Positions 1 to 35,182 of a stretch of DNA of 35,182 bases are shown here, piece by piece. This DNA is from a virus. The stretch is from IMG/VR virus record IMGVR_UViG_3300032160_000028, positions 1 to 35,182 of that record; one strand, written 5' to 3'. Numbering within the stretch: the stretch's first letter is position 1; each line of letters opens with the position of its first letter. Position numbers and translations under genes: made by a program. Below the pieces are notes generated by a model. The model was not told where the DNA came from. It did not search any database and was given only the letters and a program-made list of their open reading frames with translations.

Positions 1-548
1 CGTTCGCCCCAATCGAAGACCAGCTTCACGCGCCACAGCGAGCGGTTGCAGACGGAGCGTGCCCAGCCGCGGCCCTGGCCGCGCTTGTGCAGCCGCTCCC
101 GTTCCTCGGCCGGGCGCCATGCGCCGGTGACCATCTTGGTGAGGACCTGGTCGAGCTCGGGCCCGCCGAACTCCCTGGCCGGCGTGCTGCCGTACAGCTC
201 GACCAGGGGGGCCAGGCTGAAGGAAAAGTTCTCGAGCTCGGGCTTGGGGCTGCCGTCGGCGCGCGTATAGAGCTCCAGGGCCCCGCGGCTGAGGAAGTGG
301 GTCACGAGCAGCCGGACGGTCAGCGCGCGGGCTGGCACGCCGACCGGGGCGGCGGGAAGGCCCCTGGCGCGGGCCTGGGCGGCGTCGTGCCAGGCAGCCA
401 GGTAGCGGCGGTATTTCCCCCAGCTCTCGGGGGAGCCGTGCACGCCGAGGTAGACGGGCTGGCCGTCGATCTTGATGCGTGCCTGACCGCTGGAATGCGG
501 CCGGGCCGGATAGGGAGGGAAGCTCTTCCCGCATTTGCGTCCGCGCAT
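1..548 (-). CDS. int: Tyrosine recombinase / phage integrase, N-terminal part (runs off window)
   Basis: The frame is open from an ATG at 548 to the window edge (182 codons), so the protein is cut by the window. It begins MRGRKCGKSFPPYPARPHSS. The following stretch, with IDGQPVYLGVHGSPESWGKY, matches my memory of the N-terminal arm-binding segment of integrases common in Planctomycetes. An alpha-helical core-binding-like region then follows (ELDQVLTKMVTGAWRP, RSVCNRSLWRVKLVFDWGE). The catalytic Arg/His/Tyr domain would lie beyond position 1, so activity cannot be judged. A GGAGG ribosome site sits 8 bases before the ATG. A 36-bp palindrome (565-600) and a tRNA-Gly 3' fragment (665-709) lie directly upstream, which is the usual position of an attachment site beside its integrase. 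The integrase call rests on the motif and this context. Confidence 0.75.
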   Translation of the reverse strand, partial: MRGRKCGKSFPPYPARPHSSGQARIKIDGQPVYLGVHGSPESWGKYRRYLAAWHDAAQARARGLPAAPVGVPARALTVRLLVTHFLSRGALELYTRADGSPKPELENFSFSLAPLVELYGSTPAREFGGPELDQVLTKMVTGAWRPAEERERLHKRGQGRGWARSVCNRSLWRVKLVFDWGE

Positions 549-564
549 GGCAAGGTCCTCCACG

Positions 565-600
565 GCCGATATCTGGGACAGTCCTGTCCCGAATATCGGC
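565..600. promoter_or_regulatory. 36-bp near-perfect palindrome upstream of int (operator-like)
   Basis: Left arm 565-581 (GCCGATATCTGGGACAG) and right arm 584-600 pair at 15 of 17 positions around a 2-bp spacer. It lies 17-52 bases upstream of the integrase ATG and just outside its ribosome-binding site. A dimeric repressor or an integrase/excisionase could bind it, or it could fold as a hairpin in the int leader and limit translation. No regulator gene was recognised in the window, so the cognate protein is unknown. Confidence 0.55.
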
Positions 601-664
601 ACTTTTCGACCTGCCCCGTCACCGAGGGCGCCACGCAAACCGCGGTAAGTCTTGGAGTTTGGAA

Positions 665-709
665 AGCGGGCGATGGGATTCGAACCCACGACGTCCAGCT
701 TGGGAAGCT
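665..709 (-). other. Probable attP core: 3' half of tRNA-Gly(CCC)
   Basis: On the minus strand this 45-base block reads as the 3' half of a bacterial glycine tRNA. It has anticodon loop TTCCCAA (anticodon CCC), the 3' side of the anticodon stem (GCTGG), a short variable region, T-arm GTGGGTTCGAATCCCAT and acceptor end CGCCCGC plus T. The matching 5' half is missing: the upstream bases do not give a GCGGGCG acceptor strand or a correct D-arm, and the anticodon stem breaks at its second pair. Phages that integrate in tRNA genes carry such a 3' portion to restore the host gene. It sits between int and the structural genes, inside a 378-bp region (549-926) with no gene. Confidence 0.7.
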
Positions 710-875
710 CGAAGGAGCTTTCGGCACGTTGGCACGACGAGCGCGCTACCCCGCACCTGGCAAGGGTTTGCGGCTGCGTCAGCCTGGGATCGGCTTTCGC
801 AAGCAGACCAAAAAACGCCGATTCTAACGCGATTTCCGGGTCAGTTGGGACAGGTCAGGGGCAGTTTCAGGGGCC

Positions 876-911
876 AAAAAAAAGGCCGGCCTGGCGACGA
901 CCAGGCCGGCC
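876..911 (-). terminator. Rho-independent terminator ending the long minus-strand transcription unit
   Basis: Stem GGCCGGCCTGG (884-894) pairs perfectly with CCAGGCCGGCC (901-911) across a 6-base loop. On the minus strand it is followed by eight T (876-883). It lies 16 bases after the stop of the last gene (927-1253) and faces the right way to end the late/structural transcript before the attachment region. Confidence 0.9.
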
Positions 912-926
912 CGAGGGTTCAGGTTG

Positions 927-1253
927 CTAGGTCGCGGCGGCGGGTTGCTTGCTGGCTTTGACCGGCTTCAGGTCGTAGCGCTTGACGCCGGCCATGCCCC
1001 AGACCTTGTTCTTGCCGCGGGCGAAGTTGTCCACGATCTCGAAGACCGCGCCGCTGAGCGGGTGCGTGATGCGGCGGCTGCCGCCGTCACGCTTGGTCGC
1101 CAGCAGGATCTGCGCCAGCAGCTCGTCGGCGAGCTCGTAGTGCTGCTTGCCCTGCTCCAAATGCGCCTGCCGCGCGACCAACATCTCCTCGCGGCTCGAG
1201 CCTTCGTTGCCGGGTACCGGCGCGGCCGGGGCCCGGGTCTTGGTTTTTGGCAT
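927..1253 (-). CDS. Small hypothetical protein (108 aa), last gene before the terminator
   Basis: The start at 1253 (MPKTKTRAPAAPVPGN) is chosen because a GAAAGGACC ribosome site precedes it; an in-frame ATG seven codons upstream lacks one. The protein has a basic, proline-rich start, then a predicted helix (REEMLVARQAHLEQGKQHYE LADELLAQ region). A compact basic C-terminal part follows (RITHPLSGAVFEIVDNFARG, WGMAGVKRYDLKPVK). No family was recognised. The helix plus basic tail would fit a small structural or DNA-binding protein, but nothing proves it. Codon use and the clean terminator downstream support it as a real gene. A 123-bp gap separates it from the next gene upstream. Confidence 0.7.
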   Translation of the reverse strand: MPKTKTRAPAAPVPGNEGSSREEMLVARQAHLEQGKQHYELADELLAQILLATKRDGGSRRITHPLSGAVFEIVDNFARGKNKVWGMAGVKRYDLKPVKASKQPAAAT

Positions 1254-1285
1254 GACGGTCCTTTCAGTGGGCATGTTGTTGCTAC

Positions 1286-1375
1286 ATGATTGACACGGGC
1301 GACGACTACCGTTACCTGGGGCGTGACAAGCGCGAGCGGGAACGCATCAGCCGCAAGGCGCGAACCTGGGTGCCT
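1286..1375 (+). pseudogene. Possible plus-strand gene remnant (basic C-terminal tail of a methyltransferase?)
   Basis: In the gap between 1253 and 1377 the plus strand encodes about 30 residues, MIDTGDDYRYLGRDKRER and onward to a run of Arg/Lys and Trp. This resembles the basic tails I remember at the C-terminus of some phage D12 DNA methyltransferases. The frame then runs into the antisense of the neighbouring gene and loses protein character. It is the only plus-strand stretch in the window that looks protein-like without a minus-strand explanation. Low confidence; it may be chance. Confidence 0.2.
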
Positions 1376-1376
1376 C

Positions 1377-1607
1377 TCACAGCAGAACGGTTTCTTCTTG
1401 CGCGCGGCGGTCGGCGATCGCCAGGGCCGCGGCCTCCTCGTAGGTGCGGCCGGCCTTCACCCAGAGGTTGGGGCCCTGCCGCGGGCGGCTCAGGATCGCG
1501 AAGCCGTGCTCACGCAACAGACGGTCACGGATGCACAGCGCGCGCGTCTCGGCGAAGGCGTGCTCGTGGGAGATGCCCTCGTCGTATTTGGGGCCGAAGT
1601 GGTTCAT
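1377..1607 (-). CDS. Small hypothetical protein (76 aa)
   Basis: The protein runs from MNHFGPKYDEGISHEHAFAE to a helical tail ending AQEETVLL. It holds a His/Glu-rich N-terminus followed by a mixed alpha/beta segment (FAILSRPRQGPNLWVKAG) and a helix (RTYEEAAALAIADRRAQEE). I recognise no family. The start codon overlaps the stop of the upstream zinc-finger gene by 4 bases (ATGA), which indicates coupled translation and supports this start. Confidence 0.7.
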   Translation of the reverse strand: MNHFGPKYDEGISHEHAFAETRALCIRDRLLREHGFAILSRPRQGPNLWVKAGRTYEEAAALAIADRRAQEETVLL

Positions 1608-1876
1608 GTGCGATGGAGGTGAGCCGTGGGCAGCACCGGCGGCGAGGGTCGATACTCCGGCTCGCCGGCGTTAAACAGGGGCAGGCGGGCCGCGGCCCGG
1701 GCCGTCATCAGCTTGATCTTGGCCGCGGTGCCGGGGTTGGGAATGGCGCCGACCTCCTGCGCGCGCAGCCAGCGGCGATGACAGCGCAGACAGCGGCCGG
1801 AATACAGCCGGGCGATGATCCAGCCGGAGCAATCCGAGCAGTTCAGGTTGCGGTGGTAGCGGCGCATGGTGCTCAC
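1604..1876 (-). CDS. Small Cys4 zinc-finger-like protein (about 90 aa)
   Basis: Two CxxC knuckles, CSDC and CLRC, lie about 12 residues apart near the N-terminus (NLNCSDCSGWIIARLYSGRC), followed by a basic helix (HRRWLRAQEV). This is the layout of a small treble-clef or zinc-ribbon protein. A proline-rich tail follows. Two starts are possible: GTG at 1876, which overlaps the upstream stop, or ATG at 1867. A role in nucleic-acid binding is an inference; no specific family was identified. Confidence 0.65.
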   Translation of the reverse strand: MSTMRRYHRNLNCSDCSGWIIARLYSGRCLRCHRRWLRAQEVGAIPNPGTAAKIKLMTARAAARLPLFNAGEPEYRPSPPVLPTAHLHRT

Positions 1877-2163
1877 TGATCAGCAGCTGGACATACACAT
1901 TTGGCGTCGCCGCAGGAACAGGGCAGCTCCTGCGGGAAGACCAGGTGGCCGTACAGGGCGCCCAGGGCGAACACCAGGGACAGCGTCGCCGCCGTCAACA
2001 GCAGGAACGTCGCCCGCGGGTAGCGGCGCGAGAGCTCGAGCGTGTGCCGGCTGATGGTTTGCCGGCCGGTGGATGCCAGCCAGATGTCCAGCATGATGGC
2101 CGCGGCGGCACCCAGGAACAGCGTAAGGGCCGCCGCGGCAAGGATCCAGGCGGTGGCGGTCAT
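1873..2163 (-). CDS. Small membrane protein (96 aa, two membrane helices, Cys-rich tail)
   Basis: The ATG at 2163 overlaps the upstream stop by 4 bases. The N-terminus is a membrane helix (ILAAAALTLFLGAAAAIMLD). A basic loop follows (RQTISRHTLELSRRYPRA), then a second helix (TFLLLTAATLSLVFALGALY). The C-terminus has four cysteines (PCSCGDAKCVCPAADQ), which could bind a metal or form disulphides if exported. Its position in a run of small membrane proteins makes a lysis or superinfection-exclusion role possible. The stop codon falls inside a TGATCAGTGA repeat unit. Confidence 0.75.
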   Translation of the reverse strand: MTATAWILAAAALTLFLGAAAAIMLDIWLASTGRQTISRHTLELSRRYPRATFLLLTAATLSLVFALGALYGHLVFPQELPCSCGDAKCVCPAADQ

Positions 2164-2402
2164 GGACGTGCTCCAATCTCGGCCAGGGCCAGCTTGGCCT
2201 GGGCGATGTGCCAGTCCTCGATGGCCAGCCGCATCTCCAGCTCGGCATCCTGGACGAAGGCCTCGTTGACCAGCGTGCTCTGCGACGTGTCGCGCAGGTC
2301 GCGCACGCGATTGAAGACGGCGGCCAGGTGTTCCTTGTTCAGCCGGGCCTTTTCGAGCCGGGCCTCGGCGATCATCAGCCGCTGATCGTATTTGGCGGAC
2401 AT
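2160..2402 (-). CDS. Small helical hypothetical protein (80 aa)
   Basis: MSAKYDQRLMIAEARLEKAR begins an almost entirely alpha-helical, charged protein with heptad-like spacing of Leu and Ala. It ends IAQAKLALAEIGARP. A GAGGAG ribosome site lies directly upstream of the ATG at 2402. The stop overlaps the start of the membrane protein gene that follows, so the two are probably translated together. It is likely a coiled-coil oligomer or the soluble partner of that membrane protein. No family recognised. Confidence 0.75.
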   Translation of the reverse strand: MSAKYDQRLMIAEARLEKARLNKEHLAAVFNRVRDLRDTSQSTLVNEAFVQDAELEMRLAIEDWHIAQAKLALAEIGARP

Positions 2403-2442
2403 GGGGACTCCTCATTGTCGAATGCGATCGTGTACGCCTTGC

Positions 2443-2922
2443 TCACTCCAAAAAGGGGCGGAAGTGCCGGGCGACGGCTTGCCCGGCGGCGAAGCCGTAG
2501 AGCAGCGGCCGCGGCAGCGGTCCCGCCGGCGATGCCGCGGCGTGCACGCAGTTGCTGCCGCCGCGGCGCAGGGCGTCGAGCTCGGCGTAGAGCACCTGGC
2601 CGCCGGCCAGCCGCGCGGCTTGCTGCCGCGCGGCATCGAAAAGGGCGGACCGGGCGCGGTAAGGGCCCCAGCGCTTGACGCGGGCGCCGAGCTGCCGGGC
2701 ATAGGCCAGCGTCGCGGCGTGCGTCCAGTTGACGCCGGGCTGCGGGTGGGTGAGCAGCCGCGTGTTGCCCGCCGGCATCCAGGAGATGCACACCGACTCA
2801 CCGCCGCGGCTGAACACCGCCCAGGTGTGCGCCTTGGCCGGCAGCCGGCCGGGCGTCTGGTAACTGTAGACGGTCACCGTGCAGGGCTGCGCCAGCGCGG
2901 CGACAGTAAGAAGGGCAAGCAT
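2443..2922 (-). CDS. Exported protein with LRAT/NlpC-like His...Cys pattern (lysin candidate)
   Basis: A short hydrophobic signal (MLALLTVAALAQP) is followed by a beta-rich segment (CTVTVYSYQTPGRLPAKAHT). Next comes a His-Thr-Trp-Ala-Val-Phe motif near residue 33. Close to residue 125 is a Ser-Asn-Cys-Val-His motif. A His in a strand followed much later by an Asn-Cys-x-His is the order found in circularly permuted NlpC/P60 (LRAT-like) papain-fold enzymes, which cleave peptide or acyl bonds. That match is motif-level inference only. With no classical endolysin seen, this exported 159-aa protein is a candidate cell-wall or envelope enzyme. It lies in the cluster of small membrane genes downstream of the holin-like gene. 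Confidence 0.55.
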   Translation of the reverse strand: MLALLTVAALAQPCTVTVYSYQTPGRLPAKAHTWAVFSRGGESVCISWMPAGNTRLLTHPQPGVNWTHAATLAYARQLGARVKRWGPYRARSALFDAARQQAARLAGGQVLYAELDALRRGGSNCVHAAASPAGPLPRPLLYGFAAGQAVARHFRPFLE

Positions 2923-2924
2923 TG

Positions 2925-3113
2925 TCAGGTGCTCTCCTCTCTGGCCTCAGCGCGGCATGCCGGCGCATTTGTGAACACAAGCATTGCCAGGTTCCACCCG
3001 ACGTTGAAAACGGCAAGAACCATAATCACGGGCGCCTGCTCTTTGGGCGGATCGTAGCCCAAGGTGAAAACCAAGCACCATGTAAGGGCTAGTGCCGCAT
3101 ACAAGCATTTCAT
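2925..3113 (-). CDS. Small membrane protein (62 aa, two membrane segments)
   Basis: The N-terminal hydrophobic helix (MKCLYAALALTWCLVFTLGY) is separated by a short loop (DPPKEQ) from a second one (APVIMVLAVFNVGWNLAMLV). A short hydrophilic tail follows. The ATG overlaps the upstream stop by 4 bases, and the next gene starts within 3 bases of this stop, so the three genes are probably coupled. Size and topology fit a small holin or pinholin, or a spanin-like accessory, but there is no diagnostic motif. Confidence 0.75.
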   Translation of the reverse strand: MKCLYAALALTWCLVFTLGYDPPKEQAPVIMVLAVFNVGWNLAMLVFTNAPACRAEAREEST

Positions 3114-3529
3114 GGAGTTATCCGCTCCCTCTTGGTTTGCTTCCAGGTCCCATCGGGTTGCTGAACTTCATAGATCGCATCCCACCCCGGAGCCTTGGGA
3201 GCCGCTGGTGTCACAGCGGGGGGAGAGACGGGCGCCGGAACCGACGGCGTTGCAGGCGGAGTTAAAGCCTTCAAGCCCAGCGCAGCCGCGCCGCCCCCCG
3301 CTAGCAGGACGGCGCCGAGGATCGCTCCCTTGAGCCAGCCGCCGCCCTGGTTGATGGTGGTGGGATTGCCGCTGCCCTGGATAGCACCGGGGTAGGGATA
3401 ATCTTGCTGGGTCACGCCGAGTTTCTGCCTTTGCACTTCGCGGTTAATGCGGAGCTGTTCCGCGTGGTTGTGCGCAAAAATGTCCAGGAGCCAGCTTCGC
3501 GCGCGCGACATTGCCGTGAAGGGTGCCAC
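3110..3529 (-). CDS. Single-span membrane protein with Pro-rich linker (about 139 aa)
   Basis: The N-terminal helical region (SWLLDIFAHNHAEQLRINRE) is followed by a Gly-rich turn and a membrane helix (GAILGAVLLAGGGAAALGLK). Then come a Pro/Ala-rich linker and a short C-terminal domain (GWDAIYEVQQPDGTWKQTKR). I prefer a GTG start at 3529, 7 bases after the upstream stop with AGGA ahead of it; ATG at 3511 is the alternative. A membrane anchor plus extended linker plus small domain fits a spanin-like or envelope-spanning role, as inference only. Confidence 0.65.
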   Translation of the reverse strand: MAPFTAMSRARSWLLDIFAHNHAEQLRINREVQRQKLGVTQQDYPYPGAIQGSGNPTTINQGGGWLKGAILGAVLLAGGGAAALGLKALTPPATPSVPAPVSPPAVTPAAPKAPGWDAIYEVQQPDGTWKQTKRERITP

Positions 3530-3536
3530 GGGTTGC

Positions 3537-3743
3537 TCATCCTCGAAAGGATTGCGCCCGCGCGGCTTGCGCCGCCGCGAGCGCTGCCTTGACCGTCTCG
3601 TTCGCCGCCTGAGCCGTCGCCTGTGCATCCCGGAGCATTTGCTGCACCACCAGCCGCGCGGCCTCGGCGTCCGCGAAGATCGCCAAGGCCGCCGCGGTGT
3701 CGTCCGCCGCCAATGTCACCGGCTTGTCAACGGGATTATCCAC
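3537..3743 (-). CDS. Small Ala-rich helical protein (68 aa)
   Basis: MDNPVDKPVTLAADDTAAAL opens an Ala-rich protein that is probably one long helix (AARLVVQQMLRDAQATAQAA, then NETVKAALAAAQAARAQSF). It has no membrane segment or cysteine. No family recognised. It lies between two other small genes with short gaps in the same direction. Coiled-coil oligomerisation is likely from composition alone. Confidence 0.6.
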   Translation of the reverse strand: MDNPVDKPVTLAADDTAAALAIFADAEAARLVVQQMLRDAQATAQAANETVKAALAAAQAARAQSFRG

Positions 3744-3755
3744 GTCTGCCCCTCA

Positions 3756-4001
3756 TCACGCGGGCTTGGGAGGAGTCGGCGGCACGCCACCGCCGGAGTA
3801 GGGCGTGCCCCAGGCGCTCTTCGATTGCATCACGTCTTCCTGGAAGAGCTGGTCGGCCAGGAAGCCGTTCATGAGCCGGGAATCGTTCTGAGCGGCGGCG
3901 ACGATGATCATCGCGTGCTGCTCGGCGAACGTGCCGGCCATACCGACACCGCGGGCGCTGGCGGTGTCGAGCTGCGAAAGTACGGTTGCGTCAACAGGCA
4001 T
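3756..4001 (-). CDS. Small hypothetical protein (81 aa)
   Basis: MPVDATVLSQLDTASARGVG opens a helical, moderately hydrophobic protein (AEQHAMIIVAAAQNDSRLMN, then GFLADQLFQEDVMQSKSAW) with a flexible Gly/Pro tail. I do not recognise a family. An AGAGGACC ribosome site precedes the ATG at 4001. It sits directly downstream of the secreted serine protease gene and may be cotranscribed with it. Confidence 0.7.
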   Translation of the reverse strand: MPVDATVLSQLDTASARGVGMAGTFAEQHAMIIVAAAQNDSRLMNGFLADQLFQEDVMQSKSAWGTPYSGGGVPPTPPKPA

Positions 4002-4022
4002 GGTCAGGGTCCTCTCGTGAAA

Positions 4023-5243
4023 CTAGTTGCCACCGGCAGGCACCACTCGCACACGCGAGAGCGCTCCCGGTGAAAGATTGTTGATCGTTGCTTGCAAAGC
4101 CGCGTTCTGTGCTTCCAGCGCACTGACGCGCGCTGTCAAAGGCCCCAGGTCCGGCGACACGCCGTCCTTGCCATGCAAACCGGGAAGGCCGTCCTTCCCA
4201 GAGGGACCCGTGGCTCCAGGTTGTCCGTCCTTCCCGGGCTTCCCTGGATCTCCTGGTGCGCCCTTCGCTCCCGCGGGAATGGCTGCGATCCGGGCTATTA
4301 GCCGGGCTTCCATGGCGGCCAGTGCCGCGCCGTTATCGACAGGCGTGGCCGGCGGCAGCACGGGAGGCGTTGCGGGCGGTTCGATCACGGGCGGGTTCGC
4401 AGGCGGGGCCGGTACGATCGGCGCGGCCGGCGGGACTCCCTGGCCTGGCGGCCTGCGCCGGCGCAGGAAGGCGAAACAAGTCGGCGACAGCTTGCCAGCG
4501 TCAGCGCAGCGCGCGAGGAATGCCTGGACGCTCTCGACGGGTACGGCATGGGTGAAATAGGGAGGCGGCTGGTACCTGCCTTGGGGATCGTGGTCGGCAT
4601 CCGATCCCCAGGTCACGCCGATCAGTTTCCCACGCCAGAAAATGCCCCCTCCCGAACAGCCGCCCACGCACGGTTTGCTGAAGGTGAGATCTCTCCCCTG
4701 TTTGCCCGTGAAGGTCGAGTATTGCCACCACAAAGGCCCCGCCCTCGGGAAACCGAGCTGCCAGACGCTCTCCCCGGCCGTCTCGGAAGAATCCGCGAGC
4801 GGAACGATGGAGACCAGTCGCGGCGCAGGGAAACTGACCAGGGCCAGATCACTATCCTTCGAGACGGTGATCACCGTACCCGCTGCTTTCGCCCCCGCGA
4901 TCAGATAAACGGTCGCCGTCGCGGCGGAGCCCACCACGTGCTTGTTCGTGAGCGCGTAAGCGGTGCCGTTGTCCACGGCGATCACGGTCCCGGAGCCACA
5001 GTCAAACTGACCGTTGCCCACGGGACAGGCGAGCTTTACGCTGGCGGCCTGGTACAGGTTCGGCGGCTGGACGCTCTGCTGCCCCGGCGGCGCGGCGGGC
5101 TGTTGCGGCCGTTGCGGGTACTGCTGCGGCGGTTGACACGGCGGCTGGGACCCCAGCCCTGGCGACGTCGGCCATTGAGCGGGCGCGGGCGCGGGCGCCA
5201 GCAGCAGTAACACAGAGACGGTCAGGAAGATGCGCATCCGCAT
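4023..5243 (-). CDS. Secreted trypsin-like serine protease with collagen-like (Gly-X-Y) tail
   Basis: This 406-aa protein has a clear Sec signal (IFLTVSVLLLLAPAPAPAQ) and then a Pro/Gln-rich segment. A chymotrypsin-fold domain spans about 65-245, with the triad visible: His102 in TNKHVV, Asp132 in DSDLALV and Ser197 in GGCSGGGIF. A Pro-rich linker (265-302) leads to a short helix and thirteen uninterrupted Gly-X-Y triplets (325-363, with GKPGKDGQPGATGPSGKDG). A coiled-coil-like end (VSALEAQNAALQATINN) follows, which could nucleate a trimer. Collagen repeats are common in phage fibres, but joining one to a secreted S1 protease is unusual. It directly follows a holin-like gene, the usual place of an endolysin. 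Roles as lysis protease, virion-associated protease or host-modifying secreted protein are all open. Confidence 0.85.
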   Translation of the reverse strand: MRMRIFLTVSVLLLLAPAPAPAQWPTSPGLGSQPPCQPPQQYPQRPQQPAAPPGQQSVQPPNLYQAASVKLACPVGNGQFDCGSGTVIAVDNGTAYALTNKHVVGSAATATVYLIAGAKAAGTVITVSKDSDLALVSFPAPRLVSIVPLADSSETAGESVWQLGFPRAGPLWWQYSTFTGKQGRDLTFSKPCVGGCSGGGIFWRGKLIGVTWGSDADHDPQGRYQPPPYFTHAVPVESVQAFLARCADAGKLSPTCFAFLRRRRPPGQGVPPAAPIVPAPPANPPVIEPPATPPVLPPATPVDNGAALAAMEARLIARIAAIPAGAKGAPGDPGKPGKDGQPGATGPSGKDGLPGLHGKDGVSPDLGPLTARVSALEAQNAALQATINNLSPGALSRVRVVPAGGN

Positions 5244-5543
5244 TTATCTTTCAGTTGGGCCGGGCGTCGTGGGGAGCGTGGCCAAGGCAGCCAGGTTCTT
5301 GGTGGCCAAGACAGCCAGGTTCTTGGCGGTGGTCCGGGCGGCGACGTAGTGCTTCACCATGCCCAGGAGCGCCAGGATCGCGGAGATGCCGACCGCGGCA
5401 TTGGCCGCGGCCGTGCCCAGGTCGGCGCCGGCGCTGGCGGACAGCACGCCCAGGGTGACCAGCACGCTGAAGACCTTGCCGATCAGCACCACCCAGAATT
5501 CGGTGGTCTGCCAGCCGGGTTTGATGGTTCCGTTGAGGGTCAT
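5244..5543 (-). CDS. Holin-like membrane protein (99 aa)
   Basis: The N-terminus (LNGTIKPGWQTTEFWVVLIG) resembles phage holins that begin with a KPGW/KTTEFW segment. It is followed by two hydrophobic spans (FSVLVTLGVLSASAG and GISAILALLGMVKHYVAA) and a basic, Ala-rich tail. The ATG overlaps the stop of the upstream membrane/coiled-coil gene by 4 bases. The secreted protease gene follows at once, so the three form a plausible lysis or envelope-access cassette. Holin function is inferred from topology and context. Confidence 0.65.
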   Translation of the reverse strand: MTLNGTIKPGWQTTEFWVVLIGKVFSVLVTLGVLSASAGADLGTAAANAAVGISAILALLGMVKHYVAARTTAKNLAVLATKNLAALATLPTTPGPTER

Positions 5544-5788
5544 TGCTGCTGCTTCCTTTCGATGATGCTGTTGAGCCGCGCGACTTCCTCCTTGAGGGCG
5601 ACGATTTCCGCCTCCAGCGCCGCGCGCTGACCATTGACCGCCACGTGCACCTTGCGCAGCCGGCCGGCGTTGCGGCGGCTGACGTGTACGTCCTCGCGCA
5701 CCTTCAGCCACACGATCACGGCGCCGATCGCCGTGGTCAGGACCGTCACGGTCCCGGTGACCACGGCGACTACGACCGCGTCGGACAT
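5540..5788 (-). CDS. Membrane-anchored coiled-coil protein (82 aa)
   Basis: An N-terminal membrane helix (VVVAVVTGTVTVLTTAIGAV) is followed by a charged coiled coil (RAALEAEIVALKEEVARLNS). This is the layout of lysis-accessory or hemolysin XhlA-like proteins encoded beside holins. The ATG at 5788 overlaps the stop of the upstream tail-fibre gene, and its own stop overlaps the holin-like gene, so translation is coupled across the late tail to lysis boundary. Confidence 0.7.
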   Translation of the reverse strand: MSDAVVVAVVTGTVTVLTTAIGAVIVWLKVREDVHVSRRNAGRLRKVHVAVNGQRAALEAEIVALKEEVARLNSIIERKQQQ

Positions 5789-7392
5789 CAGGGACCGCCT
5801 TGGGCCGAGGCGACGTTGAGCAGTCCGCCGCCGAGGTAGTAGTTGTCGCCGCCGCTCAGGACGGCCCAGGCGGCGTAGTAGTGCACCGCCGGCGTCAGCC
5901 GCGCGGTCTGCGCCGCCGTGGGCTCGAAGCGCACCTCCTGGCTGCCGGTCGGCGTCGGCACGGTGCCGCTGCACAGGCGCATGCCGTCCACGCACAGGGT
6001 CACCGTCGCGCCAGTCAGGTCGATCCAGAAGTTGGCGCTGGCCGGCCGCAGCCGGATGGCGGCGCCGTCGGCGAACTTGCAGTCGGAGTTCTGGGCGATG
6101 GCAATGGTGCCGTTGAGGCCGACGCCGGCGACGATCGAGATCACGCTGCCATTGAGCTTGCCGAGCTGGGTCAGCCAGTAGGCGCCGATCGAGCCGGTCA
6201 GGGTGAAGTTGCTGCTGCTGGTCAGCTCCTGGAAGATGCCGGTCACGATCTGGGCCACGCTGGGCGCGCTGCCGCCCATGGCGTCGGTCTCGGCCTCGAT
6301 CTCGGCGAGGTCCGCGGCAATGGAGGCGCCGGCCGGCGCGCCGAGTCTGGTGTAAATCGCTCCCGCTCCTGTGTTCACGTCGGTCAAGATCGTATCCGTC
6401 TCACTCTTGAGCGCCGCAATGTCCGCGCTTACCGATGCCCCGGCCGGGGCGCCGAGGCGAATAAAACTGTCACCCGTCTGCAGAGTGTTGCCGGTGTAGG
6501 TGGTGAGCGTGTTGCACAGGTTGACCGTGGTGCCGCTCAGGTTCACGGCGCTGCTGGGGTTGTTCACGTGCGCCCAATCCACGCCCACGTAACCCGGCGT
6601 CGAGAGCAAGCCGGTGCCCAGTGTGTAAGTGACGTTGCTGTCGCCCACGGCGCCGACCGAGCAGCGGGCGCGATCGTCGCTGAGGACCTGGTAGCCGCTG
6701 GTATTGTCGGGCACGAGCGACCAGGCCCGGTCCACCCAGCACACGTTGCCGCCCAGCACCGAGATGATCACGCGCGTCTGTCCCACGCCGGCGCCCTGAT
6801 ACAGGCGCACGAGCTGGCCGACCTCGACATTGGTCGTGCTGGCAAGCGTGATCGAAGGATGGGCGCCGTTGCTCCCTGCCGAAGCGCTGCCGGTCCCGAC
6901 CACGCCGGCGGTCCAGAAGTTGCCCAGGCCGTCGTACCAGGCGCTCACGATGGGCCGGTTGTTGGCATCGACGCCAACAACCTGCGTCGCCCAGGTGTTG
7001 ACGTTGGCGTAGGCGTTGCCGGCGCCATCGGTCTGGATCTGGTAGGTGCCCGTGCCCACCGTGGGCAGACAGCCGGCGCTGCCCTGCTGAATCTTGGGCA
7101 GCACGCCGTGCTCGGTCGTGATGAACGGCCCAAACAGGACGACACTGGCCGTGCTGCTGATGCCGCCGACGTCGATGGTGTCGCAAGTCATCTCCGTGAG
7201 GGTGAGCACGACGGTGTATTTGCCCTTGTCGTTGGTGCTATCCACCTCCGCCGGGGCATTGGTCGCGGTGGCCTCGACGCCGTCCTTGATCAGCTTGATG
7301 GTGTGATTGCCGGCATCCCCGGTCTGAGGCGCGTTGGTCGAGGTGTTCCAGGCCCAGTAAACCGCCGTGATGCTGACGCCGCGGATCGCCAT
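5788..7392 (-). CDS. Large tail fibre / baseplate-type structural protein (534 aa)
   Basis: The protein starts at ATG 7392, overlapping the upstream stop by one base. The N-terminal part is beta-rich (GVSITAVYWAWNTSTNAPQT, GKYTVVLTLTEMTCDTID) and fits a domain binding the tail tip. A middle beta region contains DGAGNAYANVNTWATQVVGV. Residues about 300-360 hold two copies of a RLGAPAGAS(V/I)xADxAxIxxE motif, a repeat typical of phage fibre trimer stalks. The C-terminal region resembles a small Ig/jelly-roll domain (FWIDLTGATVTLCVDG). It is the last clear structural gene before the lysis-like cassette. Receptor binding is likely but not shown. Confidence 0.75.
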   Translation of the reverse strand: MAIRGVSITAVYWAWNTSTNAPQTGDAGNHTIKLIKDGVEATATNAPAEVDSTNDKGKYTVVLTLTEMTCDTIDVGGISSTASVVLFGPFITTEHGVLPKIQQGSAGCLPTVGTGTYQIQTDGAGNAYANVNTWATQVVGVDANNRPIVSAWYDGLGNFWTAGVVGTGSASAGSNGAHPSITLASTTNVEVGQLVRLYQGAGVGQTRVIISVLGGNVCWVDRAWSLVPDNTSGYQVLSDDRARCSVGAVGDSNVTYTLGTGLLSTPGYVGVDWAHVNNPSSAVNLSGTTVNLCNTLTTYTGNTLQTGDSFIRLGAPAGASVSADIAALKSETDTILTDVNTGAGAIYTRLGAPAGASIAADLAEIEAETDAMGGSAPSVAQIVTGIFQELTSSSNFTLTGSIGAYWLTQLGKLNGSVISIVAGVGLNGTIAIAQNSDCKFADGAAIRLRPASANFWIDLTGATVTLCVDGMRLCSGTVPTPTGSQEVRFEPTAAQTARLTPAVHYYAAWAVLSGGDNYYLGGGLLNVASAQGGP

Positions 7393-8111
7393 TATGCTGC
7401 TCCCTGTCCTCTCGCCCAGCTCATAAACAGCGGCAAAGGCAGGCCTGTGGGCGTCGGTGCGTATCCCGGCGTCACCACCTTGGCGGGTGCGCCGGCCCCG
7501 GCGTCGCCGTTCTGGATGGCAAAATTGGCCGTGCTCGTGTTGGAGGCGATGTTCATGACGAAATCGACGTACAGCTTGTCTCCGGTGGCACAAGACACCG
7601 CCGGCATGGCGGTAGACGGGATTGTCATGGCCGCGGCGGCGGCAGTGTAGGCGTGGCTGCCCAAACTGATGTCGCTGCCGATCTGCGTGTAGCCCGTGCC
7701 GCTGTTCCATTTCCACATGCGCGCGTAAATAGTCGCGGTGCAGGTGCCGCTCGTGCAGCGGAAGGTCCAGGTCCCGGACCAGTTACCTGCCGGGATGGTT
7801 TGCTGCTCCAGCGTCGTGACGTTCCACAGAAAGCCGTCCCCGCTCGGCGTATGCTCGGAACCATTGTTGGGCCACGCCGAGGCATTGCCGCGTGACTGCA
7901 GCTCCCCCCAGTTCGCCGAGGTGCTGAGCAAGGCATTGTTCGCCGCCTGGCTGGAGTTGGGCGTCGCGGTCGCCAGGTTGGTGGCCGTGGTGTTCACGAC
8001 CGTCTTGTTGGCGTATAGCGTCAGCGCCGTGTAGTGACACGGCACCGACAGAATGGCCGCAATGACCTCCTGGTCGGATACCTCGTCGCTGCGTAGCCGG
8101 GACAAGTCCAC
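7392..8111 (-). CDS. Beta-rich tail or fibre-associated structural protein (about 239 aa)
   Basis: No ATG fits the N-terminus. I choose GTG at 8111 (start MDLSRLRSDEVSDQEVIAAI), which has GGAG six bases upstream; GTG codons at 8117 and 8129 are alternatives. After a short helix the protein is a Thr/Ser/Trp-rich beta sandwich (NWSGTWTFRCTSGTCTATIY, then MPAVSCATGDKLYVDFVMNI), like receptor-contacting or appendage domains of tail proteins. A Cys pair could form a disulphide. Its stop overlaps the next fibre gene's start, so both are probably made in fixed ratio. Confidence 0.7.
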   Translation of the reverse strand: MDLSRLRSDEVSDQEVIAAILSVPCHYTALTLYANKTVVNTTATNLATATPNSSQAANNALLSTSANWGELQSRGNASAWPNNGSEHTPSGDGFLWNVTTLEQQTIPAGNWSGTWTFRCTSGTCTATIYARMWKWNSGTGYTQIGSDISLGSHAYTAAAAAMTIPSTAMPAVSCATGDKLYVDFVMNIASNTSTANFAIQNGDAGAGAPAKVVTPGYAPTPTGLPLPLFMSWARGQGAA

Positions 8112-8125
8112 GTTCACTCCAGTGA

Positions 8126-8617
8126 TCACTGAACGGTCAGGATGCCCATGTAGGGCAGGGGCGGCTGCAGCACGTACTGTTTGCTGCCCAGGCCCAGTAC
8201 ATGGGTGTGGTGAATGCCGCTGCGGGCCACGAGCGACAGCGGCTGGTCTCCGGAAGGCGCGGCCGCGGCCACGGGGAAGTCGACAAGCACCAGCTCGCCG
8301 CCGCTGGTGCCGTCCAGCTCGTTGCCGGGCGTGTTGCAACTGACGTTGATGAGCAGGAGGCCGTCCTGGGGGCAGTTCGCCGACAGGCTCCAGCCCGGCG
8401 GCAGCAAAGCTCCGGCGTGTACCAGGCTGCCGGCGTCGAGGTCGCCGATCGGGAAGTCAAACACGCCAGTCGGGAACGTAAGCACCAGCATGGCTCCGAC
8501 CAGGCCGGTGTGCCCCTGGGCGTCGTCCAGCGGGCTTAGCGTGACCGGCACGCCGGCGATGGTGCCACCGGCCAGGCCACTGTAGCCCCCCTGCGGAAGT
8601 GTTAGAAGTTGTGTCAC
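8126..8617 (-). CDS. Cohesin-like beta-sandwich protein in the tail module (163 aa)
   Basis: GTG at 8617 is chosen because GAAAGGACC precedes it at correct spacing. Residues about 8-135 follow a pattern I associate with cohesin-type domains of Planctomycete extracellular proteins: GLAGGTIAGVPVTLSPLDDA, GAMLVLTFPTGVFDF, LLPPGWSLSANCPQDG and ELVLVDFPVAAAAPSGD. In those proteins this fold mediates surface protein-protein binding. Here it stands alone in a row of tail genes, so it may decorate the tail tip or bind a host surface partner. The family call rests on pattern recall, not an alignment. Confidence 0.6.
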   Translation of the reverse strand: MTQLLTLPQGGYSGLAGGTIAGVPVTLSPLDDAQGHTGLVGAMLVLTFPTGVFDFPIGDLDAGSLVHAGALLPPGWSLSANCPQDGLLLINVSCNTPGNELDGTSGGELVLVDFPVAAAAPSGDQPLSLVARSGIHHTHVLGLGSKQYVLQPPLPYMGILTVQ

Positions 8618-8635
8618 GTTGAGGTCCTTTCGGGT

Positions 8636-8652
8636 ACTGATCACTGATCACT
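8636..8652. repeat. ACTGATC heptad repeat (2 copies)
   Basis: Two tandem copies of ACTGATC plus ACT lie in the 39-bp gap between genes. The same heptad recurs at 16043-16073, 17252-17282 and 33583-33617, always at gene ends. Confidence 0.8.
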
Positions 8653-8656
8653 CACA

Positions 8657-9397
8657 CTAAAGCCCCACCAGACCCAGCTCGGGGATGTGGTGGGCGTAAA
8701 AAGCTAGTTGATCCTTCACGAACAGTCGCCCGTCGCGGACCTGGTCGTCGGGGTGCCGGCCAAAGTGCTGGTGGGCGTGGATGGTCCGCGGCAGCTCGAC
8801 CACCTTCAGCTCGAGCTGCTGGATGGCCATGCACAGGAGCAATTGACAGGCGCGCCAGTTGCCGAAGCACTCGCCGGCCCGGCCCAGCAGCTCCTCGTAG
8901 GTCCGGCGCAGCCGTCGCCACACCCAGGGCAGTGCGGCCACGAAGCCACAGTTATAGACCGGCACGTTTTGCAGCCGTGTCCCCAGCAGTCCCGCGACGT
9001 GCGGCAGCGGGTAACGTGCCTGGAGCAGCTCGAACTCCTCGGCGCCGGTCTCCGGCTCGAGCCGGTTGGGGCCCAGGGCGATCTCCCACTCGGTCAGGCC
9101 GGCCAGCAGCGTGCGCTCGGCCGGCAGCAAATCACGCTGCACCAGGGCATCGGCGTCCATCATCACCAGGACCTCGCCCTCGTCCACCGCGGGCAAGACG
9201 TCGAGGACCTGGCCCTGCTGATTGCACGGCTGCCCGGTCGCAGCCATGGACACCGCCTCATATTTGCCCTGGGCCGAGGGCATGCTGAAGCCCACGCTGA
9301 CCACGTATTTGCGGTCCGCGCGCAGCCGCCGCAGCGAGACCAGGAAAGGTGCGGCCTTGGCAAGGTAATCGGCGGTGAGTGCGGAGCAAAAGATCAC
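8657..9397 (-). CDS. Glycosyltransferase-like protein with DxD motif (246 aa)
   Basis: The fold order looks like a GT-A enzyme: beta-alpha start (FCSALTADYLAKAAPFLVSL), a strand ending in MMDADALVQRDL with the metal-binding DAD at residues 81-83, and a later acceptor-side region (VPVYNCGFVAALPWVWRRL). A His-rich segment follows (IHAHQHFGRHP). Such enzymes transfer a sugar from a nucleotide-sugar donor in the cytoplasm. Its ATG overlaps the stop of the upstream glycosyltransferase by 4 bases, so the two probably act together. Lying between tail genes, it could glycosylate a tail protein or host surface sugar. Substrate cannot be read from sequence. Confidence 0.7.
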   Translation of the reverse strand: MIFCSALTADYLAKAAPFLVSLRRLRADRKYVVSVGFSMPSAQGKYEAVSMAATGQPCNQQGQVLDVLPAVDEGEVLVMMDADALVQRDLLPAERTLLAGLTEWEIALGPNRLEPETGAEEFELLQARYPLPHVAGLLGTRLQNVPVYNCGFVAALPWVWRRLRRTYEELLGRAGECFGNWRACQLLLCMAIQQLELKVVELPRTIHAHQHFGRHPDDQVRDGRLFVKDQLAFYAHHIPELGLVGL

Positions 9398-10245
9398 AGG
9401 TGATACCCCGGCAGCCGGTCACTGCTCTCGCGACTGAACTCAGGCCCCAGATCGACGCCGAAGTACCCTCCGAGCTGGCGGTAGTCGCGCTCGGACGTGT
9501 TGTCGTGCCACAGCACCCCCGCCACAGGCTGGGTGCGGTCCTGCCCGACCAGCGGCCAGCGCAGGCGGCGATCGCCGACGCGCTCGCGATAGAGCCGATC
9601 CAGGGCAACCTCCGCGCTCGCGTGAATCGGCCGGCCACGCAGTGCCTCGGGCATGCCGGCGCCCTGCCAGGCGGCGACGTCAAGCAGGCAGCACTCGCTG
9701 CGCAGCGGGAAACGATAGGGCCGGAGCTGCACCTCGCCGGCCAGCGTGCAACCCGCGTCGAGCAGCACCGCGGCGCCGTCGTTTAGCCAGCGTGGCACGG
9801 TGCAGATCCAGCGCTGCGACACCTTGGCCAGCACTTCCAGGCCCAGCTCCGCGGCCCACTCGATGCCCGCGGCAAACGCGGACAAGTCGCCGGCGACGTG
9901 GCCGAGTCGCTGCGGGTTGCTGCGGAAAAGCACGCCCAGACGCTCGCAGAGGACCGCCATGGCCTCCGAACGCCCCCCGGGGGAGCAATCGTCGCTGACC
10001 AGGATCGGCACGTTGCCGCAGGTGAAGCGGATGGCCCGGATCGCCAGCTCGATCAGCGGGGCGTGCCAGTACGCCCCGATCACGACGCCGCAGGCGGGAT
10101 CGTCCGCGTGCCCCTGGCCGGCGCGGAGCGCGGACACATCGAGCAGGGGACCGGCGCGGTCTCGTATCTTGGAGGCTCGTGGCGGCCGGGTCATGCGGGC
10201 CAGGGCTCGCCGGCGGCGTTCGGCTTCGGGGTACAGCGCGATCAT
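9394..10245 (-). CDS. GT2-like glycosyltransferase (283 aa)
   Basis: After a basic N-terminus, the core GVVIGAYWHAPLIELAIRAI followed by VPILVSDDCSPGG (Asp85-Asp86) matches the first two nucleotide-sugar binding elements of family 2 GT-A enzymes. A weaker acceptor region contains VLAKVSQRWICTVPRWLND. The GT2 DxD is replaced or hidden near KVSQR, so activity is uncertain. It is coupled by a 4-base overlap to a second glycosyltransferase. A pair of sugar-transfer genes amid tail genes is unusual and suggests virion or receptor glycosylation. Confidence 0.65.
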   Translation of the reverse strand: MIALYPEAERRRRALARMTRPPRASKIRDRAGPLLDVSALRAGQGHADDPACGVVIGAYWHAPLIELAIRAIRFTCGNVPILVSDDCSPGGRSEAMAVLCERLGVLFRSNPQRLGHVAGDLSAFAAGIEWAAELGLEVLAKVSQRWICTVPRWLNDGAAVLLDAGCTLAGEVQLRPYRFPLRSECCLLDVAAWQGAGMPEALRGRPIHASAEVALDRLYRERVGDRRLRWPLVGQDRTQPVAGVLWHDNTSERDYRQLGGYFGVDLGPEFSRESSDRLPGYHL

Positions 10246-10257
10246 CGAGACACCGAC

Positions 10258-11058
10258 CTATAGAGGGAGTTGCAACACCGACACATAGCCGCCGAGCAAG
10301 CGCACGCTGACGGTGCCAGCGATGCTGTAAGCCCGTGCGGTGAGCTGCACCTGGCTGCCCCCCAACGCGGGGATAAGCGCACTCACGCCCACCTCGAATG
10401 CGGCAGGAGACCCGGGCAATGCGCCGAGGCTGGCGATGTAGTACAGAAAGTCCTGCCAGCCAAAGGTCAGACCCGCGCCGTCCACGATCTCCAGCCGCAG
10501 GAGCGTGTCATCGGCGGGACTAAACGTGCCGGTGTCGATGGACACGCCTGCGGACACCGCTGTTATGGCGCCGGACACCAGGGACGTGACAGTGCCTATG
10601 GCCGTAGGAGTGGCGGACAGGCTAAACCCGCCGGTGATCGGCGTCAGGTCTGTCGCCGTTGCGGTTTGCCCCGCCTCGTCGCAAACGAAGGCGGAGCGGC
10701 CGTCGCCGGCGGCGGCATCCTGCCGGGCCAGGAAGGGAGAGCCATTATAGACGTCATCCTGCGCTGGACTGAACCCGTTCGGGAAGGACAGCCAGACCTG
10801 CGTCGTGCCGTCGAGGTCGGCGAACAACGTGCCGTCGAACCGGGTCAGAAGCAGCGCGGGATACCTTGGCCCGCCCAGGTCGGTGGTGGTTAGTGACGTG
10901 ACCCGCAACCATTGCATGTTAGGCGAGCGCACCACCGACTGGCCGCCAGTCGCTCCGCGCCGGCTGGCGCCGCTGTTGCGGCGCGTGGCCTGGGCGTCCT
11001 TCAATCCGGAGCGGATTTGCTGGATAGCGCCGGTCGTCAGATTTGCCTGCCTGGCCAT
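10258..11058 (-). CDS. Hypothetical tail-module structural protein (266 aa)
   Basis: A polar, basic N-terminus (MARQANLTTGAIQQIRSGLK) precedes a largely beta-strand protein with Gly/Thr-rich turns (FDGTLFADLDGTTQVWLSFP, then IGTVTSLVSGAITAVSAGVS). The C-terminus (YSIAGTVSVRLLGGYVSVLQ) looks like a packed beta domain. No family recognised. Position after the tail-tip candidate and before the glycosyltransferases suggests a baseplate or fibre component. Ribosome-site support is weak. Confidence 0.65.
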   Translation of the reverse strand: MARQANLTTGAIQQIRSGLKDAQATRRNSGASRRGATGGQSVVRSPNMQWLRVTSLTTTDLGGPRYPALLLTRFDGTLFADLDGTTQVWLSFPNGFSPAQDDVYNGSPFLARQDAAAGDGRSAFVCDEAGQTATATDLTPITGGFSLSATPTAIGTVTSLVSGAITAVSAGVSIDTGTFSPADDTLLRLEIVDGAGLTFGWQDFLYYIASLGALPGSPAAFEVGVSALIPALGGSQVQLTARAYSIAGTVSVRLLGGYVSVLQLPL

Positions 11059-11083
11059 TACCGATTCTCACTCAGTGACACTT

Positions 11084-11109
11084 CTGACCCCTGACCCCTG
11101 GCCCCTCAC
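11084..11109. repeat. CTGACCC heptad repeat
   Basis: CTGACCC occurs twice in tandem, then a degenerate CTGGCCC. It lies in the gap next to a stop codon. The same unit occurs twice at 16578-16591. Confidence 0.75.
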
Positions 11110-11111
11110 GG

Positions 11112-11606
11112 TTACGGGTTCTCGCTCAGGGTCACCGTCACGGCCAGGCCCTGGGCCTGGGCGCCCGAGTTGCCGGAGACGGTGACCACGATCAGTAGGA
11201 TGTCGCTGGCGATCAGGCTGCTGGTGTTGATCGTGGCTAGCACGGGCACGTACAGCGTGTTGCCGCTGTTGAGCGTCAGGGTCGAGCTCAGCACCGACGC
11301 GAACGCCCCGCCGCCGGTCGATTTTTTGAGATCGACGGTCACCGCGTAGTTGCCCGTCGCCAGCGCCTCGGTGATCGCCGCGGTCACTTCCAGGAGGGTG
11401 CCGCTGCTGTAGTTGATGCGGCCGGCCTTGCCGGCGACGACCGTGCCGGTCTGGGTGAGCTCGAAGGTGTAGCGGTGCACCGTCTTGGTGTCGCTGATCG
11501 GCGCGGCGCTGCTGATGCTGGCGTCGGTCAGCCCGAAGACGCTGACCGTGCCCTGGGCGATCAGCAACACGCCTACCACCAGCAGGAGGAGGAGCCAAAA
11601 GATCAT
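11112..11606 (-). CDS. Membrane-anchored or exported beta-rich protein in the tail module (164 aa)
   Basis: The start has a strong hydrophobic segment (MIFWLLLLLVVGVLLIAQGT) that acts as a signal or anchor. A Thr/Ser/Val-rich beta domain follows (YTFELTQTGTVVAGKAG, then YAVTVDLKKSTGGGAFAS, and LLIVVTVSGNSGAQAQGLAV). An AGAAAGG ribosome site precedes ATG 11606. Typical virion tail proteins lack such signals, so this protein may sit in the host envelope, or the helix may insert into membrane during infection. Confidence 0.7.
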   Translation of the reverse strand: MIFWLLLLLVVGVLLIAQGTVSVFGLTDASISSAAPISDTKTVHRYTFELTQTGTVVAGKAGRINYSSGTLLEVTAAITEALATGNYAVTVDLKKSTGGGAFASVLSSTLTLNSGNTLYVPVLATINTSSLIASDILLIVVTVSGNSGAQAQGLAVTVTLSENP

Positions 11607-11621
11607 AGCGCCAAACCTTTC

Positions 11622-12605
11622 TCATGTGGGCCGGGGGCCGATGCCCAGGTCGTCAAACTTTTTCGGGGGGTATACGTCGTAACCGAAGAAGACGGGCGCC
11701 TTACCCTTGGCCAGCATGATGCCGCTGCCGTCGAGCAGCACCGGCGAGGAAAACGGCATGCCCGTGGTCTTGTCGCGGGCGAGGAAGTACTGGCCCAGCA
11801 CGTCGTCGTATTCGCGAAACCCCTGGTCCAGCAGCCACAGCGTCCAGGTCGCGAAGTTCACGAGGAACGTGAAGGTGAGCCGGTAGTAGTGCATGGGCAC
11901 GTCCACGCCGTTCACGAACTGGGACCGCACGTTGACCAGCCGCACCGTGTCCTTGGGATAGTCCCACCATTCGCCATCGTTGACTGGCCCACCGGTTTGC
12001 TCGCCGAGGTTGCTATCGTCCTCCTCCGGGTTGGAGCCGGTCGTGCCCGTGGCCGTGGTCTGGCCCAGGAACTGCGCGAAGAAGATCGGATCGTAGGTCT
12101 CGAAGTTCTTCACCACGGTCAGCGTGTGAATGCTGCCGTCCACCTCGGGCGGGTTCTGGTAGGGATCGTCGGCGCTGTTGGTGATGGCCTGGCCTTCGAG
12201 GTCCGATTGCAGGCCGATCTTGATGCGCTCGCCGTCCCAGTTGACTTCCACCGGCCATTGCAGCGGGTTGCCGATCGCCCAGGTGCAGCGCACGTGGTGC
12301 ACGTTGGGGTTGTTGCTGTCCGGCTGGACCACCTCGCGGCGGATCAGCTTGACGTCGCCCTGGTCGCCGAGCTGTTGGCTGAGCGCCTGCGCCTCGTTGG
12401 CGCCGACGTAGGGCGTCTCGTAGTTGGCCTCGGCCGGCGGGATCTGCAGGCCCGAGGTGGGATCGGTCGCGGTCAGCACCACGAAAGGGCCGTCCAAAGC
12501 ATCGTCGGTCCGGACCTGGTAGGTGCAATTGATCGTCCCTTCGGTGATGTTGTTGATCGACGTACCGCGCTGGTCGGCGACGCGTTTTACCTCGAGGACC
12601 GCCAT
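11622..12605 (-). CDS. Tail-tip / distal-tail-like structural protein (327 aa)
   Basis: It is the first gene after the tape measure, where siphophages usually encode the distal tail (Dit) or tail-tip protein. The protein has alternating strands and acidic loops (MAVLEVKRVADQRGTSINNI, then GPFVVLTATDPTSGLQIPPA, and MHYYRLTFTFLVNFATWTLW). No clear family match is recalled, so the Dit-like role is positional. ATG 12605 is preferred; an upstream in-frame ATG (12617) lies inside a repeat element that fills the gap. Confidence 0.65.
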   Translation of the reverse strand: MAVLEVKRVADQRGTSINNITEGTINCTYQVRTDDALDGPFVVLTATDPTSGLQIPPAEANYETPYVGANEAQALSQQLGDQGDVKLIRREVVQPDSNNPNVHHVRCTWAIGNPLQWPVEVNWDGERIKIGLQSDLEGQAITNSADDPYQNPPEVDGSIHTLTVVKNFETYDPIFFAQFLGQTTATGTTGSNPEEDDSNLGEQTGGPVNDGEWWDYPKDTVRLVNVRSQFVNGVDVPMHYYRLTFTFLVNFATWTLWLLDQGFREYDDVLGQYFLARDKTTGMPFSSPVLLDGSGIMLAKGKAPVFFGYDVYPPKKFDDLGIGPRPT

Positions 12606-12614
12606 GCCTAGCTC

Positions 12615-12673
12615 CATGGCAAAAACATCTGCGGCAAAAAGATGATCTTTTTGCCGGAGAGTTTTTTGCCGTT
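12615..12673. repeat. Nested-palindrome element, copy A (GGCAAAAA...TTTTTGCC)
   Basis: This 59-bp element matches the one at 15097-15155 at 53 of 59 positions. Outer and inner GGCAAAAA/TTTTTGCC arms can fold into a cruciform or a double hairpin. It fills almost all of the gap between the tape-measure stop and the next start. Confidence 0.85.
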
Positions 12674-12674
12674 C

Positions 12675-14402
12675 TCAGTCGGCCACGTCCCACTCGATGT
12701 CGTCAACGGCGGGCCCTGCGGCCTGGTTGCCGCCGCGCTGCTGCATAAGGCGCACCAGCTCCTCCTGGGCCCGTTGCTGGGCGCGGTTGACTTCCAGGAG
12801 GGCGATCTGGGCGCTGGCCATGCGCTCTTGCACCGAGCGCTCGCTGTGGTCCTGTTGCAGCCGCGCCGTGGTGACCGCCGCGATCGCGGCCGAACTGCCG
12901 TAGGAGACGGCGCCGGCCTGGCGCGTCGGCTGATTGAGGCCGAGCTGGGCCTCGGCGCGTTGCAGCTCCTCGTAGCCGGCGCGGGCGCGTGCCTGTGGCG
13001 TCGCCAGATGCCGGTTGCGTTCGGCGATGCGGCCTTCCAGGTCCAGGTTGGCGATGCGGTCCTGTTGCAGCTCGGTGGCGACCTGCTCCGCCTCGCTGTT
13101 TTCGCGCGTGGCCTTGAGCAGGTCGAGCTTGGCCTGCACGTGGGCGCGTTCCTCGGCGGTGGCCTGCTCCATGGCCTCCGACTCGAGCTGCTGCTGGGTG
13201 CGGATGATGTCCTGGGTGAGCTCGTAGCGCTGCAGCTCGAAGCGGTTCATGCCCAGCGTGGCGACGTTCCTGCCTTGCTGGGTATTGATCTTCTCCCACT
13301 TCTCGGCCGCCTTATCGAGGTCCGCCAGCATCTCGTTGAGCCGGCCACGCTGCTCGTGGTCGAAGGCCCCCCCGGCCGCCGGCGCGTGCAGCGCCTCGAG
13401 CTGCGCCGGGCGCAAGCTGGCCTGGTACTCCATCCGTTCCTGCGGCGACATGGTTGCCATCCGCGCCCGCAGCCCCTCGGGGCTGATCTGGGTCGTGCGC
13501 TCATGCACCCGCTGCTCGGCCAGGAAGTAGCGGCTCTGGTTGTTGCCGGCGGCCATCTCGGCAGCTTCCGCTCGGGCCCGCGCGCCATAGGCCTGCACGC
13601 TGAGCCAGGTCACCGCGGTGTTGTTGGCCATGACGCGATTGACTTCGGCAATACGTTCCGCGCTCTCACGCATTTCGTGGTTGAGTGCCCGCACTTGCTC
13701 GACCTGCTCGGCGGAGGCGATGGCGCCGCTTTCGAGACCCTGATCGCGGGTGCGGTCCAGTCCCTCAGCGCCGCCGCCGCGCACGGCGATACGCTGGAAG
13801 CCCTCGGCGCCGGCGCGGCCGAAGATCTGCTGGGCGGCGAGCTCACGCTGGGCGGCAGACATGTGTGCCAGGCGATCGATGACGACACGCAGTGCCTCAC
13901 CCGGTCGCTCCAGGGCGCTGCCGGTTAGGCCCAGGGCGGCGAAGGCGGCACGCGCCTCGCCGGCGCCGCGCTGGGCCGCGCCGAGCTGGCGCTCGAAATG
14001 GGCCATGCCGGTGTTGAGGCTGTCCTGGGTGACCCCATAGCGCTCGGCCGCCAGTTGCAATGCGCCAACGTCGCCCGTGGCCATTTCGAAGCGTGCGGAG
14101 AACTTGCCTTGCTGGGTGATGGTCTCGGCGCCGGCCTCGCCCAGCCGTTTGAACTCCTGCACCAGCATGGTGATGCCGGTGGTGAGCGCGGCCACGGGCG
14201 TGATGCTCTCGCCGAGGTTACCGAGGTTGCCGAGCAAACCGAAGGCGCCGCCCAGGTTGCCGCCGGAGACCTTGCCGAGGGCGCTCTGGATGCTGCCGGC
14301 CCAGCTCTCCGCTTTCTTTTGGGCTTTGTCCAGGCCCGTAGTGAACGGCGTACTATCGAGGCTCAGTGTGGCCCCGATATTGCCGCCTTTGCCTTCTGCC
14401 AT
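12675..14402 (-). CDS. Tail tape measure protein (575 aa)
   Basis: It begins MAEGKGGNIGATLSLDSTPF, a common opening for tape measure proteins, and is followed by Gly-rich helices (GGNLGGAFGLLGNLGNLGES) and a hydrophobic helix (VAALTTGITMLVQEFKRLGE). The rest is long charged coiled coil (NRFELQRYELTQDIIRTQQQ). Position right after the frameshifting tail chaperone pair is diagnostic. At roughly 1.5 angstrom per residue (family rule), 575 residues predict a short tail, near 85 nm or less. No lysozyme or peptidase domain was noticed in it. Confidence 0.9.
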   Translation of the reverse strand: MAEGKGGNIGATLSLDSTPFTTGLDKAQKKAESWAGSIQSALGKVSGGNLGGAFGLLGNLGNLGESITPVAALTTGITMLVQEFKRLGEAGAETITQQGKFSARFEMATGDVGALQLAAERYGVTQDSLNTGMAHFERQLGAAQRGAGEARAAFAALGLTGSALERPGEALRVVIDRLAHMSAAQRELAAQQIFGRAGAEGFQRIAVRGGGAEGLDRTRDQGLESGAIASAEQVEQVRALNHEMRESAERIAEVNRVMANNTAVTWLSVQAYGARARAEAAEMAAGNNQSRYFLAEQRVHERTTQISPEGLRARMATMSPQERMEYQASLRPAQLEALHAPAAGGAFDHEQRGRLNEMLADLDKAAEKWEKINTQQGRNVATLGMNRFELQRYELTQDIIRTQQQLESEAMEQATAEERAHVQAKLDLLKATRENSEAEQVATELQQDRIANLDLEGRIAERNRHLATPQARARAGYEELQRAEAQLGLNQPTRQAGAVSYGSSAAIAAVTTARLQQDHSERSVQERMASAQIALLEVNRAQQRAQEELVRLMQQRGGNQAAGPAVDDIEWDVAD

Positions 14403-14404
14403 GT

Positions 14405-15087
14405 TCAGCGTGCTCCAAAGCCCGCGGCCAGCATGCGGATGGCCAGGGCCTGATCGTCGTGACTCTGCCGCTCCGGCCGGCGCTGGTCGCCGGCTTGCAG
14501 CCGCGGCTGCAGGTCCTCGGGAAGATACGGTGTCTCGGGCGGGCACGGCCCGGTGTTGTAAATCGCGCTGGCCAGGAGTCCCACCGCGGCATCGCCGCCG
14601 GCCGCGGCGTAGGGTTCGAGCCAGTACGCCTCTTCGAGCTCGCCTAGCCGGACGGCGTCGAGCTGGTCGCCGAGTCCCCAGTAGTGGGTGCCGTGGTGGG
14701 CGGCGACGCGGTGCCAGAAGAGTCGCCGGCTGCCGCCGGCGCGGAGTTTTTTACCAGCTCCTCGCGATCCATCTTGCGCAACGCGTTGATCCGCGCCGCC
14801 ACCCGCGAGAAGCGATCCAGGAAGGGACCGGGCAGCCCCGCGACCACGGCCAGGTCCTCCAGCGTCCACAGCCGCGCGCCCGCGGCGTCGACCATGGCGA
14901 ACACGCACAGCACCACGGCCTGTTGCCCGTCGTGCTCGGTGAAGGCCTGGTCACAGGCGAGGTAATCGGGGCCGGGCATGCGCTGGGCCCAGACCTCGGT
15001 GCACTCCGGCGCCAGCTCCGGCGCGGGCACGCGTTCGCGGAGCGGCGGCACCTGGGCTTTCTGTCGGAGAATGTCAGCTAGTGTCAT
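14405..15087 (-). CDS. Tail assembly chaperone long form (-1 frameshift product, 227 aa)
   Basis: A -1 shift at A_AAA_AAC (14746-14752) joins codons 1-114 of the short chaperone to an overlapping frame that starts LRAGGSRRLFWHRVAAHHGT and ends at 14405. The shifted frame reads like a real protein (WGLGDQLDAVRLGELEEAYW) and has no convincing start of its own. This matches the lambda G/GT arrangement, where a minor long form binds tape measure and the short form is abundant. The stop lies 3 bases before the tape measure ATG. Confidence 0.85.
14644..15087 (-). CDS. Tail assembly chaperone short form (147 aa)
   Basis: The zero-frame protein starts MTLADILRQKAQVPPLRERV. It has a helical core (DYLACDQAFTEHDGQQAVVL and LAVVAGLPGPFLDRFSRVAA) and, after the slippery site, a low-complexity Ala/Ser/Thr tail to the stop at 14644. 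The disordered zero-frame tail contrasts with the ordered -1 frame, which is typical for gpG-type chaperones. ATG 15087 is preferred; another in-frame ATG at 15099 lies at the edge of repeat copy B. It acts in the cytoplasm, keeping the tape measure soluble during tail assembly. Confidence 0.85.
   Translation of the reverse strand: MTLADILRQKAQVPPLRERVPAPELAPECTEVWAQRMPGPDYLACDQAFTEHDGQQAVVLCVFAMVDAAGARLWTLEDLAVVAGLPGPFLDRFSRVAARINALRKMDREELVKNSAPAAAGDSSGTASPPTTAPTTGDSATSSTPSG
14724..14752 (-). promoter_or_regulatory. Programmed -1 frameshift signal: A_AAA_AAC plus hairpin
   Basis: The heptamer AAAAAAC occupies 14752-14746 and is in the exact phase needed (GTA AAA AAC are codons 112-114). 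Four bases later, CGCCGGC (14741-14735) pairs perfectly with GCCGGCG (14730-14724) around a 4-base loop. Slippery heptamer, short spacer and GC-rich stem form a canonical bacterial -1 frameshift signal. Confidence 0.9.
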
Positions 15088-15096
15088 GGCCAGTCC

Positions 15097-15155
15097 CATG
15101 GCAAAAAGATGTGCGGCAAAAAAATGATCTTTTTGCCGCAGATGTTTTTGCCGTT
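15097..15155. repeat. Nested-palindrome element, copy B (GGCAAAAA...TTTTTGCC)
   Basis: Second copy of the element at 12615-12673. Its 23-base arms pair with only two mismatches around AATGATC. It starts at an in-frame ATG of the chaperone gene and ends at the last base of the upstream stop codon, filling the gap exactly. Confidence 0.85.
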
Positions 15156-15640
15156 TACCCGTGCGTGACGCCGGTGTTCACGATCTTGATCTGAAGGTTG
15201 GTCGTGGTGGTGGCCTGGCCGATGATCGAGAGGTAATGCCCGCTCGTGGTGAAGTCCGTGATCGGGGCGAGGCCTCCGGGGTTGTTGGGGCTGGCGATGT
15301 AGTACAAGCCCTGCACCAGCGTGCCGCCCGGGTTGACGTTGCCGCTGATTTGCACGACCAGCGGCTGATTGGCGACGCCGGTGGAGGTCGCGACGCCCAC
15401 CAGGGTCGCTTGCGCCGCGGTGCCGTTGGCTTTCGCGAGCTGCCACTTGCCGGTAGTGTCCAGGTAGACGAGCTGGCCCGCCGTCACGGCGGCGCCGGCG
15501 GGCGCGACCTGGTACTGCGCGGTGGTGGCGTCGGGCAGCAAGTTGGCCGCCGTGATCGATACGTCCGCGGCCCAGGCAGGTGCAAGCAGAAACAATCCCA
15601 GTGCCAGCGCCAGCACGGCGCCCAAACGTCTGTGCATCAT
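15155..15640 (-). CDS. Decoration-like beta protein with a signal peptide (161 aa)
   Basis: Tandem ATGs (15640, 15637) follow an AAAGGGGA ribosome site. A basic start and hydrophobic core (LGAVLALALGLFLLAPAWAA) form a textbook Sec signal with AWA|AD cleavage. The mature part is a small beta domain (AAVTAGQLVYLDTTGKWQLA, then TLVGVATSTGVANQPLVVQI and TLVQGLYYIASPNNPGGLAP). This resembles capsid-cement or DUF2190-like decoration proteins, a family that normally has no signal peptide. Thus either a virion decoration protein gained a signal, or it is an exported protein with a similar fold. Confidence 0.65.
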   Translation of the reverse strand: MMHRRLGAVLALALGLFLLAPAWAADVSITAANLLPDATTAQYQVAPAGAAVTAGQLVYLDTTGKWQLAKANGTAAQATLVGVATSTGVANQPLVVQISGNVNPGGTLVQGLYYIASPNNPGGLAPITDFTTSGHYLSIIGQATTTTNLQIKIVNTGVTHG

Positions 15641-15658
15641 CGAGGTCCCCTTTCGGTT

Positions 15659-15685
15659 GCGTCTTTGCGGCTTGGCGTCTTTGCG
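15659..15685. repeat. Short direct repeat GCGTCTTTGCG x2
   Basis: Two copies of the 11-mer (15659-15669 and 15675-15685) lie in the gap between two genes. CGCAAAGACGC-type units are familiar to me as intergenic repeats in several bacterial phyla, so this may be a host-derived insertion. Confidence 0.6.
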
Positions 15686-15690
15686 TGAGC

Positions 15691-16023
15691 TCACAGAATG
15701 TCGGCCAGGAAGGCGGCGTACAGCCCCTTGTACCTCGCGCGCAGGTCCTCGTCGATGATCTCGGTGGATCCGTCCGGCAGCAGGCGGCAGACGCCCTTGC
15801 GCCAGTGCGGATCGATGTGCGGCTTGCCCGCACCCGGCGCCGGGTCCCAGCGCACCCGGAACATGGGCCGACGCTCACGGCCGTCGTCGTGGGCGCCGAC
15901 CGGCTCGTGGTAGAGCGTGGCCTTGTGCGCCTCGTGGACCGTCAGCAGCGGCTCGAGGATGCCGGCGGCGACCAGCTCGTCGGCGAAGCGGTGGAAGCGT
16001 GCCTGTTGTTCTTCGAAGGTCAT
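15691..16023 (-). CDS. Hypothetical protein after the tail tube gene (110 aa)
   Basis: The protein starts MTFEEQQARFHRFADELVAA and holds a mixed alpha/beta core (HKATLYHEPVGAHDDGRERR, then MFRVRWDPAPGAGKPHIDPH). It ends RYKGLYAAFLADIL. No family recognised. It lies between the tail tube and the decoration-like gene, so it may be a minor tail component. A heptad repeat block separates it from the tail tube gene. Confidence 0.65.
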   Translation of the reverse strand: MTFEEQQARFHRFADELVAAGILEPLLTVHEAHKATLYHEPVGAHDDGRERRPMFRVRWDPAPGAGKPHIDPHWRKGVCRLLPDGSTEIIDEDLRARYKGLYAAFLADIL

Positions 16024-16042
16024 TGCGTCGTGTCCTCGCAGA

Positions 16043-16073
16043 GTGATCAGTGATCAGTGATCAGTGATCAGTG
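16043..16073. repeat. GTGATCA heptad repeat (4 copies)
   Basis: Four perfect tandem copies of GTGATCA plus GTG fill most of the 52-bp gap between two genes. The block is self-complementary (TGATCA is a palindrome), so it can also pair with itself. It is the longest perfect array of this family here. Confidence 0.9.
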
Positions 16074-16075
16074 TG

Positions 16076-16531
16076 CTAACTGCCGGAGGTCCAGACAGCG
16101 CCCTTGCTGCCCATGATGGTCAGGGTCACCGTGATCTTCTCCTCCTGGCCGACCGCGGCCTTGCCGATCTTCACGGTCTTGAGATAGCCCTGGAACTGGA
16201 GCGTGCTGGCGTTGGTCTCGGTGGAGAGCTTGGGCAGCGCGAAGAGCCAGTAGTAGACGGCGGCGATCGAGCTGAGCGCGTACAGCACCATCATGGCGGC
16301 GAGCTGAGCCCGGGTCAGATAAACGGTCACCGTGCAGGTGTCGGTCTTGCGCCAGCCCGGGGTGTGCTCCTCGGTCGCGTTGGCGGAATCGAGCGAGGTG
16401 TCGGGACTGTCGCCGCGGTCGAGTGCCGGCGGGTCGATCTCGCGCACGTCGGTCATCGTCGTGTAGGCCCCATTGGTCGTCGAGTAACCAAGGGAGGAGC
16501 CAGCAGAGTGCAGATGCTCGGTGTTCGCCAC
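16076..16531 (-). CDS. Major tail (tube) protein (151 aa)
   Basis: Features fit the siphophage tail tube family. There is an N-terminal loop region (TTMTDVREIDPPALDRGDSP), a beta core (KTDTCTVTVYLTRAQLAAMM) and a beta hairpin end (EEKITVTLTIMGSKGAVWTS). It lies after the tail-terminator gene and before the chaperones, the standard order for a tail tube. Many copies of such proteins stack as hexameric rings around the tape measure. A downstream ATG (codon 26) could also serve as start. Confidence 0.75.
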   Translation of the reverse strand: MANTEHLHSAGSSLGYSTTNGAYTTMTDVREIDPPALDRGDSPDTSLDSANATEEHTPGWRKTDTCTVTVYLTRAQLAAMMVLYALSSIAAVYYWLFALPKLSTETNASTLQFQGYLKTVKIGKAAVGQEEKITVTLTIMGSKGAVWTSGS

Positions 16532-16577
16532 TTTCGTCTCCAGTCTGGCCTACGGCCCCGTGGGTTGCAGGTGTCGG

Positions 16578-16591
16578 CTGACCCCTGACCC
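16578..16591. repeat. CTGACCC heptad repeat (2 copies)
   Basis: Two perfect tandem copies lie in the 66-bp gap between two genes. This is the same unit as at 11084-11109. Confidence 0.75.
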
Positions 16592-16597
16592 CTCTCG

Positions 16598-17095
16598 TCA
16601 CGGACTCACGTAGGCGATGTTCAGGGCCAGGTGGCTCAAGAACGTTCCCAGGTCGCCGGCGTGCGGGTTGGGCGTGAAGTCGTCAGGCCGGTCCTCGATC
16701 TCGATGTACTGGGTCCACAGGCTGACCCCGCCGCCGCCAAACTGCCCGGGCCCGAAGCCGTCGAGCTTGGGCGCGGTGGGCGTGCCGGCGATCGCTTCCA
16801 CCAGCGTGTTCAGCGTCGCCTCGTCGGGCGCCTCCAGGTTCAGCTTCACCCGCGCGTTCTTGTCGCTGGTGACTCCGGACAGGCTGCGCTCGCGCGGCTC
16901 GCTGTCGATCGCGAAGGTCAGGATGCACAGGCCGGACGTCGCGATGCTGGGCGTCCCTTGCGGGATCGACTCTTTCCAGGCCTGGCCGACCCAGCCGCTC
17001 ACCGGCCCGCTCGGGTTCTGCACCGCGCCCACCAGCGGGCCGATCGTCGCATCGGTCAGCAGCCAGGCCCGCAGGGCTTCCTCGATCACGGCCAT
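16598..17095 (-). CDS. Tail terminator / minor tail protein (DUF3168-like, 165 aa)
   Basis: MAVIEEALRAWLLTDATIGP is the typical start of the tail-completion/terminator family (beta-alpha fold, hexameric ring that caps the tail tube). A central segment (VTSDKNARVKLNLEAPDEAT) and a helix (LNTLVEAIAG) follow, as in gpU-like proteins. ATG 17095 is chosen because the upstream extension reads as the out-of-frame overlap with another small gene. Order connector, closure, gp10, terminator, tube is as in HK97-like phages. Confidence 0.75.
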   Translation of the reverse strand: MAVIEEALRAWLLTDATIGPLVGAVQNPSGPVSGWVGQAWKESIPQGTPSIATSGLCILTFAIDSEPRERSLSGVTSDKNARVKLNLEAPDEATLNTLVEAIAGTPTAPKLDGFGPGQFGGGGVSLWTQYIEIEDRPDDFTPNPHAGDLGTFLSHLALNIAYVSP

Positions 17096-17097
17096 GG

Positions 17098-17235
17098 TTA
17101 GCGCACCCTGACAACCTGCGTCCGCTGCGTCCCGGGCCGGTACACCATCAGCTTCAGGCCGCCGGCAAAGACCGGCGTGCGCGTCTGCCGGTGCAGGCAA
17201 ATGGGCTGACGCAGGCGGTTATTGCTCGATGCCAT
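17098..17235 (-). CDS. Tiny basic protein (45 aa)
   Basis: ATG 17235 with AAGGACGG upstream opens MASSNNRLRQPICLHRQTRT, followed by GGLKLMVYRPGTQRTQVVRV and a stop two bases before the next ATG. It is strongly basic and compact, and the frame exactly spans the gap between the tail terminator and gp10-like genes. It could be a small structural or nucleic-acid-binding protein. The match of start, ribosome site and gene spacing is the main support. Confidence 0.6.
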   Translation of the reverse strand: MASSNNRLRQPICLHRQTRTPVFAGGLKLMVYRPGTQRTQVVRVR

Positions 17236-17251
17236 GGGATCCGTCCTTGAT

Positions 17252-17282
17252 ACTGATCACCGATCACTGATCACTGATCACT
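17252..17282. repeat. ACTGATC heptad repeat (4 copies)
   Basis: Four tandem heptads, one with a single base change (ACCGATC), lie in the gap upstream of the 45-aa gene. This repeat family recurs in at least four gaps in the window. Confidence 0.85.
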
Positions 17283-17290
17283 CTCGCCTT

Positions 17291-17827
17291 TCAGCCCGCG
17301 ATCGCGTTCCTGAGCACGGCCGCGGCGCGCTCCCGTGCTTGCGCCTGTCTCCGGGCCACGGCCCGGGCCAGCACGTGAAACGCACGCGCTCCCGGGTGCT
17401 GGCGCGTGCCCACCGGGTGCGCCCGTGTGCCCAGCTCGAGCAGGTGCAGGATCTTCTGCGGGTTGAACTTCGCCTTGCCGCCGGTCGCCTTGAGCGTCCT
17501 GGCGCTGATCCTAACCAGCCTGGTGCCGCGCTGGTTGAGCACATACACTTGCGATTTCGACCCGATCTTCACGCTCGCCTTGCCGCGCGTGCTCCTGGTC
17601 TTCACGACCGCGATGCTCTTGGCGGTCAGACCGGTGTGCTGCCAGCCGGCGTCGGGCGGCAGTTGCTTGAGCAGCGCCTGCACCTCTTCGATCACCGGCG
17701 GCGCCATGGCCTGGGCGGCGCTCTTGAGCACCTTGTCCACGCGCTGACCGGTCGCTCTAAGCGCCGCCGTGAACTGGCTCAGGTCGATCTTGCAGCTCAC
17801 GCTTCCGGCCACGTTGATGGTCCTCAT
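17291..17827 (-). CDS. HK97 gp10-like head-tail / tail completion protein (178 aa)
   Basis: Start at ATG 17827 (MRTINVAGSVSCKIDLSQFT). The family pattern shows an N-terminal strand then a helix (FTAALRATGQRVDKVLKSAA, then MAPPVIEEVQALLKQLPPDA). A central beta part follows (TGLTAKSIAVVKTRSTRGKA). The C-terminus carries the typical gp10 ILHLLELGTRAHPVG motif. This family joins head and tail in HK97-like phages. Overlap with a small upstream frame and the neighbouring head-closure gene fits that role. Confidence 0.8.
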   Translation of the reverse strand: MRTINVAGSVSCKIDLSQFTAALRATGQRVDKVLKSAAQAMAPPVIEEVQALLKQLPPDAGWQHTGLTAKSIAVVKTRSTRGKASVKIGSKSQVYVLNQRGTRLVRISARTLKATGGKAKFNPQKILHLLELGTRAHPVGTRQHPGARAFHVLARAVARRQAQARERAAAVLRNAIAG

Positions 17828-17939
17828 TGGCCTTGTCGAGCTGCTCGTGGAAGGCCCGCGCAAAGCTCTCCGCGTGCTTCCGCAGCACGATGGTGAGCTC
17901 GTGTGTCTTTTTGCCCCGGCCGCGTTTCCTCAGGATCAT
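17757..17939 (-). CDS. Possible small basic helical protein (60 aa)
   Basis: ATG 17939 preceded by GGGCAGGG opens MILRKRGRGKKTHELTIVLR, a basic helical peptide. It continues KHAESFARAFHEQLDKANED and then overlaps the gp10-like gene by about 70 bases in another frame. The first 25 codons lie outside any other gene. It may be a small overlapping gene or merely the leader of the next gene. Low to moderate confidence. Confidence 0.4.
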   Translation of the reverse strand: MILRKRGRGKKTHELTIVLRKHAESFARAFHEQLDKANEDHQRGRKRELQDRPEPVHGGA

Positions 17940-17978
17940 CCCTGCCCCCTTCCCTGGGCGCGGTAGCTACTTCGGTAA

Positions 17979-18254
17979 CTACTTCGGTAACGTCGTCGCC
18001 GGGACGATGGCCGGCTTGCCGGCGCCGCGCTTGAGAATGATGGCCATGGCCGCGACCAGCAGCGTCATGCAGTAGTCCTTGTCGTCCAGCGGGCCCTGCA
18101 CCTGCGGCACGCCGGCGGCGTTGACGCTGACGATCAGCGGCGGGTGCGTCGCGGCCGCGGCTTTGTCCTCGGCCGCCTGGATCACGTTGCCCATCTGTCT
18201 GTCCTCGTGGGGCCGTCGCAGTTGCCGCCGCAGCAGCTTCCGGAGCCGGCTCAT
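17979..18254 (-). CDS. Hypothetical small head-tail module protein (91 aa)
   Basis: The start at ATG 18254 overlaps the upstream stop by 4 bases. The protein has a very basic helix (MSRLRKLLRRQLRRPHEDRQ), then a central strand region (PPLIVSVNAAGVPQVQGPLD) and a hydrophobic helix (CMTLLVAAMAIILKRGAG). The stop lies in a short direct repeat (CTACTTCGGTAA twice). A head-tail or membrane-associated role is possible; no family is recognised. Confidence 0.65.
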   Translation of the reverse strand: MSRLRKLLRRQLRRPHEDRQMGNVIQAAEDKAAAATHPPLIVSVNAAGVPQVQGPLDDKDYCMTLLVAAMAIILKRGAGKPAIVPATTLPK

Positions 18255-18667
18255 CCGCTCACGCGCTCCTTGACCTTGAACCACAGCTTGCGTCGCCCGC
18301 CGGTCATGTCCCGCGGCGGCTCTTGCAGCTCGAAGGTCCGCGTCGTCGCCGGGGCGCCGCTGGTCGCGCCCGGCCAGCTCACCGTCATCTGCCAGCTCGG
18401 CTTCAAGCCCAGCGCCTTGAGCGACCAGCGGGTGCTGATCAGGTACACCGCGTGCGCCTGTTTCTGCTCGGCGACCAGCAGCTCCAGGCCTTCCTGGCCC
18501 TCGATCGAGACGTATGCCTGGAACTGCACCGCCGGCGGGTCCTGCGGCCGGCCCAGCGTGTTCTGATGCCCCTGCACCGCGTCGGGCGGTGCCAGGAAGG
18601 ACGCCAGGTACCGAATCTTGCGCATGTCAATCGCGTCGGGGTCGGCGGCTGGCATCGCGTTCACCAC
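18251..18667 (-). CDS. Head-tail adaptor / head closure protein (138 aa)
   Basis: The protein shows the beta-barrel pattern of head-closure proteins (SPP1 gp16 / HK97 gp7 type). N-terminal helix (MRKIRYLASFLAPPDAVQGH), then strands VQFQAYVSIEGQEGLELLVA and QAHAVYLISTRWSLKALGLK, and a C-terminal strand (RRKLWFKVKERVSG). It lies directly after the connector gene, as expected for this family. Confidence 0.65.
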   Translation of the reverse strand: MVNAMPAADPDAIDMRKIRYLASFLAPPDAVQGHQNTLGRPQDPPAVQFQAYVSIEGQEGLELLVAEQKQAHAVYLISTRWSLKALGLKPSWQMTVSWPGATSGAPATTRTFELQEPPRDMTGGRRKLWFKVKERVSG

Positions 18668-18726
18668 AAAAAACCGCCGGCCGGTCTCTCAGGCACGCTG
18701 CCATAGCGCGCCCCGGCCGACGGCTG

Positions 18727-19590
18727 CTACACGTAGGTCTTGCTCTCGTGCGGCGCGATCACCCCCGCCAGCATCTCCTCGAGGTCCGCCAGCCGGGCGT
18801 TGCGGTTTTCGTCCATCACGCCCACGCACTGCATCAGGCAGCGGCGAATATCGGGCGGCACGTTGTTGATCGCCGCGCCGGCCTGGTGCGCCAGGGCGAA
18901 CGTCGCGGTGAAGGTTGTCCCGGTCACCGCCGTGACCAGCACGCTCTCCTGCGCTACCGTGTCCGGGTCCACCACCAGCAGCATGCCCAGGGCGATCCCC
19001 GCCATGCTCGCCGGCGTCACGATCTGGCTGCCGGTGGCCACAGCCGCGGCCACGCTGGTCACCGGCCCGTAGCCGGCAGTGAACGTGATGGTCACGGCGT
19101 CGAGCTGGGCCCGCGTCGAGGGCCAGGTCTGCGCGTAAGCCGGTACGATGCGGGCAACCTCGCGGCTGCTGTCCACCTGGTAGCCGGAGCTGGCCAGGAG
19201 CTGGGTCGCGCCGCTTGTGTCCACGTAGTTGATCGCGCTGACCGCCTGCAGCGGGTTGCGCGGCGAGCGGATCATGCCCAGGCCATACAGTCCCCAGCCG
19301 CCCCGCTCCTGCCAGGAACGCCATTCCGTGTTGCTGACAAAGCCGGTCGCGAAGGGACCGCCGGGCACGAACGTCATGCCCAGGTCCCAGAACTGGTCGA
19401 GCACGAGCTGCCAGGTGCTGGTCACCAGGCAGCGGCAGGTCTGCGTCTCGAAGCGCTCGCGGGCCGCGTTGATGAGACCATAGAGGCGCTTGTCCTGGTC
19501 CGTGTCGGTGACCCGCAGGAACTCCTTGACGTCGGGCAGCGCCAGCGGCAATGCTGCCGGGGCGATGGTCTGCGTGAGGCCGTAGCGCAC
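18727..19590 (-). CDS. Head-tail connector protein (gp6-like, 287 aa) with an inserted domain
   Basis: The start (ALPLALPDVKEFLRVTDTDQ) and the following helices (DKRLYGLINAARERFETQTC) match gp6-type connectors that form a ring under the portal. The family core ends with TITFTAGYG and resumes with PPDIRRCLMQCVG. Between them lies an extra segment of about 60 residues rich in Val/Thr/Ala (SQIVTPASMAGIALGMLLVV, then SVLVTAVTGTTFTATFALAH). This looks like a small beta domain insertion not seen in usual short gp6 proteins. Confidence 0.75.
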   Translation of the reverse strand: MRYGLTQTIAPAALPLALPDVKEFLRVTDTDQDKRLYGLINAARERFETQTCRCLVTSTWQLVLDQFWDLGMTFVPGGPFATGFVSNTEWRSWQERGGWGLYGLGMIRSPRNPLQAVSAINYVDTSGATQLLASSGYQVDSSREVARIVPAYAQTWPSTRAQLDAVTITFTAGYGPVTSVAAAVATGSQIVTPASMAGIALGMLLVVDPDTVAQESVLVTAVTGTTFTATFALAHQAGAAINNVPPDIRRCLMQCVGVMDENRNARLADLEEMLAGVIAPHESKTYV

Positions 19591-19599
19591 CGAGGCCTC

Positions 19600-20268
19600 C
19601 TAGCGCGCCGGCAGCAGCACCTCGTGCCAGCGGATGAAGAAGAACTGCTGGGCCGCCGCCGCGGCGCCCGCCTTGACTGCATTGACACTGAACATGCCCT
19701 GCGACTTCACGATCTTGCCGCCGCGGAGCTGAACCTCGTTGACCTTCCAGTTGGCGCCGGCAACGGCCGAGGCCAGCGGCGCGGTGGTGCCGTGGAAATC
19801 CCAGCCGTCGTTCACGACGGTGGCTCCGGACACGGTCCGCGCCTTGCCGCCGTAGGTCAGGCCCGACTGGCTGTGAATCGCCAGGGCGGCATTGACGGGG
19901 GCGGTAACGGGCGTGATATTCAGGCAGCTACAGATGGCGGTCTCGTCCGCCTGGGTGGCGTCGATCACTTCCTCGACCGAGCCAAAGCTGTCGATGACGT
20001 ATTCGACGCCGGCCACGTCGCCGTTCCAGAGCGACAAGCCCGCGGTGGTCGTCGGCAGCGCCGTCGCCGCCGCCAGGCCGGTGGTCAAGGCCGTCCACCA
20101 GCTGTTGCCCTGGCGCACCAGCTCGGCCAGCTCGGGCAGTCCCTGGACCATGATGAACTCGCCGCGCGGGTTCATCGCTGGCACGTCTTCCGCGTTCTCG
20201 GTGAACGCGGAGACGTTGAGCACGCGGCAGCGGCCCTTGAGGGAATACAGGTCGATGGTGTTCGGCAT
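19600..20268 (-). CDS. Head-module structural protein (222 aa)
   Basis: MPNTIDLYSLKGRCRVLNVS opens an alternating strand and helix protein (GVEYVIDSFGSVEEVIDATQ, then MFSVNAVKAGAAAAAQQFFF). No family was recognised. Position between capsid and connector genes makes a minor capsid or decoration role likely. The start lies two bases before the stop of the neighbouring short gene, so coupling is probable. Confidence 0.65.
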   Translation of the reverse strand: MPNTIDLYSLKGRCRVLNVSAFTENAEDVPAMNPRGEFIMVQGLPELAELVRQGNSWWTALTTGLAAATALPTTTAGLSLWNGDVAGVEYVIDSFGSVEEVIDATQADETAICSCLNITPVTAPVNAALAIHSQSGLTYGGKARTVSGATVVNDGWDFHGTTAPLASAVAGANWKVNEVQLRGGKIVKSQGMFSVNAVKAGAAAAAQQFFFIRWHEVLLPAR

Positions 20269-20270
20269 CG

Positions 20271-20564
20271 CTACCTCTTGCGTTTGTGCACGGGTTCAGG
20301 GGCGGGGGCGACGGGCGGCTCCGTTGCCGCGACACGCAGCGGCTCTGGCTCCGGCTCGGGTTCGGAGATGGTGATCGCCTCGCCCTTGCCCTCGGCCTCG
20401 CCCTCGGCCGTCGCCGGCGGTGTGCCCTCGGCCGGCGCCTGCGGCAGCAGCTCCGCGTGGTGCGTCGCCACCAGCTCGCGGGCCATGGTCTCGGGGAAGT
20501 CGTGTACGCCCGGATGGAAGCAGCCGGCCGGACCGGCGATGAGGCTGAGCAGCTTGATCCGCAC
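20271..20564 (-). CDS. Small head-module protein with Pro/Glu-rich tail (97 aa)
   Basis: GTG 20564, preceded by AAGAGG, opens a short globular part (VRIKLLSLIAGPAGCFHPGV, then HDFPETMARELVATHHAELL). This resembles small conserved phage proteins that begin with an IAGPDG-like segment and sit beside the capsid gene. A long Pro/Glu-rich tail (GEAITISEPEPEPEPLRVAA) follows. The tail could be a flexible linker on the virion surface or a partner-binding segment. Function unknown. Confidence 0.6.
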   Translation of the reverse strand: MRIKLLSLIAGPAGCFHPGVHDFPETMARELVATHHAELLPQAPAEGTPPATAEGEAEGKGEAITISEPEPEPEPLRVAATEPPVAPAPEPVHKRKR

Positions 20565-20575
20565 GGAGGCACCTC

Positions 20576-21049
20576 TTAGCCGTAATCGCCCGCGACGAGC
20601 TGCCGGCTGACCTGCACGTTGCCCGTGCCCGGGTTGATCACCGCGACGAAGAAGCCCGTCTTGGCGGTGTCGGTGATCGAGAGGATGTAGGTGCCGGTGT
20701 TGTCGGTCAAAATGTCCGTGGCCTTCTTGACCTGCTTCACGCTCAGATCGGTGCCGGCGGCTCCGGCGGCCACCGCTCCCGACGCGCTGGTGCCGGTGAG
20801 GCCGTTGGCCGTCGCGTCGTCGCTGAGATAGCACATCGCCTCGAAGGACCGGGTCAGATTGTTGCCAGCGCCGTCCTGGATGCGGAGGGTCACCAGGCAG
20901 ACGTTGGCGCTGCCCGCCGCGATCGAGAAGGTGACCTTCTGCGCCAGCGCCAGCTCGGCGACGTCCCAGAGGTTGGCGCCGTTCATATGCGCGTCGCCGT
21001 CCTGGGAGACGTAAAAGCGATTCGGAAAGTAGCCGGCTTGCGCGGTCAT
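20576..21049 (-). CDS. Beta-rich head decoration-like protein (157 aa)
   Basis: The start at ATG 21049 has GGAGATC upstream. The protein (MTAQAGYFPNRFYVSQDGDA) is followed by beta strands (KVTFSIAAGSANVCLVTLRI) and a C-terminal Ig-like region (ILTDNTGTYILSITDTAKTG, FFVAVINPGTGNVQVSRQLV). It sits two genes after the capsid. Such Ig-like proteins often decorate phage heads. No specific family identified. Confidence 0.65.
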   Translation of the reverse strand: MTAQAGYFPNRFYVSQDGDAHMNGANLWDVAELALAQKVTFSIAAGSANVCLVTLRIQDGAGNNLTRSFEAMCYLSDDATANGLTGTSASGAVAAGAAGTDLSVKQVKKATDILTDNTGTYILSITDTAKTGFFVAVINPGTGNVQVSRQLVAGDYG

Positions 21050-21104
21050 GATCTCCAGGCTCCGCACTCACTACTAACCACTCACCAGCGCCACACCAGG
21101 ACGA

Positions 21105-21548
21105 CTAGGTGCCGGCCACGTCGGCCGACGCCAGCACGGTGGTTCCCTGCGTGACGGGCATGACCCGGCCGTTGTACTGGAAGGCGATGATGCAATTGAT
21201 CACCGCGTTCTGCGTGATCCGCAGCAGGTCGGCGAAAATGTAGCGCTTCAGCGGCCGGTAGATGTTCAGGATCATCATCAGGTTCGAGCTGGTCGCCGCC
21301 GTGATCGCGCCGGTGGTCGCGCCGGGGACCGCAACAGGCGTCGGGCTCGAAGTGCTCGACGCGGTGTTGCCCTGCGCCGAGAACGTCAGCACGCAGTTAT
21401 CGGTCACCGCGCCCAGGGACAGGACGAAGCACACCCCGTCGTAGTCCTGCATGTCCAGGACCGACGACTTCTGTTCCGACGTGCCCGCTACCACCGGGTT
21501 CAGCACCTGGGTGATCAGGGCGTCTTTCAGGAGGCTTTGCAGGATCAT
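21105..21548 (-). CDS. Hypothetical structural protein after major capsid (147 aa)
   Basis: Starts MILQSLLKDALITQVLNPVV and alternates beta strands (DMQDYDGVCFVLSLGAVTDN) and turns. A hydrophobic segment follows (SSNLMMILNIYRPLKRYIFA), and the C-terminus is beta (NCIIAFQYNGRVMPVTQGTT). It directly follows the capsid gene, so a decoration or stabilising role is the likely guess. Family not recognised. Confidence 0.65.
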   Translation of the reverse strand: MILQSLLKDALITQVLNPVVAGTSEQKSSVLDMQDYDGVCFVLSLGAVTDNCVLTFSAQGNTASSTSSPTPVAVPGATTGAITAATSSNLMMILNIYRPLKRYIFADLLRITQNAVINCIIAFQYNGRVMPVTQGTTVLASADVAGT

Positions 21549-21596
21549 CGTTCGGCTCCCGGTGTCTCGGCTCTTTGGACGGGCTTGGCCACACGT

Positions 21597-22961
21597 TTAC
21601 GCCAGCTTGCAGCGCACAAACGCCTCGGCCACCTGCGGCATGCCGTCCACCTTGCGCCGCGCGATGTAGCCGATCTGGTTGGTATTCGCGTACTTCTCCA
21701 CCAGCACCAGCAGATCCATGTCCAAACTGTCGGCGATCCAGTAGTGCCGGAAGGCGCCCAGCAGGCCGACGTACAGGCCGGTCGTGAAGGTGTTGGGCGC
21801 GAACTCGCTCTCGGCCAGCGGGATCGACAGGATGCTGTCGGGGTCGCCGGCGGTGATGCCGTCCCGCCACAGGTAGCGCCCCTCGCCGTCCTTCAGGCGG
21901 CTGATCTGGTTGATGGTGTCGCGGTGGAACAGCCAGCGCAGCGACGGGTCGGCGCGGTACTGGTACTTGAGCTTGTATTTGACGGCGCGGAGGTTGTCGG
22001 CCCCGATCGCCGTGGTGGTGTTGCCCGTCGAGATGTCCTGCGCGGTGCCGATGCCGTCGTTGGTCGCGGTGAAGAGACCGAGGGGCTGCATGGCCCCGGA
22101 GCCGGTCAGGAAGGCGTTCTCCTCCAGCTCGCCGCTGTCGCGGCCAATCTCATAGCGGATGTATTCCTCGATCGGCAGGATGGCCGAGCGGAGGAGATCG
22201 CGCGAGGCTTGCAGCATGCCGGTCATGTAGTGCGGCGTCAGGCTGCGTTTGCCGTAGGCAAGGGCAGTGTCCTTGACGCTCTCGGCGTCGGTGAGCTCGC
22301 CGCCCCAGACGAAGCTTGCCATGCGCGTGGTACGCTTGACGGCGCCCAAAGTCTGTGCCGCGGTGGTGAAGGTGCGCGCGAGCTGGCGGATCCAGCGGAT
22401 CGAGTCCACGTCCATGATGAGTTCTTTCACGAACTCTTCAGGAGCGACCATGTAGCCGCCACCAGTGGCCAGGTCGGTTTGCAGGCTGGCCACGGGCTCG
22501 GAATTGTAGTGCAGGATGTCGCTGGCGTGGCCGGTGTGCAGGTAGTTGGCAAAGGCCTTGCGGTAGTCGGGCTGGTGCCGCTGCCAGGGGCGCGAGCCGT
22601 GCGCCAGCGTGATCTTCTGCGGCGTGCGCTGCCAGTTGCGCTTGATCTCGAAACTGTAGGGCGTTGTCGCGCTGGCGCCATCGCCAGGCGTAGGGCCGCC
22701 GGGTCGGTCGGGGCGGATGTTGGTGTCGAGCGGCCGGGCCAGCTCGCCCAGGGCGGCGTTGACCTCACGGCGGCGGCGGTCGTCGCCTTCGACGGTGTCG
22801 ATCTCGGCTTTGAGCGCGACGACCTCAGCCCAGGTCTTGTCGTAGAGCTCGCGGTCCTCGTTGGTCAGCGCGCGCTTCTCCGCTTCGGCCTTGTCCAGGA
22901 CGGCGTGGCACTGGCCCACGAGGGTGGAGCGCTTCTGGCGGAGTTCGAGTGTCGTTGGCAT
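21597..22961 (-). CDS. HK97-fold major capsid protein (454 aa)
   Basis: An N-terminal scaffold-like coiled coil (LELRQKRSTLVGQCHAVLDK, then WAEVVALKAEIDTVEGDD) fits the delta domain that the head protease removes. The HK97 fold follows: E-loop and P-domain region (GGGYMVAPEEFVKELIMDVD), A-domain (FLTGSGAMQPLGLFTATND) and C-terminal TNQIGYIARRKVDGMPQVAE. Length and place after an S49 protease fit HK97-like phages. The cleavage point is expected around residue 100 by family rule and is not visible here. Confidence 0.95.
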   Translation of the reverse strand: MPTTLELRQKRSTLVGQCHAVLDKAEAEKRALTNEDRELYDKTWAEVVALKAEIDTVEGDDRRRREVNAALGELARPLDTNIRPDRPGGPTPGDGASATTPYSFEIKRNWQRTPQKITLAHGSRPWQRHQPDYRKAFANYLHTGHASDILHYNSEPVASLQTDLATGGGYMVAPEEFVKELIMDVDSIRWIRQLARTFTTAAQTLGAVKRTTRMASFVWGGELTDAESVKDTALAYGKRSLTPHYMTGMLQASRDLLRSAILPIEEYIRYEIGRDSGELEENAFLTGSGAMQPLGLFTATNDGIGTAQDISTGNTTTAIGADNLRAVKYKLKYQYRADPSLRWLFHRDTINQISRLKDGEGRYLWRDGITAGDPDSILSIPLAESEFAPNTFTTGLYVGLLGAFRHYWIADSLDMDLLVLVEKYANTNQIGYIARRKVDGMPQVAEAFVRCKLA

Positions 22962-23007
22962 CGACGGCCCCTGCTACGGTGCCAGGGGGCCGAGCGGAAA
23001 TGCAAAA

Positions 23008-23059
23008 GGGCTTGGCCCACTGGCGAGTTCCCATCGGAAATCGCAAGTGCGTCAAGCCC
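23008..23059 (-). promoter_or_regulatory. Imperfect hairpin upstream of capsid gene (attenuator-like)
   Basis: 22-base arms 23008-23029 and 23038-23059 pair at most positions around an 8-base loop, with GGGCTTG/CAAGCCC at the base. On the minus strand the stem is followed by CTTTTGC. It lies in the 226-bp gap (22962-23187) between protease and capsid, where no gene is seen. It could partly terminate protease transcription, protect capsid mRNA, or mark a promoter region. Confidence 0.45.
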
Positions 23060-23187
23060 GCTAAAGCGTGCTCTCGTGCACGTCACACGCGAAGGGCTGG
23101 TCAGCTACGGCTCCAAAGGCCCAGCGCGTGGGGTACTGAGTTGTGCGGTCAGCCCCAATCCTACGCGCGGCCTGGGGGAATGTCAAA

Positions 23188-24198
23188 TCACTCCTCCAAG
23201 GCCAGGTCCAGCTTGCGGCGCAGGTCCTGCGCCGACGGCCCGCCGGCGGCCGGCGCCCCCAGGCTGGCAAGGACGGCGCGCAAGTCGGTGACCTGGTCAG
23301 CCAGGCCAGCCGACACCGCACGCCTGGCGGTCAGCACCCGCCCTTCCCCGTAACCGCTCCTTACCGCCGCCTCGGTCGCACCGCGGCCACGCGCGACGGC
23401 GGCAGTGAACAGCCCGTAATAGGCATCCACCCTCCGCTGCATCTCGGCCTGGGCCTCCGCGTCCAGCGGGGCATAGGGGTTGCCTTCCGCTTTGTACTTG
23501 CCGGCGGTTACCAGGGTCGTCTTGACGCCGGCCTGTTCGAGCAACCCCGACAGATCGTCATGCGCCGCCAGCACGCCGATTGAGCCCACCATGCCGCCGG
23601 GCGTGACGTGAACCGTATCGCATTGGCTCGCGAGCCAGTAAGCCGCCGAGGCACACATGCTGTCGGCGACGGCCACCAGCTTCTTCTGGCCGCGCGCTTT
23701 GTAGATCTTGGACGCCAGCTCGGGAATGCCGGCCACGCTGCCGCCGGGGGAGTCGAAGGCCAGCACCACGGCGTCGCACTGGCGGTCGGCCAGGCAATGA
23801 TCCAGCGCGCTGGCCACCTGCTCGCAAGACACACCCCAGTAGTCGCTGTGCTGGCAAAGGACGCCGTCGATCCGGACGACCGACACGTGCGTACCACCTG
23901 CCGGCAGATCGGTAGGACGGTTCGGCCCCATGCGTGCCTTCAGGTCGGCGGCACTGAGCTTGCCGTCTGCCGCCAGGTGCAAGACGTGCCGAATCTCCGC
24001 CAGCTTGGCCGGCAGGATCGCCCAGGGCGAGGAGTAGAACGCCTGGAGGACGCGGCGGTACTTCAGCACCGGCGCGCCGCCCTGGGCCTGGGAGTAGTTT
24101 TCCCACGACGTCTGGCATTCACTGTCGCTGCCGCCCTCTTCCTGGCAACGCGTCATGAAATCGTCATAGTCTTCGCCGTCTTCGGGTTTACTCGGCAT
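23188..24198 (-). CDS. S49 (SppA/ClpP-like) head maturation protease (336 aa)
   Basis: The crotonase-like protease core is clear: strand VSVVRIDGVLCQ, the oxyanion region AFDSPGGSVAG (150-157), SMCASAAYWLASQCDTV, nucleophile Ser206 in GGMVGSIGV and Lys236 in AGKYKAEGNPY, the Ser-Lys dyad of S49 enzymes. It would trim the capsid delta domain during head maturation. An acidic N-terminus (GEDYDDFMTRCQEEGG) may bind scaffold. The start overlaps the portal stop by 11 bases. Confidence 0.9.
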   Translation of the reverse strand: MPSKPEDGEDYDDFMTRCQEEGGSDSECQTSWENYSQAQGGAPVLKYRRVLQAFYSSPWAILPAKLAEIRHVLHLAADGKLSAADLKARMGPNRPTDLPAGGTHVSVVRIDGVLCQHSDYWGVSCEQVASALDHCLADRQCDAVVLAFDSPGGSVAGIPELASKIYKARGQKKLVAVADSMCASAAYWLASQCDTVHVTPGGMVGSIGVLAAHDDLSGLLEQAGVKTTLVTAGKYKAEGNPYAPLDAEAQAEMQRRVDAYYGLFTAAVARGRGATEAAVRSGYGEGRVLTARRAVSAGLADQVTDLRAVLASLGAPAAGGPSAQDLRRKLDLALEE

Positions 24199-26476
24199 GG
24201 TCCAATTCCTCCCCCATCAGGGTATCGGCCAGGGCGTTGGCCCGGTCGCGCTCCCAGCCGGCGCACAGTGCGTCGGTCTCGGCGGCGAGCGTCGCGGCTG
24301 TGGCGTGGCCGCTCATGGCCAGCAACTCCGTCCGCGAGCGTAGCACGTGGGCCGCCGCACAGTCGCGCGATGCGGCGCTCTGCGTCGTCGTGCCGCACAG
24401 TGCGGCGTGGCTGGTCAGCGCCGGCAGCAGCGCACGCTCCAGGTCGCCGCTGTAGGTCGAATAAAAGGCATCGACCCAGGTCCCGAAGGTCGCGGGCGTC
24501 TTGGCTGCCCGGCGCGCTGCCGCGCACTCGCGCCGGACCATCCGGCCCAGCGCGTCCACCACCACCGCGCGCTGGGCGGTGATCAGCGTGCCACGCTTCG
24601 CCTGGGCCTCGCTTGGCGGCGCAGCGCCCTTGGCGGCATCAGGCGGCGTGGCCTCCTGCTCCACGGCAACCTCCAGGCTGGGCCCGACCGCGATCCCGTA
24701 CTGGCGATAGGCCGCATCCTCCGGAGGCACTTCGCCGTCGCGATCGTACCACGCAGACAGAAAGTCGTCCTCACTCATGAGGTCCCGGCCCTTGTCGCGC
24801 TCTCTGCCTTCCACCCGGGCCGGATCGTGATAGATCACCTGGCCGACCGCCACGCTCAGCACCGTGACGTAGTGGTCGAGCCCGGGCCCGTACATCTCCA
24901 CCGGGCAGATGATCACCCAGCCCTTCTTGCAAAACCCGCGCAGGTCCTCGATCTCCATGTGCCCCGCGGTGACCATCAGGCCCAGGCGCGTGCACAGGTC
25001 GATGATGGCCGGCGGCTGCGTGCCGTCGGCCGGCGTCGTGCCCAGTTGCTCGATGAACGTCTCCTCGGATACGTCCGCGTCCACCACCTCGAACAGCTCG
25101 CAGGTGCCGCGCGTGTTGGCCGCGCCGCAGTCGTAGTTGTGCGTCTGCCGCACATCCGGGAAGTCGGGCACATCGGGCATCAGCACCACGGTCACGCCGG
25201 CGGCCGAGGCAGCCATGGGCTTGTCTGCGGCCGGCTCGGGCGCCGGCGGCGTGCCCGCGACGTCGGCGCGGATCATGTTGCCGTTCACCAGGTAGTGCTG
25301 GCCGCTGCCGTCCTCGGTCGGATTCATGCCGATCTTCGAGCGCCATTCGTCGGCGCTGATCACCCCGTTTTGCCGCTGCAAGTTCAGCGCGGTGTTCAGG
25401 GCCACGCCGTCGCCGCGCAGCAAGGGCTCGGTGTCGAAGTCGACACAGTAGAGCAGCCGCTCCTCGGGCGTCAGCAGCTTCTTTTCCAGCTCCTGTTTCC
25501 ACACCGTGATCCAGGGGCCCAGGCTGTAAATGATAAACTCCAGCGACTGCTGCACGATGTTGTTGTTGGTGCTCCGGGTCAGGTCCCGGATGAGGTGCGG
25601 CGGCACGTTGAACCAGCGTGCAATCTCCACCACCTGGAAGATGCGCGTCTGCATGAACTGCGCGTCGTCGGGAGAGAGCCCGAGCTGCTTGTAATCGAGG
25701 TCGCCCCACAGGACCGCCATGCGGCCGCGGTTGGTTGGGCCTTTGTGACTCTTTTCAAAGCTCTCGCGCAGCTCCTGCCGCGCTTTGTCCTTCAGCGCTG
25801 ACTTCGAGATCAACAGGCCGGTCGGGGTCGAGTTATTGCCGTGGAAACTGGCGGCGCCACGCTCGGTGCCGGATAGCAGTCCTAAACTCTCGCGCGCGTA
25901 CTGCACGACGCTGTAGCCGACGACACCATTGAAGCCGAGCCCGGGCACATGGATCATGTCCTCGCCGGGCACGATCTTCTCCCCACCCTCCAGGTCGCTC
26001 ACGCGGTAGAACAGGCCGCGCTGATCGGTCTCGGGTTGCACCCGGTGCGGGCCCAGGGGCGTCAGGCCACCGGGGAGCGGCTGGCCGCGGCCGTTGCGCT
26101 GGATGTGCGCGTAGGCGTTGCCCCAGGTGCAGAGGTGTCCTTGCCGGCTCTGCGTCCAGGTGTAAGGGGTACAGTCCTTGTAGGGGTGGAACGCCAGCAG
26201 CTCGTAGACGGGGTGATCGACGGCGGGCGTCTTGATGTGTGGCCCGGTCTTCTTGGTGAGCGTGATCGCCGACATGCCAATGCAGCTCGCCAGCAGATTG
26301 ACCGCCGCCCAGACAGCGGAAAGATTCAGCGCGCTCCATTCGGTCACGCTGACGCCGGCCGCGGTGTCGCCGCCGCCGCCGAGCATGCCGACCAGGGCCG
26401 GATCGCGGGGCGGAACCCCCTGGCTGACGTAGTATGCCGCCGGCGGCCGGCTGAAGAGGGTGCTCAGGAGTCCCAT
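24188..26476 (-). CDS. Portal protein with embedded C39-like cysteine peptidase domain (762 aa)
   Basis: Residues 1-405 are a HK97-type portal: MGLLSTLFSRPP, ALNLSAVWAAVNLLASCIGM, TWGNAYAHIQRNG, GVVGYSVVQYARESLGL, IARWFNVPPHLIRDLTRSTN. Residues about 428-600 form an extra domain with a C39-like pattern: Gln444 and Cys450 in RQTHNYDCGAA, His535 in GPGLDHYVTVLSV and Asp551 in YHDPARV. These could form oxyanion Gln plus Cys-His-Asp triad. Residues 610-762 are a helical tail. Usual portals are about 400-450 residues, so this one is a fusion. Because an S49 protease follows, the peptidase may cut portal, scaffold or host proteins. The frame is continuous. Confidence 0.9.
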   Translation of the reverse strand: MGLLSTLFSRPPAAYYVSQGVPPRDPALVGMLGGGGDTAAGVSVTEWSALNLSAVWAAVNLLASCIGMSAITLTKKTGPHIKTPAVDHPVYELLAFHPYKDCTPYTWTQSRQGHLCTWGNAYAHIQRNGRGQPLPGGLTPLGPHRVQPETDQRGLFYRVSDLEGGEKIVPGEDMIHVPGLGFNGVVGYSVVQYARESLGLLSGTERGAASFHGNNSTPTGLLISKSALKDKARQELRESFEKSHKGPTNRGRMAVLWGDLDYKQLGLSPDDAQFMQTRIFQVVEIARWFNVPPHLIRDLTRSTNNNIVQQSLEFIIYSLGPWITVWKQELEKKLLTPEERLLYCVDFDTEPLLRGDGVALNTALNLQRQNGVISADEWRSKIGMNPTEDGSGQHYLVNGNMIRADVAGTPPAPEPAADKPMAASAAGVTVVLMPDVPDFPDVRQTHNYDCGAANTRGTCELFEVVDADVSEETFIEQLGTTPADGTQPPAIIDLCTRLGLMVTAGHMEIEDLRGFCKKGWVIICPVEMYGPGLDHYVTVLSVAVGQVIYHDPARVEGRERDKGRDLMSEDDFLSAWYDRDGEVPPEDAAYRQYGIAVGPSLEVAVEQEATPPDAAKGAAPPSEAQAKRGTLITAQRAVVVDALGRMVRRECAAARRAAKTPATFGTWVDAFYSTYSGDLERALLPALTSHAALCGTTTQSAASRDCAAAHVLRSRTELLAMSGHATAATLAAETDALCAGWERDRANALADTLMGEELDHAE

Positions 26477-26658
26477 CGATGACCTCCGTCCTCCGGCGGC
26501 GCACGGCTGGCCGCCCACAATCCAAGCGCGAGCACTCCCCCACCGGCAATGAACAGACCCAGAGGCAGCCATACGAGCGTGCCGGCCCAGATGAGCAGGG
26601 CAAAGCCGGCCAGGGAGAGGAGATCCCAGACGAGGGTGCGCAAGACGATGATCCCCAC
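26464..26658 (-). CDS. Small membrane protein between TerL and portal (64 aa)
   Basis: GTG start (26658). The protein is two hydrophobic segments (VWDLLSLAGFALLIWAGTLV and LGLFIAGGGVLALGLWAA) plus a short tail. It overlaps the portal start by 13 bases. Membrane proteins at this place are not usual in head modules. No ribosome site is evident. A role in membrane association of assembly or exclusion can only be guessed. Confidence 0.55.
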   Translation of the reverse strand: MGIIVLRTLVWDLLSLAGFALLIWAGTLVWLPLGLFIAGGGVLALGLWAASRAPPEDGGHRWDS

Positions 26659-26732
26659 GCGCGGGCGCCATCACGACGTCTGCGCATCACGAGGACAAGG
26701 GCAGTCAGATTCTACCATGCTCCGGCAAGCAC

Positions 26733-28571
26733 TTACCAGAACTCAACGCCCACTCGGTCGTCCGAGGGCGCCAGCATCGCCCGCGCCAGGCCCATCACCG
26801 CGGCCTGGATACCGTCCACCTTCTTGGTGGGATCTTCGAGCCACTGGCCGTCGGCGCCCTTGCGCCCAGGCTTCAGCGGGCGCATGCGGCCGTAGCGATC
26901 GCGCAGCACCGCGGCATTGCCGGCCTGCCAGTCGAGCACGGCGTGCCCCGGATGGCGCAGGCGCCCGCAGCGCACGAGCGCCTCGAATTCCTTGGTGGGC
27001 TCGTTGTAGCTGGCCACGTTCTGGTTGAATTGCAGCATCGTCAGGCCCCAGCCGTTCAGGGTGGTGGCGAGCTGCGTTGCCTCGCGCGGATCGTAGGCGA
27101 CCTCGACCAGGTCGAACTCCTCGGTCAGTTTCTGGCACTCCTGTTCGATGACGGCGTAATCAGTCACATTGCCGTCCGTGAAGGTGATCAGCCCCTGGCT
27201 TTCCCAGAGCCGATAGGCCACGCGGTCCTTTTGCTCGCGCTCGGCGACCGCTTCGCGCGGCATCCAGAAAAAGGGCAGCAGGGTATAGATCGCGCGGGTC
27301 ACCGGCGCGCCCGCCGGCGGTCCGACCAGCTCGTCGGCCTGGTCGGGCAGCTCGTCCCGGAACACCAGCACCAGCGCATTGAGGTCGAACCGGTTCGCCA
27401 GGTCCAGGCCACCCCAGCAGCGCTGCCCCTTCAGAGCCGCGCGCGCCACCGGCCACTTGCACGCTACCCAGATCTCGGCCGGGATCCACACGGTCACGCG
27501 CTCGGTCCAGATACAGAAGTTCAGCCGCTTCACGATGCCCTCTTTCGACGGCATGCCTTTGGCCTCACGCACCTGCTCGCGGAGATAATCGATCGACAGA
27601 ATCGAGCCGAGCCCTGGATTTGCCTTGGGCCAGACCCTCTCGTCGGTCCAGCTATCACAATCCGGGCAGGTGTCCTCGGGGAACTCACGACCGCCGGCGA
27701 GGTGCACAGCGCACGGGTCGAGGCCGCACACAAAGGCAAACCAGCCATCATCCTCGCGCTGCCCTTCCAGGATGCGCACGCTGTACTCGTGATGGTCCCA
27801 GCACACACTTTGCCGGTCGGCGCCGCTGTTCGTGATTTCAAAAATCAGCGCCGTCCGGTCGTTTTTGGTCCCTGCCCGCATCTTGTCCACGACCAGGCTG
27901 TTGGGGTGCTCGTGAATCTCGTCGAGGAGCGCCATGTGCGGCCGGGGGCCGGAGAGCTGCCGGTGCTCACTGCTGACCGGCCGCATAAACGAATCCGTGG
28001 GGACGTGCGCCAGGTTGTGCTGATCAATCTTGAGCCGCGCGCGCAACGCCGGCGAGGCCTCGGCCATGCGCCGCGCATCGCGGAAGAGGATCCCCGCCTG
28101 AAAGGACGTGGTCGCCGCCGAGTAAATCTCGCTGGCCATGCGACCGTCGGCCAAAAGCCCATATAGGCCAATGCCGGCGGCCATCGGCGTCTTGCCGTTG
28201 CCTTTGGCGATCTCGATGAACGCGGTGCGGAAGCGGCGCAGCCCCTCGGCGCCTTTCCACCCGAACAGGGACCCCACGATAAACTGCTCGAACGGTTGCA
28301 AGACGAAGGGCAGCCCATCCACTTCACCGTCCGCCGGCAGTCGAAGGTGACCGAAAAAGGTGAGGATGCGAAGGGCCGCATCCAGGTCCCAGCGCAGCCC
28401 GCGTGCCGGCCCCGTCTCCAGGTCGCGGAGATGCCGCTGGCAGGCCAGGCGCACCAGCCGGCCGGCGACGATCTCGCCGGCGACGACCACGCGTGCATAA
28501 TCGGTAACGGGATCCGTACCTGTTGGCACAGGGGGTTTAGGCTTTTTTGCCAAGGAATTGCTCGAATTCAT
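26733..28571 (-). CDS. terL: Terminase large subunit (612 aa)
   Basis: The ATPase part shows a Walker A-like AKGNGKT (122-128) and Walker B MALLDE (213-218). The nuclease part begins with Asp390 in CWGGLDLANRFD, a metal-binding residue of the RNase H-like fold; another acidic site is in VEVAYDPREA. This is the Terminase_1 (YmfN-type) family found in HK97-like phages. A cysteine cluster (C282, C287, C302, C305) looks like a metal-binding insertion between ATPase and nuclease. It overlaps the TerS stop by 35 bases. It packages DNA into the prohead using ATP. Confidence 0.95.
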   Translation of the reverse strand: MNSSNSLAKKPKPPVPTGTDPVTDYARVVVAGEIVAGRLVRLACQRHLRDLETGPARGLRWDLDAALRILTFFGHLRLPADGEVDGLPFVLQPFEQFIVGSLFGWKGAEGLRRFRTAFIEIAKGNGKTPMAAGIGLYGLLADGRMASEIYSAATTSFQAGILFRDARRMAEASPALRARLKIDQHNLAHVPTDSFMRPVSSEHRQLSGPRPHMALLDEIHEHPNSLVVDKMRAGTKNDRTALIFEITNSGADRQSVCWDHHEYSVRILEGQREDDGWFAFVCGLDPCAVHLAGGREFPEDTCPDCDSWTDERVWPKANPGLGSILSIDYLREQVREAKGMPSKEGIVKRLNFCIWTERVTVWIPAEIWVACKWPVARAALKGQRCWGGLDLANRFDLNALVLVFRDELPDQADELVGPPAGAPVTRAIYTLLPFFWMPREAVAEREQKDRVAYRLWESQGLITFTDGNVTDYAVIEQECQKLTEEFDLVEVAYDPREATQLATTLNGWGLTMLQFNQNVASYNEPTKEFEALVRCGRLRHPGHAVLDWQAGNAAVLRDRYGRMRPLKPGRKGADGQWLEDPTKKVDGIQAAVMGLARAMLAPSDDRVGVEFW

Positions 28572-28992
28572 CCGCCGCGGCGCCCGGCCGTTGGACGTCG
28601 AACCGGGTGCGGGAAGCGGGCGTCAGTCCAAACTCAGCCAGGAATTGCTTCAGTCGGGTGAACGCATCGCGCTGGAGCTTCACCGCCGGATGCACCTTGG
28701 AAACCAGAATCCGCCCCTCCCTCCCAAGGATCTGCGTGGCCTCTTGGAGCTCCGCCCACGCAAGGCAATAAGCGCTGAGCCCAGCGCGGTCGAGACGGGT
28801 CACCAGGCCCACGGCACGCAGCTCGGGCACGATGCGCCGCCATTCTACTTTCGCGGCCGCCGGCAACCACGCCGGGCACATCGGGATCCCTGCCGCGGGC
28901 ACCGGTTCGCCCTTTGTCTTCTTCCGTTTTCCCGGATTACCCCGCAAAATCTTGAGTTTTGTCGGGGTAGGTGGGGGCCCTGGCTTAGCCAC
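28537..28992 (-). CDS. terS: Terminase small subunit, P27 family (151 aa)
   Basis: The start MAKPGPPPTPTKLKILRGNP followed by GKRKKTKGEPVP is diagnostic of the P27-type small terminase. A helical body (LPAAAKVEWRRIVPELRAVG, then RLDRAGLSAYCLAWAELQEA) and a C-terminal tail that would contact TerL follow. It would bind the packaging start site; a candidate lies just upstream at 29051-29123. Confidence 0.9.
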   Translation of the reverse strand: MAKPGPPPTPTKLKILRGNPGKRKKTKGEPVPAAGIPMCPAWLPAAAKVEWRRIVPELRAVGLVTRLDRAGLSAYCLAWAELQEATQILGREGRILVSKVHPAVKLQRDAFTRLKQFLAEFGLTPASRTRFDVQRPGAAADEFEQFLGKKA

Positions 28993-29050
28993 GTGAAAAT
29001 TCCTAACCTGCGGGCGCGCGCGATTGGCTGCGGTACGGTCTAGGGCGCGC

Positions 29051-29123
29051 GGCCGGTAAAAATCCGGCCCCCCCTGGGTGGCTATTAGAGATGGGCAATG
29101 GGTACATTAGGCCGGTCTCTAAT
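29051..29123. other. Candidate packaging (cos/pac) region with two inverted repeats
   Basis: The 136-bp gap (28993-29128) between HNH and TerS genes holds GGCCGG/CCGGCC arms (29051-29056, 29064-29069) around TAAAAAT, and ATTAGAGA/TCTCTAAT arms (29084-29091, 29116-29123). HK97-like phages with an HNH gene next to TerS usually have cos in this area. No cut site can be named from sequence. Confidence 0.4.
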
Positions 29124-29128
29124 CGGAA

Positions 29129-29446
29129 TCAGGAAGAGGGTCGGCCGAAGCCGCCGTCGTGGGTCGCGGTCTTCTGGGAGTGGTGAGAGTGGCACTTCCC
29201 TTCGTGATTGGTCGCGTCCCAAAACCTGGGATCGTTGGGGCCGTCGATGGGGACGATGTGATCCACGTCGGTGGCCGGAACCATCCTGCCTTGCCGCTCA
29301 CATTCTACGCACCAGGGATGCGCGGCAAGGAAAGTCAGGCGATAGCGCTGCCAGGCGGCGCCGTAACCGCGCTGGGCCGCGCTGCGGCGCTCGCGCGGGC
29401 GGGGCTCGCAGCGGCGGGGTTGGTGGATGGGGGGACGGTGGGGCAC
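29129..29446 (-). CDS. HNH endonuclease, terminase-associated (105 aa)
   Basis: The HNH/treble-clef pattern is complete: CVECERQGRMVPATDVDHIV with the DH dyad, then WDATNHEGKCHSHHSQKTA with N and H. Small HNH proteins next to terminases help cos cleavage in HK97-like phages. GTG 29446 (start MPHRPPIHQPRRCEPRPRER) is preceded by GGAGG. The basic N-terminus would hold DNA. Confidence 0.9.
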   Translation of the reverse strand: MPHRPPIHQPRRCEPRPRERRSAAQRGYGAAWQRYRLTFLAAHPWCVECERQGRMVPATDVDHIVPIDGPNDPRFWDATNHEGKCHSHHSQKTATHDGGFGRPSS

Positions 29447-29461
29447 CAGCGGCCTCCGCGG

Positions 29462-29881
29462 TCACTCGCTGACCTTGCTTTCGAGGCGGCGGCCTTCGGA
29501 GCTGGGGGCGACGACGTAGAGCTGGCGGCCGACGCTGACGCTCAGGCCGAGGTAGTAGTCGCCGGCCATGCTGCCGGGGCGGTCGCTGATGTTGACGCCA
29601 GGGAACTTGGTCTCGAAGCTGCCGGCCAGGTAGAGCGGCCGCAGCGTCCAGCTCTGCATCGAGCCCCGGAACTCGACGGCGGTGACCACGTGGGGGCGGC
29701 CGGCCAGCGTGACAGGCCTGACGGCGACCGGGCCCGGGGTGGCCATGCCCAGGCGGGTGGCGACGTTGCCGGCTTCGAGCTGGCGCTCGCTGATGCCCAG
29801 GCCGGCCAGAGGCGCGGCGGGCAGGTCATTTTCCTCGTCAATGGCGTCGTAGAGCCGCGCCGGCTCGAAGGCGGAGGCCAT
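29462..29881 (-). CDS. Hypothetical beta-rich protein (139 aa)
   Basis: ATG 29881 opens MASAFEPARLYDAIDEENDL. A short helix (ISERQLEAGNVATRLG) and several strands follow (GPVAVRPVTLAGRPHVVTAV, then MQSWTLRPLYLAGSFETKFP, and YYLGLSVSVGRQLYVVAPSS). No known family was recognised. It overlaps the zinc-ribbon gene upstream by 44 bases in another frame, which suggests that gene's end has been eroded or the genes were joined by recombination. Confidence 0.6.
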   Translation of the reverse strand: MASAFEPARLYDAIDEENDLPAAPLAGLGISERQLEAGNVATRLGMATPGPVAVRPVTLAGRPHVVTAVEFRGSMQSWTLRPLYLAGSFETKFPGVNISDRPGSMAGDYYLGLSVSVGRQLYVVAPSSEGRRLESKVSE

Positions 29882-30101
29882 CAGGCTTTCCCAGCTTGAC
29901 GCTGAATTGCTTGCGGCACGCCTTGTCCTTGCACTGGAGCATCGCGCGAGTGACGATGTTGCCGATCTTGTCACCGCCGCATTGGGGACAGACGATCCGG
30001 CCGTCCGGCCATTTGAGAGAGACCATGTAGCGGAAGCAAACGCCAAGGTCGGCAAAATGACGGACGGCTTCAAGGAGTGTTTGCGGGCCTTGCTCGTTCA
30101 T
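29838..30101 (-). CDS. Zinc-ribbon protein, IS1595-transposase N-terminus-like (87 aa)
   Basis: The middle of this protein (FRYMVSLKWPDGRIVCPQCG, then LQCKDKACRKQFSVKLG) matches the zinc ribbon that opens IS1595-type transposases: two CxxC-like knuckles and KQFSV. Transposases continue with a GTIF segment and a DDE domain, but here the frame turns into the overlap with the next gene. So it is either a truncated transposase start or a stand-alone zinc-ribbon adaptor kept by the phage. Confidence 0.6.
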   Translation of the reverse strand: MNEQGPQTLLEAVRHFADLGVCFRYMVSLKWPDGRIVCPQCGGDKIGNIVTRAMLQCKDKACRKQFSVKLGKPDGLRLRAGAALRRH

Positions 30102-30388
30102 TTTCCACCATTTGCAAAATCAATGTTGTCAACGTGCACCAAAACGGCGCCGGTGGTCGTCTTTGAAAAGAAAAAGAACTTAATGTCTGCGCGGGAATCT
30201 GGTGTCACTCCTATGCTGCCGTCAAAAGGCAACACGCGAAACGTGACCGTTCCAAACCATTTGCCCCCAAGAACGCTAACGCGGGTCCCAATCGGCAGAT
30301 TCTTTTCTAGTTCCGCGTCCACCCGAGCAAAAGCGGCAATCGCCTTATGCGTTGCCGCCCTGATCCTCATTATTTTGGCAGTCGCCAT
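30098..30388 (-). CDS. Hypothetical small beta protein (96 aa)
   Basis: ATG 30388 with AAGGAGAAAG upstream is well supported. After a basic helix (MATAKIMRIRAATHKAIAAF), strands (LPIGTRVSVLGGKWFGTVTF) suggest an SH3-like or KOW-type barrel, which often binds nucleic acid or partner proteins. FFFF in ADIKFFFFSKTT is unusual for a soluble protein. It ends 4 bases into the zinc-ribbon gene. Confidence 0.65.
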   Translation of the reverse strand: MATAKIMRIRAATHKAIAAFARVDAELEKNLPIGTRVSVLGGKWFGTVTFRVLPFDGSIGVTPDSRADIKFFFFSKTTTGAVLVHVDNIDFANGGK

Positions 30389-30398
30389 TGCTTTCTCC

Positions 30399-30597
30399 TT
30401 ACGCAAGCCGGTAGGAGACGTGACCCCAAGTTGCGCGCCCGTGATGAATGCGCTTCCATCCGCAAGCAACTGCTGCCTGGTCAACCAATTCCCATCCATC
30501 CGACCAGAGCAACGTGAAGGGTTGACCGTTAGGGTTGTGGAACCGGAAGGTCTTTCCAGTTCCCCCATTTTGGCACGGAAGTTACGGGATGAGCCAA
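30399..30597 (-). pseudogene. Small gene with apparent frameshift
   Basis: Two short frames join into one sensible protein if a single base is removed near 30560. The first reads LAHPVTSVPKWGNWK before a stop at 30529. The second, shifted frame reads TFRFHNPNGQPFTLLWSDGW and continues ELVDQAAVACGWKRIHHGRA to a stop at 30399, just before the next ribosome site. TTG 30597 is a possible start. This may be a real frameshift, a sequencing error or a small degraded gene. Confidence 0.4.
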
Positions 30598-30605
30598 ATG
30601 GATAG

Positions 30606-30833
30606 TTACCTTTCCAGCTCCTCGCGGTGCGCTTCGAGCGCTGCTTTCGCTTCGAGGCTCTCGGCGTGGACCTTTTGCCAGGCCTCCTTGCTGGCCCGGA
30701 CCTGGCGCCATTTGGCCTCCAGGCGGGTGACCATCGACGGCGTGAATACCGGCGCCGGCGGACTGCCGTTGGTGCCGTTGGTGCCGTTGGTTTGGGCATT
30801 CGTTTGCTCAGTTTTGGCGTGCTGCATTTTCAC
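30606..30833 (-). CDS. Small coiled-coil protein with TNG repeats (75 aa)
   Basis: GTG 30833 with AAGGAGC upstream fits better than ATG 30827. The N-terminus has tandem TNG units (TNAQTNGTNGTNGS), then a Pro/Ala stretch. A long charged helix follows (VTRLEAKWRQVRASKEAWQK, then ESLEAKAALEAHREELER). The tandem triplets mirror short repeats in the DNA. It begins about 40 bases downstream of the large inverted repeat. Function unknown. Confidence 0.65.
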   Translation of the reverse strand: MKMQHAKTEQTNAQTNGTNGTNGSPPAPVFTPSMVTRLEAKWRQVRASKEAWQKVHAESLEAKAALEAHREELER

Positions 30834-30871
30834 GGGTATTGCTCCTTGGTTCAGGGGTCATCGGCGCCCGG

Positions 30872-31019
30872 GGGGCCTTACCCCCCGAGCCTCGTTTGGA
30901 CCTGGAGTTTGCTAGGGTTGCTAGGACACTTAGTGTACGGCCGTCAATGGTTTTCTCATAAGTGTCCTAGCAACCCTAGCAAACTCCAGGTCCAAACGAG
31001 GCTCGGGGGGTAAGGCCCC
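30872..31019. repeat. Perfect 61-bp inverted repeat with 26-base loop
   Basis: Arms 30872-30932 and 30959-31019 are exactly complementary over 61 bases, separated by 30933-30958. It sits in the 265-bp gap between the primase-helicase stop and the next gene, with no gene inside. A perfect hairpin of this length is rarely stable in genomes. Candidate functions are replication origin or single-strand initiation hairpin, strong bidirectional terminator, or recombination site. An assembly fold-back cannot be excluded. Confidence 0.9.
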
Positions 31020-31098
31020 GGGGCCGATAGGGTCCAAAAAACGGTCACAAACAGGCTCTCTGGCGGCGCTCATTTTGGGCACTGGGTTGCTCACTTTT

Positions 31099-33489
31099 TC
31101 ACCTCAGGCAAATGCCGGTGTAGACCCACTCCCGGTCGCCCTCGGCTTGCGAGCGGCGGCGCGCCAGCTCGGGGTATTCGGCCCGTAAATTGCGCCCGAA
31201 GGTGGCGGCATTACCGGCGTGCTCGTCCTGTTCTTCGCACCATGACTTCCAGGCCTTGAAGAGCACGTCGCAACTGATCCAGCCGCCGTTCACCTGGCAG
31301 CGGTCGCGCACAAACGCGCCGACGGGGCTGAGCAGGTCGGCCAGCTCGTTGAGCAGGTCGCGGCCCGAGGGCGGCTGCTGGAAGCGGCGCCGGGCCCGCA
31401 GCCGCGCCCAGCCCTCGATCGCCCACAGCAGGATGCCGGGCAGCTCGGGCAGCAGCCGCTGCAGAAGCTCGGGGTCTTCCTTGTCCTTGAAGCTCTTGAC
31501 CAGCGGCAGGAGGATCATGCGCCCCACCAGGGCGCCGCTGGCGTCGCGCAGCCGCGGCAGCTCGTTGCTGAAAATCATGAAGCGCACCGCCAGCTTGGTG
31601 GTGACCGCCGGCAGGTTCTTGCGGTTCACCGTTTGCGCATCCTCGCCGCTGATGGACAGCAGGCTCTCGGTGATGGTGGCCACGTCGCTGCGGCCGCTGA
31701 TGCGGGCGTCCTGGATGGTGGCCAACGTTTTGCCCAGGAGCGGCGCCAGCCCGAAGTCCTTGGCCAGGCTGCCCAAGGTCGGCGCCACCACGTTGTCGTG
31801 GCCCAGCAGGGCGTGAATCACCCGCGAGATGGTGCCCTTGCCGCTGCGCTGCGGCCCGATCAGGAAGAGGATTTTTTGCTGCCGCGTGTCGGCGGTGAGC
31901 ACGTAGCCGAACCACTCTTGCAGCGTGTCGATGCACGCCTGATCGTTGGGCCAGAGGTCCTCCAGGAAGTACAGCCAGTTGGTCGGCCGCGGGGCCTGGG
32001 GGGCGAAGTCATAATCCAGGCAGTTGACCGAGAAGAACGCCGGCGTGGCCGGCCAGAGGTACTGCGTCTGGCCGGCGTGGAAAGACGGGATGTGCAGCAA
32101 ACCGTTCTGGCAGGCCAGCACCTCGCCGGCGGCGCAGGGGCCGGCGGCCTCGGCGCCGTCCTGGGGGCTGATCCAGGCCGGCGCGCGGACGCCGCCGGCG
32201 AGCACCGTCATGCTCTCGGCGGCACGCAGGGCGTCGCCGACCAGGTTGCCGGTCACCTTGCGGGCAAAGGGGACGGCCTTGTTCTTCTCGCGGGCCTCGG
32301 CCTGGTCGAGCACGTTGAGCTGGTTCATTTCCGCCTTGACGGCGCGGGTCAGCTCGGCCCGGAGCTCCTTGGCCGCCAGCGCCCGGTAGGCGCCGCGCGT
32401 CCAGCGCCACCACTCCTCGCGCCAGAAGCGCAGGGTCAGTCCCTGCTCGTGCGTGCAGCGGGCCTTGAGGTAGAGCGTGGCCAGGCGGTGCGGATCGTCG
32501 GGCGCCTCGAGCGGGCCGGCGCCCTCGCCCGCGCCCTCGTCCCCCCCGGCATGCGGCTCGGAGTGGGGCTTGCCGTTGCCGTTGCTGCTGCTCATCGCCT
32601 CCATGCCGCGCAGGTACTGCTTGATCGAGCGGTCGAAATCAGGCATATCGACTTTGCCGTTCCTCAGGACCTCGCGGCACAGGGCGTAATCGTCAGGGTT
32701 GACGCGGGCCAGCTCGGCGAGCTGCAGCATGAGCTGCGGGTAGCGGAAGATGGCCGCGGTCCCATGTTGAGACACGGCCACGGTGACCAGGTTCTCCAGG
32801 CTGCTGGGCGGCCGCGGCGATGGCAGCTCGGCAGCGGCCAGACTGAGAGGTTCAAGCTGCAGCCGCGGCACTTCCAGCGCGCGGGCCACGGCCACAGCGG
32901 CTTGCCAGCGTGTCTTGAAATTGGCCGCGTCCTGGCAGTGCAGCGCGCTCGGGTCCTTGACGCCGGCGATGGCCAGCTCGAACACCTGGCCGCCAAAGCC
33001 CAGCGCCCCCAACCGGGCGGCGATGTCCTTGACGAAGCGCGTCGCCGTCTCGTCCAGCTCGCGCCAGATATAGACCCGGTCGACGCCGGCCAGGAAGTCG
33101 GCCTGCAAGGTCTGGTGATTGCTGGCGCCGGGGATGCCCAGGCCGGGCAGGTTGTAGAGCCACAGCGTCCAGCAATCGCTTTCGCCCTCGACGATCGGCA
33201 GGTAGCCCAGCCGCGCCGCCTGGTGCAGGCGGTCCTGACCGTAGGCAAAGCTGCCTTTGCCCGGGCCCCAGAAGGTGGTGCCGTCCTTGATGGCCGCGGC
33301 GGTGCGGATGCGCGTGCGCAGCAGCTCGCCGGCCTGGTCGCGGTAGGGGATGGCGACGCCTTTGGGGCTGTCCTCGAGACCCAGCTCCCGCAGCCAGGCG
33401 GCGGGGAGCTGCTTGTGCCTGGCGAGTGCCTCGACGGTCAGCACGGCCGGACGTGCCGGGGCCTGGCTACCGTTGGTTTGATGGGCCAT
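31099..33489 (-). CDS. Phage P4/D5-type primase-helicase (796 aa)
   Basis: A TOPRIM-like region lies near 98-145 (LPIVEGESDCWTLW with Glu101 and DRVYIWRELDETAT with Asp138). After a linker comes the D5 N-like domain, then an SF3 helicase: Walker A GPQRSGKGT (545-553), Walker B TIQDARI (Asp594), sensor IFSNELPRL and Arg657. The C-terminal winged-helix-like part (WISCDVLFKAWKSWCEEQDE) follows. ATG 33489 gives MAHQTNGS; the upstream extension lacks support. It would prime and unwind DNA during phage replication. The only replication gene recognised, so replication likely depends on host polymerase. Confidence 0.9.
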   Translation of the reverse strand: MAHQTNGSQAPARPAVLTVEALARHKQLPAAWLRELGLEDSPKGVAIPYRDQAGELLRTRIRTAAAIKDGTTFWGPGKGSFAYGQDRLHQAARLGYLPIVEGESDCWTLWLYNLPGLGIPGASNHQTLQADFLAGVDRVYIWRELDETATRFVKDIAARLGALGFGGQVFELAIAGVKDPSALHCQDAANFKTRWQAAVAVARALEVPRLQLEPLSLAAAELPSPRPPSSLENLVTVAVSQHGTAAIFRYPQLMLQLAELARVNPDDYALCREVLRNGKVDMPDFDRSIKQYLRGMEAMSSSNGNGKPHSEPHAGGDEGAGEGAGPLEAPDDPHRLATLYLKARCTHEQGLTLRFWREEWWRWTRGAYRALAAKELRAELTRAVKAEMNQLNVLDQAEAREKNKAVPFARKVTGNLVGDALRAAESMTVLAGGVRAPAWISPQDGAEAAGPCAAGEVLACQNGLLHIPSFHAGQTQYLWPATPAFFSVNCLDYDFAPQAPRPTNWLYFLEDLWPNDQACIDTLQEWFGYVLTADTRQQKILFLIGPQRSGKGTISRVIHALLGHDNVVAPTLGSLAKDFGLAPLLGKTLATIQDARISGRSDVATITESLLSISGEDAQTVNRKNLPAVTTKLAVRFMIFSNELPRLRDASGALVGRMILLPLVKSFKDKEDPELLQRLLPELPGILLWAIEGWARLRARRRFQQPPSGRDLLNELADLLSPVGAFVRDRCQVNGGWISCDVLFKAWKSWCEEQDEHAGNAATFGRNLRAEYPELARRRSQAEGDREWVYTGICLR

Positions 33490-33582
33490 CCGTGCTATAA
33501 TCCGGAGCGACTTTGGGGATGATGAAGCGGCCGGCCGGTGCACACCCGCGCCGGCTGCTTTGTTTCACGACGCCTCGTGCCA

Positions 33583-33617
33583 ATCAGTGATCAGTGAGCA
33601 GTGATCAGTGAGCAGTG
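33583..33617. repeat. CAGTGAT/CAGTGAG heptad repeat block
   Basis: Four heptads alternate CAGTGAT, CAGTGAG, CAGTGAT, CAGTGAG, with an extra CAGTG. The block overlaps the end of the gene at 33605-33988 and supplies its stop codon. It is the fourth array of the ACTGATC/TGATCAGT family. Confidence 0.85.
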
Positions 33618-33988
33618 GCCGCGGCGATCTGCTCGGCGCTCGCGCCCATGGGGCCGACGCGGGTCATCTTCCTCAGCCACGCGTGGGCACGACTTCTAAG
33701 GCGCTCGAACTTCTGCCCCAGGTGACTGGCGCTACTATCCAGGCGTGGGTGACAAAGATCCCCGATCGTGGAAATGCGATTCGTTCGCAACCACTCCTGG
33801 AACCAGGGCGTTCGCGCCGGCCGGGCGACCGCGATACTGCGGGCCAGGAGCGCCAGGCAGGCGGAGCACAGCGTGCGCTGCTTATCGGCCCACGTACAGG
33901 GTTCGCCTGTCCGCTCGACGCAGCCAGTGCAGTCCATGTCGGTGCAGCCGCAGACCCAGCACTCACCGATCCGTTTCTTGCTCGTCAT
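33605..33988 (-). CDS. Cys-rich zinc-binding-like protein (127 aa)
   Basis: ATG 33988 overlaps the upstream stop by 4 bases. The N-terminus is cysteine-rich: CWVCGCTDMDC, CVERTGEPC and LCSACL give paired CxxC sites for zinc. Trp and Arg-rich helices follow (WFQEWLRTNRISTIGDLCHP). This resembles small zinc-finger proteins carried by phage early regions. DNA or RNA binding is likely but not shown. Confidence 0.65.
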   Translation of the reverse strand: MTSKKRIGECWVCGCTDMDCTGCVERTGEPCTWADKQRTLCSACLALLARSIAVARPARTPWFQEWLRTNRISTIGDLCHPRLDSSASHLGQKFERLRSRAHAWLRKMTRVGPMGASAEQIAAATAH

Positions 33989-34329
33989 GCGTCCTCCTTG
34001 GTCAGAGCGATCCGCACCGCTTCGTCGTGGCCGGCCACGGCCTCGACCAGGCTGCTGTAGCGCTGGCACCAGCCGTCGCGAGGCCCGTTGAAAATCATCG
34101 TTTCCCACAAGAGCGGCGGCCCGTTGCCAAACTGGTGGTCCAGACCGAGAAAAACGGTCGAGACCGTGATATCGTCAGGGACCGTGATATAGCCAGGCAA
34201 GACCGTTTTGGCGACGAAGACCGTTTTGGCGACGGCACGCTCCGCGCTCTCGTACCACCGGGCCCAGCGCAAGAGGTCAGGTTCGAGCACCGGCTTGCCA
34301 TCCACCAGGATGTAGTTACCTCTTCTCAT
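33985..34329 (-). CDS. Conserved-looking phage early protein (114 aa)
   Basis: ATG 34329 overlaps the upstream stop by 4 bases. MRRGNYILVDGKPVLEPDLL is followed by strands ITVSTVFLGLDHQFGNGPPL and ETMIFNGPRDGWCQRYSSLV, a pattern I recall from small phage hypothetical proteins (FLGLDHxFGxGPP). Function unknown. A run of near-repeat codons (VAKTVFVAKTVLPGYITVPD) marks a small internal duplication. Confidence 0.7.
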   Translation of the reverse strand: MRRGNYILVDGKPVLEPDLLRWARWYESAERAVAKTVFVAKTVLPGYITVPDDITVSTVFLGLDHQFGNGPPLLWETMIFNGPRDGWCQRYSSLVEAVAGHDEAVRIALTKEDA

Positions 34330-34625
34330 ACCGCTCCCTCGCCATGGTGGCGGTCGCTGGCCGGGTGGCGGCAACCGTTCTTGCCGGCCCCGGCGTTTTG
34401 CGGGCAGTCGCGGGCGTAGTGCTCGATCTGCTCGAGTAGCTGTCGAACGATGTCCCGGTTGATCGGCAGGCCCACGGCGTGGGCCACGAAGGCGACGATG
34501 CCGATGCGCTCGAGGAGGCAGGGCAGGCCGGCGTGGGCCGCCGCTTCGTGCTCGTCGAGCACGGCGACGATCTGGTCGCGGGCAGCGCCCATGGCGACCG
34601 CGAGCTGTTCAGGCGTGCGGCTCAT
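34326..34625 (-). CDS. Small hypothetical protein (99 aa); its 3' part lies in the 127-bp repeat
   Basis: ATG 34625 with GGAGG upstream opens MSRTPEQLAVAMGAARDQIV, a helical protein (EHEAAAHAGLPCLLERIGIV) with a tail rich in Cys/His (HYARDCPQNAGAGKNGCRHP). The 127 bases from 34349 to 34475 recur exactly at the window end. The upstream truncated methyltransferase is in the same frame, so read-through would make a fusion. Function unknown. Confidence 0.65.
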   Translation of the reverse strand: MSRTPEQLAVAMGAARDQIVAVLDEHEAAAHAGLPCLLERIGIVAFVAHAVGLPINRDIVRQLLEQIEHYARDCPQNAGAGKNGCRHPASDRHHGEGAV

Positions 34626-34654
34626 CCTCGTCCTCCGTGTAGGGTACTCTGCGT

Positions 34655-34934
34655 TCACGTCAGGATCCTCCGCAGCCCGACCAGCTCGGCCGGCGGCAGT
34701 TGCTCGGATCACAAGAGCGAGATTGATAAGGTCGCCGTAGAGATCCGAAACCGTTTCCTGGGAGCATGGAGGTTTCGCCAGCAGCACGGCCATCGCTCCA
34801 CAGAAGACCTCCCAGTACGAGCGGTGGTCTCCCAGTTCGATGACGATGCGGTCCGCCATCGAGCGCTTGCCGCCGAAGTAGGGTAGAAGCGCGGTGATGG
34901 TCGGGGTCAGAAACTCGGCTGGTTCGGAGCGCAT
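34655..34934 (-). pseudogene. D12-class DNA adenine methyltransferase, truncated N-terminal fragment
   Basis: ATG 34934 opens the AdoMet-binding part of a D12 (Dam-like) methylase: LLPYFGGKRSMADRIV and YWEVFCGAMAVLLAKPP, then DLYGDLINLAL. After about 78 residues the family pattern ends abruptly. The DNA then reads, in another frame, EQLPPAELVGLRRILT followed by a stop, which looks like the natural end of some protein. This suggests an internal deletion near 34705, or an assembly join. A functional enzyme needs about 270 residues including the DPPY motif, which is absent here. Confidence 0.7.
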
Positions 34935-35182
34935 GGCGGCTCTTCCTCCTCGATCACGGTCACCTGGATACGCACCCGTCGCCCGGAAAGGAGCCGGGCC
35001 TCGAAGCTGTCGAACGCGGGCTCGCTGGGCAAGCCCAGAGACGCGATTTTCACGAGGCGGTCGCTGGCCGGGTGGCGGCAACCGTTCTTGCCGGCCCCGG
35101 CGTTTTGCGGGCAGTCGCGGGCGTAGTGCTCGATCTGCTCGAGTAGCTGTCGAACGATGTCCCGGTTGATCGGCAGGCCCAC
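34907..35182 (-). CDS. Partial gene at window end sharing the 127-bp repeat
   Basis: The frame is open at the window end and shares 42 residues with the neighbouring gene (GLPINRDIVRQLLEQIEHYA onward) up to the repeat border. It then gets a different end (VKIASLGLPSEPAFDSFEAR, then RVRIQVTVIEEEEPPC). A GTG at 35053 may start this last 48-residue part as a separate gene. It overlaps the methyltransferase start by 28 bases. The joined form may be an artefact of the repeat. Confidence 0.4.
   Translation of the reverse strand: MGLPINRDIVRQLLEQIEHYARDCPQNAGAGKNGCRHPASDRLVKIASLGLPSEPAFDSFEARLLSGRRVRIQVTVIEEEEPPCAPNQPSF

What the first reader, a model, noticed from the sequence alone, without database searches (positions are those of the whole stretch)
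24677..25195. Portal protein carries an embedded C39-like cysteine peptidase domain
Seen: one continuous 762-residue frame. Residues 1-405 read as an HK97-type portal, and residues about 428-600 hold Gln444, Cys450 (NYDCGAA), His535 (GLDHYVTV) and Asp551 (YHDP). Known: C39-like peptidases use a Gln oxyanion residue and a Cys-His-Asp triad in that order. Inference: twelve portal copies would place a ring of cysteine peptidases at the packaging vertex. It could mature scaffold or portal, or be delivered with DNA to cut a host protein, although a separate S49 head protease follows immediately.
Basis: partly seen in the sequence, partly recalled or inferred. Interest (0 to 1): 0.78.

Follow-up and report, generated by a model that had tools for sequence, protein, structure and literature searches.

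The report
Phage portal carrying a cysteine peptidase
In two related uncultivated phages the ring protein that admits DNA into the virus head carries, spliced between its two structural parts, a complete bacteriocin-processing-type (C39) cysteine peptidase, so an enzyme is probably held inside the head, although what it cuts is unknown.

Summary
Pfam Peptidase_C39 passes its curated cut-off. Gln444, Cys450, His535 and Asp551 align with the residues of ComA and PeiR. A model (pLDDT 85) matches C39 peptidases at Z 18-19. It is not an assembly error: a second contig carries it, and so does a distinct phage (L082), whose portal and C39 domains are each about 43% identical to these and keep all four residues. 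The two are sisters in portal and C39 trees, so the fusion arose once and has been kept. Relatives fill the same slot with short linkers or long coiled coils. Enzyme domains fused to portal or MuF proteins are known in kind; I found no report of a C39 peptidase on a portal. Function is undecided: processing or self-release inside the head is slightly favoured over a host-directed effector. A separate S49 head protease follows, and relatives manage without C39, so general head maturation is unlikely.

The parts
24188..26476 (-). Portal-C39-tail fusion gene, 762 aa, one frame
   Evidence: ORF; same protein on a second contig at 99.99% DNA identity over 14,286 bases; homologous fusion in L082
25262..26476 (-). 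HK97-type portal core, residues 1-405
   Evidence: Pfam PF04860 9e-85; TIGR01537 246.8 bits against cut-off 112; phrog_12 portal 2e-99
24641..25183 (-). C39-type cysteine peptidase domain, residues ~432-612; Gln444, Cys450, His535, Asp551
   Evidence: Pfam PF03412 above its cut-off; conserved residues in 28 rows; model pLDDT 85.2, pTM 0.82; Foldseek and VIA-align to PCAT1, ComA and PeiR
24191..24592 (-). C-terminal helical tail, residues ~629-762, related to the MuF-like end of portal-MuF fusions
   Evidence: Shared with portals L060, L071-L081; a profile of it finds the same region in L101, L138 and L142, which go on to a MuF-type Cys/His end. The window tail itself has no Pfam MuF match
23188..24198 (-). 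S49 head maturation protease gene; start overlaps the portal stop by 11 bases
   Evidence: Pfam PF01343 1.4e-35 and phrog_53 2e-81
21597..22961 (-). HK97-fold major capsid protein
   Evidence: Pfam PF05065 6.8e-48
26733..28571 (-). Terminase large subunit
   Evidence: Pfam TerL_nuclease 1.8e-32 and TerL_ATPase 7.4e-27

Best explanation
Shown: this is a portal protein with an intact C39-type cysteine peptidase placed in the variable linker between the portal core and a MuF-like helical tail. It was acquired once in a small phage lineage and has been kept since. Inferred: the portal's C-terminal side (crown) faces the inside of the head, so up to twelve peptidase domains sit there, each tethered by flexible proline-rich linkers. 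Most likely the peptidase works inside the assembling or filled head and cuts nearby protein, above all its own linkers. That would free the C39 and/or MuF-like piece from the ring, as releasing peptidases do in polyvalent and polymorphic-toxin proteins. The freed piece could then leave with the DNA. Identity and likely catalytic competence: about 0.95. The processing or self-release role: about 0.4.
For: Domain, tetrad and fold. Kept fusion: L082 C39 is 42.4% identical against 43.2% for the portal core and 36.1% for the tail, all four residues present. The two are sisters in the C39 tree (100/99) and the portal tree (97), so the domain has been conserved about as strongly as the portal itself. 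Position exactly between the core and a tail shared by relatives. Portal crown exposed at the inner capsid surface: PMC10359639. Papain-like peptidases as releasing domains, and a papain-like domain fused to MuF: PMC3482391. Peptidase-mediated release in polyvalent proteins: PMC5512222.
Against: No activity data. No conserved cleavage motif is visible in the linkers (linker 1 is 20% identical between the two phages). Relatives with the same core and tail lack any peptidase in the slot, so release of the tail is not generally needed. A separate S49 protease could do the cutting. Only two distinct examples are known.
Confidence: 0.4

Rival explanations
1. The C39 domain is an effector carried in the head and delivered with the DNA to cut a host protein, for example a defence or growth-control protein. 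This is the portal counterpart of MuF toxins and polyvalent proteins.
For: The slot is variable and dispensable between relatives. PBECR, 2H phosphoesterase and InPase domains fused to portal domains are already interpreted as injected effectors (PMC5512222). A papain-like Tox-PL1 domain is fused to MuF (PMC3482391). Papain-like and C39-like toxins from CdiA and a DUF4150 effector match the fold at Z 14-15.
Against: Portals stay in the virion, so release is needed first. The domain is internal, not C-terminal. The portal and S49 genes overlap in both phages, leaving no adjacent immunity gene. The domain has been kept rather than exchanged between the two phages.
Confidence: 0.33
2. A general capsid maturation protease that processes scaffold, capsid and portal, replacing or assisting the head protease.
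For: It is at the right place and time inside the prohead. In this lineage the neighbouring protease is S49, whereas eight C39-less relatives scanned have S78.
Against: A full S49 head protease is present in both C39 phages. S49 proteases also occur near C39-less portals (L080, L110, L154, L058 and others). Relatives with the same portal and tail mature without C39. The S78-to-S49 difference is one event on one lineage and has no statistical weight.
Confidence: 0.12
3. A catalytically idle domain used as a spacer or binding module, exchangeable with the coiled coils found in the same slot.
For: Other members put coiled coils or plain linkers of very different length there. The window departs from the family at two positions near the active site (Gln to Glu and Trp to Tyr in the IQAW motif).
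Against: All four catalytic residues and the fold survive about 57% divergence in both fusions.
Confidence: 0.13

Closest known systems
Portal and MuF fusions with effector domains (polyvalent proteins; PBECR, 2H, InPase on portal domains; PMC5512222)
   Same: A portal-domain protein of a terminase-portal phage with an extra enzyme domain, predicted to sit in the head
   Different: The enzyme is a C39 cysteine peptidase, inserted internally before a MuF-like tail; the words C39 and papain do not occur in that paper's main text
MuF polymorphic toxins and Tox-PL1-MuF fusions (PMC5576092, PMC3482391)
   Same: Papain-fold peptidase in one polypeptide with a MuF-type head component
   Different: Here the carrier is the portal itself, the peptidase precedes a degenerate MuF-like tail, and no immunity gene adjoins it
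C39 peptidase domains of ComA and PCAT transporters
   Same: Fold (Z 17-19) and the Gln, Cys, His, Asp set
   Different: No ABC transporter; no leader peptide substrate known; a C-terminal extension beyond the transporter domain's end
Standalone C39 proteins of bacteria, archaea and huge phages (e.g. LR756511.1, LR756501.1)
   Same: Same domain over nearly its full length, including the C-terminal WHD...GIAV motifs
   Different: They are separate, often apparently secreted, proteins and are not fused to virion parts
PeiR pseudomurein endoisopeptidase (8z4h)
   Same: Top structural and profile hit; its Cys90 aligns with Cys450
   Different: A wall-cutting lysin; nothing here points to a wall-directed role at the portal crown

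Membership tests
HK97-type portal protein | Portal profile above curated cut-off | tested here: met
   PF04860 285 bits (cut-off 39.1); TIGR01537 246.8 bits (cut-off 112)
HK97-type portal protein | Gene order terminase, portal, head protease, capsid | tested here: met
   TerL, portal, S49, capsid in the window and in L082
Peptidase family C39 | Family profile above curated cut-off | tested here: met
   PF03412 26.4 bits for the isolated domain, 22.3 in the whole protein, cut-off 22; L082 30.7 bits
Peptidase family C39 | Gln oxyanion residue and Cys-His-Asp triad in order | tested here: met
   Gln444, Cys450, His535, Asp551; aligned with ComA and PeiR
Peptidase family C39 | C39 papain-like fold | tested here: met
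   Model pLDDT 85; PCAT1 Z 18.8, ComA Z 18.2, PeiR Z 18.6
Peptidase family C39 | Peptidase activity | not testable with these tools
   Needs the purified domain
C39 bacteriocin-processing transporter | Fusion to an ABC transporter cutting double-glycine leaders | tested here: not met
   Fused to a portal; no transporter domain
MuF family | Pfam PF04233 above cut-off | tested here: not met
   No match in the window tail; related portal ends L101 and L147 reach 23.7 and 24.9 bits, below 29.6
MuF family | Homology of the tail to the MuF-like end of portal-MuF fusions | tested here: inconclusive
   The tail profile finds L101 (8e-12) and L138 (1e-11) in a small local search; those ends match phrog_2468 head morphogenesis at about 1e-7
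MuF polymorphic toxin system | Toxin domain C-terminal to MuF | tested here: not met
   The peptidase lies before the tail
MuF polymorphic toxin system | Adjacent immunity gene | tested here: not met
   The portal stop overlaps the S49 start in both phages; a distant immunity gene was not excluded
Polyvalent (injected) phage protein | Packaged and injected with DNA | not testable with these tools
   Needs virion and infected-cell proteomics

The most novel reading that the evidence does not exclude
A self-processing portal: one gene makes both the DNA gate and a cysteine peptidase that cuts itself and the MuF-like piece loose inside the head, so that a portal-derived enzyme is ejected into the host with the genome.
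Probability: 0.25. Interest if true: 0.75.

Novelty: new variant of a known kind. Interest (0 to 1): 0.5.

Why it matters
It adds a peptidase to the small set of enzymes known to ride on phage portals. It also points to a slot between the portal core and a MuF-like tail that phages fill with different modules. If the peptidase acts in the head, the portal is not only a gate and motor dock but also carries an enzyme, and the slot would be a natural place to look for further packaged enzymes.

Tried and rejected
Assembly artefact: rejected, since a second contig and a divergent phage carry the fusion. Full-length structure prediction from one sequence gave a useless model (pLDDT 35), so the domain was folded with 28 sequences instead. 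Searches of INPHARED phages with the C39 and tail part found only standalone C39 genes of huge phages, and none with the tail alone. Portal matches there never cover 80% of the protein. Exact-word scans with the window protein alone found only the same phage and nothing in genomes. The tail profile in about 890 genomes of three phyla, reached through standalone-C39 loci, found nothing, so the host remains unknown; there was no positive control. The viral structure library gave lysins and giant-virus proteins but no portal; this is no proof of absence. The linkers were inspected for a shared cleavage motif and none was seen. In one tail alignment the L082 row was taken out of frame and is ignored. 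Literature searches for C39 with portal returned no such fusion, within an open-access library only.

Full report
Observation. The gene lies on the minus strand, 24188-26476, and encodes 762 residues from its ATG. Pfam, NCBIfam and PHROGs call the first ~405 residues an HK97-type portal. Residues 441-576 match Peptidase_C39 above the curated cut-off. The surrounding genes are a terminase large subunit, an S49 head protease and an HK97 capsid protein, so the portal is in its usual place. A second IMG/VR contig is 99.993% identical over 14,286 bases.

What the domain is. Relatives were gathered through standalone C39 proteins in huge phages and then in bacterial, archaeal and viral contigs. In a 28-row alignment Gln, His, Asp-Pro and a Trp are invariant, and Cys is kept in all but one row. 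All 28 rows match Peptidase_C39. A profile from them finds solved structures of PeiR (E 1e-12), ComA and PCAT-type peptidase domains; PeiR's Cys90, whose alanine mutant is deposited, aligns with Cys450. The domain model has pLDDT 85.2 and pTM 0.82. Foldseek and VIA-align put it with PCAT1 (Z 18.8), PeiR (18.6) and ComA (18.2). The fold and active-site residues are therefore those of a C39 peptidase; activity itself is not shown.

What surrounds it. A conserved helical tail of about 135 residues follows the peptidase. The same tail ends portals in other uncultivated phages. I took the 80 nearest portals in viral contigs, added those already found, and screened 90 distinct portals with local profiles. 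About half have the tail. Between core and tail they carry short proline-rich or acidic linkers (L071, L088, L097, L080), long coiled coils (L060, L072, L077, L086, L113 and many others), and in two cases, the window and L082, a C39 domain. Other portals with a related tail (L101, L131, L138, L142, L147) run on into a CPxC...HPPxHxxCxC-type end that weakly matches Mu F (PF04233 at 9e-5 and 4e-5 for L101 and L147, below cut-off; phrog_2468 head morphogenesis down to 7e-8 for L138). I therefore read the tail as MuF-like, not as a proven MuF member.

A second fusion. L082 (IMGVR_UViG_3300044686_000006) has the same gene order: terminase 54% identical, S49 53%, capsid 61%. Its portal core is 43.2%, its C39 domain 42.4% and its tail 36.1% identical to the window's. 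All four active-site residues are kept, and Pfam scores the domain at 30.7 bits. The two are sisters in the C39 tree (100/99) and in the portal tree (97). The simplest history is one acquisition followed by long joint descent, with the peptidase conserved about as well as the portal core. That argues against a chance or decaying insertion.

How it probably works (inference). [quoted passage not shown] that the C-terminal extension starts at that end is my own knowledge of portal topology. Twelve tethered peptidases would thus face the packaged DNA. A general maturation role is unlikely: S49 is present in both C39 phages, S49 also accompanies C39-less portals, and C39-less relatives use S78 proteases. 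Two roles remain close. One is processing of the portal's own linkers, freeing the C39 and/or MuF-like part. The other is an effector that enters the host. Portal and MuF fusions with effector domains (PMC5512222) and a papain-like domain on MuF (PMC3482391) are precedents for both; MuF-linked proteases have been proposed to bias lysis or lysogeny (PMC5576092). I lean slightly to processing or self-release because the domain sits between core and tail, because C39 enzymes naturally cut leader peptides, and because it is kept in step with the portal. No shared linker motif supports this directly.

Novelty. Enzyme domains on portals are known in kind. A C39 peptidase embedded in a portal was not found in the phage collection or in the papers searched. 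I call it a new variant of a known kind. The case rests on two distinct phages from metagenomes, without hosts.

Noticed in passing
L060, L072, L076, L077, L086, L087, L096, L099, L109, L113, L116, L117, L125, L137 (portal ORFs): Portals of many uncultivated phages carry a coiled-coil-like stretch of very variable length (roughly 150-400 aa) between portal core and tail, in the same slot as the C39 domain.
   Followed up: partly
window 23188-24198; L082 5827-6762; L071, L077, L084, L086, L087, L088, L096, L101: Both C39-portal phages have an S49 head protease next to the portal, while eight C39-less relatives scanned have an S78 protease there; S49 also occurs near some other C39-less portals.
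   Followed up: partly
window 30865-31026: Near-perfect intergenic inverted repeat, 68-nt arms, 96% complementary, 26-nt loop, downstream of the end of the primase-like gene at 31099-33543 (-).
   Followed up: no
window 4023-5243 (-): Protein with an apparent signal peptide, a trypsin-like domain (Trypsin_2, 51 bits, with TNKHV and GGCSGGG motifs) and collagen-like GXX repeats, in a phage genome.
   Followed up: no
window 29838-30101 (-): Short ORF resembling the zinc-ribbon N-terminus of an IS1595-type transposase, apparently truncated.
   Followed up: no
window 34326-35081 (-): Possible D12-class N6-adenine DNA methyltransferase (27.1 bits, cut-off 22).
   Followed up: no
L033, L035, L036, L038, L039: Apparently secreted C39-like proteins of clostridial genomes in which the catalytic Cys position reads Ser (YTSG or YNSG), perhaps inactive or altered enzymes.
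   Followed up: no
L004 4938-5525; L005 4962-5549; L007 3971-4552: Standalone C39-type peptidase genes in large phage genomes (records of 595 kb and 735 kb, and a 153-kb viral contig), of unknown role.
   Followed up: partly
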